Program-made: the position numbers and the translations under genes
NCBI RefSeq assembly: GCF_000682695.1
Contig: NZ_AWFG01000030.1
Coordinates: 62,001 to 126,000, forward strand
Source of the DNA: Hyphomonas chukchiensis
Lineage (GTDB): Bacteria; Pseudomonadota; Alphaproteobacteria; Caulobacterales; Hyphomonadaceae
Direction: 5' to 3'
DNA: 64,000 bases
Shown: positions 1-64,000 of the stretch, in pieces
Layout: every line of letters starts with the position of its first letter
Position numbering within the stretch: position 1 is the stretch's first letter
The notes under the pieces: generated by a model
What the model saw: only the letters and a program-made list of their open reading frames with translations
Told to the model about the DNA's origin: nothing
The model's database searches: none

Positions 1-130
1 TGTCTCCAACCTGCATCTCAATCCGGTCAATATCTGTGTGGAAGTTGCGCGCCGTCATGCGCCATCCCGCGTCCGTCCGACCTATGACGAAGTCGACCAG
101 GCCATCCGAAACATGAAACGCGCCGCATGA
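1..130 (+). CDS. C-terminal end of a MotA-like flagellar stator protein (partial)
   Basis: Only the last 42 codons are in the window; the frame is open from base 2 to the TGA at 128-130. The tail reads like the cytoplasmic C-terminus of MotA/PomA proteins: a short Pro-containing turn, then VCxEVARRHxPSxxRPTYDEVxxAI, resembling the family pattern 'VAVEFARKxLxSxxRPSFxEVE'. It overlaps the next start by four bases (ATGA), so the two are probably translated together. MotA is the proton-channel stator subunit of the inner membrane. The call rests on one short segment and on the flagellar neighbourhood. Confidence 0.5.
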   Translation, partial: VSNLHLNPVNICVEVARRHAPSRVRPTYDEVDQAIRNMKRAA

Positions 131-1890
131 CACGTCTTCCCTTCATCCTGATGCTCAGCCTCTGCCTGGTTCCCCAGGGCCTTGCGGTTGAGCCGGATGC
201 AGGGGCACCGGATCAGGCATCACGTGAATCAGATCTTTCTTCCAATCTGGAACTGTTTGTCCAAGGCGCGATCCGGGAGGGGATACTGACCCCAAAGGGA
301 TCCGCCTCTTCTGAAGCAGACGAACCAGAGGTGGGTTCTGGCCATCAGCCCGCGCAGCTTGTGAACAAGCATCGACCCGCAGCCTTCGCATCAGAGCCCA
401 CACATGATGCATGTGACGCGCGGGATGCCTTCGACTTCACGGGCTATAAGGACATTACCGAATACCAGCAGGTGTATACCGCCCGCGAAGCAGTTGGCCG
501 CGAGGGCGCAGATGGCCCGGTCGCGTCAACAGGCTACGCGCTGGCGAAAACATATATGGCGCTTGGCCTCTATTCTGAGGCGCAGATGGTGCTGAAGCTG
601 ACGCCTGGCGCTCAGGCGACAGCGCTCGGCAAGCTGGCCGATCTGATGGAAAACCGCCGTGCGCCGGATGTCGGTTTCTTCGCACAAATGGTCTCCTGTG
701 AGCCGGATACGGCGATATGGCTTGCTGCTGCGGAACTTGTTTCGGGACGCGAGGCGGGTGCTGCGCGCCTGCAGGGATCACTGTCGGGCTTCCGCAAGCT
801 TCCATTTCGTCTCCGTGCGGATGTGACCCTGCTGAGCGTTCCAAAGCTCGAAGAGCGCGGTGACAGCGGTCTATCCAAAAAACTCATCGCGGACTTCAAT
901 GAGGAGGACTTCAATAATTCTCCGCAGTTGCAGTTTGCACGCGCTTTGATCGAAATGGATGGTGGCAGTCCGGAAGCACGGAAAACCGTCGCCAGCTTCC
1001 TGCGCAAGCCGCAGTTTCAGGAAGATGCCCTCGCCGCCATGCAACGTCATGGCGTGCCGGTCGATCCGGCCTATGAGGAAGTCCTGCTGGGCGACCTTAT
1101 GCAGAAGTTTGGCTATATCAGCAGCGACAATGAGCTCGTTGCCAGTTTGCAATATGCGCTCCGGGAGTTGAGCGCGCGATCCAGCTACAAGCCCCTCATC
1201 AAGCTCGCGGCCCTGCCTGCCCTTCAGAACCCGGAAGCTCAGGCCGAGGTCAAGCGGCAACTCGTGGCAAGTCTCCGTCGTGACCTGGAAAGCAACGAAA
1301 CCGTACGTAACCTGGCAGCGATTGACGTGATGATTGAGGCGCCGGATTTCCTTGCAACCGAACCGGACCGGAATGCGCTTTACAGCCTTGCCTCTGCCCG
1401 CGCAGTCCAGCTGGGTTTTGCCGATCTGGCAGGCAAGTTGTCAAAGGGCGTGTCGATGACGGATGATGTCGCAGCCGAGACAGCTGAACTCGCGTTCCGG
1501 CGCCGCGACTACGACACGGTCTTTGCGCTCGCGACAAAATATATCGGCGATCCGTCACTCAATCTGCTTGCAGCACGCAGCGCCATTCGTACGCACGCAC
1601 CAGAGCGTCTGAGGGTCTATGAGGATCGCCTCGAAATCGCGCCGGACGTCATCCTGGCGCTCATCGAAGACGATGCGACTGCAGGCGACTGGATCGTTTC
1701 CGAATGGGTCTACACGGCAGCACGTATGCTGACCGGCGATGAGCACAAACGACGGGTCGCGCTGGTCGCAGAATTGCGGCAGGCCGCGCGCAAAGGGCCT
1801 GTTACGCAGCCTAAAGTTTCGGTCGCGCAGGCACCGGCCATATTCAACCGCGCCAGCGCATCTCCAGCGCCGGTCGGAGGGGGTAACTGA
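127..1890 (+). CDS. Large exported protein of unknown function in the flagellar cluster
   Basis: A 587-residue protein with a signal peptide (hydrophobic stretch at about residues 4-19, cleavage near GLAVE). The remainder is Ala/Leu-rich and helical, with repeated 'ALAKTYMALGLYSEAQMVL'-like segments that suggest a TPR or alpha-solenoid fold, and no catalytic motif that I recognise. It starts inside the stop of the MotA-like gene and ends one base into flgF, so it lies within one flagellar transcription unit. Position and export make a periplasmic role in stator or rod/ring assembly plausible, analogous to rhizobial MotC, but I see no sequence match that proves it. Confidence 0.7.
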   Translation: MTRLPFILMLSLCLVPQGLAVEPDAGAPDQASRESDLSSNLELFVQGAIREGILTPKGSASSEADEPEVGSGHQPAQLVNKHRPAAFASEPTHDACDARDAFDFTGYKDITEYQQVYTAREAVGREGADGPVASTGYALAKTYMALGLYSEAQMVLKLTPGAQATALGKLADLMENRRAPDVGFFAQMVSCEPDTAIWLAAAELVSGREAGAARLQGSLSGFRKLPFRLRADVTLLSVPKLEERGDSGLSKKLIADFNEEDFNNSPQLQFARALIEMDGGSPEARKTVASFLRKPQFQEDALAAMQRHGVPVDPAYEEVLLGDLMQKFGYISSDNELVASLQYALRELSARSSYKPLIKLAALPALQNPEAQAEVKRQLVASLRRDLESNETVRNLAAIDVMIEAPDFLATEPDRNALYSLASARAVQLGFADLAGKLSKGVSMTDDVAAETAELAFRRRDYDTVFALATKYIGDPSLNLLAARSAIRTHAPERLRVYEDRLEIAPDVILALIEDDATAGDWIVSEWVYTAARMLTGDEHKRRVALVAELRQAARKGPVTQPKVSVAQAPAIFNRASASPAPVGGGN

Positions 1891-2603
1891 TGTCCAACGC
1901 TATCTATGCCACACTCGCGCGACAGCACGGCCTGATGCAGGAAATGCAGGTCGTGTCCAACAACCTCGCGAACTCCAGCACAACGGGCTACAAGACAGAC
2001 CGCGCCATATTTGCAGAATTCCTGGTCAGTACCGGATCGGATGCTTCCTCTCTCTCTATGGGCAGCCTCGCCGGTCACTCGTTCGAGATGGAGCAGGGGG
2101 GACTTAAGGTCACGGGTGGCCAGTTCGACCTGGCCGTTCAGGGTGACGGATATTTCACGGTGGACACGCCGCTAGGCACGCGCCTGACGCGCGCTGGCCA
2201 GTTCCAGCTCGCAGCGAACGGCAATCTGATCGACATGAATGGCAGCAATGTCCTCAATGCCGGTGGCGGGCCGATTACGATACCGCCGGAAGCGACCAAC
2301 CTTGTGATTTCCGCAGACGGTACAATTTCGGCTAATGGCCTGCAGATTGATCAGGTCGGCGTCGTCGTTCCGGACGGCGATCTGATGCGGGACTCCAACA
2401 CGTATTTCTCCGCTGCGGGCGGGTTCGTTGCAGCCAAGGACTTCGGCATCGTCCAGGGCGCGCTTGAACAATCCAACGTTTCACCGGTCCTCGAGGTTTC
2501 GCGCATGATTGAAGTGCAGCGTGCCTATGAGGCAGGGCAGACCCTTCTGGAAACTGAAGACCAGCGCATCGGTCAGCTTATATCAGCTGTGCGCGAGCGA
2601 TAA
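1890..2603 (+). CDS. flgF: Flagellar basal-body rod protein FlgF
   Basis: A proximal rod subunit of 237 residues, about the usual size. The N-terminal rod signature is clear: residues 1-40 include LMQEMQVVSNNLANSSTTGYK. The C-terminus has the paired rod/hook signature (SNVSPVLEVSRMIEVQRAYE, then a coiled tail). It is exported by the flagellar type III apparatus and polymerises in the periplasm. It overlaps the preceding gene by one base (TGATG) and is followed 29 bases later by flgG, the normal alphaproteobacterial order. Confidence 0.95.
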   Translation: MSNAIYATLARQHGLMQEMQVVSNNLANSSTTGYKTDRAIFAEFLVSTGSDASSLSMGSLAGHSFEMEQGGLKVTGGQFDLAVQGDGYFTVDTPLGTRLTRAGQFQLAANGNLIDMNGSNVLNAGGGPITIPPEATNLVISADGTISANGLQIDQVGVVVPDGDLMRDSNTYFSAAGGFVAAKDFGIVQGALEQSNVSPVLEVSRMIEVQRAYEAGQTLLETEDQRIGQLISAVRER

Positions 2604-2632
2604 GCCATGATGGCCATTGAGAGGAGACGGAC

Positions 2633-3418
2633 ATGAAGTCCCTACAGATTGCAGCAACGGGAATGGCGGCGCAGCAAATGCGTGTCGACGTTATCTCTAA
2701 CAACATCGCCAACATGAGTACGTCGGCGTATCGGCCGCGCGTCGCCGAATTCTCGGACCTCATGTATCAGCAATATCTCACGCCCGGCACGATTACGTCG
2801 CAGGTTGGGACGGTGGTTCCTGCCGGTATCCAGATTGGCACCGGTGTGCGCCCCTCAACGGTTTCCATGGAGATTACCCAGGGTGCGCTTAAGGAGACCG
2901 GCGGTGAGCTCGATCTTGCCATCGACGGCACAGGCTTCCTGGAAGTCACATTGCCCTCCGGCGACTCTGCGTACACGCGGGACGGCAAACTGAACCGCAG
3001 TGCTGATGGCGAGCTCGTGACTATGGATGGCTACCCGCTCGCAGATGGCATCACGATTCCCAATGATGCAACGCGCATTTCGATCAGCCGTGATGGCGAA
3101 GTCGTGGCCTATTTTGCCAATGCTGCGGCCGGCCAGGCGATCGGCTCGATCTCGCTGACGCGCTTTGTTAACGAGAAGGGGCTTCAGGCGCTTGGCGATA
3201 ACATGTTTCGCGAGACTGAAGCATCAGGCCCACCGACACAGGTCGTGGCAGGCACGGAAGGCGCTGGGTATATCCACCAGGGCTTCATTGAGGATTCGGG
3301 CGTCGATGTCGTGAAAGAGATTTCCGAACTTATCGAAGCCCAGCGCGGCTATGAACTGAACTCAAAGGTCATCACGGCATCGGATGAGATGCTCGCGGCG
3401 ACAACACGGTTGAAGTAA
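2633..3418 (+). CDS. flgG: Flagellar distal rod protein FlgG
   Basis: A 261-residue distal rod protein. It begins MKSLQIAATGMAAQQMRVDV and continues with the SNNIANMSTSAYR signature of rod and hook proteins. The middle matches FlgE/F/G domain phrases such as GELDLAIDGTGFLEV and YTRDGKLNRSADGELV. The C-terminus (EDSGVDVVKEISELIEAQRGYELNSKVI) is characteristic of FlgG rather than FlgF. A GAGAGGAGACGG purine stretch lies just before the ATG. It probably shares a transcript with flgF upstream and flgA downstream. Confidence 0.95.
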   Translation: MKSLQIAATGMAAQQMRVDVISNNIANMSTSAYRPRVAEFSDLMYQQYLTPGTITSQVGTVVPAGIQIGTGVRPSTVSMEITQGALKETGGELDLAIDGTGFLEVTLPSGDSAYTRDGKLNRSADGELVTMDGYPLADGITIPNDATRISISRDGEVVAYFANAAAGQAIGSISLTRFVNEKGLQALGDNMFRETEASGPPTQVVAGTEGAGYIHQGFIEDSGVDVVKEISELIEAQRGYELNSKVITASDEMLAATTRLK

Positions 3419-3419
3419 G

Positions 3420-3830
3420 ATGATGACGTCCCTTGCTGCACTCGGACTTGGCTTGCTGGCCACTGTGTTCGATTCTTCGTCCCTTGTTGCTGCCGAAGTC
3501 ATTCGCGCTGGCGATCGGGTGTCCCAGGCGAATGCCGTTACCGAAGAGGGGGATGTCGCCGAAGGCGCTGACCCTCTTATGGGCCGTGAAGTCCGAAGGA
3601 CGGTCTATGTGGGCCAACCCATCACCGCGAACAACACGCGTGCGCCGATGATTGTGAAGCGTAACCAGACCGTATCGGTGAAGTATATCAAAGGCGCACT
3701 TGAGATCACGACGACAGGGCGCGCGATGGGCGATGCGGCCGCAAACGAAACGGTCACGGTTCTAAATCAGGACTCCCGGCAGCTCGTGCAGGGAGTGGTT
3801 CAGGAAAGCGGATGGGTGTTGGCACAATGA
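3420..3830 (+). CDS. flgA: P-ring assembly chaperone FlgA (short form)
   Basis: A periplasmic chaperone for assembly of the P ring (FlgI). The 136-residue precursor has an N-terminal signal peptide (about residues 1-24) and the conserved FlgA/SAF core: LMGREVRRTVYVGQPI, then MIVKRNQTVSV, then a C-terminal half with ALEITTTGRAMGDAAANETVTVLN. It is shorter than enteric FlgA (about 220 residues) because it lacks the extra N-terminal domain, as is common in alphaproteobacteria. It starts two bases after flgG ends, and its stop overlaps the flgH start. Confidence 0.88.
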   Translation: MMTSLAALGLGLLATVFDSSSLVAAEVIRAGDRVSQANAVTEEGDVAEGADPLMGREVRRTVYVGQPITANNTRAPMIVKRNQTVSVKYIKGALEITTTGRAMGDAAANETVTVLNQDSRQLVQGVVQESGWVLAQ

Positions 3831-4522
3831 AAACGTTTCTTTCCACGACTGTTTTGGCGACCGCGATGACGGCATGTGCGAGTGCGCCGCCACCCACCGC
3901 GCTTCCCGACATGTCATACGCCACCCAATGGAATATCCCCGTCGACCAAAGTGCGGACGGCACAAACCCATCGCTTTGGGCGACATCGCCAAACGCCCTG
4001 CTCAGCATGCGCCGGGCCAAGGAAGTTGGTGACCTTCTTACGGTCGTCGTCGAGATGGACGATCAGGCAAGCCTGAAAAGTTCTCTGACGCGGAGCCGTG
4101 ACTCTAGCGAGAATTTTGGCGTCGATGCGCTTTTCGGTCTGCCTCAGGTCGTCAACCGGGCCCTGCCTGGTTCGGCAAGCCTGTCGCCTGCCGTAGACTA
4201 TACACGGAATTCGGCCCTTAACGGCGCCGGCGCTGTGAATCGCGCCGAGAAGATTGCCTTCACGCTCGCCGCGCGTGTCGTGGGGCTCGAGCCGAACGGT
4301 AACCTTGTAATCCAGGGCTACCAGCAGACGCGTGTCGGTAACGAGGTTCGCTATCTGAGTGTCGCAGGCGTCATCCGTGCACAGGATATCACGCGCACCA
4401 ATACGGTGTCCTATGAGAAGATAGCGGATGCCCAGCTTTCCTACGTCAATGACGGCGACACAACAGGCGCCGGGGGTCGCGGAATCGTTCCCCGTATGAT
4501 CGATAAGGTTCTGCCGTTCTAG
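3827..4522 (+). CDS. flgH: Flagellar L-ring lipoprotein FlgH
   Basis: The L-ring subunit of the outer membrane. The precursor has a lipoprotein signal: MKTFLSTTVLATAMTAC with the acylated Cys at residue 17. Family motifs follow: an SLW segment, RRAKEVGDLLTVVVEMDDQA, and a C-terminal VSGVIR-like stretch (YLSVAGVIRAQDI) with QLSYVNDGD. I use the ATG at 3827, which overlaps the flgA stop as ATGA; an in-frame ATG at 3812 would add five residues before the signal peptide and is less likely. Confidence 0.93.
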   Translation: MKTFLSTTVLATAMTACASAPPPTALPDMSYATQWNIPVDQSADGTNPSLWATSPNALLSMRRAKEVGDLLTVVVEMDDQASLKSSLTRSRDSSENFGVDALFGLPQVVNRALPGSASLSPAVDYTRNSALNGAGAVNRAEKIAFTLAARVVGLEPNGNLVIQGYQQTRVGNEVRYLSVAGVIRAQDITRTNTVSYEKIADAQLSYVNDGDTTGAGGRGIVPRMIDKVLPF

Positions 4523-4530
4523 GTGTCATC

Positions 4531-5097
4531 ATGAAGAACATCATTCCCGCCATTATCGTCATCATATGCATCGTTGCCGGCGGCATCGGAGGCAACTTCC
4601 TGAGGACGTCAGGGGGTGGCGCGTCGGCTGGCGCGGAAAAGCATGGCGGCGGGGAAGCGAAATCTTCGCACGGCGAAGAGGCAAAGGGTGGGCATGGCGC
4701 ATCGGAGCCGGCCAAAGATTCCCACGCCAAGGATTCACATGAAAAAGATTCCCATGGCGGCGGGGGCTCATCGGGCGTTGATTATTTCAAATTCACGCGG
4801 GAATTCGTCGTTCCGGTGATGCGCGATGCGCGTGTCGACAGTCTCGTCATTCTGAACATCAACCTTGAAGTTGATTCAAGCATTACGTCGAAGCTTTTCT
4901 CAATGGAGCCCAAGATCCGCGACAATATCATGACAACGTTGATCGGGCTGAGTAATGACGGTCAGACGCTGGAAGCCATCTCCAATATCGACAATTATGA
5001 ATCGATCCGCGCGTCAGTTCTGATGAATCTGCAGAAGATCATTCCCACGGGCATTGAGAACGTGCTCATCGTCGATATGGCCAAGCAAGAGCTTTAG
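4531..5097 (+). CDS. fliL: Flagellar basal-body-associated protein FliL
   Basis: A single-pass inner-membrane protein that works with the stator units at the basal body. One N-terminal membrane helix (about residues 3-25) is followed by a very Gly/His/Lys-rich linker with three KDSH units (about residues 60-80). The FliL domain then runs from YFKFTREFVVPV through SLVILNINLEV to the C-terminus (PTGIENVLIVDMAKQEL). The polar His-rich linker is the unusual part and could bind metal or simply be disordered. It is the last gene of the flgF-fliL run and ends against a hairpin shared with flgD. Confidence 0.85.
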   Translation: MKNIIPAIIVIICIVAGGIGGNFLRTSGGGASAGAEKHGGGEAKSSHGEEAKGGHGASEPAKDSHAKDSHEKDSHGGGGSSGVDYFKFTREFVVPVMRDARVDSLVILNINLEVDSSITSKLFSMEPKIRDNIMTTLIGLSNDGQTLEAISNIDNYESIRASVLMNLQKIIPTGIENVLIVDMAKQEL

Positions 5098-5100
5098 TCA

Positions 5101-5120
5101 GCCGCGATGTCCATCGCGGC
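5101..5120. terminator. Hairpin between convergent fliL and flgD
   Basis: GCCGCGAT-GTCC-ATCGCGGC is a perfect 8-bp stem with a 4-base loop. It lies four bases after the fliL stop and nine bases after the flgD stop on the other strand. The U tract is poor (TTC on the plus side), so it is a likely two-way terminator or an mRNA 3'-end stabiliser rather than a textbook one. Confidence 0.6.
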
Positions 5121-5128
5121 TTCAAGCC

Positions 5129-5695
5129 CTAGCTCGTGGTAGTGCGCGGCGCGATCGTGCCAGCATATTCATCGCTGATATAGATATCGACGCCGAACTG
5201 GTAGTTGCCAGCGGGCGACACCTCGTCCGTTGTCTGGTTTTCCCCGTTCCATGTGAACGATTCCGTTCCTGCTTCCAGTTCCTTGGTCCAGACAGTCTTG
5301 CCCGTCTCATCCTTCACCGACAGAACAGCCTTGTCTGCGTTCTCGGGTATATTGACGGCGAAGGGCAGGGGGTTACCCGAGAATGGCTCCCACGTGGACT
5401 CCACCGAAACAGTCTGTCCGATCCACTGGCTTGCCGCGATGGCATACAGCTCGTCCATCCGCGCGGCGATCGTCTCAAGACTTGCATTAGACTTAACATC
5501 CTGTTCAAGCGATGAGAACGTCGCGAGCTGTTCCACAAACTGCGTGGAATCCAGAGGTGCCAGGGGATCCTGGTTGCGGAGCTGCGCTGTCAAAAGCTGA
5601 AGAAAGCTGTTGAACTCCGCGCCCGTTTCAGGCTCCGGCGTCGGGGCCGTTGGCACGTTGGGTGCGTAGGCTGTCGTCCCGCTTACTGTGGTCAT
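5129..5695 (-). CDS. flgD: Flagellar hook cap / hook assembly protein FlgD
   Basis: The hook cap scaffold, needed for FlgE polymerisation. Residues 25-60 carry the FlgD N-terminal signature FNSFLQLLTAQLRNQDPLAPLDSTQFVEQLATFSSLEQ (split here across a few residues). The C-terminal half is an Ig-like domain ending with NYQFGVDIYISDE. I use the ATG at 5695 because GAGGATAAGCGC precedes it as a good ribosome-binding site; the frame is open further but with no better start. About 188 residues, shorter than the enteric form. It is co-directional with fliK, ten bases downstream of it. Confidence 0.9.
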   Translation of the reverse strand: MTTVSGTTAYAPNVPTAPTPEPETGAEFNSFLQLLTAQLRNQDPLAPLDSTQFVEQLATFSSLEQDVKSNASLETIAARMDELYAIAASQWIGQTVSVESTWEPFSGNPLPFAVNIPENADKAVLSVKDETGKTVWTKELEAGTESFTWNGENQTTDEVSPAGNYQFGVDIYISDEYAGTIAPRTTTS

Positions 5696-5705
5696 GCGCT
5701 TATCC

Positions 5706-7151
5706 TCAGAGTTTGATATTGAGTCCGGCAATGGAATTCGGTCGTGACTGAATGGTGTTTTGGACAATCAGTTCCGGAATTGCGCGCGAAGTCTGCCCGG
5801 TGACGTTTCTCTGGGGCGTATTGGCGTCTCGTCCGGTTTGCTGGCCTGAATCCTGCGGGGTGTGGTGTTGTTGGAAGGACATGTTCTCGCTCGACAGTCC
5901 CTGGCGCTCCAGCGCATTTACCAGCTCGAAATGCATCAGCCGGAGTTGCCGCATGGCTTCGGGTGTTTCACCAACGATCGTGACGTGCTGCAGGCCATGA
6001 CTATCGAACTTGAATTCGAGGGAAACGCGGCCGAGTTCAGGCGGATCGAGCTGGATGTGGACGTGGTTCTTCTTCTCGTGCGGTGAAGCCACCGAGTCGG
6101 AGAGAATATCGACAACTTCCGCAGGCGTCGCCACGACAAGTGCGTTGGTGGGGGCCATGGCCGGGGGCGTGACGGGCGCGGTGGATTGCGACACGCTTGG
6201 GGGCAGTGTACCTGCCGTCATTGCCGCGGCTGAGGGATCGGCAGAGCTGACCTGGTCATGCGTATTCGTAAGCTTGCTTGTGCTGTGTTGCTCTGCTAAA
6301 AGTGCCGACAGCGCCGCTGTGTCAGTGCTGTCGCCTTCCAGTGCCGGTATATCAGCCCGGTGCTTTTCAGCCTTTTGCGCCTTCCCATCCGGCGTCGCCT
6401 GGGTCTTGTTGGACGTCGGCGCAGGGACTGTCGCCGGTCCTGCCGTATCCGATCGCGATGCGACCGGGCCCGTGTTTTTGGATGCTTTATCCTGTGCAAC
6501 GCCCACTGCCGTCAGGTTCGATGTGGCGGCAGCGTTTTCGGGTGCGGCCTCTTCTGTGTGGCCTTCGGGCGCCTCTGGTCTCTCGGCCGTCGCCTCAGGC
6601 TGCGCAGGCCGTGGTTGGTCTTGTGGTGCTGCGGTACGGGTCAAGGCAGACGTGTTGCCATCTGCCGCAATCGGTTCGGAAGCCTCAGTTTTAACTGGGG
6701 CAGGGTTGGGAGACTGCACTGGCGCTGCGCTCATGGCAACGGTTTGCGCTGAATTGCCAGCTGGCAATGCCTTGTCCGCATCGTCGGCCTGAGTCAGATC
6801 AGTCAAAATCGGCTCAGCTTCAGCGCCTTCGCTCACTTTGCCTTCAAGAACAATGTCGCTTTTTATGTCGATGGGCATCTCTGCCTCGGGAGTATCGGTC
6901 GGTGCCGCTACGTCCTCTGGGCTCTGTTGCCCGATGAGGACTGCTGCGGCTCTTGTCGCTTCAGAAGCCGCGGTCGCCGCAGACGGCTTTTGCGTGTCAC
7001 TCTCCGGGGTTTCAGTATCGGTCCCGGCAAGCGAGCGCGCAAAATCCGCACCGGTGCCGGACTCTTTGGGCGCGCTGCGGTTGCGCGTGGCATTTTCGCC
7101 CGGAGCCAGGGATCGACGCGCGGTGAGGTCCGTTTCAAGAAGGAATGTCAT
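5706..7151 (-). CDS. fliK: Flagellar hook-length control protein FliK
   Basis: The molecular ruler and export-specificity switch of the hook. The protein has about 481 residues. The first 330 or so are low-complexity, Ala/Pro/Thr/Glu-rich, as usual in FliK. The C-terminal Flg_hook domain has the diagnostic QLDPPELGRVSLEFKF followed by VTIVGETPEAMRQLRLM and a leucine-rich helix with LERQGLSSENMSF. I take the ATG at 7151 (MTFLLETDL); upstream codons are open but belong to no recognisable domain and overlap the divergent gene. The C-terminal tail is Gln-rich. Confidence 0.88.
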   Translation of the reverse strand: MTFLLETDLTARRSLAPGENATRNRSAPKESGTGADFARSLAGTDTETPESDTQKPSAATAASEATRAAAVLIGQQSPEDVAAPTDTPEAEMPIDIKSDIVLEGKVSEGAEAEPILTDLTQADDADKALPAGNSAQTVAMSAAPVQSPNPAPVKTEASEPIAADGNTSALTRTAAPQDQPRPAQPEATAERPEAPEGHTEEAAPENAAATSNLTAVGVAQDKASKNTGPVASRSDTAGPATVPAPTSNKTQATPDGKAQKAEKHRADIPALEGDSTDTAALSALLAEQHSTSKLTNTHDQVSSADPSAAAMTAGTLPPSVSQSTAPVTPPAMAPTNALVVATPAEVVDILSDSVASPHEKKNHVHIQLDPPELGRVSLEFKFDSHGLQHVTIVGETPEAMRQLRLMHFELVNALERQGLSSENMSFQQHHTPQDSGQQTGRDANTPQRNVTGQTSRAIPELIVQNTIQSRPNSIAGLNIKL

Positions 7152-7268
7152 CGCGTGTCCGGTATGGCTGGCATTAACCAAATTAAAACCAAGCCGCGTA
7201 AAAAGTAGGTTAACAATTGAAATGATTTTATTCACGACTTGCTCAGTAATCTGAATGCGGAAATTAAA

Positions 7269-7577
7269 ATGGCAGACCCGATAGGTATCCAGCTGGGCGG
7301 CGTTTCGTCTCAACCGCCGATAAATCGGACGCCCGTTGAGAAGGGCGCGTCCGATGCTCAGAGCATTGGCCAGAAATTCGAGCAGATGCTTTGGGCGGAG
7401 ATGCTGTCGCATGCCGGTCTGGAAAAGGCCTTCTCCCAGGGGGGAGGGGAGGCAGCATCCGCGTTCTCGCGTTATATGGTTGAGGCTGTGGCCAAGGATC
7501 TCGCCGCCAGCCATCCGATGGGCCTGGCAGCCGCGGTTGAGGCTGACCTCGCCACCAAACCCCTGCGGAGTGAATAG
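7269..7577 (+). CDS. Rod-binding protein, FlgJ N-terminal domain only
   Basis: About 102 residues with the rod-binding (FlgJ N-terminal) pattern: AQSIGQKFEQMLWAEML, then GGGEAASAFSRYMVEAVAKDLA. It should be the rod cap/scaffold. The muramidase half of enteric FlgJ is absent, as in most alphaproteobacteria, so peptidoglycan opening must come from another protein. I prefer the ATG at 7269 to an in-frame TTG at 7239, because GCGGAA sits in a suitable place. It is divergent from fliK and three bases upstream of the next gene. Confidence 0.8.
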   Translation: MADPIGIQLGGVSSQPPINRTPVEKGASDAQSIGQKFEQMLWAEMLSHAGLEKAFSQGGGEAASAFSRYMVEAVAKDLAASHPMGLAAAVEADLATKPLRSE

Positions 7578-7579
7578 AC

Positions 7580-7960
7580 GTGCCGGCAGATTCCATTCGC
7601 GCCAGGGCGACACGCCTACAGGAGATTCTTGCGATCGAGAAGGACATGCTCCTGACAGGCCGCGCCCGGGATGCCGTCTCTCTCATGGATGAGAAGCTCG
7701 ATGCGATCACTTCGCTCGAAAGTGCGCTTGCCGACCCGGAGATGCGGGCCATGATTGCGGACCATCAGAGCATCCTGCAATCAATTGCCCTATCTGCAAG
7801 TGAGAACGCGGCCCATTTCGTTGCTGTTCGAAATGGTCTTCGCCATGCGATTGATCGCCTTCAGTCCCTGCATGCCAGCGCCTATGTCGGCTCATACGGC
7901 CGCGACGGTGGTAAAGTTCCTTTTACGGAAGTTACCGGACAATTCCGCAAAAAGGCCTGA
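7580..7960 (+). CDS. FlgN-like flagellar export chaperone
   Basis: A 126-residue, mostly helical protein with a GTG start. It resembles FlgN-family chaperones for hook-filament junction proteins in length, in its long N-terminal helices (RLQEILAIEKDMLLTGRARDA) and in the C-terminal helix before a flexible, charged tail. It lies two bases after the flgJ-like gene and before flagellin, a common place for this gene in alphaproteobacteria. Sequence identity in this family is low, so the name is tentative. Confidence 0.6.
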   Translation: MPADSIRARATRLQEILAIEKDMLLTGRARDAVSLMDEKLDAITSLESALADPEMRAMIADHQSILQSIALSASENAAHFVAVRNGLRHAIDRLQSLHASAYVGSYGRDGGKVPFTEVTGQFRKKA

Positions 7961-8101
7961 TTGGTTAACTCTATTTACACACTAGGACCCTATCAGTGGT
8001 TGGACTGACCAAAGAATGGTTAGGTGATTTTCACTGTCAGGACGACGCGTGTTTGATCAATCCATGAGATGCTCATGGAAAAAAATCTGAGGTAACATAC
8101 T

Positions 8102-9346
8102 GTGTCCAGTATTCTGACAAATAATAGCGCCATGGTTGCGCTCGATACGCTGCGCAACATCAATAAAAATCTTGCGTCCGTACAAAACGAAATCTCGACC
8201 GGCAAGAAAGTGTCGTCCGCCAAGGACAACGCGGCCATCTGGGCTATCTCAACCGTGATGTCGACTGATGTCGAAAGCTTCAAGACAATTTCCGACTCGC
8301 TGAACCTCGGTTCATCGACGGTTGGCGTTGCCCGTTCGGCCGCCGAAGCTGTCACCGAGAACCTGCAGTCCATCAAGAACCTGATCGTTTCGGCTCAACA
8401 GAGCAACGTTGACCGCGACAAGATCCAGGCTGACATTGATGAGCTGACCAAAGGCATCCAGACCAGTGTTTCCGGTGCCCAGTTCAACGGCCTGAACCTG
8501 CTTGATGGCAGCTCTTCGGCTGATGTTGACTTCCTTGCTTCGCTTGATCGCTCTTCGAGCGGTACGGTTTCGGCGTCCTATATAAGCGTCGGTCGTCAGG
8601 ACCTGTCGCTGAGCAACTCGGCGACAGCTGCCACCTTTGGTACGACTGCAAACGCTGACCAGACGATTATTGATTCTGGTGTGAACTCCGGCACGGCAAC
8701 TTCCGCTGCTGCTGGCGGCACGCTCGACATCGCCATCGCGTCGGTTGCTGATGGCAACAGCTATCGCATCCTTCTGAACGACTCGGCTACCAATAACACA
8801 CTTGGTCAGCGTACGTTCGAATACGTTGCGGGTTCTTCGGACAGCGCTGACTCGGTTGCTGCAAATCTGGCCAACCAGATTTCTACATACCTCTCGGCGA
8901 CAGGTGAGACGAACTACTCTGTCTCGCGTACAGACGGCACCATCACGATCGCCAACGCTTCTGGTGCGGCACTTGCCGTCACAGCGACAGCGACGACGGG
9001 CGGCACCGCCGGTACGTCGACGGGTGGCCTTGGCAACCTGGCCACGATCGATGTCACGACGGATGCGGGCGCAACAGCCGCTCTGACAGCCATCGAAGGC
9101 CTTCTGCAAACGTCGATCGACGCTGCATCGGCTCTTGGTTCGTCGCAGAAACGCATCGAGAACCAGGGCGAGTTCGTGAACAGCCTGGTCGACGCAATGA
9201 CGACAGGTATCGGTGGTTTGACCGATGCCGACATGGAAGCAGCTTCTGCTCGCCTCCAAGCGCTTCAGGTTCAGCAGCAACTCGGTGTTCAGGCGCTTTC
9301 GATCGCCAACTCTGCACCGCAGCAGCTTCTGTCGCTGTTCCGCTAA
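8102..9346 (+). CDS. Flagellin
   Basis: The filament subunit, 414 residues. The conserved D0/D1 ends are intact: N-terminal SSILTNNSAMVALDTLRNIN, then LASVQNEISTGKKVSSAKDNAAIWAIS, and C-terminal ALQVQQQLGVQALSIANSAPQQLLSLFR. The middle (about residues 150-310) is Ser/Thr/Ala/Gly-rich and variable. The start is GTG preceded by GAGGTAACATACT. The 141 bases upstream hold the promoter and the leader that FlbT would target; I could not identify a convincing sigma-54 or sigma-28 site there. Codons are strongly biased, as expected for a highly expressed gene. Confidence 0.95.
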   Translation: MSSILTNNSAMVALDTLRNINKNLASVQNEISTGKKVSSAKDNAAIWAISTVMSTDVESFKTISDSLNLGSSTVGVARSAAEAVTENLQSIKNLIVSAQQSNVDRDKIQADIDELTKGIQTSVSGAQFNGLNLLDGSSSADVDFLASLDRSSSGTVSASYISVGRQDLSLSNSATAATFGTTANADQTIIDSGVNSGTATSAAAGGTLDIAIASVADGNSYRILLNDSATNNTLGQRTFEYVAGSSDSADSVAANLANQISTYLSATGETNYSVSRTDGTITIANASGAALAVTATATTGGTAGTSTGGLGNLATIDVTTDAGATAALTAIEGLLQTSIDAASALGSSQKRIENQGEFVNSLVDAMTTGIGGLTDADMEAASARLQALQVQQQLGVQALSIANSAPQQLLSLFR

Positions 9347-9357
9347 TACGACTATCC

Positions 9358-9384
9358 GACCCGGGCGTGGGACGCGCCCGGGTC
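9358..9384 (+). terminator. Strong hairpin after flagellin
   Basis: GACCCGGGCG-TGGGACG-CGCCCGGGTC forms a perfect 10-bp GC-rich stem 11 bases after the flagellin stop. No U-run follows, so it may partly terminate or protect the 3' end of the flagellin mRNA, letting flaF-flbT be made at a lower level. Confidence 0.6.
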
Positions 9385-9415
9385 ACCCCATTACTAAGGT
9401 GTTCAGGAGGGCGCT

Positions 9416-9805
9416 TTGCAACATTTGGCATTCAGGGCTTACGGCGAAGTCCAACAGCGTACCGCCGGTCCCAAAGAGATCGAGTTATCTCTCTTCCGCC
9501 AGATTACCGAAGCGCTTGAGGCTGTTGCGGCAGCTGAGACGCCGCCGCTAGAAGCATGGGCCGATGCGCTCTATCGTAATCAGCAGCTCTGGACCATTGT
9601 CGCGACCGATCTGGTCAATCCGGACAACACACTTCCCGAAGAAACCAAGCGCAACCTTGTTTCGCTTTCCCAGTTCGTTCGCCAATGCAGCAATCGCGTG
9701 CTGGCCGGAAACGACGGAATCGCCGACCTCATTGATATCAACAAAAGTATCATCGCCGGTCTTTCGGGTATTCCTGTGTCGACAGTGACAGAGGAGGCCG
9801 CCTGA
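9416..9805 (+). CDS. flaF: Flagellin synthesis regulator FlaF
   Basis: A 129-residue FlaF protein that is needed for flagellin synthesis or secretion and acts against FlbT. It contains the family features AYGEVQQRT near the N-terminus, a central WADALYRNQQLWTIVATDLVNPDN and LPEETKRNLVSLSQFVRQ. The start codon is TTG at 9416, supported by a strong GGAGGGCGC ribosome-binding site; no ATG fits. It overlaps flbT by one base. The weak start codon may keep the level low. Confidence 0.9.
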   Translation: MQHLAFRAYGEVQQRTAGPKEIELSLFRQITEALEAVAAAETPPLEAWADALYRNQQLWTIVATDLVNPDNTLPEETKRNLVSLSQFVRQCSNRVLAGNDGIADLIDINKSIIAGLSGIPVSTVTEEAA

Positions 9806-10233
9806 TGTCTGGTCTCGTCCTAAAAATTGCGCCCGGCGAGCGCTTTATCGTTAACGGCGCTGTGCTCGAGAACGGCGACAAGCCGGCGCGCATCCGCATT
9901 GCCGACGGCGATGCGCGCGTCTTGCGGTGCCGCGATGCCCTGTTGCCGGAAGACGTCAATACGCCGGTCAAGCAGGTCTATTATGCTGTGCAGCTGCTGA
10001 TCACTGGCGATCTGAAAGAGGCAGACACGCTGCCCGCCATTGATGACGCCTGTTCAAAACTTCTTGATGTTTTCCGCGCGATCGATCCTGAAATGGTGCC
10101 GATGCTCCGCTCCATGATCAATCGCGGAAATTACTATTCTGCGCTCTGCCACATGCGCCAGATGCTGATTCTGGAAGGTCAGTTGCTGGCGCGCGCCAGT
10201 TCATCCACTTCCTCGGACACGAAGGTCGCTTAA
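9805..10233 (+). CDS. flbT: Flagellin mRNA repressor FlbT
   Basis: FlbT binds the 5' leader of flagellin mRNA and blocks its translation until the hook is complete (established in Caulobacter). This 142-residue protein shows LKIAPGERFIVNGAVLENGD, IRIADGDARVLR and AVQLLITGDLKEA, all typical of the family. It is translationally coupled to flaF (TGATG). The flagellin-flaF-flbT order matches other alphaproteobacteria. Confidence 0.92.
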   Translation: MSGLVLKIAPGERFIVNGAVLENGDKPARIRIADGDARVLRCRDALLPEDVNTPVKQVYYAVQLLITGDLKEADTLPAIDDACSKLLDVFRAIDPEMVPMLRSMINRGNYYSALCHMRQMLILEGQLLARASSSTSSDTKVA

Positions 10234-10236
10234 CTT

Positions 10237-11064
10237 ATGTTCCAGCCCGTCATTCCCCTGAGTGGAAACAGCGGATGGAAGTTTCTGGAAGCGACCTATG
10301 ACCGCCAGCTGAAGTCTTATACCGACTCGCCGCAGGTGCAGATGGATCGTGACTATCTGATCGAAAAGTTCTCCCAGCCCGTGGCCGTTGAGGATTTTCT
10401 CAAGGACACGCGCCTTCTGCGTGTCTCACTCACAGCCTTTGATCTTGGCGGTGAAGAGTGGAAGCGTGGTTTCATCGATAAGGTGCTGAGCGAAGTATCT
10501 GATCCTGACAGCACATTCCTCACCAGGCTGAATAATCCGAAGTACACCGCCTTTGCGAATGCGATGAAGCCTGTGGATGGTAAGATCACCCTGACGCCAG
10601 CGGCGGTTTTGGCCATGGCGACGCAGTACGAGTCAGCTGCGTTTGAGGCTGCGGTCGGCGAGGTCGATGATAACATGCGTATCAGCCTCAACTACAAGTC
10701 CGAAATCGGCAGCATCGTCGGCTCCAGCTCGAGTGAATCGGCCAAGATCTATCGTATGCTGGCCAACGTGCCCGTGCGCACCTTGCTTGAGGGCGCGATG
10801 AATCTCCCTTCGGATATCCGTAAGCTGCCTATCGAGCGTCAGGCCGACATCTTCAAGGAACGGCTCCAGAGCACGTTCGGTATCAGTGACGTGTCCGAGC
10901 TTGCCTCACCGGAAATTATCGACAAGGCCATCCAGAGATTCCATGTGATGCGATCGATTAACGAGGGCATCTCAAACTACTCGCCTGCTTCCGCGGCCCT
11001 GACGCTATTGGGGAATGGTCTCGGCAGCCAGAGCAGCGAGAACCTGTTCCTCAGCCTGCTCTGA
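10237..11064 (+). CDS. DUF1217 flagellar-cluster protein
   Basis: A 275-residue cytoplasmic-type protein (no signal peptide or membrane segment) of the DUF1217 family, found in flagellar loci of Rhizobiales, Rhodobacterales and relatives; its function is not established. Family-like parts are the N-terminal GNSGWKFLEATYDRQL, the DRDYLIEKFSQPVAVEDFL segment and LADTRLLRVSLTAFDLGG-type phrases. It begins three bases after flbT, so it probably belongs to the flaF-flbT transcript. Its TGA forms a TGATCA with the stop of convergent fliI. Confidence 0.72.
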   Translation: MFQPVIPLSGNSGWKFLEATYDRQLKSYTDSPQVQMDRDYLIEKFSQPVAVEDFLKDTRLLRVSLTAFDLGGEEWKRGFIDKVLSEVSDPDSTFLTRLNNPKYTAFANAMKPVDGKITLTPAAVLAMATQYESAAFEAAVGEVDDNMRISLNYKSEIGSIVGSSSSESAKIYRMLANVPVRTLLEGAMNLPSDIRKLPIERQADIFKERLQSTFGISDVSELASPEIIDKAIQRFHVMRSINEGISNYSPASAALTLLGNGLGSQSSENLFLSLL

Positions 11065-12396
11065 TCAGGATGGCACGGCCTGTACCGGGGCCGCTTGAGT
11101 TTCAACTGAAAGTATGGCGCGTAATTGCGCAAACGCATCGCTAATGCCAGCGTTGCTGCGTCTGGCGGCGTAACCGTCCAGCGCCTGAAATAATCCGATC
11201 GCGCGGTCCGCTTCAGCATCCTTGCCGGGCTCATAAAGATTGGCCCGCAACATCGGCGACACTTCCTCATACAGGGCCAGCATTCTGCGGGCGTCGCGGA
11301 TCAGTACATTCTCATCATCGGTAGCCGCATGCGGCAGGCTGCGCGACACGCTTCGTAGGATGTCGATGGCCGGATAACGACCGCGCTCGGCAATCTCGCG
11401 CGAGAGGATGATATGCCCATCAAGAATGCCGCGGATCATGTCGGCCACGGGCTCTTCCATGTCGGATCCCGCAACGAGCACTGAATAGATCGCCGTAATA
11501 TCTCCCTTGCCGTCCGTGCCGGGACCAGTTCGCTCGGCTAGTTCGGCGATCACCCGCACAGTCGACGGCGGAAAGGCATTGAGCGCCGGTGTCTCGCCGG
11601 CGAGCAGGGCGGTTTCCCGGTGGGCTTCGGCAAAGCGTGTGATGGAATCGAACAGGAACAGCACATTGCGGCCCTGATCGCGGAAATGTTCGGCGGCTGC
11701 CATGGCGCAATAGGCAGCGCGCTTCTTCGCGCCGGGAGGCTCGCTTGCCGTTGCTGCCACGACGACCGTTTTCGACATGATCGCGGCCGGCAAGATATTG
11801 CGGACAAACTCGTTCACTTCCCGGCTGCGTTCGCCGATCAGCGCGATCACGACGACATCTGCTTCCATGCCCCCTGCAAGCGATCCCAGAAATGTGGACT
11901 TGCCCACGCCTGATCCCGCAAACAGGCCAAGCCGCTGGCCACGGCAGATCGGCAGCATCGTATCGGTCACCATCCAGCCCGAGTCCAGGCGGGGCCCTAT
12001 GCCGCGCCGATCATGGGCGGGCAGCGCGGACGCATGCAGCCGTCTGCCTGCAGAATGGCCGTTGGAGAGCGATTCGCCCTGTCCTGTAATGTCTCCGCGA
12101 TAGTTAATGATCTGTCCGAGCCAATGGTCGCTCGGATTGACCCTAGCTTCCTGTTCGATCTGCACTGGGTCCCCGATGCGAATGGCATCGCAAGGCGAAA
12201 ACAGCAGGGCCGTGACACTATCCCCGGACACATTGAGTATCTCTCCCAGAACCTTAATGCCCGGTTTTTCTATGACAATTTCATTTCCGACGCCGGCGAG
12301 CTCGCTGACGCCGGCAACTTTTATCATGCCGGGTGCCACATCGGTGACGGTGCCCCATAGACGATAGAGATGAAGTGAAGCGGGAGAAACCTGCAT
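11065..12396 (-). CDS. fliI: Flagellum-specific export ATPase FliI
   Basis: The ATPase of the flagellar type III export apparatus, 443 residues and close to the family length. The Walker A loop GSGVGKST is at about residues 160-167, followed by ALIGERSREVNEFV. Walker B and the catalytic region appear as VLFLFDSITRFAEAHRE, and TGKGDITAIYSVLV-like and ILSREIAERGRYPAID motifs are conserved. It stands alone on the minus strand between two plus-strand flagellar runs, divergent from flgB. Confidence 0.95.
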   Translation of the reverse strand: MQVSPASLHLYRLWGTVTDVAPGMIKVAGVSELAGVGNEIVIEKPGIKVLGEILNVSGDSVTALLFSPCDAIRIGDPVQIEQEARVNPSDHWLGQIINYRGDITGQGESLSNGHSAGRRLHASALPAHDRRGIGPRLDSGWMVTDTMLPICRGQRLGLFAGSGVGKSTFLGSLAGGMEADVVVIALIGERSREVNEFVRNILPAAIMSKTVVVAATASEPPGAKKRAAYCAMAAAEHFRDQGRNVLFLFDSITRFAEAHRETALLAGETPALNAFPPSTVRVIAELAERTGPGTDGKGDITAIYSVLVAGSDMEEPVADMIRGILDGHIILSREIAERGRYPAIDILRSVSRSLPHAATDDENVLIRDARRMLALYEEVSPMLRANLYEPGKDAEADRAIGLFQALDGYAARRSNAGISDAFAQLRAILSVETQAAPVQAVPS

Positions 12397-12487
12397 GGGG
12401 AGCGCTCTAAACCTTCATCCTAAATTAACGGTTTCCTTAATATAGATTACCAAATCTTGTGATGGGGTTAACCAAAAGGGGCAGGTC

Positions 12488-12844
12488 ATGATTTCAGAAC
12501 TTCCCATGTTCCAGATCCTGAGCGCCATGGCTCGCCATGCGGCGGAGAGCCAGAAGGTGAGCGCGACCAATATCGCGCACGCCGACCAGCCGGGATACAA
12601 GGCCGCTCAAATTGAATCGTTCGACACCTTTCTTGATCGCGTCCGCATGGGCAGCGAATCCGGTGGCCTGAACGGAACCTTCCGCACAGAGGCCGCTGAC
12701 ACGCCCGCCGCGCCCAATGGCAATACGGTCAGCCTCGAGCAGGAATTGTTTAATTCAGCCGACGCCATGGGCCAGCACCAGATGGCCCTGACGGTCTATA
12801 CCAAATCGCTCGACCTGCTTCGCACCGCTATCGGCAAGAGATGA
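12488..12844 (+). CDS. flgB: Flagellar proximal rod protein FlgB
   Basis: A rod subunit of 118 residues. The N-terminal part has the rod signature MARHAAESQKVSATNIAHADQPGYKA; the C-terminus (QHQMALTVYTKSLDLLRTAIGKR) is typical of FlgB. It is the first gene of an eight-gene run (flgB to the fliJ-like gene). The 91 bases between it and divergent fliI must carry both promoters; they are AT-rich, but I cannot name the boxes. Confidence 0.92.
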   Translation: MISELPMFQILSAMARHAAESQKVSATNIAHADQPGYKAAQIESFDTFLDRVRMGSESGGLNGTFRTEAADTPAAPNGNTVSLEQELFNSADAMGQHQMALTVYTKSLDLLRTAIGKR

Positions 12845-12860
12845 GTAAGGAGGAACAGAC

Positions 12861-13244
12861 ATGAATCCCCTCAAGGCAGTCATGCAACAAGCCGTCGCCG
12901 GTATGGGGCTCGAATCGCGCCGTATCACGGTCGCGGCCGAGAACATCTCCAACGTCGACACGCCCGGCTACCAGAAAAAACTTCTCGCCATGCAGCCCCA
13001 GATCGGAGGCGCAGACTCGTTTGCGGCGATGAAGGAAATTCTCGACGAGACACCCGGCGAGCGCAACTACCAGCCCTCGCACCCGATGGCCGACCAGGAC
13101 GGTTACGTCACCATGTCGAACGTGTCGCTGGTCATGGAAATGGCTGACATGCGCGAAGCCAACCGAACCTATGAAGCCAACTTGAACGCGTTCCAGCAGG
13201 CGCGTTCCATGTATTCCTCGCTGCTCGATATTCTGCGTCGCTAG
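12861..13244 (+). CDS. flgC: Flagellar proximal rod protein FlgC
   Basis: A rod subunit of 127 residues with GLESRRITVAAENISNVDTPGYQ near the N-terminus and SNVSLVMEMADMREANRTYEANL near the C-terminus, the FlgC pattern. A clear AAGGAGGAACAG ribosome-binding site precedes the ATG. It lies 16 bases after flgB and 17 before fliE. Confidence 0.94.
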   Translation: MNPLKAVMQQAVAGMGLESRRITVAAENISNVDTPGYQKKLLAMQPQIGGADSFAAMKEILDETPGERNYQPSHPMADQDGYVTMSNVSLVMEMADMREANRTYEANLNAFQQARSMYSSLLDILRR

Positions 13245-13261
13245 GGAGGCGATCGACACCC

Positions 13262-13558
13262 ATGTCCACAGTCAGTTTCAACGCCTACACTGCGCTCAAC
13301 ACAACCCGGCCCGCCGATGGCGCGCAGTCCGCCGGCAAGGCCGATGCGGCCAAGAACCCTGTCGCCGAAGGCATTTCCGATTTCCGTACGGCGATGCAGC
13401 AGGCGGAACAGTCCACCATGCAGACCGCTGTTGCGGGCGCCGACCCGCACGCGATGGTGGCTGCCCTGGCCAATGCCGAGCTGATGCTGGATGCGGCTGT
13501 CACCATTCGTGACAAGGTTGTCGAAGCGTATCAGGAACTTCTGCGGATGCCTGTCTAG
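13262..13558 (+). CDS. fliE: Flagellar hook-basal body protein FliE
   Basis: The adaptor between the MS ring and the rod, 98 residues. The C-terminal helix is conserved: DPHAMVAALANAELMLDAAVTIRDKVVEAYQELLRMPV is the FliE signature (broken here only for reading). The N-terminus is variable. It follows flgC and precedes fliQ, the common order in this group. Confidence 0.92.
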   Translation: MSTVSFNAYTALNTTRPADGAQSAGKADAAKNPVAEGISDFRTAMQQAEQSTMQTAVAGADPHAMVAALANAELMLDAAVTIRDKVVEAYQELLRMPV

Positions 13559-13573
13559 GCGTGGGAGTAGGCC

Positions 13574-13837
13574 GTGTCGGAAGCTGAGGTCTTTGAGGTC
13601 TTGCGGGCCCATATCTGGGCGGCCGCGATGATGGCCATGCCTATTCTTGTCGCCACCCTGATCGTGGGTTTCGCGATTGGCCTCCTGCAGGCGCTGACAT
13701 CCATCCAGGAAATCACCCTGACGTTCATCCCGAAGATCCTCGTCGTCGTGATCGTGTTTTTTCTTTCGCTCGGATACATGACCAGGATCTGCCTTGACCT
13801 GTTCAATAATTCGGTACTGCCGCTGATTGCCCGATAG
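13574..13837 (+). CDS. fliQ: Flagellar export gate protein FliQ
   Basis: A small inner-membrane gate component of 87 residues with two long hydrophobic helices (about residues 15-40 and 50-75). The FliQ signature is visible as PILVATLIVGFAIGLLQALTSIQE followed by LTFIPKI. The start is GTG. It lies between fliE and flhA; fliP is not in the window. Confidence 0.94.
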   Translation: MSEAEVFEVLRAHIWAAAMMAMPILVATLIVGFAIGLLQALTSIQEITLTFIPKILVVVIVFFLSLGYMTRICLDLFNNSVLPLIAR

Positions 13838-13845
13838 GTTCCATA

Positions 13846-15924
13846 GTGCACACTTCCATTCTCTACGGATTGTCCAGGCCAACATCCCTGTTGGCGATTG
13901 GCCTCATGCTGGTGATCCTGGTGATGATCCTGCCGGTTCCGGCATGGGTCATGGATGTCGGTCTGACGCTGTCCTTCGCCTTCGCCATCCTCATCTTCGC
14001 GACAGCCGTGTTCATCGAGCGCCCGCTCGATTTCTCGTCCTTCCCGAGTGTGCTCCTGGCCTCGCTGATCCTGCGCCTCGCGCTCAACGTGTCATCGACC
14101 AAGCTGATCATCGGCGAGGGACATACAGGCACGCATGCTGCGGGCGGGGTCATCGAAGGCTTCGCCATGTTCATCATGGGCGGCAACCTGTTTGTCGGTC
14201 TTGTGGTCTTTGGCGTGCTCGTGATCGTCAATTTCATGGTCATCACCAAAGGTGCGGGCCGTATGGCGGAAGTCGGCGCACGCTTTGCCCTTGATGCCAT
14301 GCCGGGCAAGCAGCTCGCCATCGACTCCGACCTTGCTGTCGGTGCCATCACGCATGAAGAAGCCAAGATGCGCCGCCAGCGCGAGCAGGAAGAGGCTGGC
14401 TTCCTCGGCTCCCTCGACGGTGCCTCGAAATTCGTGAAGGGTGATGCCATCGCCGGCCTGATGATTACCGCGCTCAACCTCGTCGCGGGCATCGGCATCG
14501 GGCTCACGGTCCACCATCTCAGTTTCTCGCAGGCACTCAGCAATTATTCGATCCTGACGGTTGGCGACGGTCTTGTCTCCCAGGTTCCGGCGGTCATCGT
14601 GTCGGTTGCCTCGGCGCTGCTCCTGTCCAAGGGCCGCGAAGAAGGCGCGATCGACCTTGCGCTGCTCGCCCAGCTCGGCAACAACGTCGCCGCCCTGATG
14701 ATCGTGGCCGGCATCCTCTTTGTCTTCGCGCTCTTTCCGGGCCTTCCTTTCATTCCCTTCATGGTGGCGTCTGCCGGATTTGCGGCGGCCTCGTTCTTCG
14801 TGCGCAAACAGAACCGCGCAAAGCGGGATGCCAAGGAAGAGATCATCGAAGACGAAGCGCCAAAAGCAATCGTGTTCGGCGACTCCATCCATGCCGACGA
14901 AATCCATCTGGAAGTCGCGCCAGACCTCGTGAACCTTGTCCTGATCGGCGAGAACGGATTCGAAAGCCGTATCCACAAGATCCGCCGCTACATCGCGGAA
15001 GAATATGGCTTCGTGCTGCCGCCGATCCGCATGACAGACAACCCGACCCTCAAGAAGAATGACTATCGCATTCGTATCCAGGGCGTCCGGATTGATTCCG
15101 GCATGCTGCGGCCCGGGTCCATTCTGGCTCTGATGGAAGACGACCAGCAGCCTCACCTACAGGGCGAGAAGGTCAAGGAGCCAGTCTACAAGGCCGCCGC
15201 CCGCTGGCTCCCCAACAGCAAGAAGCAGGAGCTGGCCGCGACCGGCATTCCCGTTGTCGAGCCCATCGAAGTGCTCGCAACGCACATGCTGGAAGTCATC
15301 CAGTCCAATTTCTCGCTCGTGTTCACGCGCATGGTCCTGCTCGATACGCTCGATGCCCTGACCACGGTCAGCGACAATGACCGGGCCGCTTCCAACCGCC
15401 GCTTCCTTGACGAGTACATTCCCACCAAGGTCACGCCCGAACTTCTCCTGTCAGTGGTCCGCCTCCTGCTTGAAGAGCGCGTCTCCATTCGCAACCTGTT
15501 CCTCATCATCGAGACCATTGCCGAAGCCAAGACGTCGAACCCCGGTCTGCCGCGCATGGTCGAGCTTGTTCGCCAGCGTCTCGCCTTCCAGATTGTCGAC
15601 CGGCTCCAGGATGACCAGGGTCGCTTGCCGCTCGTGCAGCTCTCGACCGCCTGGGAGCAGAAGTTCACGCAGTACGAAGTCGCCGGCGAGAATGGCAGCA
15701 GCGATATTGCCCTGCCACCCGAAATGTTCGGCGAATTGACGAACGAGGTTCAGACAAAGCTCAATGAAGCGGCCAAGAAGGGCGTTATGGCCTCCGTCGC
15801 GACCTCGTCGCGCCGACGCCGCTTCCTGCAGACCGTGCTGGCCAGCAAGGGTATCCGCAACTCCGTCCTCGCCTACGAGGAAATCAGCGCCAAGACCAAG
15901 CCCTATATAATCGGCGTGGTCTGA
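13846..15924 (+). CDS. flhA: Flagellar export gate protein FlhA
   Basis: The 692-residue core of the export gate. The N-terminal half has about eight membrane helices and the FHIPEP-family hallmark in KFVKGDAIAGLMITALNLVAG and DGLVSQVPAVIVSVASALL. The second half is the cytoplasmic domain that docks substrates and chaperones (GYVLPPIRMTDN-like, then TRMVLLDTLDAL). The start is GTG at 13846, nine bases after fliQ. Its stop overlaps the fliR start by one base. Confidence 0.96.
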   Translation: MHTSILYGLSRPTSLLAIGLMLVILVMILPVPAWVMDVGLTLSFAFAILIFATAVFIERPLDFSSFPSVLLASLILRLALNVSSTKLIIGEGHTGTHAAGGVIEGFAMFIMGGNLFVGLVVFGVLVIVNFMVITKGAGRMAEVGARFALDAMPGKQLAIDSDLAVGAITHEEAKMRRQREQEEAGFLGSLDGASKFVKGDAIAGLMITALNLVAGIGIGLTVHHLSFSQALSNYSILTVGDGLVSQVPAVIVSVASALLLSKGREEGAIDLALLAQLGNNVAALMIVAGILFVFALFPGLPFIPFMVASAGFAAASFFVRKQNRAKRDAKEEIIEDEAPKAIVFGDSIHADEIHLEVAPDLVNLVLIGENGFESRIHKIRRYIAEEYGFVLPPIRMTDNPTLKKNDYRIRIQGVRIDSGMLRPGSILALMEDDQQPHLQGEKVKEPVYKAAARWLPNSKKQELAATGIPVVEPIEVLATHMLEVIQSNFSLVFTRMVLLDTLDALTTVSDNDRAASNRRFLDEYIPTKVTPELLLSVVRLLLEERVSIRNLFLIIETIAEAKTSNPGLPRMVELVRQRLAFQIVDRLQDDQGRLPLVQLSTAWEQKFTQYEVAGENGSSDIALPPEMFGELTNEVQTKLNEAAKKGVMASVATSSRRRRFLQTVLASKGIRNSVLAYEEISAKTKPYIIGVV

Positions 15925-16679
15925 TGGAGGCATTGGCACCATTGGCAGGCCCCCTGGCTGGTTGGCTGGGCCTGTACATGGTTGTCATTGCGCGGCTGTC
16001 CTTTGTCGTTTTCCTCATGCCGGGGCTCGGTGAACAGGCCATTCCGGTGCAGATGCGCCTTGTTGTCCTCCTGTCCATATCGATGGCCCTGGCAACAACC
16101 GGCGTCATCGGCGTGCCGGTCACATGGCCGCTCTCGAGCTATGCGGCGGTTCTCTTCAGCGAGTTGACCATCGGTTTCTGCCTTGGGGTCACCCTGCGCG
16201 TCACGATCTGGATGCTCAGCATCGCCGGCACGATTATCTCGCAGTCTATCGGTCTGTCACAGCTCCTCGGTGTCGCCATGGAGCATGAGGCGCAGACCAT
16301 GGCGGCCAATCTTCTCTCGCTGGCAGGCGCAGCGGTTCTCCTGTCCGCAGACTTTCACATCAGCGTCGTGGCAGCCCTCTTGCGTCTCTATGGAGAGATA
16401 CCGGTTGGCGCCCTCTGGTCACTGGATATGCGCATGCTGGTCGACCAGTGTTTCTCGGCCATTGGCTTTGCCGTGCTGCTCGCCTGGCCCTTTGTCGCGG
16501 TGAACCTGCTCTACAATATCTGCCTCGGCTTCATCAACAAGGCGCTGCCCCAGCTGATGGTTGCCTTTGTCGGTGCACCGCTGTTGATTGGCGGCGGCAT
16601 GCTGTTTCTCGCCCTTTCGATCATCGGCCTTCTGGTCGTCTGGAAAGAGCGCGTCATCGATGTCGTGGGATGGATGTGA
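15924..16679 (+). CDS. fliR: Flagellar export gate protein FliR
   Basis: An inner-membrane gate protein of 251 residues with about six hydrophobic segments. Family phrases include ARLSFVVFLMPGLGEQAIPVQMR near the N-terminus and a central QSIGLSQLLGVAMEHEAQTMAANLLSLAG. It starts at the last base of the flhA stop (TGATG). Nine bases separate it from flhB. Confidence 0.93.
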   Translation: MEALAPLAGPLAGWLGLYMVVIARLSFVVFLMPGLGEQAIPVQMRLVVLLSISMALATTGVIGVPVTWPLSSYAAVLFSELTIGFCLGVTLRVTIWMLSIAGTIISQSIGLSQLLGVAMEHEAQTMAANLLSLAGAAVLLSADFHISVVAALLRLYGEIPVGALWSLDMRMLVDQCFSAIGFAVLLAWPFVAVNLLYNICLGFINKALPQLMVAFVGAPLLIGGGMLFLALSIIGLLVVWKERVIDVVGWM

Positions 16680-16687
16680 GCTAGGCC

Positions 16688-17758
16688 ATGGCAGAGGAAA
16701 ACGATAGCGGCGAAAAGGAATTTGACGCCACCGAGGCGAAGCAGCGCCAGGCGCGGGAAGAGGGCAACGTCCCGCAGTCCAAGGAGGCCAACGCGCTCGC
16801 CCTGATCGTGGGCATTCTCATTGCGGGTGTCGTCCTGCAGTTCACAGTTGGCAACGCGGTTTTTACCGACTTCTCATCAATCCTCTATCACGCTGATTCC
16901 TTTGCGAGCGACGTCTTTGACTCGGGTGGTGGCGAAACGCGCAGTTGGCTTTCAGGCACGCTGATTCACTTCTCCCTGATCTATCTCCTGCTCGCCGCCG
17001 TCGTTCTGATATCGCTCGTCATCCAGCGATCGATTTCCTTCTCGTTCAAGAAGATAAAGGTCGATGCGAAGAAGATTTCGCCGGTCGAGAATCTCAAGAA
17101 GCGCTATGGCACGCGCGGCCTGACAGACTTCCTGAAAGACACGTTCAAACTGTTCATTGCCGGCGTCATCGCCGTTCTGTTCCTGGCGCAGCTTGCCAAG
17201 GATTACTATGCCAGCAGCGCCATGCAGATGGACCAGTTCGCGATGTTCACTTTTAGCCAGGCGATGAAGCTCATCATCTGGTTCCTCGTCTTTCAGCTTC
17301 TCCTGGCTGCCATCGACTTGCCGCTCCAGCAAAGGCTGCACAATAACAAGCTGAAGATGTCGCGCGAGGAAATGAAGAAGGAGATGAAGCAGAGCGAGGG
17401 CGACCCCCAACTCAAGCAGCAACGCCGTCAGGCAGGCGCCAAGATCGCGCGCGGCCAGATGATGCAGAACGTCAAGACGGCCACGGTCATCATGGTCAAC
17501 CCCGAACACTATGCCGTGGCCTTGCGCTGGAATCCGGACGAAGGCCTCGCGCCGGTCTGCGTTGCCAAGGGCGTCGACCATCTCGCCGCCAAGATCAGGG
17601 AGCTTGCCATGGCAAACGACGTTCCGATCTTCCGGGATCCGCCGACAACCCGCTCCATCTACAAACTGGTCGAAATCGATGGCGAAATCCTGCCCGAACA
17701 CTTCGCTGCCGTTGCGGCGGCCATCAACTTTGTGGAGCGCGTGCGCAAGCACATGTAG
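16688..17758 (+). CDS. flhB: Flagellar export switch protein FlhB
   Basis: The export substrate-specificity switch, 356 residues: four membrane helices and a C-terminal cytoplasmic domain. The start EKEFDATEAKQRQAREEGNVPQSKE is the FlhB N-terminus (here residues 9-33). The self-cleavage motif, NPTH in most FlhB proteins, reads N271-P272-E273-H274 here. The cleaving N-P bond and the His are kept, so cleavage is probably retained. It is followed five bases later by a coiled-coil gene. Confidence 0.95.
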   Translation: MAEENDSGEKEFDATEAKQRQAREEGNVPQSKEANALALIVGILIAGVVLQFTVGNAVFTDFSSILYHADSFASDVFDSGGGETRSWLSGTLIHFSLIYLLLAAVVLISLVIQRSISFSFKKIKVDAKKISPVENLKKRYGTRGLTDFLKDTFKLFIAGVIAVLFLAQLAKDYYASSAMQMDQFAMFTFSQAMKLIIWFLVFQLLLAAIDLPLQQRLHNNKLKMSREEMKKEMKQSEGDPQLKQQRRQAGAKIARGQMMQNVKTATVIMVNPEHYAVALRWNPDEGLAPVCVAKGVDHLAAKIRELAMANDVPIFRDPPTTRSIYKLVEIDGEILPEHFAAVAAAINFVERVRKHM

Positions 17759-17763
17759 TCAGA

Positions 17764-18093
17764 ATGGCCCGTCGCAAACCCGATCTTCAGAAACTCGTCT
17801 CCCTGAAACGCCAGAAGGCCGAGCAGGCCTATCTCGCCGCCCAGCAGGCACATGCTGGCGCCGAGTCCGAACGTGAGCGCCTAGCAGACGGTCTCAAGGC
17901 GATGGATCACACCATAACCGATGTCGATTCCCTGATCCTGTCACACCAGCAGGGCCATGCCCGCAAACTGATCCGCGACATCGGCGTGCAACATGAGCGC
18001 GTGGATGAAGAGGCGCGTCAGGTCCGCTCGGCGCGGGACGTGCTCCAGCGGGCTTTCGATTCAGAACAGCGCCTGAAGAAGTCGAAGGAATAG
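17764..18093 (+). CDS. Small coiled-coil protein, FliJ-like
   Basis: A 109-residue, highly charged and helical protein (PDLQKLVSLKRQKAEQAYLA onward) with heptad-like patterning throughout. It has the length and coiled-coil character of FliJ/YscO export-stalk proteins and is the last gene of the flgB-flhB run, where a FliJ is otherwise missing from the window. FliJ sequences diverge widely, so the name rests on fold prediction and context. Confidence 0.55.
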   Translation: MARRKPDLQKLVSLKRQKAEQAYLAAQQAHAGAESERERLADGLKAMDHTITDVDSLILSHQQGHARKLIRDIGVQHERVDEEARQVRSARDVLQRAFDSEQRLKKSKE

Positions 18094-18110
18094 CCGACAG
18101 CCGCGAGGGG

Positions 18111-18944
18111 CTATCGGTCCTCTTCGCCTGCAGCCGCCGTCCACGGGCCCGCCTGTGTCAGTCGCACCTTTATGTCACGTGCGCCCGCAGCCTTCACCAC
18201 CGCCGTCTGCGAAATCCCGGCCACATGCACGCCGGTGATGGCGCCCGTGGAAATCGGCGCGCCCTTGCGCAGGGGCAGGCCGCGCCGGGCGGCGTTTTCC
18301 AGCATGAAGCGGAACGACTCGATCGGCCCGCCGGGTATGCTGTCCGGCGTGGCTGTCCCGAGGCTGACGCCATCCAGCAATGTTTCGAAACGCCATTCAT
18401 GCGTCGCCAGTCTGTGCCAGTTGGGGATTTCATCACCGATGACGAGCCCGAAATTGTTGCCGAAATCGGAAATGGTCACCAGCGGTCCGAAATCATTGAT
18501 GCCGGGAAACGGGCTGGAGGCGATTTCGATCCCGGCATGGATCGCGCCGATCAGTTCGATCGCTTCATCGCGCGTCCAGTCTGTCTTATCGGCCGGCGCA
18601 TCGTCCCCGGCAATGATCACGCACTCGCCCTCGACCGCTGCAAAGCCACCCAGGAACACCGGCATGTCGATGCAGGAATCCCCAGCGACAACGATCTGGC
18701 TCGGGAAGATCGGGCCAGCCAGGCGGTCCGTCCCGTAGCGGCCTATGTCATCCCCATTGATGCGGCCCACTTTCCAGCCAGACACGGGTTCCGGCCAGGC
18801 CTTGATCGCCTGGTCCTGTATCGCATAAGCGACGGCAGGGGCCTCCGGCATGCCGCCCGGATAGGTCGCGATGGCCTGTGCCGACAGGCGGGCCTGCACG
18901 AAGACGGATGCAGGGTCGGCGGCCGATCTGGAAAATTCTGTCAC
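18111..18944 (-). CDS. FAH-superfamily 2-keto-4-pentenoate hydratase-like enzyme
   Basis: About 277 residues, matching the MhpD/fumarylacetoacetate hydrolase superfamily. Features are QAIATYPGGM near the N-terminus, GWKVGRINGDD, AVEGECVI with the acidic metal ligands, an AGIEIASSPF motif and a C-terminal THVAGIS-like phrase. Such enzymes add water to 2-keto-4-enoates or split related keto acids. I place the start at the GTG at 18944 (VTEFSRSAAD) behind GAGAGAACGC. The longer ATG frame from 19019 would put its start codon inside a regulator site. Divergent from a pectate lyase, it probably acts on a keto acid from pectin breakdown; the substrate is unknown. Confidence 0.7.
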   Translation of the reverse strand: MTEFSRSAADPASVFVQARLSAQAIATYPGGMPEAPAVAYAIQDQAIKAWPEPVSGWKVGRINGDDIGRYGTDRLAGPIFPSQIVVAGDSCIDMPVFLGGFAAVEGECVIIAGDDAPADKTDWTRDEAIELIGAIHAGIEIASSPFPGINDFGPLVTISDFGNNFGLVIGDEIPNWHRLATHEWRFETLLDGVSLGTATPDSIPGGPIESFRFMLENAARRGLPLRKGAPISTGAITGVHVAGISQTAVVKAAGARDIKVRLTQAGPWTAAAGEEDR

Positions 18945-19004
18945 GCGTTCTCTCAACTTCTCATCGGATGGTCGACTAAGTTCATTCTCGGGCTGGACAC
19001 TATA

Positions 19005-19019
19005 GGAAACCGGTGTCAT
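19005..19019. promoter_or_regulatory. LacI-type operator before hydratase and pectate lyase
   Basis: GGAAACCGGTGTCAT; its reverse complement ATGACACCGGTTTCC matches two other sites in this locus (21655-21671 and 24961-24977) at 14 of 15 positions. It sits between the divergent hydratase and lyase genes, as expected for shared control. Confidence 0.75.
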
Positions 19020-19114
19020 TTACAAATAGCGATAAGACGGGTTTGCGCAATCTGCAAACGAAATGGAGTTTGGCGGTGTAAAAAACACAAAGCCGGGCAC
19101 AGGGAGAGAACACG

Positions 19115-20515
19115 ATGATTTCCACCAGAATGCTTTCACGCCACGCACTGACGGCCCTCGTCGGAAGCATGGCCATCATGCTTGCCGGCTGCACGGGAAT
19201 GGGTGCTGCGGCCGATACGCGCTCGGATCTGGCCACAGTCGCAGCTGAGGCGTCCGCGCCGAAAGCGCCCTGGATGGGCCCGCTTGGCTGGGCCGCGAGC
19301 ACGAAAGGCGGCGCTGGTGGGGAAGTCATCCGCGTCACAACTCTGGCGGGCAACGGTCCGGGTTCCCTGCGCGCCGCGCTGGAGGCTGACGGTCCCCGCA
19401 TTGTTGTCTTCGAGGTTGGCGGTGTCATCGACATGGGCGATCACGAAGTGATTGTCAGCAATCCCTACCTCACAGTTGCCGGCCAGACGGCACCTTCGCC
19501 GGGCATCACCATCATCCGCGGCGGCCTCACCGTCAAAAGCCATGATGTCATCATCCAGCACCTGCGCATCCGCCCCGGTGACATGGGCGGCGCCTATATG
19601 AGCGGGCGCGATATCGACGCCTTCACCACCGTTTCAGCACATGATGTCATCGTCGATCACTGCACGCTTTCCTGGGCGACAGACGAGAACATGTCAGCCT
19701 CCGGCGCGCGCTTCACGGGCGAGACGCCTGCCGAGTGGCGCGAAGGCACGTCCCACCGCATCACCTTCTCGAACAATCTCGTCTCCGAAGGTCTCTCGCA
19801 CGCGACCCATGCAAAAGGTGAGCACTCAAAAGGCTCCCTCATCCATGACAATGTCAGCGACATCCTGATCTACGGAAACCTCTACGCCCACAATTACGAG
19901 CGCAGCCCGCTCTTCAAAGGCGGTGTGCACGGCGCGATCATCAACAACTTCATCTATGATCCGGGCCAGCGGGCCATTCACTACAACCTTCAGGAGCTTG
20001 AGTGGGGTGCCATACCGCATCAAGCAGGCCGCATGACGGCCATTGGCAATGTCATGCGTGCCGGGCCGTCCACGGTGAAGGGCCTGCCGATGATCATGAT
20101 CGGCGGCGACGGCGACCTTGATCTCTATGCTCGCGACAATATCTCGGTCGACCGCTGGGGCGGGGACGCTCCGCTGATGGGCCGCTATACAACAGGTCGG
20201 GCGAAGATCGTCGCGGCCGAGGCGCCATTGGACATGCCCGAAGGCCTCCAGCCCATGCCCGCCCGCGATGTTGAGCGCTATGTGCTGGCCAATGTCGGTG
20301 CCCGTCCATGGGACCGGGACAAGCATGATGTCCGCGTGCTGGCCGATGTCGCCGAGGGCCGCGGCGAGATCATCGACAGCCAGGAACGGGTCGGGGGCTA
20401 TCCCGATTACGCGCCCACACAGCGCGCTTTCGATCCCGCAATGTGGGACATGGAGACCCTTCAGCCGAAGACTCCCGAGGCCCTCGATGACGGGTCAAAA
20501 GCACACGGCACTTGA
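19115..20515 (+). CDS. Pectate lyase-like lipoprotein (PL1-type beta-helix)
   Basis: A 466-residue lyase for polygalacturonate. A lipoprotein signal with LAGC (Cys at about residue 26) anchors it to a membrane, probably the outer one. The parallel beta-helix part starts at PGSLRAALEADGPRIVVFEVGGVIDM and includes YLTVAGQTAPSPGITI, HDVIIQHLRIRPGD and the metal-binding DAFTTVSAHDVIVDHCTLSWATDE motif, characteristic of PL1 pectate lyases. Beta-elimination would produce unsaturated oligogalacturonides that feed KduI/KduD/KdgK encoded downstream. Probably controlled by the operator at 19005-19019. Confidence 0.88.
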   Translation: MISTRMLSRHALTALVGSMAIMLAGCTGMGAAADTRSDLATVAAEASAPKAPWMGPLGWAASTKGGAGGEVIRVTTLAGNGPGSLRAALEADGPRIVVFEVGGVIDMGDHEVIVSNPYLTVAGQTAPSPGITIIRGGLTVKSHDVIIQHLRIRPGDMGGAYMSGRDIDAFTTVSAHDVIVDHCTLSWATDENMSASGARFTGETPAEWREGTSHRITFSNNLVSEGLSHATHAKGEHSKGSLIHDNVSDILIYGNLYAHNYERSPLFKGGVHGAIINNFIYDPGQRAIHYNLQELEWGAIPHQAGRMTAIGNVMRAGPSTVKGLPMIMIGGDGDLDLYARDNISVDRWGGDAPLMGRYTTGRAKIVAAEAPLDMPEGLQPMPARDVERYVLANVGARPWDRDKHDVRVLADVAEGRGEIIDSQERVGGYPDYAPTQRAFDPAMWDMETLQPKTPEALDDGSKAHGT

Positions 20516-20569
20516 GTTTGTCACCACGACTAGGGCAAATGTCCCCCTTGGGTGGTGAAAGCACAGGTC

Positions 20570-21616
20570 ATGACGGAAAACACACGTAAACCGAAAGACG
20601 CGAAGGATCGCGCCCAGGTCACGATCATCGACATTGCCCGCATGGCAAATGTGTCGAAGAAGACTGTTTCGCGTGTGATCAACAAGTCACCGCTCGTGCG
20701 CGAGGAAACCCGCGAGATCGTCAACAAGATCATTGCGGAAACCGGCTTCACGCCCAACCCGCAGGCGCGGGCGCTCGCCTTTCGCCGGTCCTTCCTGATC
20801 GGGCTCGTCTATGACAATCCGAGCCCTCAATATGTCGTCAACATGCAGCGCGGCATTCTTGATGCGCTGGACGAGACGAGTTTCCAGCTTGTCCTGCGCC
20901 CCTGCGACCGGGCCGACGCCAATTATCGCGAACGGGTCGAATCCTTCGTCATCCAGCACAAGCCCTATGGCCTCATCCTGACGCCGTCCGTGTCGGAGGA
21001 TGACGAGCTGGCCGCCATGCTGCGCGATCGCAATTGCGATTATGTGCGGATCGCCTCGGTAGAGATCGACGATGCCTCGCGGATGGTGCGCACGCATGAT
21101 GCCCAGGGCGCTGAACTTGCGGCCCGTCACCTGGCAGAGCTTGGCCACACGCGCATCGCCCATATTCACGGGCCCAACACGTTCCGCTCGACCCATGAGC
21201 GCATGGCAGGCTTCCGGAAGGGCCTGGCCGATTTTGGTCTTTCGCTCGATCCGAAACTGACCCTTGAGGGCGCCTATACGTTCGATTCGGGCGTCGAATG
21301 TGCGACAAGGCTGCTCAGCCGTCCTGACCGGCCAACGGCCGTTTTTGCCGGCAATGATGAAATGGCCGTCGGTGTCTATGTTGCGGCGCGCAAGGCGGGC
21401 CTGCAGATTCCAGACGATGTCTCGATTGTCGGCTTCGATGACACACCCATTTCGTCACGGATCTGGCCGCCAATGACCACGGTGCGCTCGCCTATCCGCG
21501 ATGTCGGACGTGTCGCGGCCCTGCGGCTCATCCAGGCCGAAGAAGACGAAAAAACGCAGGCGCCCGGTGCCTTTGCCCTCGAATTGATCGTCCGGGAGTC
21601 GACGCAGGCGCTTTAG
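20570..21616 (+). CDS. LacI-family transcriptional regulator of the pectin locus
   Basis: A 348-residue regulator. The N-terminal helix-turn-helix is [20 protein letters not shown], followed by a hinge helix (RALAFRR region), then a periplasmic-binding-protein-like sensor domain with [16 protein letters not shown] and [33 protein letters not shown] motifs. I use the ATG at 20570; an in-frame GTG at 20552 adds six residues. It lies between the lyase and kduI, and three matching palindromes in the locus fit LacI-family half-sites. The inducer is probably a ketodeoxyuronate or oligogalacturonide (inference). Confidence 0.9.
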
Positions 21617-21654
21617 GTCCTTTCATCCGGTTGCAACCGGCAAGACCGGGTGTT

Positions 21655-21671
21655 ATGACACCGGTTACCAA
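21655..21671. promoter_or_regulatory. LacI-type operator before kduI
   Basis: ATGACACCGGTTACCAA lies 40 bases upstream of the kduI start. It shares 16 bases with the site at 24961-24977 and resembles GntR/LacI-family operators centred on CCGG. Confidence 0.8.
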
Positions 21672-21710
21672 TGCCGGACAGGCAAGACAGAAACTCCAGG
21701 AGGACCTCCC

Positions 21711-22559
21711 ATGTTCAACAAGGTTTATCACGCGACCCACCCCGACATGATGGACGGTGTCGAGAATGAGAAACTGCGGGAGCGCTATGTCGTTTCAAGC
21801 CTGTTCGCGCCGGATGAAGTGAACCTCAACTATTCCCACAATGAGCGTTTCGTCATCGGCGGCGCCATGCCCGTCAAAGGCAGCGTTGTCCTGCCGGCTC
21901 AGACCGAGCCGGAATCGGCCAAGGGCCATCCCTTCCTGGAGCGCCGCGAACTTGGCATCATCAATGTCGGCGACGGCTCGGGCTCGGTTACAATCGACGG
22001 CGAAACCCATCCGCTCATTTCGCGTGACGGTCTCTATGTGCCCATGGGCACCAGGGATGTCGTCTTTGCCTCCGACGACGCGTCGAACCCCGCCAAGTAT
22101 TACCTCGTCTCCACCCCCGCCCACGCCCGCTACGAAGTCGCCAAGATCTCCATCGACAAGGCCGTCCCGCTTGAGCGCGGATCGCTCGCGGAAAGCAATG
22201 AGCGCACGATCTACCAGTTCATCGTTCCGGCCACGGTCAAATCCTGCCAGCTCCTGCTCGGCCTAACCGTCCTGAACACGGGCAGCGTCTGGAACACGAT
22301 GCCGCCCCATCTGCATGATCGCCGCTCGGAAGTGTATTTCTACTTCGGCCTCGGCGAGCATGACCGCGTCTTCCACTTCATGGGCGAGGAAGACAAAATG
22401 CGCCACATCGTGATGGAGAATGACGAGGCCGTGATCTCGCCGCCCTGGTCCATCCATATGGGTTCGGGCACCAAGTCCTATGCCTTCATCTGGGCCATGG
22501 GCGGGGAAAACCTCGACTATACCGACCTGAACGTGCTCGATATCTGCCAGCTGAAATAG
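21711..22559 (+). CDS. kduI: 5-keto-4-deoxyuronate isomerase KduI
   Basis: Converts 5-keto-4-deoxyuronate to 3-deoxy-D-glycero-2,5-hexodiulosonate in pectin catabolism. The 282 residues are close to the E. coli length (278). The metal-binding cupin motif is visible as [16 protein letters not shown] (two His and a Glu), with a later His in SIHMGSG, and the C-terminus [15 protein letters not shown] is typical. An AGGAGGACCTCCC ribosome-binding site precedes the ATG. It is followed by kduD, the next enzyme. Confidence 0.95.
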
Positions 22560-22570
22560 GCGGACACATC

Positions 22571-23329
22571 ATGGGCAATCCCTTCGATCTCTCCGGCAAG
22601 GTGGCCCTGGTGACCGGCGCCAATACGGGCCTCGGGCAGGGCATTGCCGTCGCGCTGGCCGAGGCGGGCGCCGATGTCTGCCTCGTCGGCCGCTCGGCGC
22701 CGGATGAGACAGTGGCGAAAGTCACTGCGCTCGGCCGTAAGGCGCATGTCATCAGCGCCGATCTTGGCTCGGCGGATCATGTCGCAGATATCGTCGCTGA
22801 AACGAAGTTGGCATTCGGTCGCGTGGACATTCTCGTCAACAATGCCGGCATCATCAAGCGCAACGATTCCATCGATTTCACCTTCGAGGAATGGGACAGC
22901 GTGATGAACGTGAACCTCCGTACCCTGTTCTTCCTCTCGCAGGCCGTCGCCCGCGAGATGATCGCGGCAGGGCGGGGTGGCAAGATCATCAACGTCGCCT
23001 CGATGCTCTCCTTCCAGGGCGGCATCCGCGTGCCCTCCTACACGGCCTCGAAAAGCGGGGTGGCAGGCCTTACCAGGATCCTCGCCAATGAATGGGCGAA
23101 GCACGGCATAAATGTGAACGCCATCGCCCCCGGCTATTTCGCCACCAATAACACGGCCGCCCTGCAGGCCGACGAAACACGCAACGCCGAAATCCTCGGC
23201 CGCATCCCGTCCGGCCGCTGGGGCGACCCTTCGGATCTTGGCGGCGCTATTGTGTTTCTGGCGTCCCGGGCGTCTGACTATGTTCAGGGCATCACCCTGC
23301 CGGTCGATGGCGGCTGGCTCGCCCGCTAG
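22571..23329 (+). CDS. kduD: 2-deoxy-D-gluconate 3-dehydrogenase / diketo-deoxyuronate reductase KduD
   Basis: An SDR enzyme of 252 residues that reduces the KduI product to 2-keto-3-deoxygluconate with NAD(P)H. It has the cofactor motif VTGANTGLGQGIA (residues 15-27), NNAGI, the catalytic Ser-Tyr-Lys in NVASMLSF and SYTASKSG, and a typical C-terminal DGGW. The start FDLSGKVALVTG is characteristic of KduD. It lies 11 bases after kduI and 15 before kdgK. Confidence 0.92.
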   Translation: MGNPFDLSGKVALVTGANTGLGQGIAVALAEAGADVCLVGRSAPDETVAKVTALGRKAHVISADLGSADHVADIVAETKLAFGRVDILVNNAGIIKRNDSIDFTFEEWDSVMNVNLRTLFFLSQAVAREMIAAGRGGKIINVASMLSFQGGIRVPSYTASKSGVAGLTRILANEWAKHGINVNAIAPGYFATNNTAALQADETRNAEILGRIPSGRWGDPSDLGGAIVFLASRASDYVQGITLPVDGGWLAR

Positions 23330-23344
23330 GCAAAGGCGCACGTC

Positions 23345-24343
23345 ATGAGCCACCGCATCGTCTGCTTCGGCGAACTCCTGCTCCGGCTCACCGCGCCGGG
23401 GCGCGAGCGCCTGCTCCAGACCGGCCATTTCGACGTCCATGTGGGCGGCGCCGAAGCCAATGTTGCTGTCTCGCTCGCCCAGTTCGGTCATGCGGTCGCC
23501 ATGGCCAGCACGGTGGCCGATAATGAGCTTGGCGAAGCGGCCACCGGCACGCTCCGGCGCTATGGCGTCGACACGCGCCATATTGCCCGTACGCCGGGCC
23601 GCATGGGCCTCTATTTCCTTTCGACCGGCGCGGTCCGTCGTCCCTCCCAGATTGTCTATGACCGCGCAGGTTCCGCCTTTGCTGCAGCCGATCCGGATGC
23701 CGCCGACTGGCCTGCCATTCTGCGTGGCGCCGAATGGCTCCACATTTCCGGCGTCACGCCCGCCATCGGTCCCAACGGTGCAGCCGCCGCCCAGGGCGCG
23801 GTCGATGCTGCCCGCGCTGCGGGCGTCAAAATCTCCTTCGACGGCAATTACCGTGCCCAGCTCTGGGCCAATTGGGACGGCGACGGCCCGGCCATCCTGC
23901 GCGGCCTGCTCGAAGCCGCCAGCCTTGCCTTCATCAACGAGCGTGACATCAGCCTTATCCTCGGCCAGTCCTTCGACGATCGCGATGCCGCCTACACCGC
24001 CGCCTTCCAGCTCTTCCCGCGTCTCGACACCATCGCCGCCACCACGCGCACGCAATACAGCGTCGATCATCATGCCATCGATGCCGAGATCGCGACGCGC
24101 AACGGCCACTGGCGATCCAGGTCCCATGAACTGGTCGGCATCGTCGACCGGATTGGCGGCGGCGATGCCTTTGCGGCCGGTGTCCTCCACGGCCTGCTGA
24201 CCGACATGCCACCTGACCACCTGATCGAATTTGCTGCCGCCGCAAGCGCCCTGAAGCACTCGATCCCGGGCGACTTCAACCTCGCCAGCGTCGCGGATGT
24301 CGAAGCGGCCGTCGACACAGACAATCTGGACGTGCGTCGGTAA
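23345..24343 (+). CDS. kdgK: 2-keto-3-deoxygluconate kinase KdgK
   Basis: A PfkB/ribokinase-family kinase of 332 residues that phosphorylates KDG to KDPG. The N-terminal CFGELLLRLTAPGRERLLQ and GGAEANVAVSLAQFG, the middle ISFDGNYRAQLW and the C-terminal DRIGGGDAFAAGVLHGLL (catalytic Asp) are all present. It completes kduI-kduD-kdgK; the KDPG aldolase that would finish the route is not in the window. Confidence 0.92.
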   Translation: MSHRIVCFGELLLRLTAPGRERLLQTGHFDVHVGGAEANVAVSLAQFGHAVAMASTVADNELGEAATGTLRRYGVDTRHIARTPGRMGLYFLSTGAVRRPSQIVYDRAGSAFAAADPDAADWPAILRGAEWLHISGVTPAIGPNGAAAAQGAVDAARAAGVKISFDGNYRAQLWANWDGDGPAILRGLLEAASLAFINERDISLILGQSFDDRDAAYTAAFQLFPRLDTIAATTRTQYSVDHHAIDAEIATRNGHWRSRSHELVGIVDRIGGGDAFAAGVLHGLLTDMPPDHLIEFAAAASALKHSIPGDFNLASVADVEAAVDTDNLDVRR

Positions 24344-24649
24344 GCGCGTCTATTCCCGGTTGTCTGTGCGACGCTATGACAATCCGGACCCGGAAGACTG
24401 ATGCGCCGACGCGCTTCTGCGTGAAAGTTTTTTTGTCGCGCGCTTTTATCGCACTTGCGAAATCCGGTGATCCCAATCATAAGCCTGCGCCTGAGCGGAC
24501 GCGGGCCAGCTGGCCCTGCCGCAGAAAACGCGTTCTGGCTGGCGACCATGGCGTTCACTTCATCCACGCCGGATCAATCGGGAACGCTTTACTGCAAAGG
24601 CCCGTATACAAAGGAGCGCGCAGCACCGCTGCGCCGAAAGGACCTGAAC
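24344..24649. other. Non-coding stretch after kdgK
   Basis: About 306 bases with no convincing gene. A run of seven T at about 24427 follows a weak ACGC...GCGT stem and could end the kdgK transcript. An EcfG-type promoter candidate lies at 24581-24606. Confidence 0.4.
24581..24606 (+). promoter_or_regulatory. Candidate EcfG-type promoter
   Basis: GGAAC (24581-24585), 17 bases, then CGTA (24603-24606), against the EcfG consensus GGAAC-N16/17-CGTT; one mismatch in the -10 box. It is 43 bases upstream of a small exported ORF with a good ribosome-binding site. Confidence 0.5.
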
Positions 24650-24862
24650 ATGCAAGACCCCCGTAAACTTGCCATTCGTTTGTTCCTGACGATGCCCTTT
24701 GTCGTGGCGTCCACGCCGGCCGCCATTGGCGCCGTCCATGGTATTGAAAGATCCGACATTTCCGAGGGGCAGCATCACCCCCGCGGCACCGACCGCTCGA
24801 GCCTCACCGCCGATGTCAGGCGCACGGACCAGCAGCAGGACGACTCGTCCGACGAGGAATAG
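24650..24862 (+). CDS. Small exported protein, unknown
   Basis: A 70-residue protein that I do not recognise. It has a probable signal peptide (residues 6-28, ending STPAAIGA) and a short, very polar mature part rich in Asp, Arg, Gln and Ser, ending in DDSSDEE. An AAAGGACCTGAAC ribosome-binding site supports the ATG at 24650. The EcfG-like promoter just upstream suggests a stress-induced periplasmic peptide. A hairpin follows the stop. Confidence 0.45.
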   Translation: MQDPRKLAIRLFLTMPFVVASTPAAIGAVHGIERSDISEGQHHPRGTDRSSLTADVRRTDQQQDDSSDEE

Positions 24863-25180
24863 GTCGTCCACGGCTACCCGCCGGTAGCCTGCCTCATCCT
24901 CATCCCATCAAAATCCAGCTTCTCTCCTCACAAACTCGCAAGCATGCCCTTGCGTATTCTATGACACCGGTTACCATAGGCGAAATCAAAGACTGGAGCA
25001 GGGCTGTATCAAGGGCCAAAGCCCGGCAAGGGGAACGGAAACGCCAATGATCGCCATGATGCTTTCAGGAACACAGACTGGGCGGTGCATCCTATCCTGC
25101 CTGCGCCGTTCCATATTCCTCAAGTCGCCGGAAAATGCGTATGCTGGTCCCGGTCAGGCGGAATTCGGGGAGGAACAGGT
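24863..25180. other. Intergenic region before the TRAP operon
   Basis: About 318 bases. It holds a GGCTACC-CGCC-GGTAGCC hairpin (24872-24889, no U-run) just after the small gene, the LacI-type operator at 24961-24977, and a GGGGAGGAAC ribosome-binding site before the TTG at 25181. I see no further gene. Confidence 0.5.
24961..24977. promoter_or_regulatory. LacI-type operator before the TRAP transporter operon
   Basis: ATGACACCGGTTACCAT, 204 bases upstream of the chosen dctP start. It is the third copy of the motif also found before the lyase/hydratase pair and kduI. Confidence 0.8.
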
Positions 25181-26188
25181 TTGACCCATCCATCGCTCCG
25201 GCCCAGCCGCCGCGCCGTTCTGGCCTCCTCCGGCGCGCTCGGCGTCCTGGCGGCGTGTGGCGCGCACGAGGGCAGGGCGCTCCTCTGCGCGGATTCGCAT
25301 GCGGAGGAATACCCGACCGTTCAGGCCGTCAAGGAAATGGGCCGCCTTCTGGACGAGCGCACCGGCGGCCGCCTCAAGATCAAGATCTATGCCGGCGGCC
25401 AGCTGGGCTCGGAACGCGACACACTCGAGATCACCACGTTCGGCGGCCTCGACATGAACCGCGTCAACCTCGCCCCGCTGAACGCGATCGAGTCCATGAC
25501 CGTCATCCCGGCGCTGCCCTTCCTGTTCCGCACCACGGCCCACCTCCGCCGCGCACTGGATGGCGCACCGGGGGATGAGGTGCTCGCCTCCCTCAACCGG
25601 CATGGCCTTGTCGGCCTCTGTTTCTATGATTCCGGCGAGCGCTGCTTCTACAATACGAAACAACCGATTCGCACGCCGGCAGACATGGCGGGCATGAAGA
25701 TCCGCGTGCCGAATTCCGATCTCTACGTCGCCATGATCAAGGCGCTTGGCGCCGATGCGACGCCCATGTCACTTGGCGAAGTCTACCAGGCGCTGGTCCA
25801 GGGGGTCATCGACGGCGCCGAGAACAACTGGCCCTCCTATGAAAGCGAACGCCATTTCGAGGCCGCGCCCTATTACAGCCTCACGCGGCATGTCATGGCG
25901 CCGGAAGTCCTCGTCATGTCGCTCAGCCGCTGGAACAAGCTCGGCCCCGACGACCAGCAGGTTGTGCGCCAGGCCGCCCGCGACTCCGTCCCCTACATGC
26001 GCAAGCTCTGGGACCAGCGCGTGGACGATGCCCGTGCCCGCGTCATCGCCGCCGGCGTCGAGGTCAACGAGGTCGAGGACGTCAACCAGTTCATTGATCT
26101 CATGCGCCCCGTCTGGGACCGTTTCATCGTCTCGGATAACCAGAAACGCATTGTCGCCGAAATCGAAGCGATGGGAGACACGGCATGA
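25181..26188 (+). CDS. TRAP transporter substrate-binding protein (DctP family), predicted lipoprotein
   Basis: A solute receptor for a TRAP uptake system. I start at the TTG at 25181 because GGGGAGGAACAGG precedes it and the frame then opens with a twin-arginine lipoprotein signal: SRRAVLASSGALGVLAAC. The mature part has DctP/UxuT-type features: EMGRLLDERTGGRLKIKIYAGGQLG, the anchoring-arginine region KIRVPNSDLYVAMIKALGADATPM, and GVIDGAENNWPSYES. Between the uronate genes and an esterase, the ligand is probably a uronate or oligogalacturonide. Membrane anchoring is unusual for a TRAP receptor. Confidence 0.85.
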   Translation: MTHPSLRPSRRAVLASSGALGVLAACGAHEGRALLCADSHAEEYPTVQAVKEMGRLLDERTGGRLKIKIYAGGQLGSERDTLEITTFGGLDMNRVNLAPLNAIESMTVIPALPFLFRTTAHLRRALDGAPGDEVLASLNRHGLVGLCFYDSGERCFYNTKQPIRTPADMAGMKIRVPNSDLYVAMIKALGADATPMSLGEVYQALVQGVIDGAENNWPSYESERHFEAAPYYSLTRHVMAPEVLVMSLSRWNKLGPDDQQVVRQAARDSVPYMRKLWDQRVDDARARVIAAGVEVNEVEDVNQFIDLMRPVWDRFIVSDNQKRIVAEIEAMGDTA

Positions 26189-26694
26189 TCGCCGCCTTGG
26201 CCAGGGCCACGCATTTCGCCGCCAACTGGCTCGTCCGCATTGCTGCGGCGGGCCTCGTCGCGATGACCGCCATTGTCGGCTGGCAGGTCTTTGGCCGCTA
26301 CGTTCTGAACTCCAGTCCGTCCTGGTCCGAACAGGCCTCGCTCACGCTGATGATCTGGTATGTCTCCCTCGCGGCGGCCGCCGGCGTGCGCGAAGGTTTC
26401 CACATTCGCATCGTCGCGCTCGAAAATGCAATGCCGCCCCGCGTGCAACACTGGATGCGCATCGCTTCAAATACGATTGTCGGTGCCTGCGGTCTCGCCA
26501 TGCTTGTCTGGGGCGGGGAACTCGTCGTGAAGACATGGGGACACGTCATCCCCTCGCTCGGCCTGCCGCGCGGGCTCGCCTATCTCGGCCTGCCGATTTC
26601 CGGCGCGCTAATGGCGCTCTTCTCGCTGGAGCGCGTGATCGAGGAAATTGTCGGCAAGCCACTCGAAGATGAGGAGGATCCGAGGTGGAGCTAG
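26185..26694 (+). CDS. TRAP transporter small permease (DctQ family)
   Basis: The small membrane subunit, 169 residues with four hydrophobic helices. The signature WQVFGRYVLNSSPSWSEQAS followed by LMIWYVSLAAAAGVREGFHI is diagnostic of DctQ. It overlaps dctP by four bases (ATGA) and is overlapped by dctM. Confidence 0.92.
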   Translation: MIAALARATHFAANWLVRIAAAGLVAMTAIVGWQVFGRYVLNSSPSWSEQASLTLMIWYVSLAAAAGVREGFHIRIVALENAMPPRVQHWMRIASNTIVGACGLAMLVWGGELVVKTWGHVIPSLGLPRGLAYLGLPISGALMALFSLERVIEEIVGKPLEDEEDPRWS

Positions 26695-27965
26695 CCATTC
26701 TCGTCGTCACACTGCTGGTCCTGCTCGCACTCGGCGTGCCGGTGGCCTATTCGCTGCTCGGTGCGGCGATGGCCACATTCATCGCGCTCGACATCCCGCT
26801 CGTCGTCGTCTTCCAGCGCATGGCCGCCGGCGTCAGCGTGTTCACCCTCATGGCCATTCCCTTCTTCATCTTTGCGGGGGACCTGATGTACCGGTCCGGC
26901 ATCGCGCAAAGGCTGGTTGAAGTCGCCGAAGGCGCTTTCGGCCGCGCACGGGGCGGGCTCGGCCTCGTCAATGTCGGCGCATCCGCCATGTTCGGCGCCG
27001 TCTCCGGCTCGGCCATTGCCAGCGCCTCGGCCATGGGCTCGACGCTGATGCCCCTGATGAAGGACAAGGGTTATGATGGCGACTATGCCGTCAACGTCAC
27101 GGTCACGGCCGCCATTGTCGGCCTGCTGATCCCGCCGTCGCACAACATGATCATCTATTCCGCCGCCAGCGGCATAGGCGTGTCGATCGGCGATCTCTTC
27201 CTTGCCGGCGTGGTGCCCGGCATCCTCACCGCCCTTCTGCTGATGGTCGTTGCCTGGCGGGTCGCCGTGCTGCGCGGCTATGCCAAGGGCACATTCCCCG
27301 GCTGGCGCATTTTCCTGCGCGCGCTCTTCTACGCGATCCCCGGCCTGATGGCGGCGATCATCATCATGGGCGGCATCCTGTCCGGTGTCTTTACTGCCAC
27401 GGAATCCTCCGCCATCGCGGTCGTCTACACGATCATTATCGGCGCCGTCGTCTACCGCTCCCTTGGCTGGACGAAGTTTACCGAGGCGGCCATGCAGTCG
27501 GTCAAGATCACGGCCATGGTCCTCCTCATCATCGGCTCGGCCACCGCGTTCGGCTATGCCCTCGCCATCCTCGAGGCGCCGACAAAGCTCGCCAATCTGA
27601 TCACATCGACCACCGACAACCCGATCCTCGTCCTCCTCATCGTCAATGTCATCCTGCTCGTGCTCGGCACGTTCATGGACATGTCGCCCCTGATCGTCAT
27701 CACGACGCCCATCCTCCTGCCGGTGGTCATGCAGGTCGGTGTGGACCCGGTCCATTTCGGCATCATCATGATGCTCAATCTCGGCATCGGGCTCGTCACA
27801 CCGCCGGTCGGGTCGGTTCTCTTCGTAGGCTCAGCGGTCGGGAACGTGCCCGTCGAGCAGGCCGTCAAGACGATCTGGCCCTTCTACAGCGCGCTGCTCC
27901 TTGCCCTGATGATCATCACGTTCGTCCCACAGCTGTCCCTCGCGCTTCCAGCCATGTTCAAATGA
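26685..27965 (+). CDS. TRAP transporter large permease (DctM family)
   Basis: The large transport subunit, 426 residues with about 11-12 membrane helices. Family motifs include GVSVFTLMAIPFFIFAGDLM, GSAIASASAMGSTLMPLM, LIPPSHNMIIYSAA and NLGIGLVTPPVGSVLFVG. The GTG start at 26685 overlaps dctQ by ten bases and is preceded by GAGGAGGATCC. It completes the sodium-driven importer. Confidence 0.94.
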   Translation: MELAILVVTLLVLLALGVPVAYSLLGAAMATFIALDIPLVVVFQRMAAGVSVFTLMAIPFFIFAGDLMYRSGIAQRLVEVAEGAFGRARGGLGLVNVGASAMFGAVSGSAIASASAMGSTLMPLMKDKGYDGDYAVNVTVTAAIVGLLIPPSHNMIIYSAASGIGVSIGDLFLAGVVPGILTALLLMVVAWRVAVLRGYAKGTFPGWRIFLRALFYAIPGLMAAIIIMGGILSGVFTATESSAIAVVYTIIIGAVVYRSLGWTKFTEAAMQSVKITAMVLLIIGSATAFGYALAILEAPTKLANLITSTTDNPILVLLIVNVILLVLGTFMDMSPLIVITTPILLPVVMQVGVDPVHFGIIMMLNLGIGLVTPPVGSVLFVGSAVGNVPVEQAVKTIWPFYSALLLALMIITFVPQLSLALPAMFK

Positions 27966-27972
27966 GGACAGC

Positions 27973-28965
27973 GTGCTGCGCCTGATTGCTGCCCTGCTCC
28001 TGCTGACGGCCTGCGCGACACCGCCCGCAGCCCTTCCGGCCAGCGGCCCGGCAGACGCCCTGATTGTCGACCTTGACCGCCAGCCGGACGAGACCGTCCG
28101 CCTCTGGCCGGCCAGTCCACCCGGCGGCATCCCTGCGGGCCTCGCTGAGCATTATGTGGAGCGCGCCAATCCCTACGGCCTTGCAGACCGGGCCCTGCTT
28201 GAGGTGACCGATCCCACCCTCTCCGTCTTCCGGCCGGCACATCCCGATGGTTCGGCCATCCTCATCATTCCCGGCGGCGGCTATAAATGGGTCGTTGTCG
28301 AGAAGGAAGGCTATGAAGGTGCGCGCTGGTTCAGCCGACGCGGCGCCACGGTCTATGTCATGTCCTATCGCCTGCCCCAGCAGGGCTGGGCGGGCGGTCC
28401 TGATACGCCCCTGCAGGATGCGCAGCGTGCCATGCGTGTCATCCGCGCGCGGGCCGGCGAAGACGGCATCGACCCCTCCCGCATCATGGTCATGGGCTTC
28501 TCCGCTGGGGGCCATGTTGCTGGCCTGCTGACCACGCGCTTCGATGCGAACGTCTATCCGGCGACGGATGCCGCCGACGCGCTCCCGGCCCGGCCGGATG
28601 CCTCCGTCCTCGTCTATCCCGTCATCACGCTATCAAAGCCCTATACCCATGCTGCCTCACGCGAGAACATGATCGGCGCAGATCCGTCACCGGACGATGT
28701 CGCCGCCCATTCGGTCGAGACAGCGCCGCCGGCAAATGCCCCGCCTGTCTTCATCCTCCACGCGGCTGACGACCCGGCCGTGCCCGTCGAAAACGCCTTG
28801 ATGGCCTACCAGGCCTTCCGCGCGGCGGGTGTCCCGGCCAGTCTCCACATTTTCGAACATGGCGGTCACGGCTTCGGTCTGCGCGGTATCGATGACGATC
28901 CGCTGCATGCCTGGCCTAAGCTGGTTATCGACTGGGGCCGCGACGCGGGCATCTTTCGCCATTAG
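27973..28965 (+). CDS. Alpha/beta-hydrolase (acetylesterase-like) lipoprotein
   Basis: A 330-residue esterase with a GTG start and a lipoprotein signal (LLLLTAC, Cys at about residue 14). The oxyanion region is IIPGGGYKWV, the nucleophile elbow is GFSAGGH, the acid is in HAADDPAVPVENAL and the His in HGGHGFGL. This pattern fits CE10/axe-type carbohydrate acetylesterases. It starts seven bases after dctM in the pectin operon, so removal of acetyl groups from pectin fragments is the natural guess; the substrate is not shown by sequence. Confidence 0.78.
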   Translation: MLRLIAALLLLTACATPPAALPASGPADALIVDLDRQPDETVRLWPASPPGGIPAGLAEHYVERANPYGLADRALLEVTDPTLSVFRPAHPDGSAILIIPGGGYKWVVVEKEGYEGARWFSRRGATVYVMSYRLPQQGWAGGPDTPLQDAQRAMRVIRARAGEDGIDPSRIMVMGFSAGGHVAGLLTTRFDANVYPATDAADALPARPDASVLVYPVITLSKPYTHAASRENMIGADPSPDDVAAHSVETAPPANAPPVFILHAADDPAVPVENALMAYQAFRAAGVPASLHIFEHGGHGFGLRGIDDDPLHAWPKLVIDWGRDAGIFRH

Positions 28966-29026
28966 TCCGTCTGCAGGGAAAGTCAGGTCGCTGACAGCCG
29001 AACCGGCTGATCATGCAGGCCTGTGA

Positions 29027-29662
29027 TCAGGCGGCGCTGTCTACCGGCTGTGGAATTGACCCGCTCAGCCGCTTGATGTCGGAGAGCAATTCGTCCAGGC
29101 CGCGTGTCGCCTGCGACAGTTCGCTTGGCCCGCCGGCCGTGCTGTGGCCATTCTCGGCCTGGGTCATTGTGTGCAGCACGGCGTCGCGTGCCCGGCTGAC
29201 GCGGCTCTTGATTGTCCCGGGCGAGCAGTCGCAGATCAGTCCGGCTTCCTCATAGGTAAAGCCGGCGGCAACCACGAGGATGATAGCGTCGCGCTGGGCC
29301 TGGGGAAGGGTATCGATGGCGGCCTGGAGGACACGGAAGTCCGAACGCGCTTCCAGGCTCTCATTGGCCAGCAGCGTGCGTTCAGCCTGTTCGGGCTCCA
29401 GTTCGGTCGAGCGCCAGGCCCGGCGTGTGTGCTGGTAGAATTCGTTGCGAAGGATCCGGAACAGCCAGGGGCGCATTGCCGCGCCGGGCTGGAATCGATC
29501 AATGGCGGCCCAGGCGTTCAGGCAGGTTTCCTGCACGAGGTCATCGGCCAGATCCCGGTTCCGGCAAAGACTGCGCGCAAACGCCCTGAGCTCCGGCAGA
29601 AGGCGCTCAAGCTCATCTGCGAATCCGAAAGATGTATTATTGTCTTCCTCGACGATACTCAT
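29027..29662 (-). CDS. ecfG: ECF sigma factor, EcfG-type general stress sigma
   Basis: A 211-residue sigma factor. Region 2 is LERLLPELRAFARSLCRNRD-LADDLVQETCLNAW and PWLFRILRNEFYQHTRR; region 4 is LPQAQRDAIILVVAAGFTYEEAGLICDCSPGTIKSRVSRAR, close to EcfG/SigT. The ATG at 29662 has AAGGATTTGG upstream; further upstream codons are open but do not match the family. The C-terminal tail (about 40 residues) is longer than usual. It is divergent from phyR. Two perfect EcfG-type promoters (45746-45771 and 45805-45829) lie elsewhere in the window. Confidence 0.88.
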   Translation of the reverse strand: MSIVEEDNNTSFGFADELERLLPELRAFARSLCRNRDLADDLVQETCLNAWAAIDRFQPGAAMRPWLFRILRNEFYQHTRRAWRSTELEPEQAERTLLANESLEARSDFRVLQAAIDTLPQAQRDAIILVVAAGFTYEEAGLICDCSPGTIKSRVSRARDAVLHTMTQAENGHSTAGGPSELSQATRGLDELLSDIKRLSGSIPQPVDSAA

Positions 29663-29778
29663 TGACGCCAAATCCTTTGGCTGACTGCAATTTCTCACAT
29701 CGGGAATTGCCGCGCATTCAGTGCTTGGGTCATCCCTACATCCTGTATATCCTACTCCAGTTCGGACCAATCATTCTT

Positions 29779-29801
29779 GGGAGAAAGAGTTAAAATCTCC
29801 C
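29779..29801. repeat. Inverted repeat between ecfG and phyR
   Basis: GGGAGA and TCTCCC flank 11 AT-rich bases. It lies in the 268-bp divergent promoter region and could be a regulator site; I have no match to a known operator. Confidence 0.35.
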
Positions 29802-29930
29802 TTCTAAAAGGACCCTCTGACGCCCTGTATCATATCCAAACGTTTGTTAAGTTTCCGTCTCCAAAGTATGTCATTTAGGATATAAAAAGCAGTTGAGCTC
29901 CTCACCCTTTGACCAATGCTAGGCCAAAAG

Positions 29931-30671
29931 ATGCTTTCAGATCTGATTGAATCAGAACTACCTTACCTTCGGCGCTATGCGCGCGCGGTTGTTGGCTCAC
30001 AGGAAGTGGGCGACCAGCTTGTATCCTCAATGATCGAAACACGCCTGCTGCCGCAGGTTGCCGCCGGCAACACCGACTTTGACCGGACCTGGCTCTACAA
30101 AAGCCTCGACGCGGTCCTTGCAGAGCCCGTTGAGGCGTCCCGCGCCGATGATATCCTTGTGAAGATGGGCGCTGTCGAGCGGCGGGCCCTCTTGCTCGCA
30201 TCCGTCGAGGCCTTTGCGGTGGAGGATATCGCCGTCATCCTCGACATGACTGTGCCCGAGGTCGAGCGCGCGCTCGGCGATGCAGAGGCCTCGCTCATGA
30301 AGGCCCTCGCCACACGCGTCCTCATCATCGAGGATGAAGCCATGATCGCGGCGCACCTGTCGGAAATTGTCGCATCGCTCGGACACACCCCCGTGGCTTT
30401 CGCCACAACCCATGCCGACGCCGTGGCAAAGGCCAGGCAGGAGACATTCGGTCTGATCCTGGCGGATATACGCCTCGCCGACGGATCCTCGGGAGTCGAT
30501 GCCGTCCAGGATATCCGCAAGACCTGGAACGGCCCTGTCATCTTCATCACCGCCTATCCGGAATCCCTGCTCACCGGCGAGGGGCAGGAGCCCGTCTTCC
30601 TGATTCCGACGCCCTTCCGGGCGGAACTCGTGAAGGCCGTCATCAGCCAGGCCCTGATCGGGCGCCACTGA
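29931..30671 (+). CDS. phyR: General stress response regulator PhyR
   Basis: About 246 residues: an N-terminal sigma-factor-like output domain (LPYLRRYARAVVGSQEVGD, then VERRALLLASVEAFAVEDIA) fused to a C-terminal receiver domain (VLIIEDEAMIAAHL, phospho-acceptor Asp in LILADIRLADG at about residue 179, and VIFITAYPE). When phosphorylated, PhyR sequesters the anti-sigma factor NepR and frees EcfG. I prefer the ATG at 29931 (MLSDLIE) to that at 29916. It is divergent from ecfG, with no nepR seen between them. Confidence 0.93.
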   Translation: MLSDLIESELPYLRRYARAVVGSQEVGDQLVSSMIETRLLPQVAAGNTDFDRTWLYKSLDAVLAEPVEASRADDILVKMGAVERRALLLASVEAFAVEDIAVILDMTVPEVERALGDAEASLMKALATRVLIIEDEAMIAAHLSEIVASLGHTPVAFATTHADAVAKARQETFGLILADIRLADGSSGVDAVQDIRKTWNGPVIFITAYPESLLTGEGQEPVFLIPTPFRAELVKAVISQALIGRH

Positions 30672-30833
30672 CACGCGGGCATGGCGTCCCTGTCCGGCAG
30701 GACTGGCCGGCCCGCCCGGCCCGGTCGTGCATGCCCTGCAACAGACCGTCCTGCGCAAGCCATTCTGCAAATGGAACGGTTTCGGCCCCCTTTGTATAGA
30801 GTCGCTGCCAGACCCGACGGAAGGAGGTGTGCC

Positions 30834-31154
30834 ATGATTGTCTTGAAAAAGTCTCCGGATCAGACTGGCGACAGATCCGAAAACCGCCGCTATGCGCGCA
30901 CGAAAACATCCCGCACCGCCTCGCTCTGGAGCCTTGACCAGCGGCTGATCACCCGCGCCAGCATGGTCGACATGTCGGCTGCAGGCGCGTGCCTCGAACT
31001 CGCATCAGCCACCGCGCTCCCGTCGCGCTTTACCATCCGCCTGGAGCGCAGCTCCGGCCCGGACGTGCGCATCATCCATTGTGAACGCGTCTGGCAGCAC
31101 GAAGCCATGGCCGGCATCCGGTTCTGCGACGGGCAGTCTAAAGCCACTTCATGA
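30834..31154 (+). CDS. PilZ-domain protein
   Basis: A 106-residue single PilZ domain, a likely cyclic-di-GMP sensor. It has an ENRRYARTKTSRTASL segment (R-rich, RxxxR-like), then the MVDMSAAGACLEL phrase (D/NxSxxG) and a C-terminal AGIRFCD. An excellent AAGGAGGTGTGCC ribosome-binding site sets the start. Its 3' end overlaps the convergent sirtuin gene by 17 bases. Confidence 0.85.
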   Translation: MIVLKKSPDQTGDRSENRRYARTKTSRTASLWSLDQRLITRASMVDMSAAGACLELASATALPSRFTIRLERSSGPDVRIIHCERVWQHEAMAGIRFCDGQSKATS

Positions 31155-31863
31155 TGTCATTCGCCCAGCCGGGCACCACGTCGCTGGCCTTGCCATAGCG
31201 CGCCTCGTCGAAAAAGGTCGCCCCGTCCGAGGGTTCAAGGTTCAGCTCCAGCGTCCGCGCCCCGGCGCGCCGCGCCAGCTGCACGAAGCCTGCCGCCGGA
31301 TACACATTCCCGCTGGTCCCGATCGACACGAACAGGTCCGCCCGCGACAGTTCCACCTCGATTTCGTCCATGTAAAGCGGCATCTCGCCGAACCAGACCA
31401 CATGCGGCCGCATCAGTCCGGTGGCCTCGCAGACGGGGCAATGTGTCTTGCTGGTGAGGTCATCCGGCCAGCGCACCACGCTGCCGCACGCCTGGCAGCG
31501 CACTTTCAGCAGTTCGCCATGCATGTGCAGCACATTCTGGCTGCCTGCCGTTTCGTGCAAATGGTCGACATTCTGTGTCACCAGCGTGAACCGGCGGCCT
31601 GCCGCCTGCAGCGCCGCCTCCAGCCGCGCCAGCGCGACATGCGCCGCATTGGGCTCTGACGTCTTCAGCTGCGCGCGGCGGTCATTGTAGAAGCCCTGCA
31701 CAAAGTCAGGATTGCGGGCAAAGCCCTCCGGCGTTGCCAGGTCTTCGAGCGGATACTTGGTCCATATGCCATCCACGTCTCGGAATGTGCCGAGCCCGCT
31801 TTCTGCGGACACACCGGCCCCGGTAAGCACCACGATACCGCGTGGTGCGTTTGCATTGGACAT
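31138..31863 (-). CDS. cobB: NAD-dependent protein deacylase (sirtuin, CobB-like)
   Basis: A 241-residue Sir2 protein that removes lysine acyl groups using NAD. The cofactor motif is VLTGAGVSAESGLGTFRD, the NAD pocket is VTQNVDHLHE, the catalytic His is in LHMHGEL and four Cys of the zinc site are in CQACG and CPVCE. The ATG at 31863 (SNANAPRGIVV) has a GAGG site upstream; a longer frame exists but overlaps the divergent protease promoter. Confidence 0.93.
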   Translation of the reverse strand: MSNANAPRGIVVLTGAGVSAESGLGTFRDVDGIWTKYPLEDLATPEGFARNPDFVQGFYNDRRAQLKTSEPNAAHVALARLEAALQAAGRRFTLVTQNVDHLHETAGSQNVLHMHGELLKVRCQACGSVVRWPDDLTSKTHCPVCEATGLMRPHVVWFGEMPLYMDEIEVELSRADLFVSIGTSGNVYPAAGFVQLARRAGARTLELNLEPSDGATFFDEARYGKASDVVPGWANDIMKWL

Positions 31864-31947
31864 GTAGTCGGCCTCGTCATAATCTAAACACAGGGTTAAT
31901 GTAGGGGAGCTGGGGTCACGTTGGCAATTGTAAGGGGACATTCTGAC

Positions 31948-34260
31948 ATGCTGCCTAACCTCACGCGGAAAACCACGCAAATCGCAATTGGTGCTGCCAT
32001 GGCAAGCCTGCTCGTTCTGGCCGCCTGCGACCAGCAGGGCACACGGCTCGAACGGGCCCGCGAGCTGGCGGATGCCACGCTCGACCAGATCAGCGGCCGC
32101 GCCGTGGTCGAACCGGATGCCGAAAAGACGCTGATGACCGCGTCTGTCATGGACCGCGCCATTGCCGGCACGCTCATCAACGACATGGCGGTACAGTCGG
32201 TCGATGAAAAATCCATGTTCGCCATCGGCTCGATCATCGCCAAGCCCAAGGATATCCAGCCCGCCGCCATTGCCGAGGAAGAGGCCTTGATGATGGAGGA
32301 CGAGGACGTCCTGAACGACCTTGAGGAAGATTTTGTCGACACCGAGGAAGTCCCGGCAGGCGCCCCGGCCCCCGCGCCAGCGCCCGCAGCGCCGCCACCG
32401 CCGTCTGCCTCAATGGAACTTGCCCAGCCCGCGCGGCTTATGCCGAAGGTGAAGCTTGACCCGAACGCCCCCGAAGAATCCCAGCAGCAGATCGCGCAAG
32501 CGACGCAGGATCTCGAGCGCGCGGCAGCCTCTGAGCCTGCACCGGTTGCCCGCACGCGCAGCCTCAGCCCGCGTTCGCTCGAATCGGCGCCCGCGCCCAC
32601 GCGCGAAGTTGCCCGCAAGCTCGCCCGTCGCTCGCTGATCACGGGTGACGCCATCCGCAAGCAGCAGGACGCCAATTCCGTCATGCTCGACACGCTGTCG
32701 AAATACGGCATGGACGGTCAGGTCGCGCTCTCGCGGGAAGGCCAGATGGTCATCCAGATCGGCTCCGATGGTGCTGATCCGACCCAGTTCACGCCGGAAA
32801 AGGTCGCCAATGCCCGGCAGGCCTTTCTGGCCGTGGATACCGGCGCAGGGTGCCCGGAATCGACCGATATGGTAACGGTCCAGTCCAATCCGGCGCTGGC
32901 CACCGAATGTATCGTTCAGGACCTGCGCGCCTCCGGCCAGTTCGAATATGTCGAGAAGGACTATATCTTCGAGAACCAGTTCGTCCGCCATCCAAAGCCC
33001 ACCGATCCCGGCACCACGCCTTCAACGGGCGGCCAGACACCTGGCACCACCGCGACCCCGCCTGTCACGATCACCTCTGAAATCACGCCAAATGACCCGC
33101 TCTGGAGCCTGCAATGGAATTTCCAGAACCAGGGCACAGGCGAGGGCAAGTCCGCCGGCGGTGCCGGCTTCCAGGATTTCTGGACCCGCCAGGCCAATGA
33201 AGGCTCCAGTGAAGTCGTCGTCGCCGTGGTCGATACCGGCCTGCAAATGGCCCATCCCGATATCAAGGATTCGCCCAATGTCGCGCCCGGCTGGGACATG
33301 GTCTCCGACCCGCGCATGGGCAATGATGGCGATGGCCGCGACAATGACCCGAACGATCCGGGCGACATGTGCGATCCCACGGCCCCGCTCGCCGCTGACA
33401 CGTTCCACGGCACGCATGTGGCCGGCACGATCGGCGCTGCGGCCTCCAATAACGGCACCGGCGTTGCCGGCGGCGCCTGGAACGTCAAGATCGTTCCGGT
33501 CCGCGCGCTCGGCAAATGCGGCGGACGCCTCTCCGACATCAACGACGCCATCCGCTGGGCTGGCGGCCTGATCCCGGGCGAGGATGCCGATGGCAATGAA
33601 GTCTGGAACGAGAATCCGGCCGACATCATCAACCTCTCCATCGGCCTTTTCGAATTCTGCCCGGCCTCGCTGCAGGATGCGATTGATGCCGTCACGGATC
33701 GCGGCGTGATCGTCGTGGCCGCTGCCGGCAATGCCCGCGTCTCGACGCAGTATTACGCGCCCGGCGGCTGCCAGAACGTCATCTCGGTTGCGGCAGGGGA
33801 TGCCCGTGGCCAGATCGCGCCCTATTCGAACTTCGGGCCAAATGTCTCGGTCATTGCACCGGGCGGCGATCTCACCCGCGATGACAATGGCGATGGCCGC
33901 CCCGACGGCGTCCTCTCGACCAAGGCCTCGACCAATTGCTATGACCCCGTCACCGGTGAAGGCGTCGACAATTGCTATTATGCCTACGAGCAGGGCACCA
34001 GCATGGCCGCCCCGCATGTCGCCGCGGCGCTGGCCCTGCTGAAGGCGCGCCAGCCTGCCGCCACCCCACAGGAGCTGAAAGCCACGCTGATCGCGGCGCT
34101 TGATCCGAGGGAGCCGCTGCAATGCGCCGGGTCCTGCGCGCTCTATCCCGGCACGACGCCCATTCCCGGCAGCCCGGACATGTGTGCCCGCCCGTGCGGC
34201 GGTCTTCTGAACCTCGCCAATGTGCCTGCGCTCAGCACCACAAGCGGGGGCGCCAACTAG
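31948..34260 (+). CDS. Subtilisin-like (S8) serine protease lipoprotein
   Basis: About 770 residues. A lipoprotein signal (LVLAAC) is followed by a long N-terminal region of about 390 residues, with an acidic stretch, a Pro/Ala-rich linker and a segment ending QFEYVEKDYIF that looks like an S8 propeptide end. The catalytic domain has Asp429 in VAVVDTGLQ, His487 in HGTHVAGTIG and Ser685 in GTSMAAPHVAAALALL. Cys pairs suggest disulfides. It is the first gene of a four-gene exported operon; the next starts two bases after its stop. The target is unknown. Confidence 0.9.
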   Translation: MLPNLTRKTTQIAIGAAMASLLVLAACDQQGTRLERARELADATLDQISGRAVVEPDAEKTLMTASVMDRAIAGTLINDMAVQSVDEKSMFAIGSIIAKPKDIQPAAIAEEEALMMEDEDVLNDLEEDFVDTEEVPAGAPAPAPAPAAPPPPSASMELAQPARLMPKVKLDPNAPEESQQQIAQATQDLERAAASEPAPVARTRSLSPRSLESAPAPTREVARKLARRSLITGDAIRKQQDANSVMLDTLSKYGMDGQVALSREGQMVIQIGSDGADPTQFTPEKVANARQAFLAVDTGAGCPESTDMVTVQSNPALATECIVQDLRASGQFEYVEKDYIFENQFVRHPKPTDPGTTPSTGGQTPGTTATPPVTITSEITPNDPLWSLQWNFQNQGTGEGKSAGGAGFQDFWTRQANEGSSEVVVAVVDTGLQMAHPDIKDSPNVAPGWDMVSDPRMGNDGDGRDNDPNDPGDMCDPTAPLAADTFHGTHVAGTIGAAASNNGTGVAGGAWNVKIVPVRALGKCGGRLSDINDAIRWAGGLIPGEDADGNEVWNENPADIINLSIGLFEFCPASLQDAIDAVTDRGVIVVAAAGNARVSTQYYAPGGCQNVISVAAGDARGQIAPYSNFGPNVSVIAPGGDLTRDDNGDGRPDGVLSTKASTNCYDPVTGEGVDNCYYAYEQGTSMAAPHVAAALALLKARQPAATPQELKATLIAALDPREPLQCAGSCALYPGTTPIPGSPDMCARPCGGLLNLANVPALSTTSGGAN

Positions 34261-34262
34261 GC

Positions 34263-34883
34263 ATGGCCGGTTTCCGCACACCTTTCCATCTCGGCGGTCC
34301 GCTCGGGCTGGCAGGCCTCGCCACGCTGGCGGGGGCGACGGGCCTGTTCGTGCTGGCCGGCTCGCCTGACGATCGGGATGGCCCGGCTGTGCCCCTCTCG
34401 GGCCTGTCGGAAAGCGAAACCGCCTCTACGGCTGACACCCGTGTCGACCGGGACGAGAGTCCGCTCATTGGCGTCCTGCCGGAAGACACCGTGCCGGAAG
34501 ATGTGCCGACCGAGCCACCGCTCGTTCAGCCTGAACAGGCCCCGCCTGCGGTCATAACGGCCCAGGCCAGGGGCGCGGAAGTCACCTTCATTGTCCGCAT
34601 CAAGGGCGCCCCGGAAATTGATTCCGTCGCCCGCCTCTACAAGAAAGATCCCGCCGCCGCCGAGCAGGCCTATGCCGACTATGTGGGCCGCACGCCCCAG
34701 CTGGCGGATTTCGCCCTCGTCGGCGCCAGCTATTCCGGCGAGATCAAGCTTGCCTACCAGATGCCGCCCGGCACCGAACCCACACGCGCCGCCATCAGCG
34801 ATGTGCAGCAAAAGATCATGTCCGTTGACGGGGTGGCCTATGCAGACCCCGACTACGTCGCCCATCCCGGAGAGAAAAACTGA
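34263..34883 (+). CDS. Membrane-anchored protein with protease-propeptide/inhibitor-like C-terminus
   Basis: A 206-residue protein that I cannot name. It has an N-terminal hydrophobic segment (about residues 10-32), a Pro/Glu/Asp-rich linker and a globular domain from about residue 95. The end, KIMSVDGVAYADPDYVAHPG, closely resembles the last strand of S8 propeptides and I9 inhibitors ('GVxxVEPDxxV'), and the protease encoded just upstream has a similar phrase in its own pro-region. It could be a dedicated inhibitor, chaperone or substrate of that protease (inference). It is coupled to the next gene by TGATG. Confidence 0.5.
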   Translation: MAGFRTPFHLGGPLGLAGLATLAGATGLFVLAGSPDDRDGPAVPLSGLSESETASTADTRVDRDESPLIGVLPEDTVPEDVPTEPPLVQPEQAPPAVITAQARGAEVTFIVRIKGAPEIDSVARLYKKDPAAAEQAYADYVGRTPQLADFALVGASYSGEIKLAYQMPPGTEPTRAAISDVQQKIMSVDGVAYADPDYVAHPGEKN

Positions 34884-35521
34884 TGATGACCACAAAGCAT
34901 TTGCTGGCCTTCGCGGCGATAGGGGCCCTGACGCTGTCGGCCTGTGACCGGATCAAGGCACCCGAACAGCCGGCGGCGCCTGCCGCGACTGAAACCCCGA
35001 CCGTGGCCGAAACGTCGGCCGAGCCCGAATTGCCCGTCCGCCCCGAAGCGGTCGAAAGCACCGCCGGGATCGACTGGGAAGCCGCCCGGCGCGACATGGC
35101 CTCGGTTGCCAGCACTGATCGCGGCGAAGGGGCCTTCCAGGTCCAGTCCGGGGCATCCGCCCCGCCTGTGCCCGTCCTCCTGCCCACCGGCATCGTTGTG
35201 CCGCAGTCAGCCGAGGGCGGCGTGAAATTCATGCCCATGAGCGACGGCTATTTCGCCACCTATCCCGGCGTCGACTATGACATCGTCGTCAACGGCACGA
35301 ATGAAGTCATCGGCGCGCGCGATAGCGGCGACACGTCTGCCGATACCGAGCCGAGCTACCTTGCCACCGCCTCCGGCGCGCAGGTCGCCTTCTCGCGCTA
35401 TGGCGCGGACTATCTGATCGAATTCGAATGCAAGAATGCATCGGGCGACGACCCCGAATGCATCGGAGAGGACGAGGCGCTCGAAATCGCCCGTAAACTG
35501 GTCATCGCGGGGACACGCTGA
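34883..35521 (+). CDS. Lipoprotein of unknown function in the protease operon
   Basis: A 212-residue lipoprotein: signal with LTLSAC (Cys about residue 21), an Ala/Pro/Glu/Thr linker to about residue 55, then a globular domain with PVPVLLPTGIVVP, a DGYFATYPGVDYDIVVNGT stretch and a Cys pair near the C-terminus (FECKN...PECIGED). I do not recognise a family. It overlaps its neighbours by one base on each side, so it is co-translated with the inhibitor-like gene and the M23 gene. Confidence 0.6.
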   Translation: MMTTKHLLAFAAIGALTLSACDRIKAPEQPAAPAATETPTVAETSAEPELPVRPEAVESTAGIDWEAARRDMASVASTDRGEGAFQVQSGASAPPVPVLLPTGIVVPQSAEGGVKFMPMSDGYFATYPGVDYDIVVNGTNEVIGARDSGDTSADTEPSYLATASGAQVAFSRYGADYLIEFECKNASGDDPECIGEDEALEIARKLVIAGTR

Positions 35522-36765
35522 TGCAGAAGACTGTTGCGTACGTACTGGCTGCGCTGGCCGTAACCAGCCTTGCCGGCTGTGACTTCATCCGCTTCCCCGG
35601 TGATGGCGGCCCGCCACCCTCCACGCCGGAACCCGGCCCCGCCATCCCGCCCGGCGCCCCCGGTCCGCCGCCCCCCGGCACACCGGTCGAAAACCCCTAT
35701 GGGGAAACCCCGGTCGATCCTGACGGTCCAACAGACGCCAGCGAGACACCGACCGCTCCTGAAACGGACACACCGGCCACCGATCCCGTCTCCGGCGACG
35801 ACACTGTCACGCCCCCCGACACCAGCGCCGAGGTGCCAACCGAAACCCCTCCCACTGATACGGACGTGACGCCGGAAACCCCTGCCGAGACCGATACGCC
35901 GTCCACCGATACCCCGGGAACGGACTCGGAAGTCCCCGGAACGGACTCGGAAGTCCCCGCAGAGACGCCGGACGTCACCCCAACGCAACCTGAAGATACG
36001 GCTGAAACGCCCACGGAGCCCGTCACGCCGCCCGTCGAACCGGTCTTCAGTTACCATGCCCCCGGCGCGCTGCTGCCCGGTTCAGGGCAGGGCGACATTG
36101 ACCAGATCGTCCACGCGCCCGGCATTGTTTTCCCTGTAAAATCAGCGCCCGCCTATCTCCAGTCGCAGGTCTTCACCTTTGGCGGCGGCATCGGCGGCGG
36201 CGACCAGTGCGACCCGCGCAACTTCGCCTATCCCTGGCGCGACAATTTCTGCGAAACCCGCAGCGCCAACAGGGGATCCCCCTTCTGCCCGGCCCAGAAA
36301 ATCCACCAGGGTCAGGACATCCGCGTCGGCACGCCGGAGCAATGCAACGCCATGCGCCGGGCCGCCAAGGCAGACCGCACGCTGCAGGAAGTTGTCGCCG
36401 TCGAGGATGGCGTCATCTCCAATGTCGGCTCCTATTCGATCAGCCTGCGCGCCGGTGGCCGTATCTACAAATACCTTCACCTCAACATGGCCAAGCTCAA
36501 GGTAAAGACCGGCGACACGGTCACGGCCGGCCAGTCGCTCGGCTATGTCTCGAACGATTTCGGCGGCTCGGCCACCACGTTCCACCTCCACTTCGAGATC
36601 GTGCAGAACATGGCCGATCAGGGCTGGGTCTATGTCCCGCCCTACCTGTCACTGGTCGAGGCCTATGAGCGGCGCGAGAACGGTCCCGGAGAGGAAGTCG
36701 AACAGAATGTCGCCGTCGCCTCAGCGCCCTTCGTCATTCCCGAAGGCTATGAAATCACTGAATAA
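35521..36765 (+). CDS. M23-family metallopeptidase-like lipoprotein
   Basis: A 414-residue lipoprotein (SLAGC signal, Cys about residue 20). About 150 residues of Pro/Thr/Glu/Asp-rich linker follow, including a tandem GTDSEVP repeat. The LytM-type domain has His262 and Asp266 (HQGQD) and His355/His357 (HLH), with KYLHLNMAKLKVKTGDTVTAGQSLGYV between. The full set of metal ligands suggests an active peptidoglycan peptidase rather than an EnvC-like pseudoenzyme. It has extra Cys residues near residues 222-265. It is the last gene of the operon and convergent with msrB. Confidence 0.82.
   Translation: MQKTVAYVLAALAVTSLAGCDFIRFPGDGGPPPSTPEPGPAIPPGAPGPPPPGTPVENPYGETPVDPDGPTDASETPTAPETDTPATDPVSGDDTVTPPDTSAEVPTETPPTDTDVTPETPAETDTPSTDTPGTDSEVPGTDSEVPAETPDVTPTQPEDTAETPTEPVTPPVEPVFSYHAPGALLPGSGQGDIDQIVHAPGIVFPVKSAPAYLQSQVFTFGGGIGGGDQCDPRNFAYPWRDNFCETRSANRGSPFCPAQKIHQGQDIRVGTPEQCNAMRRAAKADRTLQEVVAVEDGVISNVGSYSISLRAGGRIYKYLHLNMAKLKVKTGDTVTAGQSLGYVSNDFGGSATTFHLHFEIVQNMADQGWVYVPPYLSLVEAYERRENGPGEEVEQNVAVASAPFVIPEGYEITE
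35917..35958 (+). repeat. Two tandem 21-bp repeats in the M23 linker
   Basis: GGAACGGACTCGGAAGTCCC(C) occurs twice without a gap (35917-35937 and 35938-35958). The unit is in frame and encodes GTDSEVP twice, so it can change linker length without a frameshift. Confidence 0.85.
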
Positions 36766-36767
36766 TA

Positions 36768-37301
36768 TCAGGCAGGCTTGAAGCTCAGCGCCACGCCGTT
36801 ATTGCACCAGCGCAGGCCCGTCGGGGCCGGGCCGTCCTCGAACACATGGCCCTGATGGCCAAGGCATCGGGCGCAATGATATTCCGTGCGCGTGTAGATC
36901 AGCTTGCGGTCGACGCTTGTTGCAACAGCGCCCGGCATCACGTCGAAAAAGCTCGGCCAGCCCGTGCCGCTGTCGAACTTCTTCTCGGACGAGAACAGCG
37001 GCAGGTCACACCCGGCACAATGATAGGTGCCTTCGCGCTTCTCGTGCTCAAGCGGCGAGGTGAAGGCGCGTTCCGTATCCGCCTTGCGCAGAACGGCAAA
37101 GGCGGCGGGCGACAGGCGCTCGCGCCACTGGTCCTCGGTCAGGTCCCGCCATTCATTGCCGACATACTTGTCGCGGTCGGCAGCGGCTTCGGGTGGTTTC
37201 TTGTCTGCCCCGGCAGAGGAACAGGCAGCCACCGCAAGGGCGGCAGAGCCTGACAGCAACAGGGCGCGGCGGGAGAGGAGTGAATGGGTCATGCGTTTCA
37301 T
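36768..37301 (-). CDS. msrB: Peptide-methionine (R)-S-oxide reductase MsrB, exported
   Basis: Repairs the R form of oxidised methionine. The catalytic domain has two CxxC zinc pairs (YHCAGCDLPLF and YHCARCLGHQGHVFEDGP), SGTGWPSFF and the catalytic region LRWCNNGVALSF. The N-terminus is a twin-arginine-like lipoprotein signal (SRRALLLSGSAALAVAAC), so it acts outside the cytoplasm, tethered to a membrane. The start could be the ATG at 37301 or at 37292; neither has a clear ribosome-binding site. Confidence 0.92.
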   Translation of the reverse strand: MKRMTHSLLSRRALLLSGSAALAVAACSSAGADKKPPEAAADRDKYVGNEWRDLTEDQWRERLSPAAFAVLRKADTERAFTSPLEHEKREGTYHCAGCDLPLFSSEKKFDSGTGWPSFFDVMPGAVATSVDRKLIYTRTEYHCARCLGHQGHVFEDGPAPTGLRWCNNGVALSFKPA

Positions 37302-37356
37302 ACGCGCAGATTTAGCGGCCGGTTCAGACACGTAACACACACAAGGCCGTGAGTGC

Positions 37357-37596
37357 CTAGACGCCGCCATCCACCCAGACTTCGCCGTCAAGATCGTCCA
37401 GCTTGCCCTGAAGGTGCGCCCGCACATCCTGCACGGCCTGATTATACACTGCTGGTCCCATCGTCTTCAGCATCAGATCGACAATTTCGCCGGCCCTGAA
37501 ATCACTCAGCGTCTCGTCAAAGGCCACGCTGAACGTTTTCTGCACTTCGCGGCACAGCGCCTCGCGGCGTTCAGGCGTCAGCGTGATCTCTTTCAT
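37357..37596 (-). CDS. DUF2164 small protein
   Basis: A 79-residue soluble protein of the DUF2164 family, recognised from the start ITLTPERREALCREVQKTF and the middle GEIVDLMLKTMGPAVYNQAVQD. The function of the family is unknown. It overlaps the end of tyrA by four bases (ATGA), so the two are co-translated. Confidence 0.8.
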   Translation of the reverse strand: MKEITLTPERREALCREVQKTFSVAFDETLSDFRAGEIVDLMLKTMGPAVYNQAVQDVRAHLQGKLDDLDGEVWVDGGV

Positions 37597-38543
37597 CGCT
37601 CGTCTGGCTCCTTGTCCGGAAGCGGGTTACGGCCGAAGTTGACGGCGCTGGAATCCTGTCCGGCATCGATGATCGCCTTGCGGATGGTCCGCGCCCGCGT
37701 GAATTCGCGCATCAGCATGTCGCCGTCGCCCCAGCGGATCGCCCGCTGCAGCACGGCGAGGTCCTCGGAAAACCGCCCGAGGCATTCCAGTACGGCTTCC
37801 TTGTTGGTCAGGAACACGTCGCGCCACATGACGGGGTCGGAGGCCGCGATCCGCGTGAAGTCGCGAAAACCGCCCGCCGAGTATTTCACCACTTCGCCCT
37901 GTTCCACGGTTTCCATGTCGAAGGCGGTCGCCACGATATTGAACGCAATCAGGTGGGGCAGGTGGCTGGTAATGGCCAGAACGCGGTCATGGCGTGCACT
38001 GTCCATGGTTTCGACCTTCGAGCCCAGCGCCTGCCAGAAACGCGTCAGCGCGTCGACGCCCGCCAGGTAGGCTTCGTCCGTGCTCGGCTCCGGCGTCAGG
38101 ATATACCAGGCATCGCGGAATAGCGTGGCAAACCCGGCTTCCGGGCCGGATTGCTCGGTGCCTGCAATCGGGTGGCCGGGAATGATGTGCACGCGTCCGT
38201 CATCTGCGGCCATGAGGGCGGCGGCAGCTTCCCCCTTCACCGAGCCTACATCGGTCAGGATCGCCCCGGTCTTCATATGCGGCACAGCGGCGGCCGCGAC
38301 AGCCGCCAGCGCGCCAACCGGCACGCACAGCAACACGCAGTCAGCGTCGGCAACAGCGGCCTGCAGCGTCTCCGCAACGTCGCCCAGGCCAAGGCCGGCC
38401 GCGCGCTGGCGCACATCGTCGCTCACATCATACAGGCTGATCGATCCCGCCGCGCCATACTCGGCGGCAGCCCGGGCAATGGATGCGCCGATAAGGCCGG
38501 TGCCGATAATGGCAATCGAGGGAAAGACAGGGTCGGTCATCAT
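37593..38543 (-). CDS. tyrA: Prephenate/arogenate dehydrogenase TyrA family
   Basis: Oxidative decarboxylation of prephenate or arogenate in tyrosine synthesis. The 316-residue protein has the Rossmann motif IIGTGLIGASIARA, TDVGSVKG, the active-site loop IPGHPIAGTEQSGPEAG and HDRVLAITSHLPHLIAF. There is no fused chorismate mutase or ACT domain, as usual in alphaproteobacteria. Choice between prephenate and arogenate cannot be made from sequence. Confidence 0.9.
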   Translation of the reverse strand: MMTDPVFPSIAIIGTGLIGASIARAAAEYGAAGSISLYDVSDDVRQRAAGLGLGDVAETLQAAVADADCVLLCVPVGALAAVAAAAVPHMKTGAILTDVGSVKGEAAAALMAADDGRVHIIPGHPIAGTEQSGPEAGFATLFRDAWYILTPEPSTDEAYLAGVDALTRFWQALGSKVETMDSARHDRVLAITSHLPHLIAFNIVATAFDMETVEQGEVVKYSAGGFRDFTRIAASDPVMWRDVFLTNKEAVLECLGRFSEDLAVLQRAIRWGDGDMLMREFTRARTIRKAIIDAGQDSSAVNFGRNPLPDKEPDER

Positions 38544-38721
38544 GTATACTCTTGTTCAGGTCATCTGCGCTGCTCTGGTGTGCAAAGCGAAGGCCGAGGT
38601 CAAGAGTGGTCTGAGGTTAATGCACGGGCCTCAACTGCGACCTTTGAGCTCCAGCGACGGTTTGGCACGGCTTAAAGGCGCGTCTGAACGCCTACATGAG
38701 CGGTGAAACACGGAGTCTGAC

Positions 38722-39099
38722 ATGTCGAATGCATCCCCCATCCTCTCGGGCCTGCGCCTGCGCTGCGGCAAGTGCGGTGAAGGAAAGCTGTTTTCGGGCT
38801 ATCTGAAACTCAATACCGAATGCCCGGTCTGCGGACGCGACATGACGTCGGCCGACACGGCCGACGGTCCGGCCTTCTTTGTCGGCTTCGGCGTGCTGAT
38901 CCTGCTGGCGCCGTTCCTGTTCCTGCTGCCGATGAGCCCGCTGCCCGTTGGCCTCAAGATCCTGGCCTTCGTGGCGCTATGCGGCGCGCTGATCGGCCTC
39001 TGCATGATTCTCCTGCCGGTCGCCAAGGCGGTGCTGCTCAACCTGCAGCTCCATCATGACGCGGAAGAAGTCACCGCAGCCGATATCAAGGACCGCTAG
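38722..39099 (+). CDS. DUF983 membrane protein
   Basis: A 125-residue protein with two CxxC pairs near the N-terminus (LRCGKCGEGKLF and TECPVCGRDM) and two membrane helices (about residues 50-70 and 75-100). This is the DUF983 arrangement, often near heme or cytochrome oxidase genes in alphaproteobacteria, although none is next to it here. The zinc-ribbon-like pair is intact. Its end overlaps the convergent GGDEF-EAL gene by four bases. Confidence 0.8.
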   Translation: MSNASPILSGLRLRCGKCGEGKLFSGYLKLNTECPVCGRDMTSADTADGPAFFVGFGVLILLAPFLFLLPMSPLPVGLKILAFVALCGALIGLCMILLPVAKAVLLNLQLHHDAEEVTAADIKDR

Positions 39100-40532
39100 T
39101 TGACCGCGCCGGACCAGCCGCCGCTCCTGCGGGTAAGGCCGCCCAGCAATTCCTCGGGTCCGGTCATGATGTGCAGCTGGTCGGCTGCGCCCGGCCGGCC
39201 CAGCGCATAGCCCTGCAGGAAGTCGCAGGACAGCAATTGCAGCACGGCCGCCTGGTCCTCGGTCTCCACGCCTTCCGCAACGACTTTCATGTTCAGGCTG
39301 TGGCCCAGCGCGATGATCGATTTCAGCAGTTCGCGTCCCGTATGGCCGATATCCAGCTGCTGGATAAAAGCGCGGTCGATCTTCAGGCCATCGAACTGGA
39401 ATTGCTGCAGATAGCTCAGCGATGAATAGCCCGTGCCGAAATCGTCGAGCAGGACCTTCACGCCCATCTGGCGCAGGCGTTTCATGGTGCGCTGGGCCTC
39501 GCCTGTATGCGAGATCAGCACGCCTTCCGTGATTTCGATATGCAGCAGCGACGGGTCGATGCCATGGCGTTCCAGCGCGGCTTCCACGCTGCCCGCAAAA
39601 CCGTCGACACGGAACTGGACCGGCGAGACATTCACCGCGATCGGGATCGTCTTCTGCCGCTTGATTTCCAGCATGGCCTGATCAAGCGCCCATGCGCCGA
39701 GTTTCGAGATCAGCCCGCTTTCCTCGGCAATCGGGATGAACACGCCGGGTGAACCGGCCAGTCCGGGCTTGTCCGGCCAGCGCATCAGGGCCTCGGCGCT
39801 CGTCACCTTGCCGGTCCGTGCACAGACAAGCGGCTGGTAGACCAGCTTCAGCTGGTTGTTCATGAGGGCAAGATCGAGTTCGGAATTGATCGTGCGGCGC
39901 AGCTGCAGCGCCTCGTCCATGGCGGGCGAATAGGTGCGGACGCGTTCCAGCCGGTCATTCTTGGCTGCAAACATGGCGACATCGGCGCGGCGCACGATTT
40001 CCGTGGCCGGCACCTGGCCTTTCAGCGTGGGGGCGATGCCGATATGGGCTTTCATGTTGATCACGTCCTCGCCGATGCGGAAGGGCGCATGCATGGCCTC
40101 GTCAATCGACTGCGCCGTCTGCGTGGCGCGTATTTCGGCGTCGGCGCGGGTGATGAGCGCGGCAAACTCGCCGCCGCCGACACGGGCCAGCATGTCCTTC
40201 TCGTGCAGGCAGCTGGTCATCCGCATGGCCACGGCCTTGAGCAGCTCGTCGCCCGTTTCGTGTCCCAGCGTATCATTGACCACTTTGAACCCGTCGAGGT
40301 CGATCACCATCAGGGCCGGATCGGGCCCCTCGGATTCCAGCGCCTCGGTCAGGCGCTCATGCAGCCTGGCGCGGTTGGGAAGGTTGGTGACCGGATCGGT
40401 CGACGAGAGCTTGCTGAACTGGCGGCGCACGTCGCGCAGCTGTTCGGCATGCATCGTGCCCTGCCAGTAGATAAGGGCTGCGAGCAGGGCCAGCGAGATA
40501 TTGGCGATGAGAATTCCTGACAGGACGGACAT
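39096..40532 (-). CDS. GGDEF-EAL cyclic-di-GMP protein with degenerate GGDEF
   Basis: A 478-residue protein: one N-terminal membrane helix, then GGDEF and EAL domains. In the GGDEF domain the active-site loop reads GGGEF instead of GG[DE]EF, so cyclase activity is doubtful and it may only bind GTP. The EAL domain keeps key residues: EALMRW, the TExV-type ITEGVL, DDFGTGYSSL, KIDRAFI and VVAEGVE. It is therefore most likely a phosphodiesterase. It probably counts in the motile-sessile switch with the PilZ protein. Confidence 0.88.
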   Translation of the reverse strand: MSVLSGILIANISLALLAALIYWQGTMHAEQLRDVRRQFSKLSSTDPVTNLPNRARLHERLTEALESEGPDPALMVIDLDGFKVVNDTLGHETGDELLKAVAMRMTSCLHEKDMLARVGGGEFAALITRADAEIRATQTAQSIDEAMHAPFRIGEDVINMKAHIGIAPTLKGQVPATEIVRRADVAMFAAKNDRLERVRTYSPAMDEALQLRRTINSELDLALMNNQLKLVYQPLVCARTGKVTSAEALMRWPDKPGLAGSPGVFIPIAEESGLISKLGAWALDQAMLEIKRQKTIPIAVNVSPVQFRVDGFAGSVEAALERHGIDPSLLHIEITEGVLISHTGEAQRTMKRLRQMGVKVLLDDFGTGYSSLSYLQQFQFDGLKIDRAFIQQLDIGHTGRELLKSIIALGHSLNMKVVAEGVETEDQAAVLQLLSCDFLQGYALGRPGAADQLHIMTGPEELLGGLTRRSGGWSGAVN

Positions 40533-40696
40533 CAGAATGCCCTGCCTGGAATGGAGTGAAACAGATACTGCATGGCATGACCCCGCCCGATACTAGGCGG
40601 TCATCCTTACAGACCCTCCGTTCATGAAGGTTTGCGCCGGGCGGCAAAACAATGCCGCCCGCGTTAAGCTATGGTTTGCCATAAGGGCGCGGCGGG

Positions 40697-41041
40697 TCAG
40701 CCCGTGAGGGCCTGTTCGTCGCGCTCGCCGGTGCGGATACGCACCACGGAACCGAGCGTCGTGATGAAGATCTTGCCGTCGCCGATCGTGCCCGTGTTCG
40801 CCGCCGTGATGATTGCGTCGGCAAAGCGGTCTGCGTCCTCTTCGCTGCACGCGACCTCGATTTTCACTTTCGGCAGGAGGCGCACTTCATATTCTGCGCC
40901 GCGATAGACTTCGGTCTTGCCTTGCTGTCGGCCATAGCCGCGCACTTCCGACACGGTCAGGCCGGTTGCGCCGGCCTCGGACAGTGCGTCGATCACGGCG
41001 TCGAGACGACTTGGTTTGAAGATTGCTGTAACGAGTTTCAT
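40697..41041 (-). CDS. P-II nitrogen regulatory protein (GlnB/GlnK)
   Basis: A 114-residue P-II protein, a trimeric sensor of ATP/ADP and 2-oxoglutarate. It has the T-loop with the uridylylated Tyr in YRGAEYEVRLLPKVKIEV, the N-terminal VTAIFKPSRLDAV and the C-terminal GTIGDGKIFI. Neither amtB nor glnA is adjacent, so I cannot separate GlnB from GlnK. Confidence 0.92.
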   Translation of the reverse strand: MKLVTAIFKPSRLDAVIDALSEAGATGLTVSEVRGYGRQQGKTEVYRGAEYEVRLLPKVKIEVACSEEDADRFADAIITAANTGTIGDGKIFITTLGSVVRIRTGERDEQALTG

Positions 41042-41097
41042 AGTCCACCAGCCCTTTGGTTCTTGCAGGTGCGAACGTATCGGTCACACCAATTGCG

Positions 41098-41841
41098 TCA
41101 ATGTTTTTCGCGCCGTGAGGTCGCCGCAGGCTTGGCGATCCGCACCCGTTCGGCCACCGGCGCGACGGCGCCGCCGCCCGGTTCAGCATATAATCTCTTC
41201 ACCGCTTCGACCAGAACCACCCCGCCAAGGCCGGGCGTGATGATCCGCCCGATCGCGTCCCAGCCCTCGGCCGCAGCGGTTACCAGCCGCGCCGACACAG
41301 GCGGCATGTAGAGCGCGCTGGCGCTCGCGGTCACCTGGAAAAGGCCGATCGAGAGCAGGTTCATCAGCTGCGAGCGGCTCCAGGGGCGTCCCTGTCCGAA
41401 GGGCGTCCGGGTCGCGCGGCTCCACAGGCCCGCACGGTTGGAAACAGCCAGCACGATGCGGCCCTCCGGCGCCATGACGCGCCAGATCTCCCGCAGATAG
41501 GCGCGCGGATCGCCCGTTTCCTCCAGGCCGTGCAGCACGATCACGCGGTCGAACTGGCCATCCGGGAAGGGCAGGCGCAGGTCGCCGACGGAAACGGTCG
41601 CATTGCCGCGGCCGGTCGGATCCCAGCGCACCGGGCCATGATCGTACGGCACGGCGGCCACGCTGCGGCCCGGCTGGTCGCCAAAGGCATCGAGCACCGG
41701 AATGGCATAGCCAAGGCCCAGGACCGACAAATTGTTCGCCTCGCCCCACAGGTCGACCAGCTTTGCCGACAGGATGCGCGCCGCCGCGCTCCCCAGCGGG
41801 GAGGCATAGAATCGCTCCAAGGTGACGGCATCCTGACGCAT
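41098..41841 (-). CDS. Class I SAM-dependent methyltransferase-like protein
   Basis: About 247 residues. The core of a SAM-dependent methyltransferase can be followed: LSVLGLGYAIPVLDAF (a degenerate motif I), LRLPFPDGQFDRVIVLHGLEE and IWRVMAPEGRIVLAVSNR. The glycine-rich motif is weak (LGLGYAIP), so SAM binding could be altered. It is divergent from gloB, an arrangement common in alphaproteobacteria; the substrate is unknown. Confidence 0.72.
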   Translation of the reverse strand: MRQDAVTLERFYASPLGSAAARILSAKLVDLWGEANNLSVLGLGYAIPVLDAFGDQPGRSVAAVPYDHGPVRWDPTGRGNATVSVGDLRLPFPDGQFDRVIVLHGLEETGDPRAYLREIWRVMAPEGRIVLAVSNRAGLWSRATRTPFGQGRPWSRSQLMNLLSIGLFQVTASASALYMPPVSARLVTAAAEGWDAIGRIITPGLGGVVLVEAVKRLYAEPGGGAVAPVAERVRIAKPAATSRREKH

Positions 41842-41905
41842 GGGCTTCCTTGTGTTATTTAGGGTTTTACGACCACGAATTGAAGCCGCCCGGAGATCCG
41901 ACCTG

Positions 41906-42667
41906 ATGTTCCAGATACACCAGTTTCCCTGCCTGAATGATAATTACGGCTTCCTTGCACATGATTCCGTGTCCGGCGAGACCGCAGCCGTGGATACACC
42001 CGATGCGCAGAAATACCTCGCCGAGGCCGCCGCGCGCGGCTGGACCATCACGCAGATCTGGAACACGCACTGGCATCCGGACCATGCCGGCGGCAATCTC
42101 GCCATCAAGGAGGCGACCGGCTGCACCATTACCGGCCCGGCTGGCGAAGAGGCGAAAATCCCCGGCATCGACCGTGCGGTGAAGACCGGTGACGTGGTCT
42201 CCCTCGGCGGCCTGGCGGCGCATGTCATCGATGTGCCCGGCCATACGCTCGGCCATGTCGCCTATCATCTCGCAGGCGAAGCCACGGCCTTTGTCGGCGA
42301 CGCGGTCTTTGCGCTCGGCTGCGGCCGCGTCTTCGAGGGCAATCCGGACATGATGTGGGCCTCCCTCTCGCGCCTGAAAAACCTGCCGCCCGAGACGGCG
42401 CTTTACTGCGCACACGAGTACACCGCCTCGAACGCAAAATTCGCCGTCACCGTCGATCCCGGCAATGAAGCCCTCGCCGCCTATGTCAACGAGATCACCG
42501 ACAAGCGGTCCCGCAATGAATGGACCGTACCGACCCAACTCGCCCGCGAACTGAAGACCAATCCCTTCCTGCGCGCCGACGACCCGGGCCTTCAGGCGGC
42601 CATGGGCCATCCCGGAGACCCTGTGGCGACATTTGCGGAAATCCGTGGCCGCAAGGACCGGTTCTGA
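41906..42667 (+). CDS. gloB: Hydroxyacylglutathione hydrolase (glyoxalase II)
   Basis: Hydrolyses S-D-lactoylglutathione to lactate and glutathione in methylglyoxal removal. The 253-residue protein has the start FQIHQFPCLNDNYGFL, the binuclear metal motif THWHPDHAGGN, PGHTLGHV, VGDAVFALGCGRVFEG and CAHEYT. I use the ATG at 41906; upstream in-frame codons overlap the divergent promoter. It is coupled to the DUF985 gene by TGATG. Confidence 0.94.
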   Translation: MFQIHQFPCLNDNYGFLAHDSVSGETAAVDTPDAQKYLAEAAARGWTITQIWNTHWHPDHAGGNLAIKEATGCTITGPAGEEAKIPGIDRAVKTGDVVSLGGLAAHVIDVPGHTLGHVAYHLAGEATAFVGDAVFALGCGRVFEGNPDMMWASLSRLKNLPPETALYCAHEYTASNAKFAVTVDPGNEALAAYVNEITDKRSRNEWTVPTQLARELKTNPFLRADDPGLQAAMGHPGDPVATFAEIRGRKDRF

Positions 42668-43113
42668 TGAACGCGATCTCGGGGGACCTTGGCGCCAATG
42701 AGATCATCCGCCTGCTTGGCCTGAAGCCGCATCCTGAAGGCGGCCATTATGCCGAAACCTTCCGCGCCCCGGCCATGCATGGCTACCGGCCCACATCGAC
42801 GGCGATCTATTACCTGCTGCAGGCCGATGAACTGTCTGCCTGGCACCGTGTCGATGCGGATGAATGCTGGTTCTGGCATGCCGGCGGTCCGCTCTCCCTC
42901 ACCCTCTCGCCGCCGGACGGGAAGGGCGCCGATGCCTACCAGCTCGGCCCGGACCTGCGCGCAGGCCAGCATCCGCAAATCGTCGTCCCTGCCCATCATT
43001 GGCAGACGGCCGAAACGCTCGGCGCGTGGACCTTGGTCAGCTGCACGGTCGCGCCGGGCTTTGAATTCAAGGGCTTTGAACTCGCCCCGCCTGACTGGCG
43101 GCCCAGGGTCTAG
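42667..43113 (+). CDS. DUF985 cupin protein
   Basis: A 148-residue cupin_5/DUF985 protein. Recognisable parts are LGLKPHPEGGHYAETFR, TAIYYLL, SAWHRVDADECWFWHAGGPL (cupin His) and VVPAHHWQTAE. The biochemical function of the family is unclear. It overlaps the gloB stop by one base and is probably co-transcribed. Confidence 0.83.
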   Translation: MNAISGDLGANEIIRLLGLKPHPEGGHYAETFRAPAMHGYRPTSTAIYYLLQADELSAWHRVDADECWFWHAGGPLSLTLSPPDGKGADAYQLGPDLRAGQHPQIVVPAHHWQTAETLGAWTLVSCTVAPGFEFKGFELAPPDWRPRV

Positions 43114-43336
43114 CGCGCTCTTTCCAACAGGAAACGCGCCGCAATCGACCGTCCACCGGGCCTTTACCAGAAACTTGTCCGACAGCGCGCGTCCTGACCT
43201 ATTCTTGCCCCGTCCGGCTGGCTCCCATCTCGCCGGGCAGCGCGGGAGACGGGGCAAGGGATCGCGACCTTGCATCCATCCTGAAATATAAAAAAACGCG
43301 TTCCCGGCACCTCGCCTCCCGCGTCTTCAAATACAG

Positions 43337-43367
43337 AAAAACCGGACGGCGCATGGCCGGTCCGGTT
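43337..43367 (-). terminator. Rho-independent terminator of phaB
   Basis: On the minus strand AACCGGAC and GTCCGGTT form a perfect 8-bp stem with a 12-base loop, followed by TTTT. It lies about 30 bases after the phaB stop. Confidence 0.75.
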
Positions 43368-43395
43368 CTTCGTCTTGCTTGCAATGTCGGCAGGC

Positions 43396-44121
43396 CTAGC
43401 CCGCGATATATTGCGCGCCGTTCACCGTCATGGTTGCGCCGGTGATGAAGGCGGCTTCCTCGCTGGCGAGATAGGCGCACATGGACGCGATCTCTTCAGC
43501 CTTGCCGAGACGGCCGACCGGGATCGACGCGATGATGCTTTCCAGCACTTTCTCCGGCACGGCCTGGACCATTTCCGTATCGATATAGCCCGGGCAGACC
43601 ACGTTGACGGTCACGCCCTTCTTGGCGCCTTCCTGGGCGAGCGCCTTGGTGAAGCCGATCAGGCCGGCCTTCGCGGCGGAATAGTTCGCCTGGCCAAACT
43701 GGCCCTTCTGTCCGTTGATCGACGAGATGTTGATCACCCGGCCGAAACCGCGCTCGCGCATGCCGTCCCACACCTGGCGCGTCACGTTGAACGCCGAGGT
43801 CAGGTCGATATTGATGACCTGCTGCCACTGGTCGAGGGTCATCTTGTGGAAAGGCGCGTCGCGCGTCACACCGGCATTGTTGATCACAATATCGATTGGG
43901 CCGAGATCGGCCTCGATGGCCGCAATGCCCTTGCCGACGGCTTCATAGTCCGCCACGTCGAACTTGTAGCAACGGATGCCTGTTTCTTTTTCGCAAAGCT
44001 TGGCTACTTCGTCATTGCCGCCATAATTGGCTGCAACCTTGTAGCCCTTTGCTTTCATTGTCTCGCTGATCGCACGTCCGATACCGCGCGTGCCCCCCGT
44101 GACCAGTACAGTTTTTGTCAT
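43396..44121 (-). CDS. phaB: Acetoacetyl-CoA reductase PhaB
   Basis: Reduces acetoacetyl-CoA to (R)-3-hydroxybutyryl-CoA with NADPH for polyhydroxybutyrate synthesis. The 241 residues match the family: VTGGTRGIGRAISE, NNAGVTRDAPFHKMTLDQW, the catalytic NISSINGQKGQFGQANYSAAKAG (Ser, Tyr, Lys) and the end MTVNGAQYIAG. It is divergent from phaR. The synthase and thiolase are not in the window. Confidence 0.93.
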   Translation of the reverse strand: MTKTVLVTGGTRGIGRAISETMKAKGYKVAANYGGNDEVAKLCEKETGIRCYKFDVADYEAVGKGIAAIEADLGPIDIVINNAGVTRDAPFHKMTLDQWQQVINIDLTSAFNVTRQVWDGMRERGFGRVINISSINGQKGQFGQANYSAAKAGLIGFTKALAQEGAKKGVTVNVVCPGYIDTEMVQAVPEKVLESIIASIPVGRLGKAEEIASMCAYLASEEAAFITGATMTVNGAQYIAG

Positions 44122-44216
44122 GCCTTATTTTCCTCCGGCTTTTGTTGCCCCGTCTCTAGCCTTCATGGCCGGTAGACTTCAATAGCGCATTGGTCACACG
44201 CAAATTCTGTGCAAAT

Positions 44217-44234
44217 ATTGCTGCATAGCACAAT
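44217..44234. promoter_or_regulatory. Candidate PhaR site between phaB and phaR
   Basis: ATTGCTGCATAGCACAAT is an imperfect palindrome containing CTGC-ATA-GCA, close to the CTGC-N3-GCAG site reported for PhaR of Paracoccus. It is 38 bases upstream of phaR. Confidence 0.4.
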
Positions 44235-44271
44235 AATTGCTTCTCCCAGGGAGGAGAACAGAGGGTAGGAT

Positions 44272-44844
44272 ATGGCGAAGCCAAACGGATCGTCCCAGAC
44301 GATCATCATCAAGAAATACGCAAATCGGCGTCTCTACGACACATCCACGTCGTCTTACGTGACGCTGGAGCACCTGTCGGAACTCGTCCGTGAGGGCCGG
44401 GATTTCGAGGTGCGCGATGCCAAATCGGGAGAGGATCTCACCCGTCAGGTGCTCACGCAGATCATTTTCGAGCAGGAAACAAAGGGCGAAGGCGCCCTTC
44501 CGCTGAACTTCCTGCGCAAGCTGATCGGATTCTATGGCGGTGGCGGACAGGCTTTCCTGCCGGCCTTCCTCGACATGTCCATGAACAGCTTTGCCGACAC
44601 GCAGAAGGAATGGACCAAGGCAGCCAATCCCATGTCGCTGTTCGAAAAACAGGCGCGCCGGAACATGGCCATGTTCGAGCAGGGCATGAAAATGTTCATG
44701 CCCACGCTCTACAAGGCGTCCCAGAACGAGAAACCCGCCCCGACAAATCCGATCATGGATTTCCAGGCCGAGGCGCTCGCCGCCATGCAGGCCCAGATGC
44801 AGGCCATCCAGGACCAGCTGAAAGACCTTGCGAAAAAGGACTAG
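44272..44844 (+). CDS. phaR: Polyhydroxyalkanoate synthesis repressor PhaR
   Basis: A 190-residue PHB-sensing repressor. The conserved DNA-binding N-terminal domain is KKYANRRLYDTSTSSYVTLEHLSELVREGRDFEVRDAKSGEDLTR (shown in the usual order) and the second domain follows with LTQIIFEQE and LIGFYGGGGQAFLPAFLDMSMNSF. The C-terminal part is coiled-coil and Gln-rich. It probably represses phaB and phasin genes when no granule is present. Confidence 0.93.
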   Translation: MAKPNGSSQTIIIKKYANRRLYDTSTSSYVTLEHLSELVREGRDFEVRDAKSGEDLTRQVLTQIIFEQETKGEGALPLNFLRKLIGFYGGGGQAFLPAFLDMSMNSFADTQKEWTKAANPMSLFEKQARRNMAMFEQGMKMFMPTLYKASQNEKPAPTNPIMDFQAEALAAMQAQMQAIQDQLKDLAKKD

Positions 44845-44854
44845 CGCTCAGCCC

Positions 44855-45706
44855 CTACGAGCCAACGATGATCCCGCCATTCGGGTGCAGCACCTGGCCC
44901 GACATGAAGCTTGAATCCTCGCAGGCGAGGAACAGGAAGCTCGGCGCCACTTCGTTCGGCTGGCCCGGACGGCCCATCGGCGTCCCCTCGCCAAAATGCG
45001 CGAGCTTCTCCGGCGAGGCCCCGCCGCTCGGGTTCAGCGGCGTCCAGATCGGCCCCGGCGCCACCGCATTGACGCGGATGCCGTCGCCGACAAGGTTCTC
45101 CGACAGCGACCGCGTGAACGCCGTGATCGCGCCCTTCGTCGCCGAATAGTCGAGCAGCTCGCTGGCCCCGGCATACATGGTCACCGAGGTGCAATTGATG
45201 ATCGCGGCGCCTTCCTTCAGGTGCGGACGCGCGGCCTGCGTCAGGTAGAACATCGAAAAGATATTCGTCTGGAATGTCCGCTGCAGCTGCTTGTCGGTAA
45301 TGTCTTCAATGTCCTGGTCCGGGTGCTGCTCGCCGGCATTGTTGACCAGAACGTCGATGGTCTGGAACCGGGCGATGGTCTTGGCCACCACCATTTGGGC
45401 AAACTCCGGATCGCCAAGATCGCCCTTGATGGCCAGCGCGTCGCGGCCCTCGTCCTCGATCATCTTGCAGGTCGCATCGGCATCTTCGGTTTCCGACAGG
45501 TAGACGAACGCCACGTCGGCGCCCTCCCGCGCAAACAGCACGGCCACGGCGCGGCCGATGCCACTGTCGGCGCCCGTGATCAGCGCGACCTTGCCTTCCA
45601 GCCGGCCCGAGCCGGGATAGCGTGGCTGCCACTCGGGCTTTGGCGAAAGTTCCGCCTCGCTGCCGGGCAGGCCGTCTTCATGTATCTGGGGGGCAATCGT
45701 ATTCAT
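44855..45706 (-). CDS. SDR-family oxidoreductase, stress type (YhdF/YghA-like)
   Basis: A 283-residue short-chain dehydrogenase with the extended N-terminus of the YghA/YhdF/GSP39 group (GSEAELSPKPEWQPRYPGSG) before VALITGADSGIGRAVAV. It has NNAGEQHP, the catalytic NCTSVTMYAGASELLDYSATKGA and a C-terminal HPNGG. Relatives are induced by general stress; the substrate is not known. Its promoter matches the EcfG consensus and it is divergent from otsA. Confidence 0.87.
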   Translation of the reverse strand: MNTIAPQIHEDGLPGSEAELSPKPEWQPRYPGSGRLEGKVALITGADSGIGRAVAVLFAREGADVAFVYLSETEDADATCKMIEDEGRDALAIKGDLGDPEFAQMVVAKTIARFQTIDVLVNNAGEQHPDQDIEDITDKQLQRTFQTNIFSMFYLTQAARPHLKEGAAIINCTSVTMYAGASELLDYSATKGAITAFTRSLSENLVGDGIRVNAVAPGPIWTPLNPSGGASPEKLAHFGEGTPMGRPGQPNEVAPSFLFLACEDSSFMSGQVLHPNGGIIVGS

Positions 45707-45745
45707 GGGTTTTGTCTCCTGCTCAAAGTGTGTGCTTGCAGAACC

Positions 45746-45771
45746 AACGAAGCGTCACCGCGGATCGTTCC
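45746..45771 (-). promoter_or_regulatory. EcfG-type promoter of the stress SDR
   Basis: On the minus strand GGAAC (45771-45767), 17 bases, CGTT (45749-45746): a perfect match to GGAAC-N16/17-CGTT. It is 39 bases upstream of the SDR start. Confidence 0.8.
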
Positions 45772-45804
45772 GCCCGCGCCGATGCAGATGTTAGCGATAA
45801 AGGC

Positions 45805-45829
45805 GGAACCCCTGAGGGGTGCTCACGTT
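45805..45829 (+). promoter_or_regulatory. EcfG-type promoter of otsA
   Basis: GGAAC (45805-45809), 16 bases, CGTT (45826-45829): a perfect match to the EcfG consensus, 33 bases upstream of the otsA GTG. Confidence 0.82.
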
Positions 45830-45862
45830 CACAGGTTGAACATCATTTCAGGAGAGGGAGCT

Positions 45863-47266
45863 GTGCCGAGACTCGTCGTGTTTTCGAACCGCGTTCCATT
45901 GGGCGACAAGCCCAGCGGTGGACTGGTCGTTGCCCTCAATGACACGATGGCCTCGCAGGGCGGTCTCTGGATTGGGACGGAAACGGTCAAGGAACGGTCC
46001 GGCAATGGTCCGGACGCGCTCGTCAATCATCCCGGCGCGACCTTTGAACGCCTCGCCATGGGCCTCACGCCGGAGGAACAAGACGGCTATTATCTCGGCT
46101 ATTCCAACTCGGTCCTCTGGCCGCTCTTCCACGGCCGTGCCGACCTCCTGAGTGTCAGCGTCGGCCAGTTCACGACCTATACGTCCGTCAACCGCCGCCT
46201 CGCCGAACTCTCCGCGCCGCACCTGCGTCCCGATGACACGATCTGGATCCACGACTACCACCTCATCCCGCTCGCGCATGAGCTGCGCAAGCTCGGCGTG
46301 CGGAACCCCATCGGCTTTTTCCTGCACATCCCGTTTCCTGTCGCGAACGGCATCCGCGCCCTCTCCGACAATGCCGAATTCCTCGACTGGTTTTCCGCCT
46401 ACGACCTTGTCGGCCTGCAGACGCAGCGCGATGTCGCCAATTTCATCGGCGCCTTCCGCACGCTCGGCCGCGCCGAACTGCTGTCCGACGGGCGCCTGCG
46501 CTTCAACAATGATTTCATCCAGGTCGCGAGCTTTCCCATCGGCATTGATGCGACAGGTTTCCGCACGGCAGCCGAACAGGCGCCCGAATTGCCCGAGATC
46601 ACCACGTCTGCCCAGAAGGTCATGATCGGCGTTGATCGCCTCGACTATTCCAAGGGCCTGCCCCACCGGCTGCGCGGCTTCCAGGCCTTCCTGCGCGAGC
46701 GCCATGCCGAGGCCGACCGCATCGCCTTCCTGCAGATCGCCCCGCCCACCCGCGAGGACGTGCAGGCCTACAAGGATATCCGCCGCGACCTCGAGCAGCT
46801 TTCAGGCGAGGTGAATGGCGAGTTCGGCGATATCGGCTACATGCCCGTACAATATATCCACCGGTCGATCCCCCGCGCGCGTCTCGCCGGTCTCTTCCGC
46901 CGCGCCGACATTGCGCTCGTCACGCCGCTGAATGACGGGATGAACCTCGTCGCCAAGGAATATGTCGCCGCCCAGGACGAAGCCGATCCCGGCGTGCTCA
47001 TCCTCTCGCGCTTCGCGGGCGCTGCCGAACAGCTCGCCGAAGGCGCCCTGCTCATCAATCCCTATGATGCGGCCTCGATTGCAGACGGCATCACGCGCGC
47101 CGTCACCATGCCGCTGGACGAGCGCCGCACACGGCACGCGGCCATGTGGAGCGAGATTGCCCGCCATGATAATGACTGGTGGACGGCCACTTTCCTGCAA
47201 TCCCTTGCGCGGGCGGCCGCATCCCGGCGCACCAGCGAAAGCTTTTTCGCGGTGGCCGGGGAATAG
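45863..47266 (+). CDS. otsA: Trehalose-6-phosphate synthase OtsA
   Basis: Joins UDP-glucose and glucose-6-phosphate to trehalose-6-phosphate, an osmoprotectant precursor. The GT20 protein has 467 residues. It starts PRLVVFSNRVPLGDKPSGGL, then has HDYHLIPLAHELRK, FFLHIPFP, GVDRLDYSKGLPHRL, PLNDGMNLVAKEYVA and the C-terminal LINPYD. The GTG at 45863 follows AGGAGAGGGAGCT; a much longer open frame upstream belongs to the antisense of the SDR gene. No otsB phosphatase is adjacent. Expression should follow the general stress response. Confidence 0.94.
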   Translation: MPRLVVFSNRVPLGDKPSGGLVVALNDTMASQGGLWIGTETVKERSGNGPDALVNHPGATFERLAMGLTPEEQDGYYLGYSNSVLWPLFHGRADLLSVSVGQFTTYTSVNRRLAELSAPHLRPDDTIWIHDYHLIPLAHELRKLGVRNPIGFFLHIPFPVANGIRALSDNAEFLDWFSAYDLVGLQTQRDVANFIGAFRTLGRAELLSDGRLRFNNDFIQVASFPIGIDATGFRTAAEQAPELPEITTSAQKVMIGVDRLDYSKGLPHRLRGFQAFLRERHAEADRIAFLQIAPPTREDVQAYKDIRRDLEQLSGEVNGEFGDIGYMPVQYIHRSIPRARLAGLFRRADIALVTPLNDGMNLVAKEYVAAQDEADPGVLILSRFAGAAEQLAEGALLINPYDAASIADGITRAVTMPLDERRTRHAAMWSEIARHDNDWWTATFLQSLARAAASRRTSESFFAVAGE

Positions 47267-47272
47267 AGCTAC

Positions 47273-47851
47273 CTAGACGTCGCCTGCGACGCCAAAGTCG
47301 CGCCGGGCCGACACGATGGTCACGACCACACCGGCCAGCACGTCCAGCAATGTCATCGACATCAGGATGAAGAAGGTCGAGGTCGCAAAGTTCGGCAGCA
47401 GCAGGAACTGGATCAGGCAGACGATGAACAGCATCATCGACACGGCATGATTGATGATGGTCGACGTGCCCGTGCTGGTCGATTTCAGGATTTCCAGGAA
47501 CAGGAAGATCACCGCCACCAGCAGGATCGCGTCGCCCTTGGTCAGCATCCAGTCCACGCCGGAAATCATCGGCAGGTGCATGAACGGCCCGTTGAGCAGG
47601 TTGAGGATCGGCGCCACGGTCGAGCGCACAAGCTCGCCCTGCGCATTGACCGTCTCGACAGCGCCGCCAAAGCCCAGCGCCAGAAGATTGTACAGCACTA
47701 CCGGAATGACCAGCAGCGGAAAGATCCCGAAAATTACGCGCATGAAGTACCCCTTTTTATTCGAGTCGTTTGAAGCGTGTTTCTCACGCTTCTGGCGTTC
47801 CATTTTGGCGACCGCTGCTCCCGCCAGCGCGATCTTCGTGTCTTTGTTCAT
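47273..47851 (-). CDS. Membrane protein of unknown function
   Basis: A 192-residue protein with four hydrophobic segments (about residues 37-60, 97-125, 130-150 and 155-180), preceded by a Lys-rich cytoplasmic start. I do not recognise a family. It may be localised by its charged N-terminus; the periplasmic loop between helices 1 and 2 contains NAQGELVRSTVAPI. It is convergent with otsA, seven bases from its stop. Confidence 0.6.
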   Translation of the reverse strand: MNKDTKIALAGAAVAKMERQKREKHASNDSNKKGYFMRVIFGIFPLLVIPVVLYNLLALGFGGAVETVNAQGELVRSTVAPILNLLNGPFMHLPMISGVDWMLTKGDAILLVAVIFLFLEILKSTSTGTSTIINHAVSMMLFIVCLIQFLLLPNFATSTFFILMSMTLLDVLAGVVVTIVSARRDFGVAGDV

Positions 47852-48016
47852 TTCAACACCACCCGTCCTGCGGCTGAGTTAACACGAGGTTTACCGTAAT
47901 GCGCCCAGCGATGCGAGCGGATTTCCCCATGCTGGCCGCCCGATGCGGCCCTCTCCCCATAAACAGCGGTAAACACGGCAATTTCGGGTCATGAGCGGCC
48001 TCTGACGGAGAAATAC

Positions 48017-48547
48017 ATGTCCAGCATCCATATTTTCACCGGTCCGCCCGGCAGCGGCAAGTCCAGCGTGCTCGCAGAGCTTGCGCCGCATTTCCGAACC
48101 GTTGCCGAGCCGGCCCGCACGGTCCTGGCCCATCAGCGCGCCACAGGCGGGCGAGGCACCGGCGACCAGGACCAGGCCTTGTTCGTCTCGCTGATGCTGC
48201 AGCAATGCTTGCGCGATCAGCAAAGGCTCGGCGACGTCCCCGGCCCTGTCCTTTGCGACCGGGGCTTGCCGGACCTGCTCGCCTATGCCGCCTATTGGAG
48301 CCTGCCGGACGGCGCCATTCGCGACGCCATTGCCGCCATGCCGCGTCCGCAAACCGTTTTCTGGTTCCCGCCCTGGCAGGCGATCTATGCGCAGGACGCA
48401 GAGCGCACGCTCGATTTCGGCGGCAGCGCCGCTTTCGGCGCGCTGGTGCGCGAGGCCTATGAAAGTCTCGGGTTTTCGCTGGTGGAGGTGCCGCTGGCGC
48501 CCGTCGAGGGCCGTGCCGCCTTCATCCGGCAGCATATCGGCGCCTAA
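48017..48547 (+). CDS. P-loop ATPase/kinase-like protein
   Basis: A 176-residue NTPase with the Walker A loop FTGPPGSGKSSVL at residues 7-19, an RxxxD/CDRG-like segment (VLCDRGLPDLLAY) and few other motifs. It fits the AAA_28 family of small predicted ATPases, which have NMP-kinase-like folds. The function is unknown. Its stop codon overlaps the convergent glycosyltransferase by two to three bases. Confidence 0.72.
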   Translation: MSSIHIFTGPPGSGKSSVLAELAPHFRTVAEPARTVLAHQRATGGRGTGDQDQALFVSLMLQQCLRDQQRLGDVPGPVLCDRGLPDLLAYAAYWSLPDGAIRDAIAAMPRPQTVFWFPPWQAIYAQDAERTLDFGGSAAFGALVREAYESLGFSLVEVPLAPVEGRAAFIRQHIGA

Positions 48548-49275
48548 AGCTCGTCCGCGCCACCCGGATTGCGCCGGCGGCGGATCAGCCACATCACGCC
48601 GCGCAGGTCCGACAGCGCGTCGCCGAGGCGGCCGAAATTGGTATAGTTCGATGTGCCCGTACCGCGCGGACGGTGGTTCACGTCGCGATATTCCACCTTG
48701 TGCCCCTCGGCCCGGAACAGGGCCGGCATGTAGCGGTGCATATGATCGAAATAGGGCAGGGACACATAGGTGTCGCGGTAGAAGGCCTTGATGCCGCAGC
48801 CGCTGTCGTCGCAGTCATCGTTCAAGAGGCGCATGCGGATATTGTTGGCGAAGCGCGATCCGAACCGTTTCCAGGCCGTATCCTTGCGGCTGGCGCGGCG
48901 GCCCATCACCATTTTCAGGTCGTGGGGCGCATCGGCGCGCGTCAGGGCGCGGTAGAGGTCCGGCAGGTCGGCCGGGTCGTTCTGGCCATCGCCATCCAGC
49001 GTACCGATCACCGGCGCCCGCGCTGCCAGCACGCCCGACCGGATCGCCCGGCTCTGGCCCGCATTCTTGCGATGGCCGACAACGCGCAGCATCGGGAAGC
49101 GTGTCTTGAGTTCCACCAGAACAGCGCGTGTGTCATCGGTCGAGGCATCGTCCACGAACACCATTTCGAAGGCGCGCCCGTCCAGCGCCCGCGCGATCTC
49201 CTCGATCAGGCGGGTGACATTGCCGGCTTCATTGTGCAGCGGCACGACGATTGAGAATTCGAGGGAATTGGCCAA
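48544..49275 (-). CDS. GT2 glycosyltransferase (ArnC/dolichol-phosphate-sugar type)
   Basis: A family-2 glycosyltransferase of about 243 residues, with EFSIVVPLHNEAGNVTRLIEEI, VFVDDASTDDTRAVL, IGTLDGDGQNDPADLP (the DxD-type motif) and GCGIKAFYRDTY. It lacks the C-terminal membrane helices of ArnC. The likely product is a sugar attached to a lipid carrier that could feed the ArnT-like enzyme encoded divergently. The TTG at 49275 has GAAGG upstream; earlier codons are open but without a ribosome-binding site. Confidence 0.82.
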   Translation of the reverse strand: MANSLEFSIVVPLHNEAGNVTRLIEEIARALDGRAFEMVFVDDASTDDTRAVLVELKTRFPMLRVVGHRKNAGQSRAIRSGVLAARAPVIGTLDGDGQNDPADLPDLYRALTRADAPHDLKMVMGRRASRKDTAWKRFGSRFANNIRMRLLNDDCDDSGCGIKAFYRDTYVSLPYFDHMHRYMPALFRAEGHKVEYRDVNHRPRGTGTSNYTNFGRLGDALSDLRGVMWLIRRRRNPGGADEL

Positions 49276-49429
49276 AACAGAAAGCCTTCGGGCTGTCAGG
49301 AGAACGAACCAAGCCTCATAACGAGGCAAGGCGGCAAAAGCGAGACCCTACCGCACTTGGTGTTGGTACCCCGCTTTCCTGCCCAAAACCACAAGACGAG
49401 GCGCGCGACTGCCGCTAGAAGGCAAAGCC

Positions 49430-51505
49430 ATGACATTTCTCGACCGTATCTCGACCGGCTGGAAAGCCTGGGTCCTGCTTTTCGTGATCACGTTCGGGGC
49501 CGCCGCGCCCGGCGTGTTCAATCTGCCTGCGCTCGACCGCGACGAAAGCCGCTTCGCGCAGGCCTCCAAGCAGATGCTGGAATCGGGGGATTATATCCGC
49601 CTGCGCTACCAGGACGAGCTGCGCAACAAGAAGCCCGCCGGCATTCACTGGCTGCAGGCCGGGTCCACCGCCCTCTTCACCGGGGCCGAAGCCAAACAGA
49701 TCTGGACCTATCGCGTGCCCAGCTGGCTCGGCGCGGCCCTCGGTACGCTCGCCTGTTTCTGGTGCGGCATTCCCCTGATCGGGAGGCGCGCCAGCTTCGT
49801 CGGTGCGGCCCTCTTCGGGGCGACGCTGCTGCTGACAAGCGAGGCGCATATTTCCAAAACCGATGGCGTGCTCGTCTTCCTGACCACGCTGAGCATCGGC
49901 GCGCTCGCCCGGCTCTATATGCGGAATGACCAGTCAAAGCGCATGGCGCTCCTCTTCTGGACGGCCATGGGCCTTGTCTTCCTCATCAAGGGGCCGGTCG
50001 GCCCGATGGTCGCTGCCTATGCCGGTATCGGCGCATGGGTGTGGACCAAGGCGACCGTCGGCAAGGGCGGCGACTGGTGGAAAGTCCTCCTCTGGTGGCC
50101 CGGCCCGCTGAGCTTCGTGGCGCTGGTCCTGCCATGGTTCCTATGGATCCAGGCCGCCACGCATGGCGAATTCATCAAGGGCGCCGTCGGCAAGGACCTG
50201 AAGGACAAGTTCACCGGGGCCTCCGAAGGCCATGGCGGCTGGCCCTTCTACCACCTGACCCATTTGCCGGCCTGGTTCTTCCCGGCCACGCTGATGCTTG
50301 CCCCGGCCTGCGTCGCGGCGTGGCATCGCCTGAAACCGCGCAACGATCTCGGCTGGAAATGGCTGCGCGACTCGGCAGCAATTGCCGCCGTGGTATTTGC
50401 CTTCCTGACCGTCCTCCTTTTCGCCCTGCCGCTGCTGCCCCATCCGGAGGGCACGGGGCTCATGGCGAAGACGCTCGGCACGCTTTCCACATTGAAGACA
50501 CTGCCGGCCTATCCCGCCCTGCTGCTTGCCGCCTTCTGGTACATTGCCGGGCGCGACGACTGGAAGTCCCGCTGGCCCATCGGCATTGACGGCCTCACCG
50601 ACGAGACCCGCGCCATCCGCTTCATCGTCGCCTGGGCCGCGCTCACCTTCGTCTTCTTCGAGCTGATGCCCACGCTGCTCAGCCACTATATCCTGCCCGC
50701 CTATCCGGCCATGGGCCTCCTCTGCGGCTATGTCGCGGTACAGCTCATGGACGGCGTGCGCATGCCCGTCAGCCGCTGGATATCGCTGACGCTCTTTGCC
50801 ATCGGTGCGATCCTCCTGCTTGCGGTCTCTTTCCCCGGTGTCGCGGTCTTCTACATGGAAGAAACCGCTGCCGACTTCAAAACCGTCGCGGCCAGCCAGG
50901 TGCTCGAATCCTGGACGGCCTATCGCAGCTTCCCGCTCTGGCTCTGGTGGATCGGCTTTGCGCTCGCAGGCTTCGCCATCATCGAGTTCGCGCGTCGAAA
51001 GGACGGCGTCGCCATCCTGCTCGCCATTGCCGCCAGCATCACCATTGGCTGGCACGTGCGCATCTTCATGCTGCCAAGCCAGGTCTGGCTGCAGCCGACC
51101 GAGACGGCCCGCGCGGCGCTTGAGGAAGTCTGCGGCGTGCCGGGCGACGATGCCGACTGCAACACGGTCGCGCCGCAGCGCATCCTCGCGCTCGGCTATG
51201 CAGAGCCCTCCTACATCCTCACCATGGGCACGCAGAACCTTCACCCGCCCGAAACCCCGCTCGACCTGCCGGCAGACAAGGCCGCCTATCCGGTCGTCTA
51301 CCTCGTCAATTTCGAGGACAGGAAAGCCGTGCCCGCCATTGTGGATGAAGTCGCGAACCTGCGCGCCGAGGCAGCGAAGATGAAACTCTGCGTCACCGAG
51401 TCAGAGCCACATTACGCGCTCAACTATTCAAACGGCGACCCGGTCAATTTCCGCGCGATCCGCTTTGACGCGGGCGGCTGCCCGGGCGTCGCGTCGGCCG
51501 AGTGA
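49430..51505 (+). CDS. GT39/ArnT-like membrane glycosyltransferase
   Basis: A 691-residue integral membrane protein with about 12 hydrophobic segments. The first loop has the family signature LPALDRDESRFAQASKQMLESGDYI (a DE motif) and PAGIHWLQAGS. ArnT/PMT enzymes move a sugar from a polyprenyl phosphate to lipid A or protein on the periplasmic side. The C-terminal soluble part has Cys residues in EEVCGVPGDDADCNTV. It is divergent from the GT2 gene, so the two probably form one donor-transfer pathway. Confidence 0.83.
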   Translation: MTFLDRISTGWKAWVLLFVITFGAAAPGVFNLPALDRDESRFAQASKQMLESGDYIRLRYQDELRNKKPAGIHWLQAGSTALFTGAEAKQIWTYRVPSWLGAALGTLACFWCGIPLIGRRASFVGAALFGATLLLTSEAHISKTDGVLVFLTTLSIGALARLYMRNDQSKRMALLFWTAMGLVFLIKGPVGPMVAAYAGIGAWVWTKATVGKGGDWWKVLLWWPGPLSFVALVLPWFLWIQAATHGEFIKGAVGKDLKDKFTGASEGHGGWPFYHLTHLPAWFFPATLMLAPACVAAWHRLKPRNDLGWKWLRDSAAIAAVVFAFLTVLLFALPLLPHPEGTGLMAKTLGTLSTLKTLPAYPALLLAAFWYIAGRDDWKSRWPIGIDGLTDETRAIRFIVAWAALTFVFFELMPTLLSHYILPAYPAMGLLCGYVAVQLMDGVRMPVSRWISLTLFAIGAILLLAVSFPGVAVFYMEETAADFKTVAASQVLESWTAYRSFPLWLWWIGFALAGFAIIEFARRKDGVAILLAIAASITIGWHVRIFMLPSQVWLQPTETARAALEEVCGVPGDDADCNTVAPQRILALGYAEPSYILTMGTQNLHPPETPLDLPADKAAYPVVYLVNFEDRKAVPAIVDEVANLRAEAAKMKLCVTESEPHYALNYSNGDPVNFRAIRFDAGGCPGVASAE

Positions 51506-51514
51506 GGCCCGTTG

Positions 51515-53755
51515 CTAGAAGCTGTAGTCCAGCCGCACGCCATAGGTGCGCGGGTCTGACCGGAACGTATTGTAGCCGATGAAGCCATAGCCCGAGAGGG
51601 CATAGTCTTCATCGGTCAGGTTCCGGCCCCAGAGGGTCAGGCTGAGCCCCGTATCGACAAAGGCGAACGTCGCCTCGGCCTGAACGGTCGTGAAAGCCTT
51701 CTGCATCCGCGTTTCAAGGCCTTCCGGGTCCAGATAATAGTCGCCGCGATACTTCGCATGGGCCGCAAGGCTTGCGTCCACGCCCGGTGTCAGCGCAAAG
51801 TCATAACGTGCGCCGAGCGTCGCCGACACATCCGACGCAAAAGGCAGGGGATTGCCGTCAAAGGCCGCAGCGTTGCCGCCGATGTCGGAGGACTGGCCGA
51901 TTTCCGTGTCCAGCAGGGTCAGCCCGGCATCCAGCGTCAGGGCCTCGGTCGCCGCCCATGTCACATCGGCTTCGGCGCCATAGACGGTCGCGGCATCAAG
52001 GTTCGACAGCGAGTTCGACGTGATGCTCGATCCGTCCGGCAGCGGAAAGTTCACGAAGATGCGCGCCTGCGGCGAATCATAATCCTGCCAGAAGGCCGCC
52101 AGCGTCCATGTCAGCGCCTCCGTGGGCCGCGCCTTGTAGCCGACCTCGTAGGCCGTTACGGACTCTGCTGAGAAGAGGCCCTCATCGGCAAAATGCGTCG
52201 CATTGTTCTGCACTTCGCCATTGAACCCGCCGGACTTGTAGCTGTTCGCGACAGAGGCATAGGCCGTGCCGGGGCCAAGGTCATAGGCGAGGGCGGCATT
52301 GCCGCTGAGGCGCGTCTCATCAATCGTGTTGGACCCATAGGCGAGGCCAAGTCCGCTGACATTATTGTATCCGATGGTGCCGTCCTCGAACACATGCCGC
52401 CCGCTGCCGTGCCCGTCGATTTCCTCATGCGTGACGCGCAGGCCGAGCGTGGCGGTCAGCCGGTCTGTCAGGTCGAAACCATTGTGCGTGAAGGCCGCGA
52501 GCGTGTCGCGCGACTGGTTGATATCGGTCACCAGCGTCATCGCACGGCTCGGCGATACGGGCGTGGGCCCCGCGCGGCTGGCTGCGCCGACATAGGGGCA
52601 GGTGCCGATGAGTGTGGCCTTGTCCAGCTCGCCGCACCAGATCGTATAGGTCTGGCTGAAGTCGTCGATCGAGGCGCTGAGGCCGAACAGGGTGTAACCG
52701 CCGGTCCAGTCCGTCTGCAAGCGGAATTCCTGCGAATACTGCCGGAACGAGCGGTCATAGGAAAGGTTCGCGCTGAGCGCTGCATTGCCGAACAGGGCAG
52801 GCGCGCCGTCAAAGTCGAAGCCATATTGCTGTTGATAGCCTTCGAACGCCGTCAGCGACGAAAGCTCCCAGCGGCCAAGGTCACGTACATAGTCCACCGA
52901 AACGCCATAGAAGGCATTGTCCGTGTCCTGCGTGCCGGTGCCTTCAACCGCGATCTCATGGTCGCCAAGGTCGAGGCTGTCATTGCGCGGCGAGGCATTG
53001 ACGCCATTGTCTTCCTCATAATGCGTGCGCACCAGCAGGCGGCCGCCCAGCATCTCGTCCCAGTTGAGGCCAAGGCGCAGGCCAAACTCGTCACGCACGC
53101 CGCCGGCGTCTTCCGGCCCGGCCACATTGTCGAGCGCCGCATCCCGCGACAGGTAGCGCCCGGCAAGGCGATAGCTGAACCCGCCGCCGAGGCTCTCGCC
53201 ATAGGCGCCGCCAAGGTCCACGCGGTTGAAGTTGCCATAGCCTGCGCTCAGGTAACGTGACTGGTCTTCGCCCGGCGTGGCGGTGATGAAATTGATCGCG
53301 CCGCCGGAAGCATTGCGGCCATAGAGCGTGCCCTGCGGGCCTTTCAGCACTTCGATCCGCTCAAGATCGTACAGCATCAGGCCGGTCTGCACATTGGTGG
53401 CCAAATATACGCCATCTGCATAAACCGCCGCGGCGCCGGGCGTCAGCGCCTGATGGTCCACCGCGCCAATGCCGCGGATCTGGAAGGCCACCTGCGTGCC
53501 ATTGGCCACCGCCGCATCGACGCCCGTCAGCAGGTCCGTCACGTCCTCGGCGCCGAGATAGGCATTGGCGAGTTTCAGGTCGTCGGCGCCAATCACGCTG
53601 ACAGACATCGGAATGTCGCTCAGCGGCGTCGCGCCCGGCACAGCGGTCGTCACGACCGGGTCGAGACGCTTCGTGGCATCCTCGGTCTGGGCAAGGGCCG
53701 GGGCGGCAAGGGAGAGCAGAACAAGCGAGGCGGGGAGGGCGCAGGATGATTTCAT
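51515..53755 (-). CDS. TonB-dependent outer-membrane receptor
   Basis: A 746-residue receptor. A signal peptide (to about residue 22, ALAQT) is followed by a degenerate TonB box region, the plug (PMSVSVIGADDLK, QIRGIGAVDHQALTPG, LERIEVLKGPQGTLYGRNASGGAINFIT) and a beta-barrel ending in the C-terminal Phe (YGVRLDYSF). A perfect palindrome (53784-53800) lies 29 bases upstream. The substrate is unknown; a LacI-type site suggests a carbohydrate. It is downstream of regA on the same strand. Confidence 0.92.
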   Translation of the reverse strand: MKSSCALPASLVLLSLAAPALAQTEDATKRLDPVVTTAVPGATPLSDIPMSVSVIGADDLKLANAYLGAEDVTDLLTGVDAAVANGTQVAFQIRGIGAVDHQALTPGAAAVYADGVYLATNVQTGLMLYDLERIEVLKGPQGTLYGRNASGGAINFITATPGEDQSRYLSAGYGNFNRVDLGGAYGESLGGGFSYRLAGRYLSRDAALDNVAGPEDAGGVRDEFGLRLGLNWDEMLGGRLLVRTHYEEDNGVNASPRNDSLDLGDHEIAVEGTGTQDTDNAFYGVSVDYVRDLGRWELSSLTAFEGYQQQYGFDFDGAPALFGNAALSANLSYDRSFRQYSQEFRLQTDWTGGYTLFGLSASIDDFSQTYTIWCGELDKATLIGTCPYVGAASRAGPTPVSPSRAMTLVTDINQSRDTLAAFTHNGFDLTDRLTATLGLRVTHEEIDGHGSGRHVFEDGTIGYNNVSGLGLAYGSNTIDETRLSGNAALAYDLGPGTAYASVANSYKSGGFNGEVQNNATHFADEGLFSAESVTAYEVGYKARPTEALTWTLAAFWQDYDSPQARIFVNFPLPDGSSITSNSLSNLDAATVYGAEADVTWAATEALTLDAGLTLLDTEIGQSSDIGGNAAAFDGNPLPFASDVSATLGARYDFALTPGVDASLAAHAKYRGDYYLDPEGLETRMQKAFTTVQAEATFAFVDTGLSLTLWGRNLTDEDYALSGYGFIGYNTFRSDPRTYGVRLDYSF

Positions 53756-53783
53756 CCGGCGCGATTAGGCCAGTTGAGAATCC

Positions 53784-53800
53784 TTTGCAACCGTTGCAAA
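53784..53800. promoter_or_regulatory. Palindromic operator before the TonB receptor
   Basis: TTTGCAACCGTTGCAAA: seven-base arms with a three-base centre, all arm bases complementary. The form fits a LacI-family operator and differs from the pectin-locus site, so a second regulator, not in this window, is implied. Confidence 0.7.
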
Positions 53801-53814
53801 CATTACGATTTGCC

Positions 53815-53828
53815 TGACGCTTGCGTCA
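53815..53828. repeat. Inverted repeat between regA and the receptor gene
   Basis: TGACGC-TT-GCGTCA, a six-base-arm palindrome 34 bases after the regA stop. It could be a terminator stem without a U-run or a second operator. Confidence 0.4.
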
Positions 53829-53861
53829 GCATTTCAGGCGCAAAAAAACCTGTTAGCGCCC

Positions 53862-54434
53862 TCAGCGCGGAGCGCGTTTCGCGAGGATCCGCTGCAGCGT
53901 GCGGCGGTGCATGTTGAGGCGGCGGGCCGTCTCGGACACATTGTGATTGCACAGCTCGTACACGCGCTGGATATGCTCCCAACGCACGCGGTCGGCCGAC
54001 ATCGGATTTTCCGGCGGTGCCGGTTTTTCGTCCTTCGTGGCCGTGAGCGCACGGATGATATCGTCCACATCGGCCGGTTTCGACAGATAGTCGACCGCGC
54101 CAGCCTTCACTGCCGCAACAGCGGTCGCAATGGCGCCATAACCCGTAAGGATCACGGCGCGCGCATCGGGCCGGAACTTTTGCAGCACTTCCACCACATC
54201 AAGGCCGCTGCCGTCTTCCAGGCGCAGGTCCAGCACGGCAAAGGCAGGCGGGTTCATGCGGGCAATATCCTTGCCCTCACTGACGGTCGAGACGGCGGAA
54301 ACCACAAAGCCGCGCTGGGCCAGGGCCCGCGCCATGCGTTGTACGAACGGGCCATCGTCATCCATCACAAGGCAGGAACGGTCTTCCACGCCCTTGAGGC
54401 TTTCATGCACGTTAACTGTCACCGGGCGGTCCAT
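53862..54434 (-). CDS. regA: Redox response regulator RegA/ActR/PrrA
   Basis: A 190-residue regulator: receiver domain with LVMDDDGPFVQRMARAL, the phospho-acceptor Asp in FAVLDLRLEDGSGLDVV and ILTGYGAIATAVAAVKAGAVDYLSKP, then a Fis-type helix-turn-helix (HNVSETARRLNMHRRTLQRILAKR) whose sequence is strongly conserved in RegA. It controls respiration and energy genes in response to redox state. It lies 50 bases after regB on the same strand. Confidence 0.94.
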   Translation of the reverse strand: MDRPVTVNVHESLKGVEDRSCLVMDDDGPFVQRMARALAQRGFVVSAVSTVSEGKDIARMNPPAFAVLDLRLEDGSGLDVVEVLQKFRPDARAVILTGYGAIATAVAAVKAGAVDYLSKPADVDDIIRALTATKDEKPAPPENPMSADRVRWEHIQRVYELCNHNVSETARRLNMHRRTLQRILAKRAPR

Positions 54435-54484
54435 GGCCGCGTTCCTTCTTGCGATTCAGATTCAATATAGGCCTTTTGCACGGC

Positions 54485-55852
54485 TTAGGCCAATTTAGAA
54501 GCCTCAAGTGCGGCGCGCGGCCACATCGCCTGTACAACGGCGCCGCGTTTCGGCGGTGTGCGGTTGCGCGTGGCGATGCGCCCGCCGGTGCGTTCAATCA
54601 GTGTCTTGGCAATGAAAAAGCCAAGTCCCATGTCCCCGCCGCCGAGCTGGGCCTCGCTGCGCTGGGAGACATAGGGCTCGCCCAGTTTCGGCATGACTTC
54701 GGCCGCAAAGCCGGGGCCGTCATCGGTGATCGTGATCAGCACCTGGTCGTTCGTCCATGAAGCAACCGCCGTGACGCGCGTGTCGGCAAAGCTGACGGCA
54801 TTCTCGATGAACGCGCCGAGCGCATGCAGGATTTCAGGGCTGCGATTGATGATCGGGGCTTTCGCCTCGCCGCGTTCGCCCGGACCGGCACGCACGATCA
54901 GGTCCACGCCGAGGCCCTTGAAGGGCGCCGCCGACTCTTCCACCAGCGCATCCAGCGGCATCAACGCATGGACAATATCCGTCGCCTCGCGGGCCTCGCG
55001 AATGGTCGCCAGAATGGACCGGCAACGGTCCGCCTGTTCCGCGATCAGGCGCACATCTTCCATATGGGGGTCATCGGGGTCGAGTTCGGCCAGCAATTCC
55101 TTCGACACGAGGTGGATGGTGGCCAGCGGCGTGCCGAGTTCATGCGTCGTCATGGCCGACATGGCGCCCAGCGCCGACAGTTTCTGCTCCCGGGCCATCA
55201 CGACGCTTGCCGCATCGAGCGCACGCACGAGCCGGGCCTCATCCTGGCTGACGCGCACGGCGGAAAGGGAGAAGAAGACAAGGCCCACGGCCAGCGCCGT
55301 GAACTGGCCCCACTGGAAGAGCGGCGGCAGGCTGATCACTTCGCCATTCAGCCAGGGCAGGGGAAGGGCCACGAACGGCATCAAGGCGGCCAGTAAAAGG
55401 GCCAGAACGGCCACCAAAGTCGCCCGCATCTGCGACACGGACAAGGCCGCAACGGTCACCGGCGCCAGCAGCAGCAGCAGGAACGGGTTCGACAGCCCGC
55501 CCGTCGCGGTAATCAGCGCGGCCAGCTGAAGCGTATCGAAGGCCAGCTGCAGGCTCGCCTCCCAGCCGCGCGTCAGGCGCTGGCTCTGGAAGGCAAAGGC
55601 GAGGAAGACGTTGAGCCAGGCCGAGGCGGCGATAATCGCCAGGCAGAGCGCCAGCGGCAGCTCGAAACCCAGCACGAAGGCCACGAACAGTACCGCCGCC
55701 GTTTGTCCAGCCACTGCCAGCCAGCGCAGCGTGATGAAGGTGCGCAGCCGTGTGCGGCCCAGCGCCGACTGGGCCGAACCGAGCCCCTCAGGGGCCAGCG
55801 TGAACACGGCATCGTCAAGGCCGTAACGGGAGTCGCGGGTGATATCGTCCAT
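54485..55852 (-). CDS. regB: Redox sensor histidine kinase RegB/PrrB
   Basis: A 455-residue kinase with six membrane helices. It has the quinone-linked GGLSNPF motif (residues 118-124), the phospho-acceptor His237 in MTTHELGTPLATI, the redox-active Cys277 in QADRCRSIL, and ATP-binding boxes ALGAFIENAVSFA, TDDGPGF and GDMGLGFFIAKTLIER. All the known redox elements are kept, so it should switch off under oxidising conditions and phosphorylate RegA under reducing ones. It is divergent from senC. Confidence 0.95.
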   Translation of the reverse strand: MDDITRDSRYGLDDAVFTLAPEGLGSAQSALGRTRLRTFITLRWLAVAGQTAAVLFVAFVLGFELPLALCLAIIAASAWLNVFLAFAFQSQRLTRGWEASLQLAFDTLQLAALITATGGLSNPFLLLLLAPVTVAALSVSQMRATLVAVLALLLAALMPFVALPLPWLNGEVISLPPLFQWGQFTALAVGLVFFSLSAVRVSQDEARLVRALDAASVVMAREQKLSALGAMSAMTTHELGTPLATIHLVSKELLAELDPDDPHMEDVRLIAEQADRCRSILATIREAREATDIVHALMPLDALVEESAAPFKGLGVDLIVRAGPGERGEAKAPIINRSPEILHALGAFIENAVSFADTRVTAVASWTNDQVLITITDDGPGFAAEVMPKLGEPYVSQRSEAQLGGGDMGLGFFIAKTLIERTGGRIATRNRTPPKRGAVVQAMWPRAALEASKLA

Positions 55853-55914
55853 GCAATGCTTATGCGTCAGCGTGACCCTTGCGCCAAGCTATGCGTTGGC
55901 GGCATATCGCGGCC

Positions 55915-56547
55915 ATGACCTTTCCCTATCGTACCCTGATCGCCGCGCTGGGCGCCATTGCCGCCACCGCCTGTTCCCCGTCCGGCCCTGCCGATGCGCC
56001 CGAAGGCGCCAAGTCCGGCGGCACAAAGTCCGGCTGTCTCAGCCGTGCCTATCCGGAGATTGGCGGGCCCATCTCGCTGGTCAATGACAAGGGGGAGGCG
56101 GTCACGCAGGACACGTTCAAGGGCCACCCGACGCTGATCTATTTCGGCTTCACCTACTGCCCGGACGTCTGCCCGATGACGCTGGTCACCGTGGCGCGGG
56201 CCTACAAGATGCTGCCCGAAGGCGTGGAACCGCCGCAGACGCTGCTGATCTCGATCGACCCGGAGCGCGATACGCCTGAAAAGCTCAGCGAATATGTCGC
56301 GACCTCAGCATTCCCGGACAATCTGGTCGGGCTGACCGGCACGCCGGAACAGGTCCGCGCCGCGGCGCAGGCCTTCATTGCCGACTATTCCCGCGTCGAT
56401 GATCCCAACAGCACCGCCGGCTACACGATGGACCATACGAGCCTGCTCTACCTCATGGACAAGGACTGGAACCTGAAGACCTTCTTCACCCATGATGACA
56501 CGAGCGAGACTATTGCCGCCTGCCTCGCCGATGTGCTGGGCGAGTAG
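55915..56547 (+). CDS. SCO1/SenC/PrrC copper chaperone-like protein
   Basis: A 210-residue thioredoxin-fold protein with a lipoprotein-like signal (AIAATAC). The copper motif is FTYCPDVCPMT, and the conserved distal His is in MDHTSLLYLMD. It helps load the CuA or other copper site of cytochrome oxidase. It sits divergent from regB, as in the classical regB-senC-regA loci. The ATG at 55915 is chosen; earlier codons overlap the regB promoter. Confidence 0.92.
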   Translation: MTFPYRTLIAALGAIAATACSPSGPADAPEGAKSGGTKSGCLSRAYPEIGGPISLVNDKGEAVTQDTFKGHPTLIYFGFTYCPDVCPMTLVTVARAYKMLPEGVEPPQTLLISIDPERDTPEKLSEYVATSAFPDNLVGLTGTPEQVRAAAQAFIADYSRVDDPNSTAGYTMDHTSLLYLMDKDWNLKTFFTHDDTSETIAACLADVLGE

Positions 56548-56559
56548 GCGGCATTAGGC

Positions 56560-57342
56560 TTAGGCGGCGGTCCAGCCGCCATCGATGGAGAGTTCCGCGC
56601 CATTGATCTGGTCGGCATCCGGCGAGCAGAGGAAGGCCGCAAAGCCGGCAATCTGTTCGACCGTGACGAATTGCTTGGTCGGCTGGGCGTCCAGAATGAC
56701 GTTCTTGATCACGTCTTCCTTCGACATGCCCCGCGCCTTGGCCGTGTCGGCAATCTGTCCGTCAACGAGCGGTGTGTGCACATAGCCGGGACAGATAAGG
56801 TTGCAGCGCACGCCATGCTCGGCGCCTTCAAGGGCCGTCACCTTGGTGAGCCCGGCGAGGCCATGCTTGGCCGTGACATAGGCTGACTTGAACGGCGAGG
56901 CGACCTTGGCATGGGCGCTGCCCGTGTTGAGGATGCGCCCCCAGCCCTTTTCCTTCATGCCCGTGAGGGCCATGCGCGTCGTATGGAAGGCCGCTGTCAG
57001 GTTGAGGGCGATGATCAGGTCCCATTTCGCGGTCGGGAATTCCTCGATGGGCGCGACATATTGCACGCCGGCATTGTTCACGAGGATGTCTGCGCCGCCA
57101 AAGTCGCGGGCGACATAGCCCATCATGCCTTCAATCGCGTCCGGGTTGGTAAGGTCGGCACTCGAATAACCGACTTTCACACCGAATTCCTTTTCCATAC
57201 CGGCACGTTCGGCCTCGATTTCCGCTTCGTCTCCAAATCCGTTGAGCACGACATTGCAACCCTCGCGCGCGAACCGCGTCGCGATCGCCTTCCCGATACC
57301 ACTGGTGGATCCGGTGACGAGTGCAGTTTTTCCGCTCAGCAT
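56560..57342 (-). CDS. bdhA: 3-hydroxybutyrate dehydrogenase
   Basis: An SDR enzyme of 260 residues that oxidises D-3-hydroxybutyrate to acetoacetate, the last step in PHB use. It has VTGSTSGIGKAIATRFAREG, NNAGVQYVAPIEEFPTAKWD, NTGSAHAKVASPFKSAYVTAKHG with the catalytic residues, and the specific QIADTAKARGMSKEDVI segment. It matches the PHB theme of phaB/phaR 12 kb away. Confidence 0.94.
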   Translation of the reverse strand: MLSGKTALVTGSTSGIGKAIATRFAREGCNVVLNGFGDEAEIEAERAGMEKEFGVKVGYSSADLTNPDAIEGMMGYVARDFGGADILVNNAGVQYVAPIEEFPTAKWDLIIALNLTAAFHTTRMALTGMKEKGWGRILNTGSAHAKVASPFKSAYVTAKHGLAGLTKVTALEGAEHGVRCNLICPGYVHTPLVDGQIADTAKARGMSKEDVIKNVILDAQPTKQFVTVEQIAGFAAFLCSPDADQINGAELSIDGGWTAA

Positions 57343-57439
57343 GATGAAGTCTCCTTGAGGCGCAGGCGCGCTGTGTTTAGGGATAGGAACGGCCTTGGGA
57401 GGGCCACGGGTTTATACGTGTAGAGGATAGGCAAGTTCG

Positions 57440-57871
57440 ATGGACGGTGAAATCGGTGCTTTCGTTGAGGCTTTCCCTCGTTTTCTGATCTGGACGACAT
57501 CGGCAGGGCTGATGTTACTTGTCGCCAGTACTATTTATGTACTCCTGACGCCGTGGAAAGAACTTGCACTGGTAAAAGGCGGAAACGCCTCCGCCGGCCT
57601 CGCGCTGGCAGGCGCCATCACCGGCCTCGCCATCCCGATCGCGTCCACGCTGGCCTCCAGCGTGTCCCTGCTCGACCTTCTGATCTGGGGCGTCATCGCG
57701 CTGCTGCTACAATTGATCGTGTACCGACTGGTGGATGTCGTGTTGCGCGACCTGCCAAGACGGATCGAGGATGACCAGGCCGGCGCGGCCATCGTGCTGA
57801 TCGCCGCCAAGCTGTCGTCCGCCCTTATTCTGGCCGCCGGATTGTGGGATCCGGCCTTGCAAAGGTTCTAG
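57440..57871 (+). CDS. DUF350 membrane protein
   Basis: A 143-residue protein with four hydrophobic helices, recognised as DUF350 from TPWKELALVKGGNASAGLALAGAITGLAIPIAS and LPRRIEDDQAGAAIVLIAAKL. DUF350 proteins are often partners of membrane stress or potential-sensing systems, but no firm function is known. It lies 22 bases upstream of the trypsin-like protease. Confidence 0.83.
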   Translation: MDGEIGAFVEAFPRFLIWTTSAGLMLLVASTIYVLLTPWKELALVKGGNASAGLALAGAITGLAIPIASTLASSVSLLDLLIWGVIALLLQLIVYRLVDVVLRDLPRRIEDDQAGAAIVLIAAKLSSALILAAGLWDPALQRF

Positions 57872-57893
57872 CGCGCAGGAGGCGCCACCGATC

Positions 57894-58715
57894 ATGAGAT
57901 CGTTTGACTGGGTCCTGTACCTCTTGGTCTTCACCGTCGTGGTCGGAACCCTTTTTGCGAATGAGCGCAGCGCCGATGCGCCCGAGCCGCCGCCCACAAT
58001 GCTGGAATCCGACGGGCCCACCCTGCCGCCGCCGTCCATTCTCGACGAACAGATCCTCGTCCAGGTCGATGAGCCCAAGGATGGCATCGGAACGGCCTTC
58101 GCGGTCAACACGAAGGGCGACTGGGTCACCGCCCGGCACGTCGTCGATGGCTGCAACAGTGTCGGCTTGCTGATCGCGCCGGACCAGTATGTGCCCGCTG
58201 CGCGCGTCACCGTTGACCCGGACCATGACCTCGCCCTGATCTCCACCGGCCGCAGCCCCGCCGCGGTAAAGCTCGATCTCGATTCGCCGCTGCGCGTCGG
58301 GGCCGAGGGCTATCATGTCGGCTATCCGCAAGGCCGGCCCGGTGAAGTGGCCACACGGCTCCTGTCGCGCTCCAAGCTGATCACGCGCGGGCGCCGCGAC
58401 GGGCAGGAGCCGATCCTCGCCTGGGCCGAGATTGGCCGCACACAGGGCCTGACCGGCACGCTGGGCGGCATTTCCGGCGGCCCGGTCTTTGACAAGAATG
58501 GCGGCGTGCGCGGCGTGATCGTCGCCGAAAGCCCGCGCCGGGGCCGTATCTATACGGCGGCGCCGTCTTCCGTGGAGGCCTTCCTGACCAGCCTCAACGT
58601 GCCCATCACCGAAGGCCCGCACGAGCCCTTCACCGCCAATACCTATGGCCCGCAATCGGATAATGCCCGCCGCCGCTTGCAGGTGGTCAAGGTTGCATGC
58701 CAGGTGCGGCCATGA
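57894..58715 (+). CDS. Membrane-anchored trypsin-like serine protease
   Basis: A 273-residue protein: one N-terminal membrane helix (about residues 5-24), a Pro-rich linker and a trypsin-like domain. The catalytic triad is visible: His in VTARHVVDGC, Asp in DPDHDLALIS and Ser in GGISGGPVFD. No PDZ domain follows, so it is not a typical DegP. It should face the periplasm. Its stop overlaps pyrF by four bases (ATGA). Confidence 0.83.
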   Translation: MRSFDWVLYLLVFTVVVGTLFANERSADAPEPPPTMLESDGPTLPPPSILDEQILVQVDEPKDGIGTAFAVNTKGDWVTARHVVDGCNSVGLLIAPDQYVPAARVTVDPDHDLALISTGRSPAAVKLDLDSPLRVGAEGYHVGYPQGRPGEVATRLLSRSKLITRGRRDGQEPILAWAEIGRTQGLTGTLGGISGGPVFDKNGGVRGVIVAESPRRGRIYTAAPSSVEAFLTSLNVPITEGPHEPFTANTYGPQSDNARRRLQVVKVACQVRP

Positions 58716-59623
58716 CCGATTTTGCCAGCCGCCTCGTCGACTCCACACGGGCCCTCGGGCCGCTTTGCGTCGGGATTGACCCGCATCCCGGCCGCGTGCC
58801 CGCCCTGTTCGGCGGCGACACGCCCGAGGGCCTTGCCCGCTGGGGCGAGGCGATTGTTGAACAGGTTTCCGGGCGCGCCGGGGTGATCAAGCCGCAGGTC
58901 GGCCTGTTCGAGCGCCTCGGCCCGGACGGCATGCGCGCCCTGCAGCGCGTCTGCGATGCGGCGAAAGGGGCAGGCCTGATCGTGATCACGGATGCCAAGC
59001 GCGGCGATATCGGCTCGACGGCCGAAGGCTATGCGCAGGCCTATCTCGGCACGAACGCGCCGTTCAAGTCCGATGCGGTGACGGTAAACCCCTATATGGG
59101 CATGGACACGCTCGAGCCCTTCCTCGCGGCGGCTGAAGCGAACGGCAAGGGCGTTGTCGTTCTGGCCCGCACGTCCAATCCTGGTTCGGCCGATTTCCAG
59201 ACGCAGGACATGGGCGGCGCGCCGCTCTATGCCCGTGTGGTCGAAGCCCTTCAGCCCGCGATCGAGCGCCTGACGGGCGCGTCGGGCTGGTCCAGCCTGA
59301 TGCTGGTCGCCGGGGCGACGGGGCCGGACGAGGCCCGCCGCCTGCGCGCGCTGGCACCGTCCTGCCTCATGCTGGTGCCCGGCTATGGCGCGCAAGGCAG
59401 TGGGGCGGCGGATGCGCTGGCGGGTTTCGTGCGGCGCGGCAACCATCTCGAAGGCGGCGTGGTCAACGCCTCCCGCTCGGTGAACTTCCCCGAAGGCGCA
59501 GCCGAGGCGGGTGATCTCGGCGCATGGCAGCGCACCATTGCTGAGGCCATCGCGGCGGCTCAGGCTGATCTCACATCGCTCAGCGGCGTTACGGATCGCG
59601 CCGGAACCCTCGCCAATAGCTGA
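58712..59623 (+). CDS. pyrF: Orotidine-5'-phosphate decarboxylase, type 2
   Basis: Makes UMP from OMP. The 303-residue form is the longer type 2 enzyme: CVGIDPHPGRVPALF, KPQVGLFERLG, the catalytic ITDAKRGDIGSTAEGYA and VLARTSNPGSADFQ. I use the ATG at 58712, which overlaps the upstream protease stop; an ATG at 58697 would add five residues inside that gene. The link to a protease gene is unusual and suggests read-through rather than shared function. Confidence 0.94.
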   Translation: MTDFASRLVDSTRALGPLCVGIDPHPGRVPALFGGDTPEGLARWGEAIVEQVSGRAGVIKPQVGLFERLGPDGMRALQRVCDAAKGAGLIVITDAKRGDIGSTAEGYAQAYLGTNAPFKSDAVTVNPYMGMDTLEPFLAAAEANGKGVVVLARTSNPGSADFQTQDMGGAPLYARVVEALQPAIERLTGASGWSSLMLVAGATGPDEARRLRALAPSCLMLVPGYGAQGSGAADALAGFVRRGNHLEGGVVNASRSVNFPEGAAEAGDLGAWQRTIAEAIAAAQADLTSLSGVTDRAGTLANS

Positions 59624-59730
59624 CCCAGCGAAACGTCTCGACAAATGCCGATCACGTACTAGCATGCGCGCCTGATCAGAGATCGCGACGTCAGAACGCG
59701 ACCAAAACCATACACGGGAGAGAGACGGCC

Positions 59731-61890
59731 ATGACACATTGGCGTTCATTCATCATGGCAGGCAGCGCGCTGGCCCTGCTCGCAGGCTGCGCACCGAAGG
59801 AAGAGGCCAAGGCACCGGAAACGCCGGCGGTCGAGGCGCCCTTCGCCGATGTCGACACGAATCGCATTGAAACCGCCAGCGGCGGCGCCGAATGGCTGAC
59901 CTATGGCGGCACCTATGACGAGCAGCGCTTCTCGACACTGACGGGCGTGAACACCGGGAACGTCTCGCGCCTGGGCGTCGCCTGGACGCATGATCTCGAC
60001 ACCAATCGCGGCGTCGAGGCCACGCCGATCGTGGTGGATGGTGTGATGTATGTCACCTCGGCCTGGTCGGTCGTCTATGCGCTCGATGCCAAGACGGGCG
60101 AAGCGCTCTGGACCTATGACCCCGATGTCGACCGCGCCGTGGGTGTTAAGGCCTGCTGCGATGTCGTTAACCGCGGGGTCGCCGTCTACAAGGGCAAGGT
60201 CTATGTCGGCGTCATCGACGGGCGCCTTGATGCACTCGATGCCAAGACAGGCGCAAAGGTCTGGAGCACGGTCACCGTGGATCAGGCCAAGCCCTACACG
60301 ATCACGGGTGCCCCGCGCGTCGTGAACGGCAAGGTGCTGATCGGCAATGGCGGCGCCGAACTGGGCGTGCGCGGCTATCTCACCGCGTACGATGCCGAAA
60401 CCGGCAAGAAGCTCTGGCGCTTCTACACCGTGCCAAACCCGCAAAAGCAGCCTGACCATGAAGCCTCCGACAAGGCCTTCGAGACCGTGGGCAACGTCAC
60501 CTGGGGTGATGAAGGCGCATGGGTCACCGATGGCGGCGGCGGCACGGTCTGGGATTCCATCGTCTATGACGCGGTCAACGACCAGATCATCTTCGGCGTC
60601 GGCAATGGCTCGCCATGGAACCGCACGTTCCGCGACCCGTCCGGCGGCGACAACCTCTTCCTCTCGTCCATCGTGGCGGTGGATGCCAATACGGGCGAAT
60701 ACAAGTGGCACTTCCAGACCACGCCCGGCGACAATTGGGACTATACAGCCACCCAGTCGATCATCCTGGCTGACCTGCCGCTCGGCGAGAACGGGGCCAT
60801 GCGCCGTGTCGCCATGCAGGCGCCCAAGAACGGCTTCTTCTACGTGCTGGATGCCGCCACTGGCGAATTCCTCAAAGGCAATGCCTATGGCGCGATGAAC
60901 TGGGCCACCGGCCTCGACGAGAATGGCCGCCCGATGGAAGTGGCCGCCGCCCGCTATGGCAAGACGCCTCACCAGCAGCTGCCCGGCCCGCTCGGCGCGC
61001 ACAACTGGCAGCCCATGGCCTACAGCCCGGAAACCAAGCTCGCCTATATCCCGGCACAGGAAATCCCGCAGGCCTATGTCGAGGACCCACGGTTCGCCTC
61101 AAAAGCCATTGGCTGGAATACGGGCGCTGACTTTTCGTCCGGCATTCCGCCGATTGCCCCGCCGGATGTGGCGAAATTCCTCCGCTCGACGCTGAAGGGC
61201 CACCTGATTGCGTGGGATCCGGTCAAGGGCGAACCGCGCTGGACGGTCGATCATGACAATGCCTGGAATGGCGGCGTGCTGGCCACGGCCGGCAACCTTG
61301 TCTTCCAGGGCAAGCTCAACGGCGACTTCGTGGCCTATAATGCCACCACCGGCGAGAAATTGTGGAGCCAGAACGTGAAGTCCGGCGCCGCTGCCGGCCC
61401 TGGCACCTACGAGATCGATGGCGAGCAATATGTCACGATCACAACGGGCTGGGGCAGTGCCTTCGCCCTGACAGCTGGCTATGCCTATGACGAGGCCGTG
61501 CCGTCGTCTGTCGGCAAGGTTGTCACGTTCAAGGTGGGCGGCACCGGCCTGATTGCCGATTCAAACCTTCCGCCCATCGACCGCACGCCCAAGGCCGAGT
61601 CCTTCGGCGACGAAGCCATGATTGCCGAAGGGGCGGTCGCCTTCTCGCGTAATTGCATGGTCTGCCATGGTGCGCTTGCGGCCAGTTCCGGCGTGTTGCC
61701 TGACCTGCGCTGGTCGGCCATCACCGGCAATGCCGAAGCCTGGAAGGGCGTCGTCATCGACGGCAACCTCGCCGCCAATGGCATGGTCTCCTTCGCCGAG
61801 TTCGTGACGCCGGAAGAGGCCGAGGCCATCCGCGCCTATGTCCTCGCGCAGGCGCACGCCGTGGCTGATCCGGCTGGCGGCGGGCAATAG
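59731..61890 (+). CDS. PQQ-dependent quinohemoprotein alcohol dehydrogenase, lipoprotein
   Basis: A 719-residue dehydrogenase. It has a lipoprotein signal (LLAGC), an eight-bladed PQQ propeller with the adjacent-Cys disulfide (VKACCDVVN), the catalytic Asp region TTPGDNWDYTATQ and W-motifs (ALDAKTGEALWTY, AVDANTGEYKWHF). The C-terminal cytochrome c domain has NCMVCHG (CxxCH). This is the type I/II quinohemoprotein pattern, oxidising primary alcohols. No PQQ synthesis genes or soluble partner are near. GGGAGAGAGACGG serves as ribosome-binding site. Confidence 0.9.
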   Translation: MTHWRSFIMAGSALALLAGCAPKEEAKAPETPAVEAPFADVDTNRIETASGGAEWLTYGGTYDEQRFSTLTGVNTGNVSRLGVAWTHDLDTNRGVEATPIVVDGVMYVTSAWSVVYALDAKTGEALWTYDPDVDRAVGVKACCDVVNRGVAVYKGKVYVGVIDGRLDALDAKTGAKVWSTVTVDQAKPYTITGAPRVVNGKVLIGNGGAELGVRGYLTAYDAETGKKLWRFYTVPNPQKQPDHEASDKAFETVGNVTWGDEGAWVTDGGGGTVWDSIVYDAVNDQIIFGVGNGSPWNRTFRDPSGGDNLFLSSIVAVDANTGEYKWHFQTTPGDNWDYTATQSIILADLPLGENGAMRRVAMQAPKNGFFYVLDAATGEFLKGNAYGAMNWATGLDENGRPMEVAAARYGKTPHQQLPGPLGAHNWQPMAYSPETKLAYIPAQEIPQAYVEDPRFASKAIGWNTGADFSSGIPPIAPPDVAKFLRSTLKGHLIAWDPVKGEPRWTVDHDNAWNGGVLATAGNLVFQGKLNGDFVAYNATTGEKLWSQNVKSGAAAGPGTYEIDGEQYVTITTGWGSAFALTAGYAYDEAVPSSVGKVVTFKVGGTGLIADSNLPPIDRTPKAESFGDEAMIAEGAVAFSRNCMVCHGALAASSGVLPDLRWSAITGNAEAWKGVVIDGNLAANGMVSFAEFVTPEEAEAIRAYVLAQAHAVADPAGGGQ

Positions 61891-61956
61891 AAAAAAGCGC
61901 TTGGAGATTGCATTCGGTCTCGTCTAGGTTCCACCGGGAACTTGGGGGAGACCGAT

Positions 61957-62871
61957 ATGTCAAAAGCGGGCTATGTGCTCGCCGCAGGGATGCTTGCATC
62001 CGCGATGGCGGTGGCGCAGGAACCGGCACCTGTATCAGATGAAGAGATGCAGGCCGCGTATCAGCAACATGTTGAAGACATATTGGCGAGCGTTTCGCCA
62101 GAGCACGGCATCATTGCCCTGAAGGGCGCGCCGGTCTCGCTGGATGTTCCCGAGGATTTCGATTTCTACGATAGTGCGGAAAGTCAGACGATCCTTGAAG
62201 ATCTCTGGGGTAACCCGCCTGACAGCACCATTCTGGGGATGCTTTTCCCTGCGGGCGAGACGGCGGCTTCGTCCGTTTGGGGCGCGGTCCTGACCTATGA
62301 GGCGACAGGCTATGTCTCAGATGAGGACGCTGCCTCACAGGATTACGACGCCCTGCTTGCCAGCATGCAAAAGCAGACGCGTGAGGCGAATCCCGAATAC
62401 AAGCGACAGGGCTACCCGACCGTTGAACTCGTCGGCTGGGCCGTGCCGCCCAGCTATGACGCGCAAAGCCATGGTGTCTCGTGGGCCAAGGATCTCGTCT
62501 TTGATGACAGTGAAACCCACACGCTTAATTATGACATGCGCCTCCTCGGACGGCGCGGTGTCCTGTCTGTTAATTTTGTTGCGCCCATTGATGCCGTTGG
62601 AGAAGTGAAGGACGTCGCGCCGGATGTGCTGGATATTCCGCACTTCGATCCAGGCAGCACTTATGCGGACTATGTCGATGGCGACAAGAAAGCCGGGTAT
62701 GGGGTCGCAGCACTTATTGCGGGCACTACCGGCGCTGTTGTCGCCAAGAAGCTCGGTTTGCTGGGCGTGGGGCTTTTAGTCCTCAAAAAAGGATGGATAA
62801 TCGTCCTTGCCCTGCTTGGTGGTGTCGGCGGATGGTTCAAGCGCACGTTTGGTGGTGGCGCGCGCGACTAG
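61957..62871 (+). CDS. DUF2167 membrane protein
   Basis: A 304-residue protein with a signal peptide (residues 1-20), DUF2167 features (HGIIALKGAPVSLDVPEDFDF, LGMLFPAG, GYPTVELVGWAVPPSYD, DSETHTLNYDMRLLGRRGVLSVNFV) and two to three C-terminal hydrophobic segments from about residue 245. The function is unknown; homologues are envelope proteins. The ATG at 61957 follows TTGGGGGAGACC. Confidence 0.82.
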   Translation: MSKAGYVLAAGMLASAMAVAQEPAPVSDEEMQAAYQQHVEDILASVSPEHGIIALKGAPVSLDVPEDFDFYDSAESQTILEDLWGNPPDSTILGMLFPAGETAASSVWGAVLTYEATGYVSDEDAASQDYDALLASMQKQTREANPEYKRQGYPTVELVGWAVPPSYDAQSHGVSWAKDLVFDDSETHTLNYDMRLLGRRGVLSVNFVAPIDAVGEVKDVAPDVLDIPHFDPGSTYADYVDGDKKAGYGVAALIAGTTGAVVAKKLGLLGVGLLVLKKGWIIVLALLGGVGGWFKRTFGGGARD

Positions 62872-62890
62872 GGCAATATACACATTTGCC

Positions 62891-63430
62891 ATGCAGTTCA
62901 TTCTTGGCATCCTCACCCTTCTTGTGGCCATCGGCGTCTGGTCGTGGCGCCTGCGCATGGCGCGGGATGGCGCGCGTGAGGCGGCAGACCTCGCCCGCAC
63001 AGCGGCAAACCTGCCCCGGCGCCTGGCATTCAAATACCGGGCGGGCCGCAACGGCCTCGACCTGATCGATGATCCCCGCGAGGCTGCGGCGATCATGATG
63101 ATGGAAATTGCGCGGGCGCGGGGCGGGCCGCTGACCGACCGCCAGAGCGATGTGATCTCCGAGGAGATGATTCGTCATTTCAAATTCTCGCTGGACGAGG
63201 CCCATGAACTCGTCGCGCATGCCGCCTGGGTCACCAACAAGGCGCCTCTGCCACAGGAAACGATGCGCCGGCTCAGCCAGAAGATCGTGGCCGACAAGTA
63301 TCTGGGGCCCAAGGAAGTGGTCGATCTTGATTCCATGCTTGTCGCCGTGTCCGAGGCGGAAGGCGCGCCGACACGGGACCAGCTCTCCCTGCTGCAGGTG
63401 TTCCGCGACAAGGCTGGCCTCAGGACATGA
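62891..63430 (+). CDS. TerB-like protein with N-terminal membrane anchor
   Basis: A 179-residue protein with one hydrophobic helix (residues 2-19), a basic stretch and a helical domain from about residue 55. The domain, IMMMEIARARGGPLTDRQSDVI and onward to LDSMLVAVSEAEGAP, resembles the TerB/DjlA N-terminal fold, which also has acidic residues in paired helices. I cannot assign a function. It starts 19 bases after the DUF2167 gene. Confidence 0.55.
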   Translation: MQFILGILTLLVAIGVWSWRLRMARDGAREAADLARTAANLPRRLAFKYRAGRNGLDLIDDPREAAAIMMMEIARARGGPLTDRQSDVISEEMIRHFKFSLDEAHELVAHAAWVTNKAPLPQETMRRLSQKIVADKYLGPKEVVDLDSMLVAVSEAEGAPTRDQLSLLQVFRDKAGLRT

Positions 63431-63478
63431 CCCGCCTGTCAGTTGCGCGATGCCTGACACGGTTGTAGGGGCAAAAAG

Positions 63479-64000
63479 ATGAGCCAGACCCTGCCTGCCG
63501 CCTATCGCGCCCGTGTCCGCAATGACAACTGGCACAATTATTCCGTGCTGCGCCACGGCGCCTTTGACGGCATGCTGGTCACGTCAAAGAATTCCGGCAC
63601 GCACTGGCTGAAATACATGCTGGCTATCGCCATTGCCGATACGCATGGCATCGAGCGCCCGAAATACTTCTCCGAGAATGCGGTGCGGCCCTATATCGGC
63701 TGGCCGAAGGACAAGCCGGTCTTCCCGCAGATCCCGCGCCTTGCCTTCAGCCATACGATCCCGCACCGGCTGGCCGACTGGGGCTGGGCGCGGCGCCTCG
63801 CCAGCCTGCCGCCCTATGTGCTGGCCGTGCGCCACCCGATGGCCATTCTCGCCAGCCACCATGCCAAATGGGAATATGACATCCAGGTCGACTGGATGAC
63901 CTATCTCGAGGGCGACCCGGCGGGCAAACAGTATCGCTGCGACATCTACTGGCTCGCCCGGTTCTGGAACCGCTGGGGCGACGTGCGCCATGACGCGCCG
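63479..64000 (+). CDS. Sulfotransferase family protein (partial, C-terminus outside window)
   Basis: The first 174 residues of a sulfotransferase. The PAPS-binding loop is VTSKNSGTHWLKYMLAIA (close to the KxGTTWL 5'-phosphosulfate motif), and the second site begins at VLAVRHPMAILASHHAKW (RxP...S). The enzyme would transfer sulfate to a small molecule or envelope glycan. The ATG is at 63479, and the frame is open to the window edge. Confidence 0.72.
   Translation, partial: MSQTLPAAYRARVRNDNWHNYSVLRHGAFDGMLVTSKNSGTHWLKYMLAIAIADTHGIERPKYFSENAVRPYIGWPKDKPVFPQIPRLAFSHTIPHRLADWGWARRLASLPPYVLAVRHPMAILASHHAKWEYDIQVDWMTYLEGDPAGKQYRCDIYWLARFWNRWGDVRHDAP

Follow-up and report, generated by a model that had tools for sequence, protein, structure and literature searches.

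Partner switching among PhyR, NepR, and the sigma factor EcfG is established in the alphaproteobacterial general stress response (GSR), and control of otsA and otsB by EcfG has been shown experimentally in Bradyrhizobium diazoefficiens (PMC8092242, available sections). There, as proposed below for Hyphomonas, trehalose-6-phosphate pathway genes stand under EcfG, and they are linked to osmoprotection; otsA and otsB, however, share one EcfG-controlled locus, whereas the Hyphomonas gene described here, otsA2, has no adjacent otsB and is divergent from a gene for a short-chain dehydrogenase/reductase (SDR). In Sphingomonas melonis Fr1, GGAAC-N17-20-GTT is enriched within 100 bp of starts and trehalose genes belong to the regulon, but the route is that of malto-oligosyltrehalose, and the trehalose genes listed in the available part of the report score low for the motif (PMC6599016). 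Sphingopyxis granuli TFA carries GGAAC-N16-CGTT before nepR2-ecfG1 and, like Hyphomonas, a second ecfG that has neither the consensus promoter nor a nepR of its own; this ecfG2 is divergent from nepR2ecfG1, whereas the second ecfG of Hyphomonas is on a different contig from the core copy and adjoins a phyR paralog (PMC7083833). According to the same text, GGAAC and GCAAC are the two commonest −35 boxes of S. granuli, CGTT is followed in frequency by TGTT, CATT, and GGTT among the 14 −10 boxes found, and ecnAB is a direct GSR target. At least two EcfG copies are reported for half of the completed alphaproteobacterial genomes (PMC3892343, in the portion available). A search made mostly outside the subscription literature found no published account of such promoters or of otsA2 in Hyphomonas, and, among the papers listed, none that joins EcfG with both otsA and a short-chain dehydrogenase. 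EcfG control of otsA is already known from B. diazoefficiens; the insertion site and the small protein described below appear to be new.

The window, a 64-kb stretch of the Hyphomonas chukchiensis genome (G000), contains only two exact matches to GGAAC-N16/17-CGTT, both in the 156-nt gap between the SDR gene and otsA2 (Table 1). Both face outward. The SDR-side site ends 39 nt before the SDR ATG and the otsA-side site 33 nt before the otsA2 GTG. The first-pass annotation, which had placed two such sites here with spacers of 17 and 16 bases and distances of 33 to 39 bases, was exact on all these points. Box sequence, spacing, distance, and orientation to the start are at both sites those of EcfG (ECF15) promoters, and the same genome encodes PhyR, NepR, and EcfG together at a locus on contig C25.

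Table 1. Features of the SDR-otsA2 locus and related genes of H. chukchiensis (window positions unless a contig is given).
Feature	Position	Strand	Basis or detail
ecfG paralog, not the core copy, without adjacent nepR	29027..29662	-	Family match; 45% identical to the C25 copy
phyR paralog, not the core copy	29916..30671	+	Family match; 42% identical to the C25 copy
phaR, left border of the insertion	44272..44844	+	TIGR01848, 150.9 bits, over cut-off
Short-chain dehydrogenase/reductase, PRK06701-like, 283 aa	44855..45706	-	Profile and structure matches
Predicted SDR-side EcfG-type promoter	45746..45771	-	GGAAC 45771-45767, N17, CGTT 45749-45746
Predicted otsA2-side EcfG-type promoter	45805..45829	+	GGAAC 45805-45809, N16, CGTT 45826-45829
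otsA2, second trehalose-6-phosphate synthase paralog, GT20, 467 aa	45863..47266	+	Profile and alignment matches
192-aa gene, right border of the insertion	47273..47851	-	No Pfam or NCBIfam match; membrane protein by eye
RKTL small-protein gene	G000:C41:33516-33785 (L036:1208-1477)	-	Exact EcfG motif 23 nt before ATG

By number alone the motif is unremarkable. The window's two matches compare with 0.86 expected, a count that is not significant because 21 of 100 shuffles reached two or more, and the whole genome holds 52 sites against 67 for the reversed pattern used as a control. Bulk overrepresentation was therefore rejected, window and genome counts both being at chance level. Position told a different story in the genome-wide scan that the first-pass annotation had proposed: sites were enriched before starts, though not in number. 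A called same-strand start followed within 10 to 65 nt at 20 of the 52 real and 3 of the 67 control sites (Fisher 3e-6), and 29/52 real compared with 12/67 control sites were intergenic. The 20 distances spanned 22 to 56 nt, with 12 falling between 28 and 37. Genes around all real and control sites were called with one home-made caller, its hexamer model trained on the window; the window's own two sites are in neither the 20 nor the 29, since the caller extended otsA2 upstream across the gap and scored them as inside genes. At the control rate, the expectation for any one start is 2.7e-4 sites within a 31-nt upstream band, and for a specified divergent gene pair to have a promoter on each side it is about 7e-8. 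An exact counterpart was present in H. oceanitis (G002) for 17 of 20 promoter-like, 7 of 10 other intergenic, and 8 of 20 in-gene sites, again excluding the window's two. Genes downstream of exact sites include an Entericidin-family gene and genes for a DUF1328-like small protein (assigned by eye) and a DUF883-like small protein (Pfam hit below cut-off). Presence of the same exact motif before both the core nepR-ecfG and the Entericidin-family gene favors reading it as an EcfG promoter.

The pair is retained in full in one close relative and in part in another. In H. oceanitis, whose otsA2 is 95% identical, both sites are intact; 9 of the 16 otsA-side spacer positions have changed while the nine box bases have not, and the SDR-side spacer has a single change in its 17 positions. 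In G028 (otsA2 82% identical), the SDR side keeps an exact site with N16 that is separated from the SDR gene by an additional 95-aa gene, and the otsA-side site reads GGAAC-N17-CGTA. Window-type otsA (at least 60% identity) was found in nine of 61 genomes. The strict pattern precedes otsA2 in two of the nine, and a relaxed element, G[GC]AAC-N16/17 followed by CGTT, CGTA, AGTT, or TGTT, lies 33 to 52 nt before the start in all nine, compared with a mean of 0.076 genomes of nine and a maximum of 2 in 1,000 rounds of dinucleotide shuffling; the 9/9 and the shuffle figures are flattering, because the relaxed pattern was defined after inspection of the sequences. The box frequencies of S. granuli give independent support for GCAAC and TGTT, but CGTA and AGTT are not among its −10 boxes named in the accessible text (PMC7083833). 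As background, 224 other upstream regions of H. chukchiensis were scanned, of which 4 had the relaxed element at 20 to 65 nt. In the otsA2 neighborhoods, which were kept apart from this background, 7 of 91 upstream regions had it, six of them belonging to otsA2, the SDR gene, or the small gene. Among 11 SDR relatives, the strict element stands directly before the SDR gene only in G000 and G002. Two more, G007 and G034, in which the SDR gene is convergent with otsA2, have GCAAC-N16-CATT 37 nt before the SDR start; three have variants at 83 to 163 nt, and four have no element by pattern directly before the gene, including G028 with its exact site beyond the small gene.

In G019, G024, and G025, the presumed otsA2 promoter, 44 to 52 nt upstream, takes the form of an inverted repeat, GCAAC-N17-GTTGC; in G003 the right half of the corresponding repeat reads GTTGG. 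The palindromes of G019 and G025 are matched by the pattern on both strands. Such a repeat may double as operator and promoter.

The first-pass annotation had also drawn attention to ecfG and phyR within the window. Both are genuine family members, but they are paralogs without nepR, and the core set is on C25, where the order is HisKA_2 kinase gene, ecfG, nepR, exact motif, phyR; the motif lies 337 nt before ecfG, with nepR in between. The NepR profile had two hits in the genome, on C25 and C19, and none beside the window's ecfG and phyR, and no EcfG-type element was found in the 253-nt gap between these two genes. Since the window copies lack both a nepR and an intervening EcfG-type element, and the core set lies on C25, their presence in the same window was rejected as evidence for regulation of the pair, on which either EcfG copy may act. 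The C19 NepR-like hit (G000:C19:160804-160893, 29.8 bits, over the Pfam cut-off) is away from both ecfG genes. In G004, G031, G032, G035, and G036, a pattern match revealed a NepR-like stretch near the window-type ecfG. Against 3n0r, Caulobacter PhyR, the C25 PhyR scored 311 bits and the window copy 175. The receiver of the window copy reads IPTPF; in 3n0r and in the C25 copy, the residue preceding PF is a lysine. Loss of this lysine was dropped as a trait of window-type PhyR, the threonine being found in G000 only versus lysine in G028 and G011, the two relatives compared (G002 was unmatched by the search string).

How the pair is read by the transcription machinery admits several explanations. 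That the window's EcfG paralog (ecfG2) mainly reads it, making otsA2 and the SDR gene a subregulon apart from the core GSR, seems to us a possible but rather unlikely arrangement. ecfG2 is 16 kb from the pair and is 86 to 87% identical in G028 and G002, which have the same arrangement, and canonical and noncanonical EcfG of Rhizobium etli control unique gene sets according to the available part of PMC3892343. The recognition stretch GTIKSRVSRAR is nevertheless identical in both EcfG copies, the boxes of the pair are those found upstream of the core nepR-ecfG, and ecfG2 relatives (63 to 69% identity) occur in genomes without otsA2, such as G004, G005, and G011. GGAAC-like −35 boxes are common to many extracytoplasmic function (ECF) sigma factors, so overlap at this box would allow the sites to belong to another such factor, the GSR acting only indirectly; several other window-type otsA genes indeed have GCAAC with different −10 boxes. 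We regard this as improbable, because the combination of a CGTT −10 box with N16/17 is the EcfG form reported for S. granuli and R. etli in the accessible portions of PMC7083833 and PMC3892343, and it also stands upstream of the core nepR-ecfG of H. chukchiensis.

Functionless chance matches would be compatible with the window count, given how often shuffled sequence yields two, but they would hardly be expected to face outward at promoter distance in one divergent gap, with the very low probability calculated above for a given pair, or to be kept together in H. oceanitis despite the altered otsA-side spacer; we consider chance highly implausible. The sites are most likely divergent EcfG-dependent promoters of the SDR gene and otsA2, situated within an accessory stress cassette. 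EcfG control of both genes is the best reading of promoter sequence, spacing, orientation, conservation in close relatives, and the presence of PhyR-NepR-EcfG in the genome, and to this extent the direct control proposed in the first-pass annotation is upheld. Its extension to trehalose synthesis at large needs narrowing, in that the gene is a second otsA paralog and not the cell's only trehalose-6-phosphate synthase gene.

OtsA2 matched TIGR02400, the OtsA equivalog, over nearly the full profile with 490.4 bits, below the cut-off of 564.85, and was accepted by Pfam GT20 with 392.4 bits. In the alignment to 5tvg it retains the catalytic-region motifs of OtsA. By these motifs OtsA2, a divergent paralog, probably works like OtsA and would make trehalose-6-phosphate. 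The SDR, labeled YhdF-like in the first-pass annotation, a name that no search here returned, has PRK06701 and PDB 3i3o as its best models. With 395.9 bits over nearly the full PRK06701 profile (NF005214), below the cut-off of 413, it is by sequence a near relative of that subfamily, not filed as a member.

The other otsA of the genome (C74:3430), 44% identical to otsA2, is followed by Trehalose_PPase and Glyco_hydro_15 genes in an otsA-otsB-GH15 cluster. EcfG control of this canonical otsA-otsB in H. chukchiensis was considered and rejected, no exact site being found in the 600 nt upstream of the C74 otsA; likewise, the canonical otsA genes of G002 and G028 have no exact motif within 600 nt upstream. 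Upstream regions were examined for 37 of 43 OtsA hits (nine otsA2 and 28 canonical), with six left out (G037, G041, G049, two in G053, and G057). In 7 of the 28 canonical genes (G031, G032, G018, G027, G036, G035, and G006), an exact site lies 168 to 172 nt before the aligned start; in these genomes the motif therefore sits at the other paralog, and EcfG control may apply to different otsA paralogs in different species of the genus. G007 and G034 yielded no OtsA hit other than the window-type gene. There it is divergent from Trehalose_PPase and Glyco_hydro_15 genes in G007 and, by eye, in G034 alike.

The SDR-otsA2 pair of H. chukchiensis fills an insertion bordered by phaR and the 192-aa gene. 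In 19 of 24 genomes these two genes meet tail to tail with 22 to 79 nt separating them, the gap mostly holding a terminator-like hairpin (by eye). In the other five the gap is wider: 461 nt in G011 and 541 nt in G033, each with only the small RKTL gene described below, carrying an exact EcfG site; 2,722 nt in G028, with the SDR gene, the small RKTL gene, and otsA2; and 2,428 nt in G000 and G002, with the SDR gene and otsA2. In G003, G019, and G007, otsA2 is located elsewhere and the phaR site is empty. The search for the border gene covered 37 of the 61 genomes, supplemented by the known loci of G028 and G033, and G013, from which no phaR was recovered, is outside the 24. In a 24-tip tree of the two border proteins, which does not include G024, G025, and G034, the five genomes with a filled site form one clade with G014, whose site is empty (support 0.94). 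Because the site is empty elsewhere, the promoters either arrived with the inserted DNA or arose inside it; they do not go back to older promoters of the border genes. The G000 SDR promoter scored 9.0, 6.5, and 6.0 against the small-gene promoters of G011, G033, and G028, respectively; the maximum of a null of 18 unrelated promoters was 7.5, so that the G033 and G028 scores fall inside it. Descent of the SDR promoter from the G011/G033 small-gene promoter is suggested, supported by place and barely by sequence.

A short protein of ∼85 aa starting with M-x-RKTL recurs around these genes. Its gene adjoins otsA2 in G003, G019, G025, and G024, precedes the SDR gene in G028, and is apart from otsA2 in G000 and G002. 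A search with an alignment of these seven sequences recovered it in 12 of 61 genomes, namely all nine with otsA2 plus G033, G014, and G011; within the genus, this amounts to 9/9 otsA2 genomes versus 3/28 others (Fisher 1.8e-6, a value that ignores kinship). The hits are 1.8 kb from the SDR gene in G007 and 6.4 kb in G034. The protein had no Pfam match at E 1, and all NCBIfam matches were far under cut-off. Among 5.8 billion proteins there were 41 matching clusters, most without an organism name and those named assigned to Hyphomonas, Alphaproteobacteria, or Pseudomonadota. An EcfG-type element lies 23 to 24 nt before the ATG in 9 of the 12 genomes, in its strict form in six (G000, G002, G028, G033, G014, and G011). 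G024 has no such element by pattern, and G007 and G034, in which the script did not locate the start codon, are counted outside the nine.

In the proposed mechanism, stress would cause phosphorylated PhyR to take NepR away from EcfG, and EcfG-RNA polymerase would then transcribe the SDR gene to the left and otsA2 to the right. Induction of otsA2 would raise trehalose-6-phosphate, OtsB of the C74 cluster would complete the pathway, and the NAD(P)-dependent reductase would be raised together with OtsA2. Sigma usage, the inducing stress, the enzyme activities, and coinduction of the SDR gene and otsA2 are points that we infer from sequence. The accessory stress cassette would comprise otsA2, the SDR gene, and, in relatives, the ∼85-aa orphan protein, as members with their own EcfG-type promoters. 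More tentatively, these three may constitute a portable general-stress cassette of Hyphomonas, each member usually behind its own EcfG-type promoter, that settles at different chromosomal sites and carries its regulation along, with the small protein as a new GSR effector working with trehalose; we hold this broader proposal to be conceivable, if somewhat doubtful.

With this locus, direct EcfG control is predicted also for a second trehalose-6-phosphate synthase of Hyphomonas, one that is lineage-specific. It suggests that the stress regulon may grow by inserted genes that bring their promoters along, not by promoters evolving in place. The RKTL small protein, present in all nine otsA2 genomes, is a candidate stress effector, and together with the cassette it is the part most worth following.
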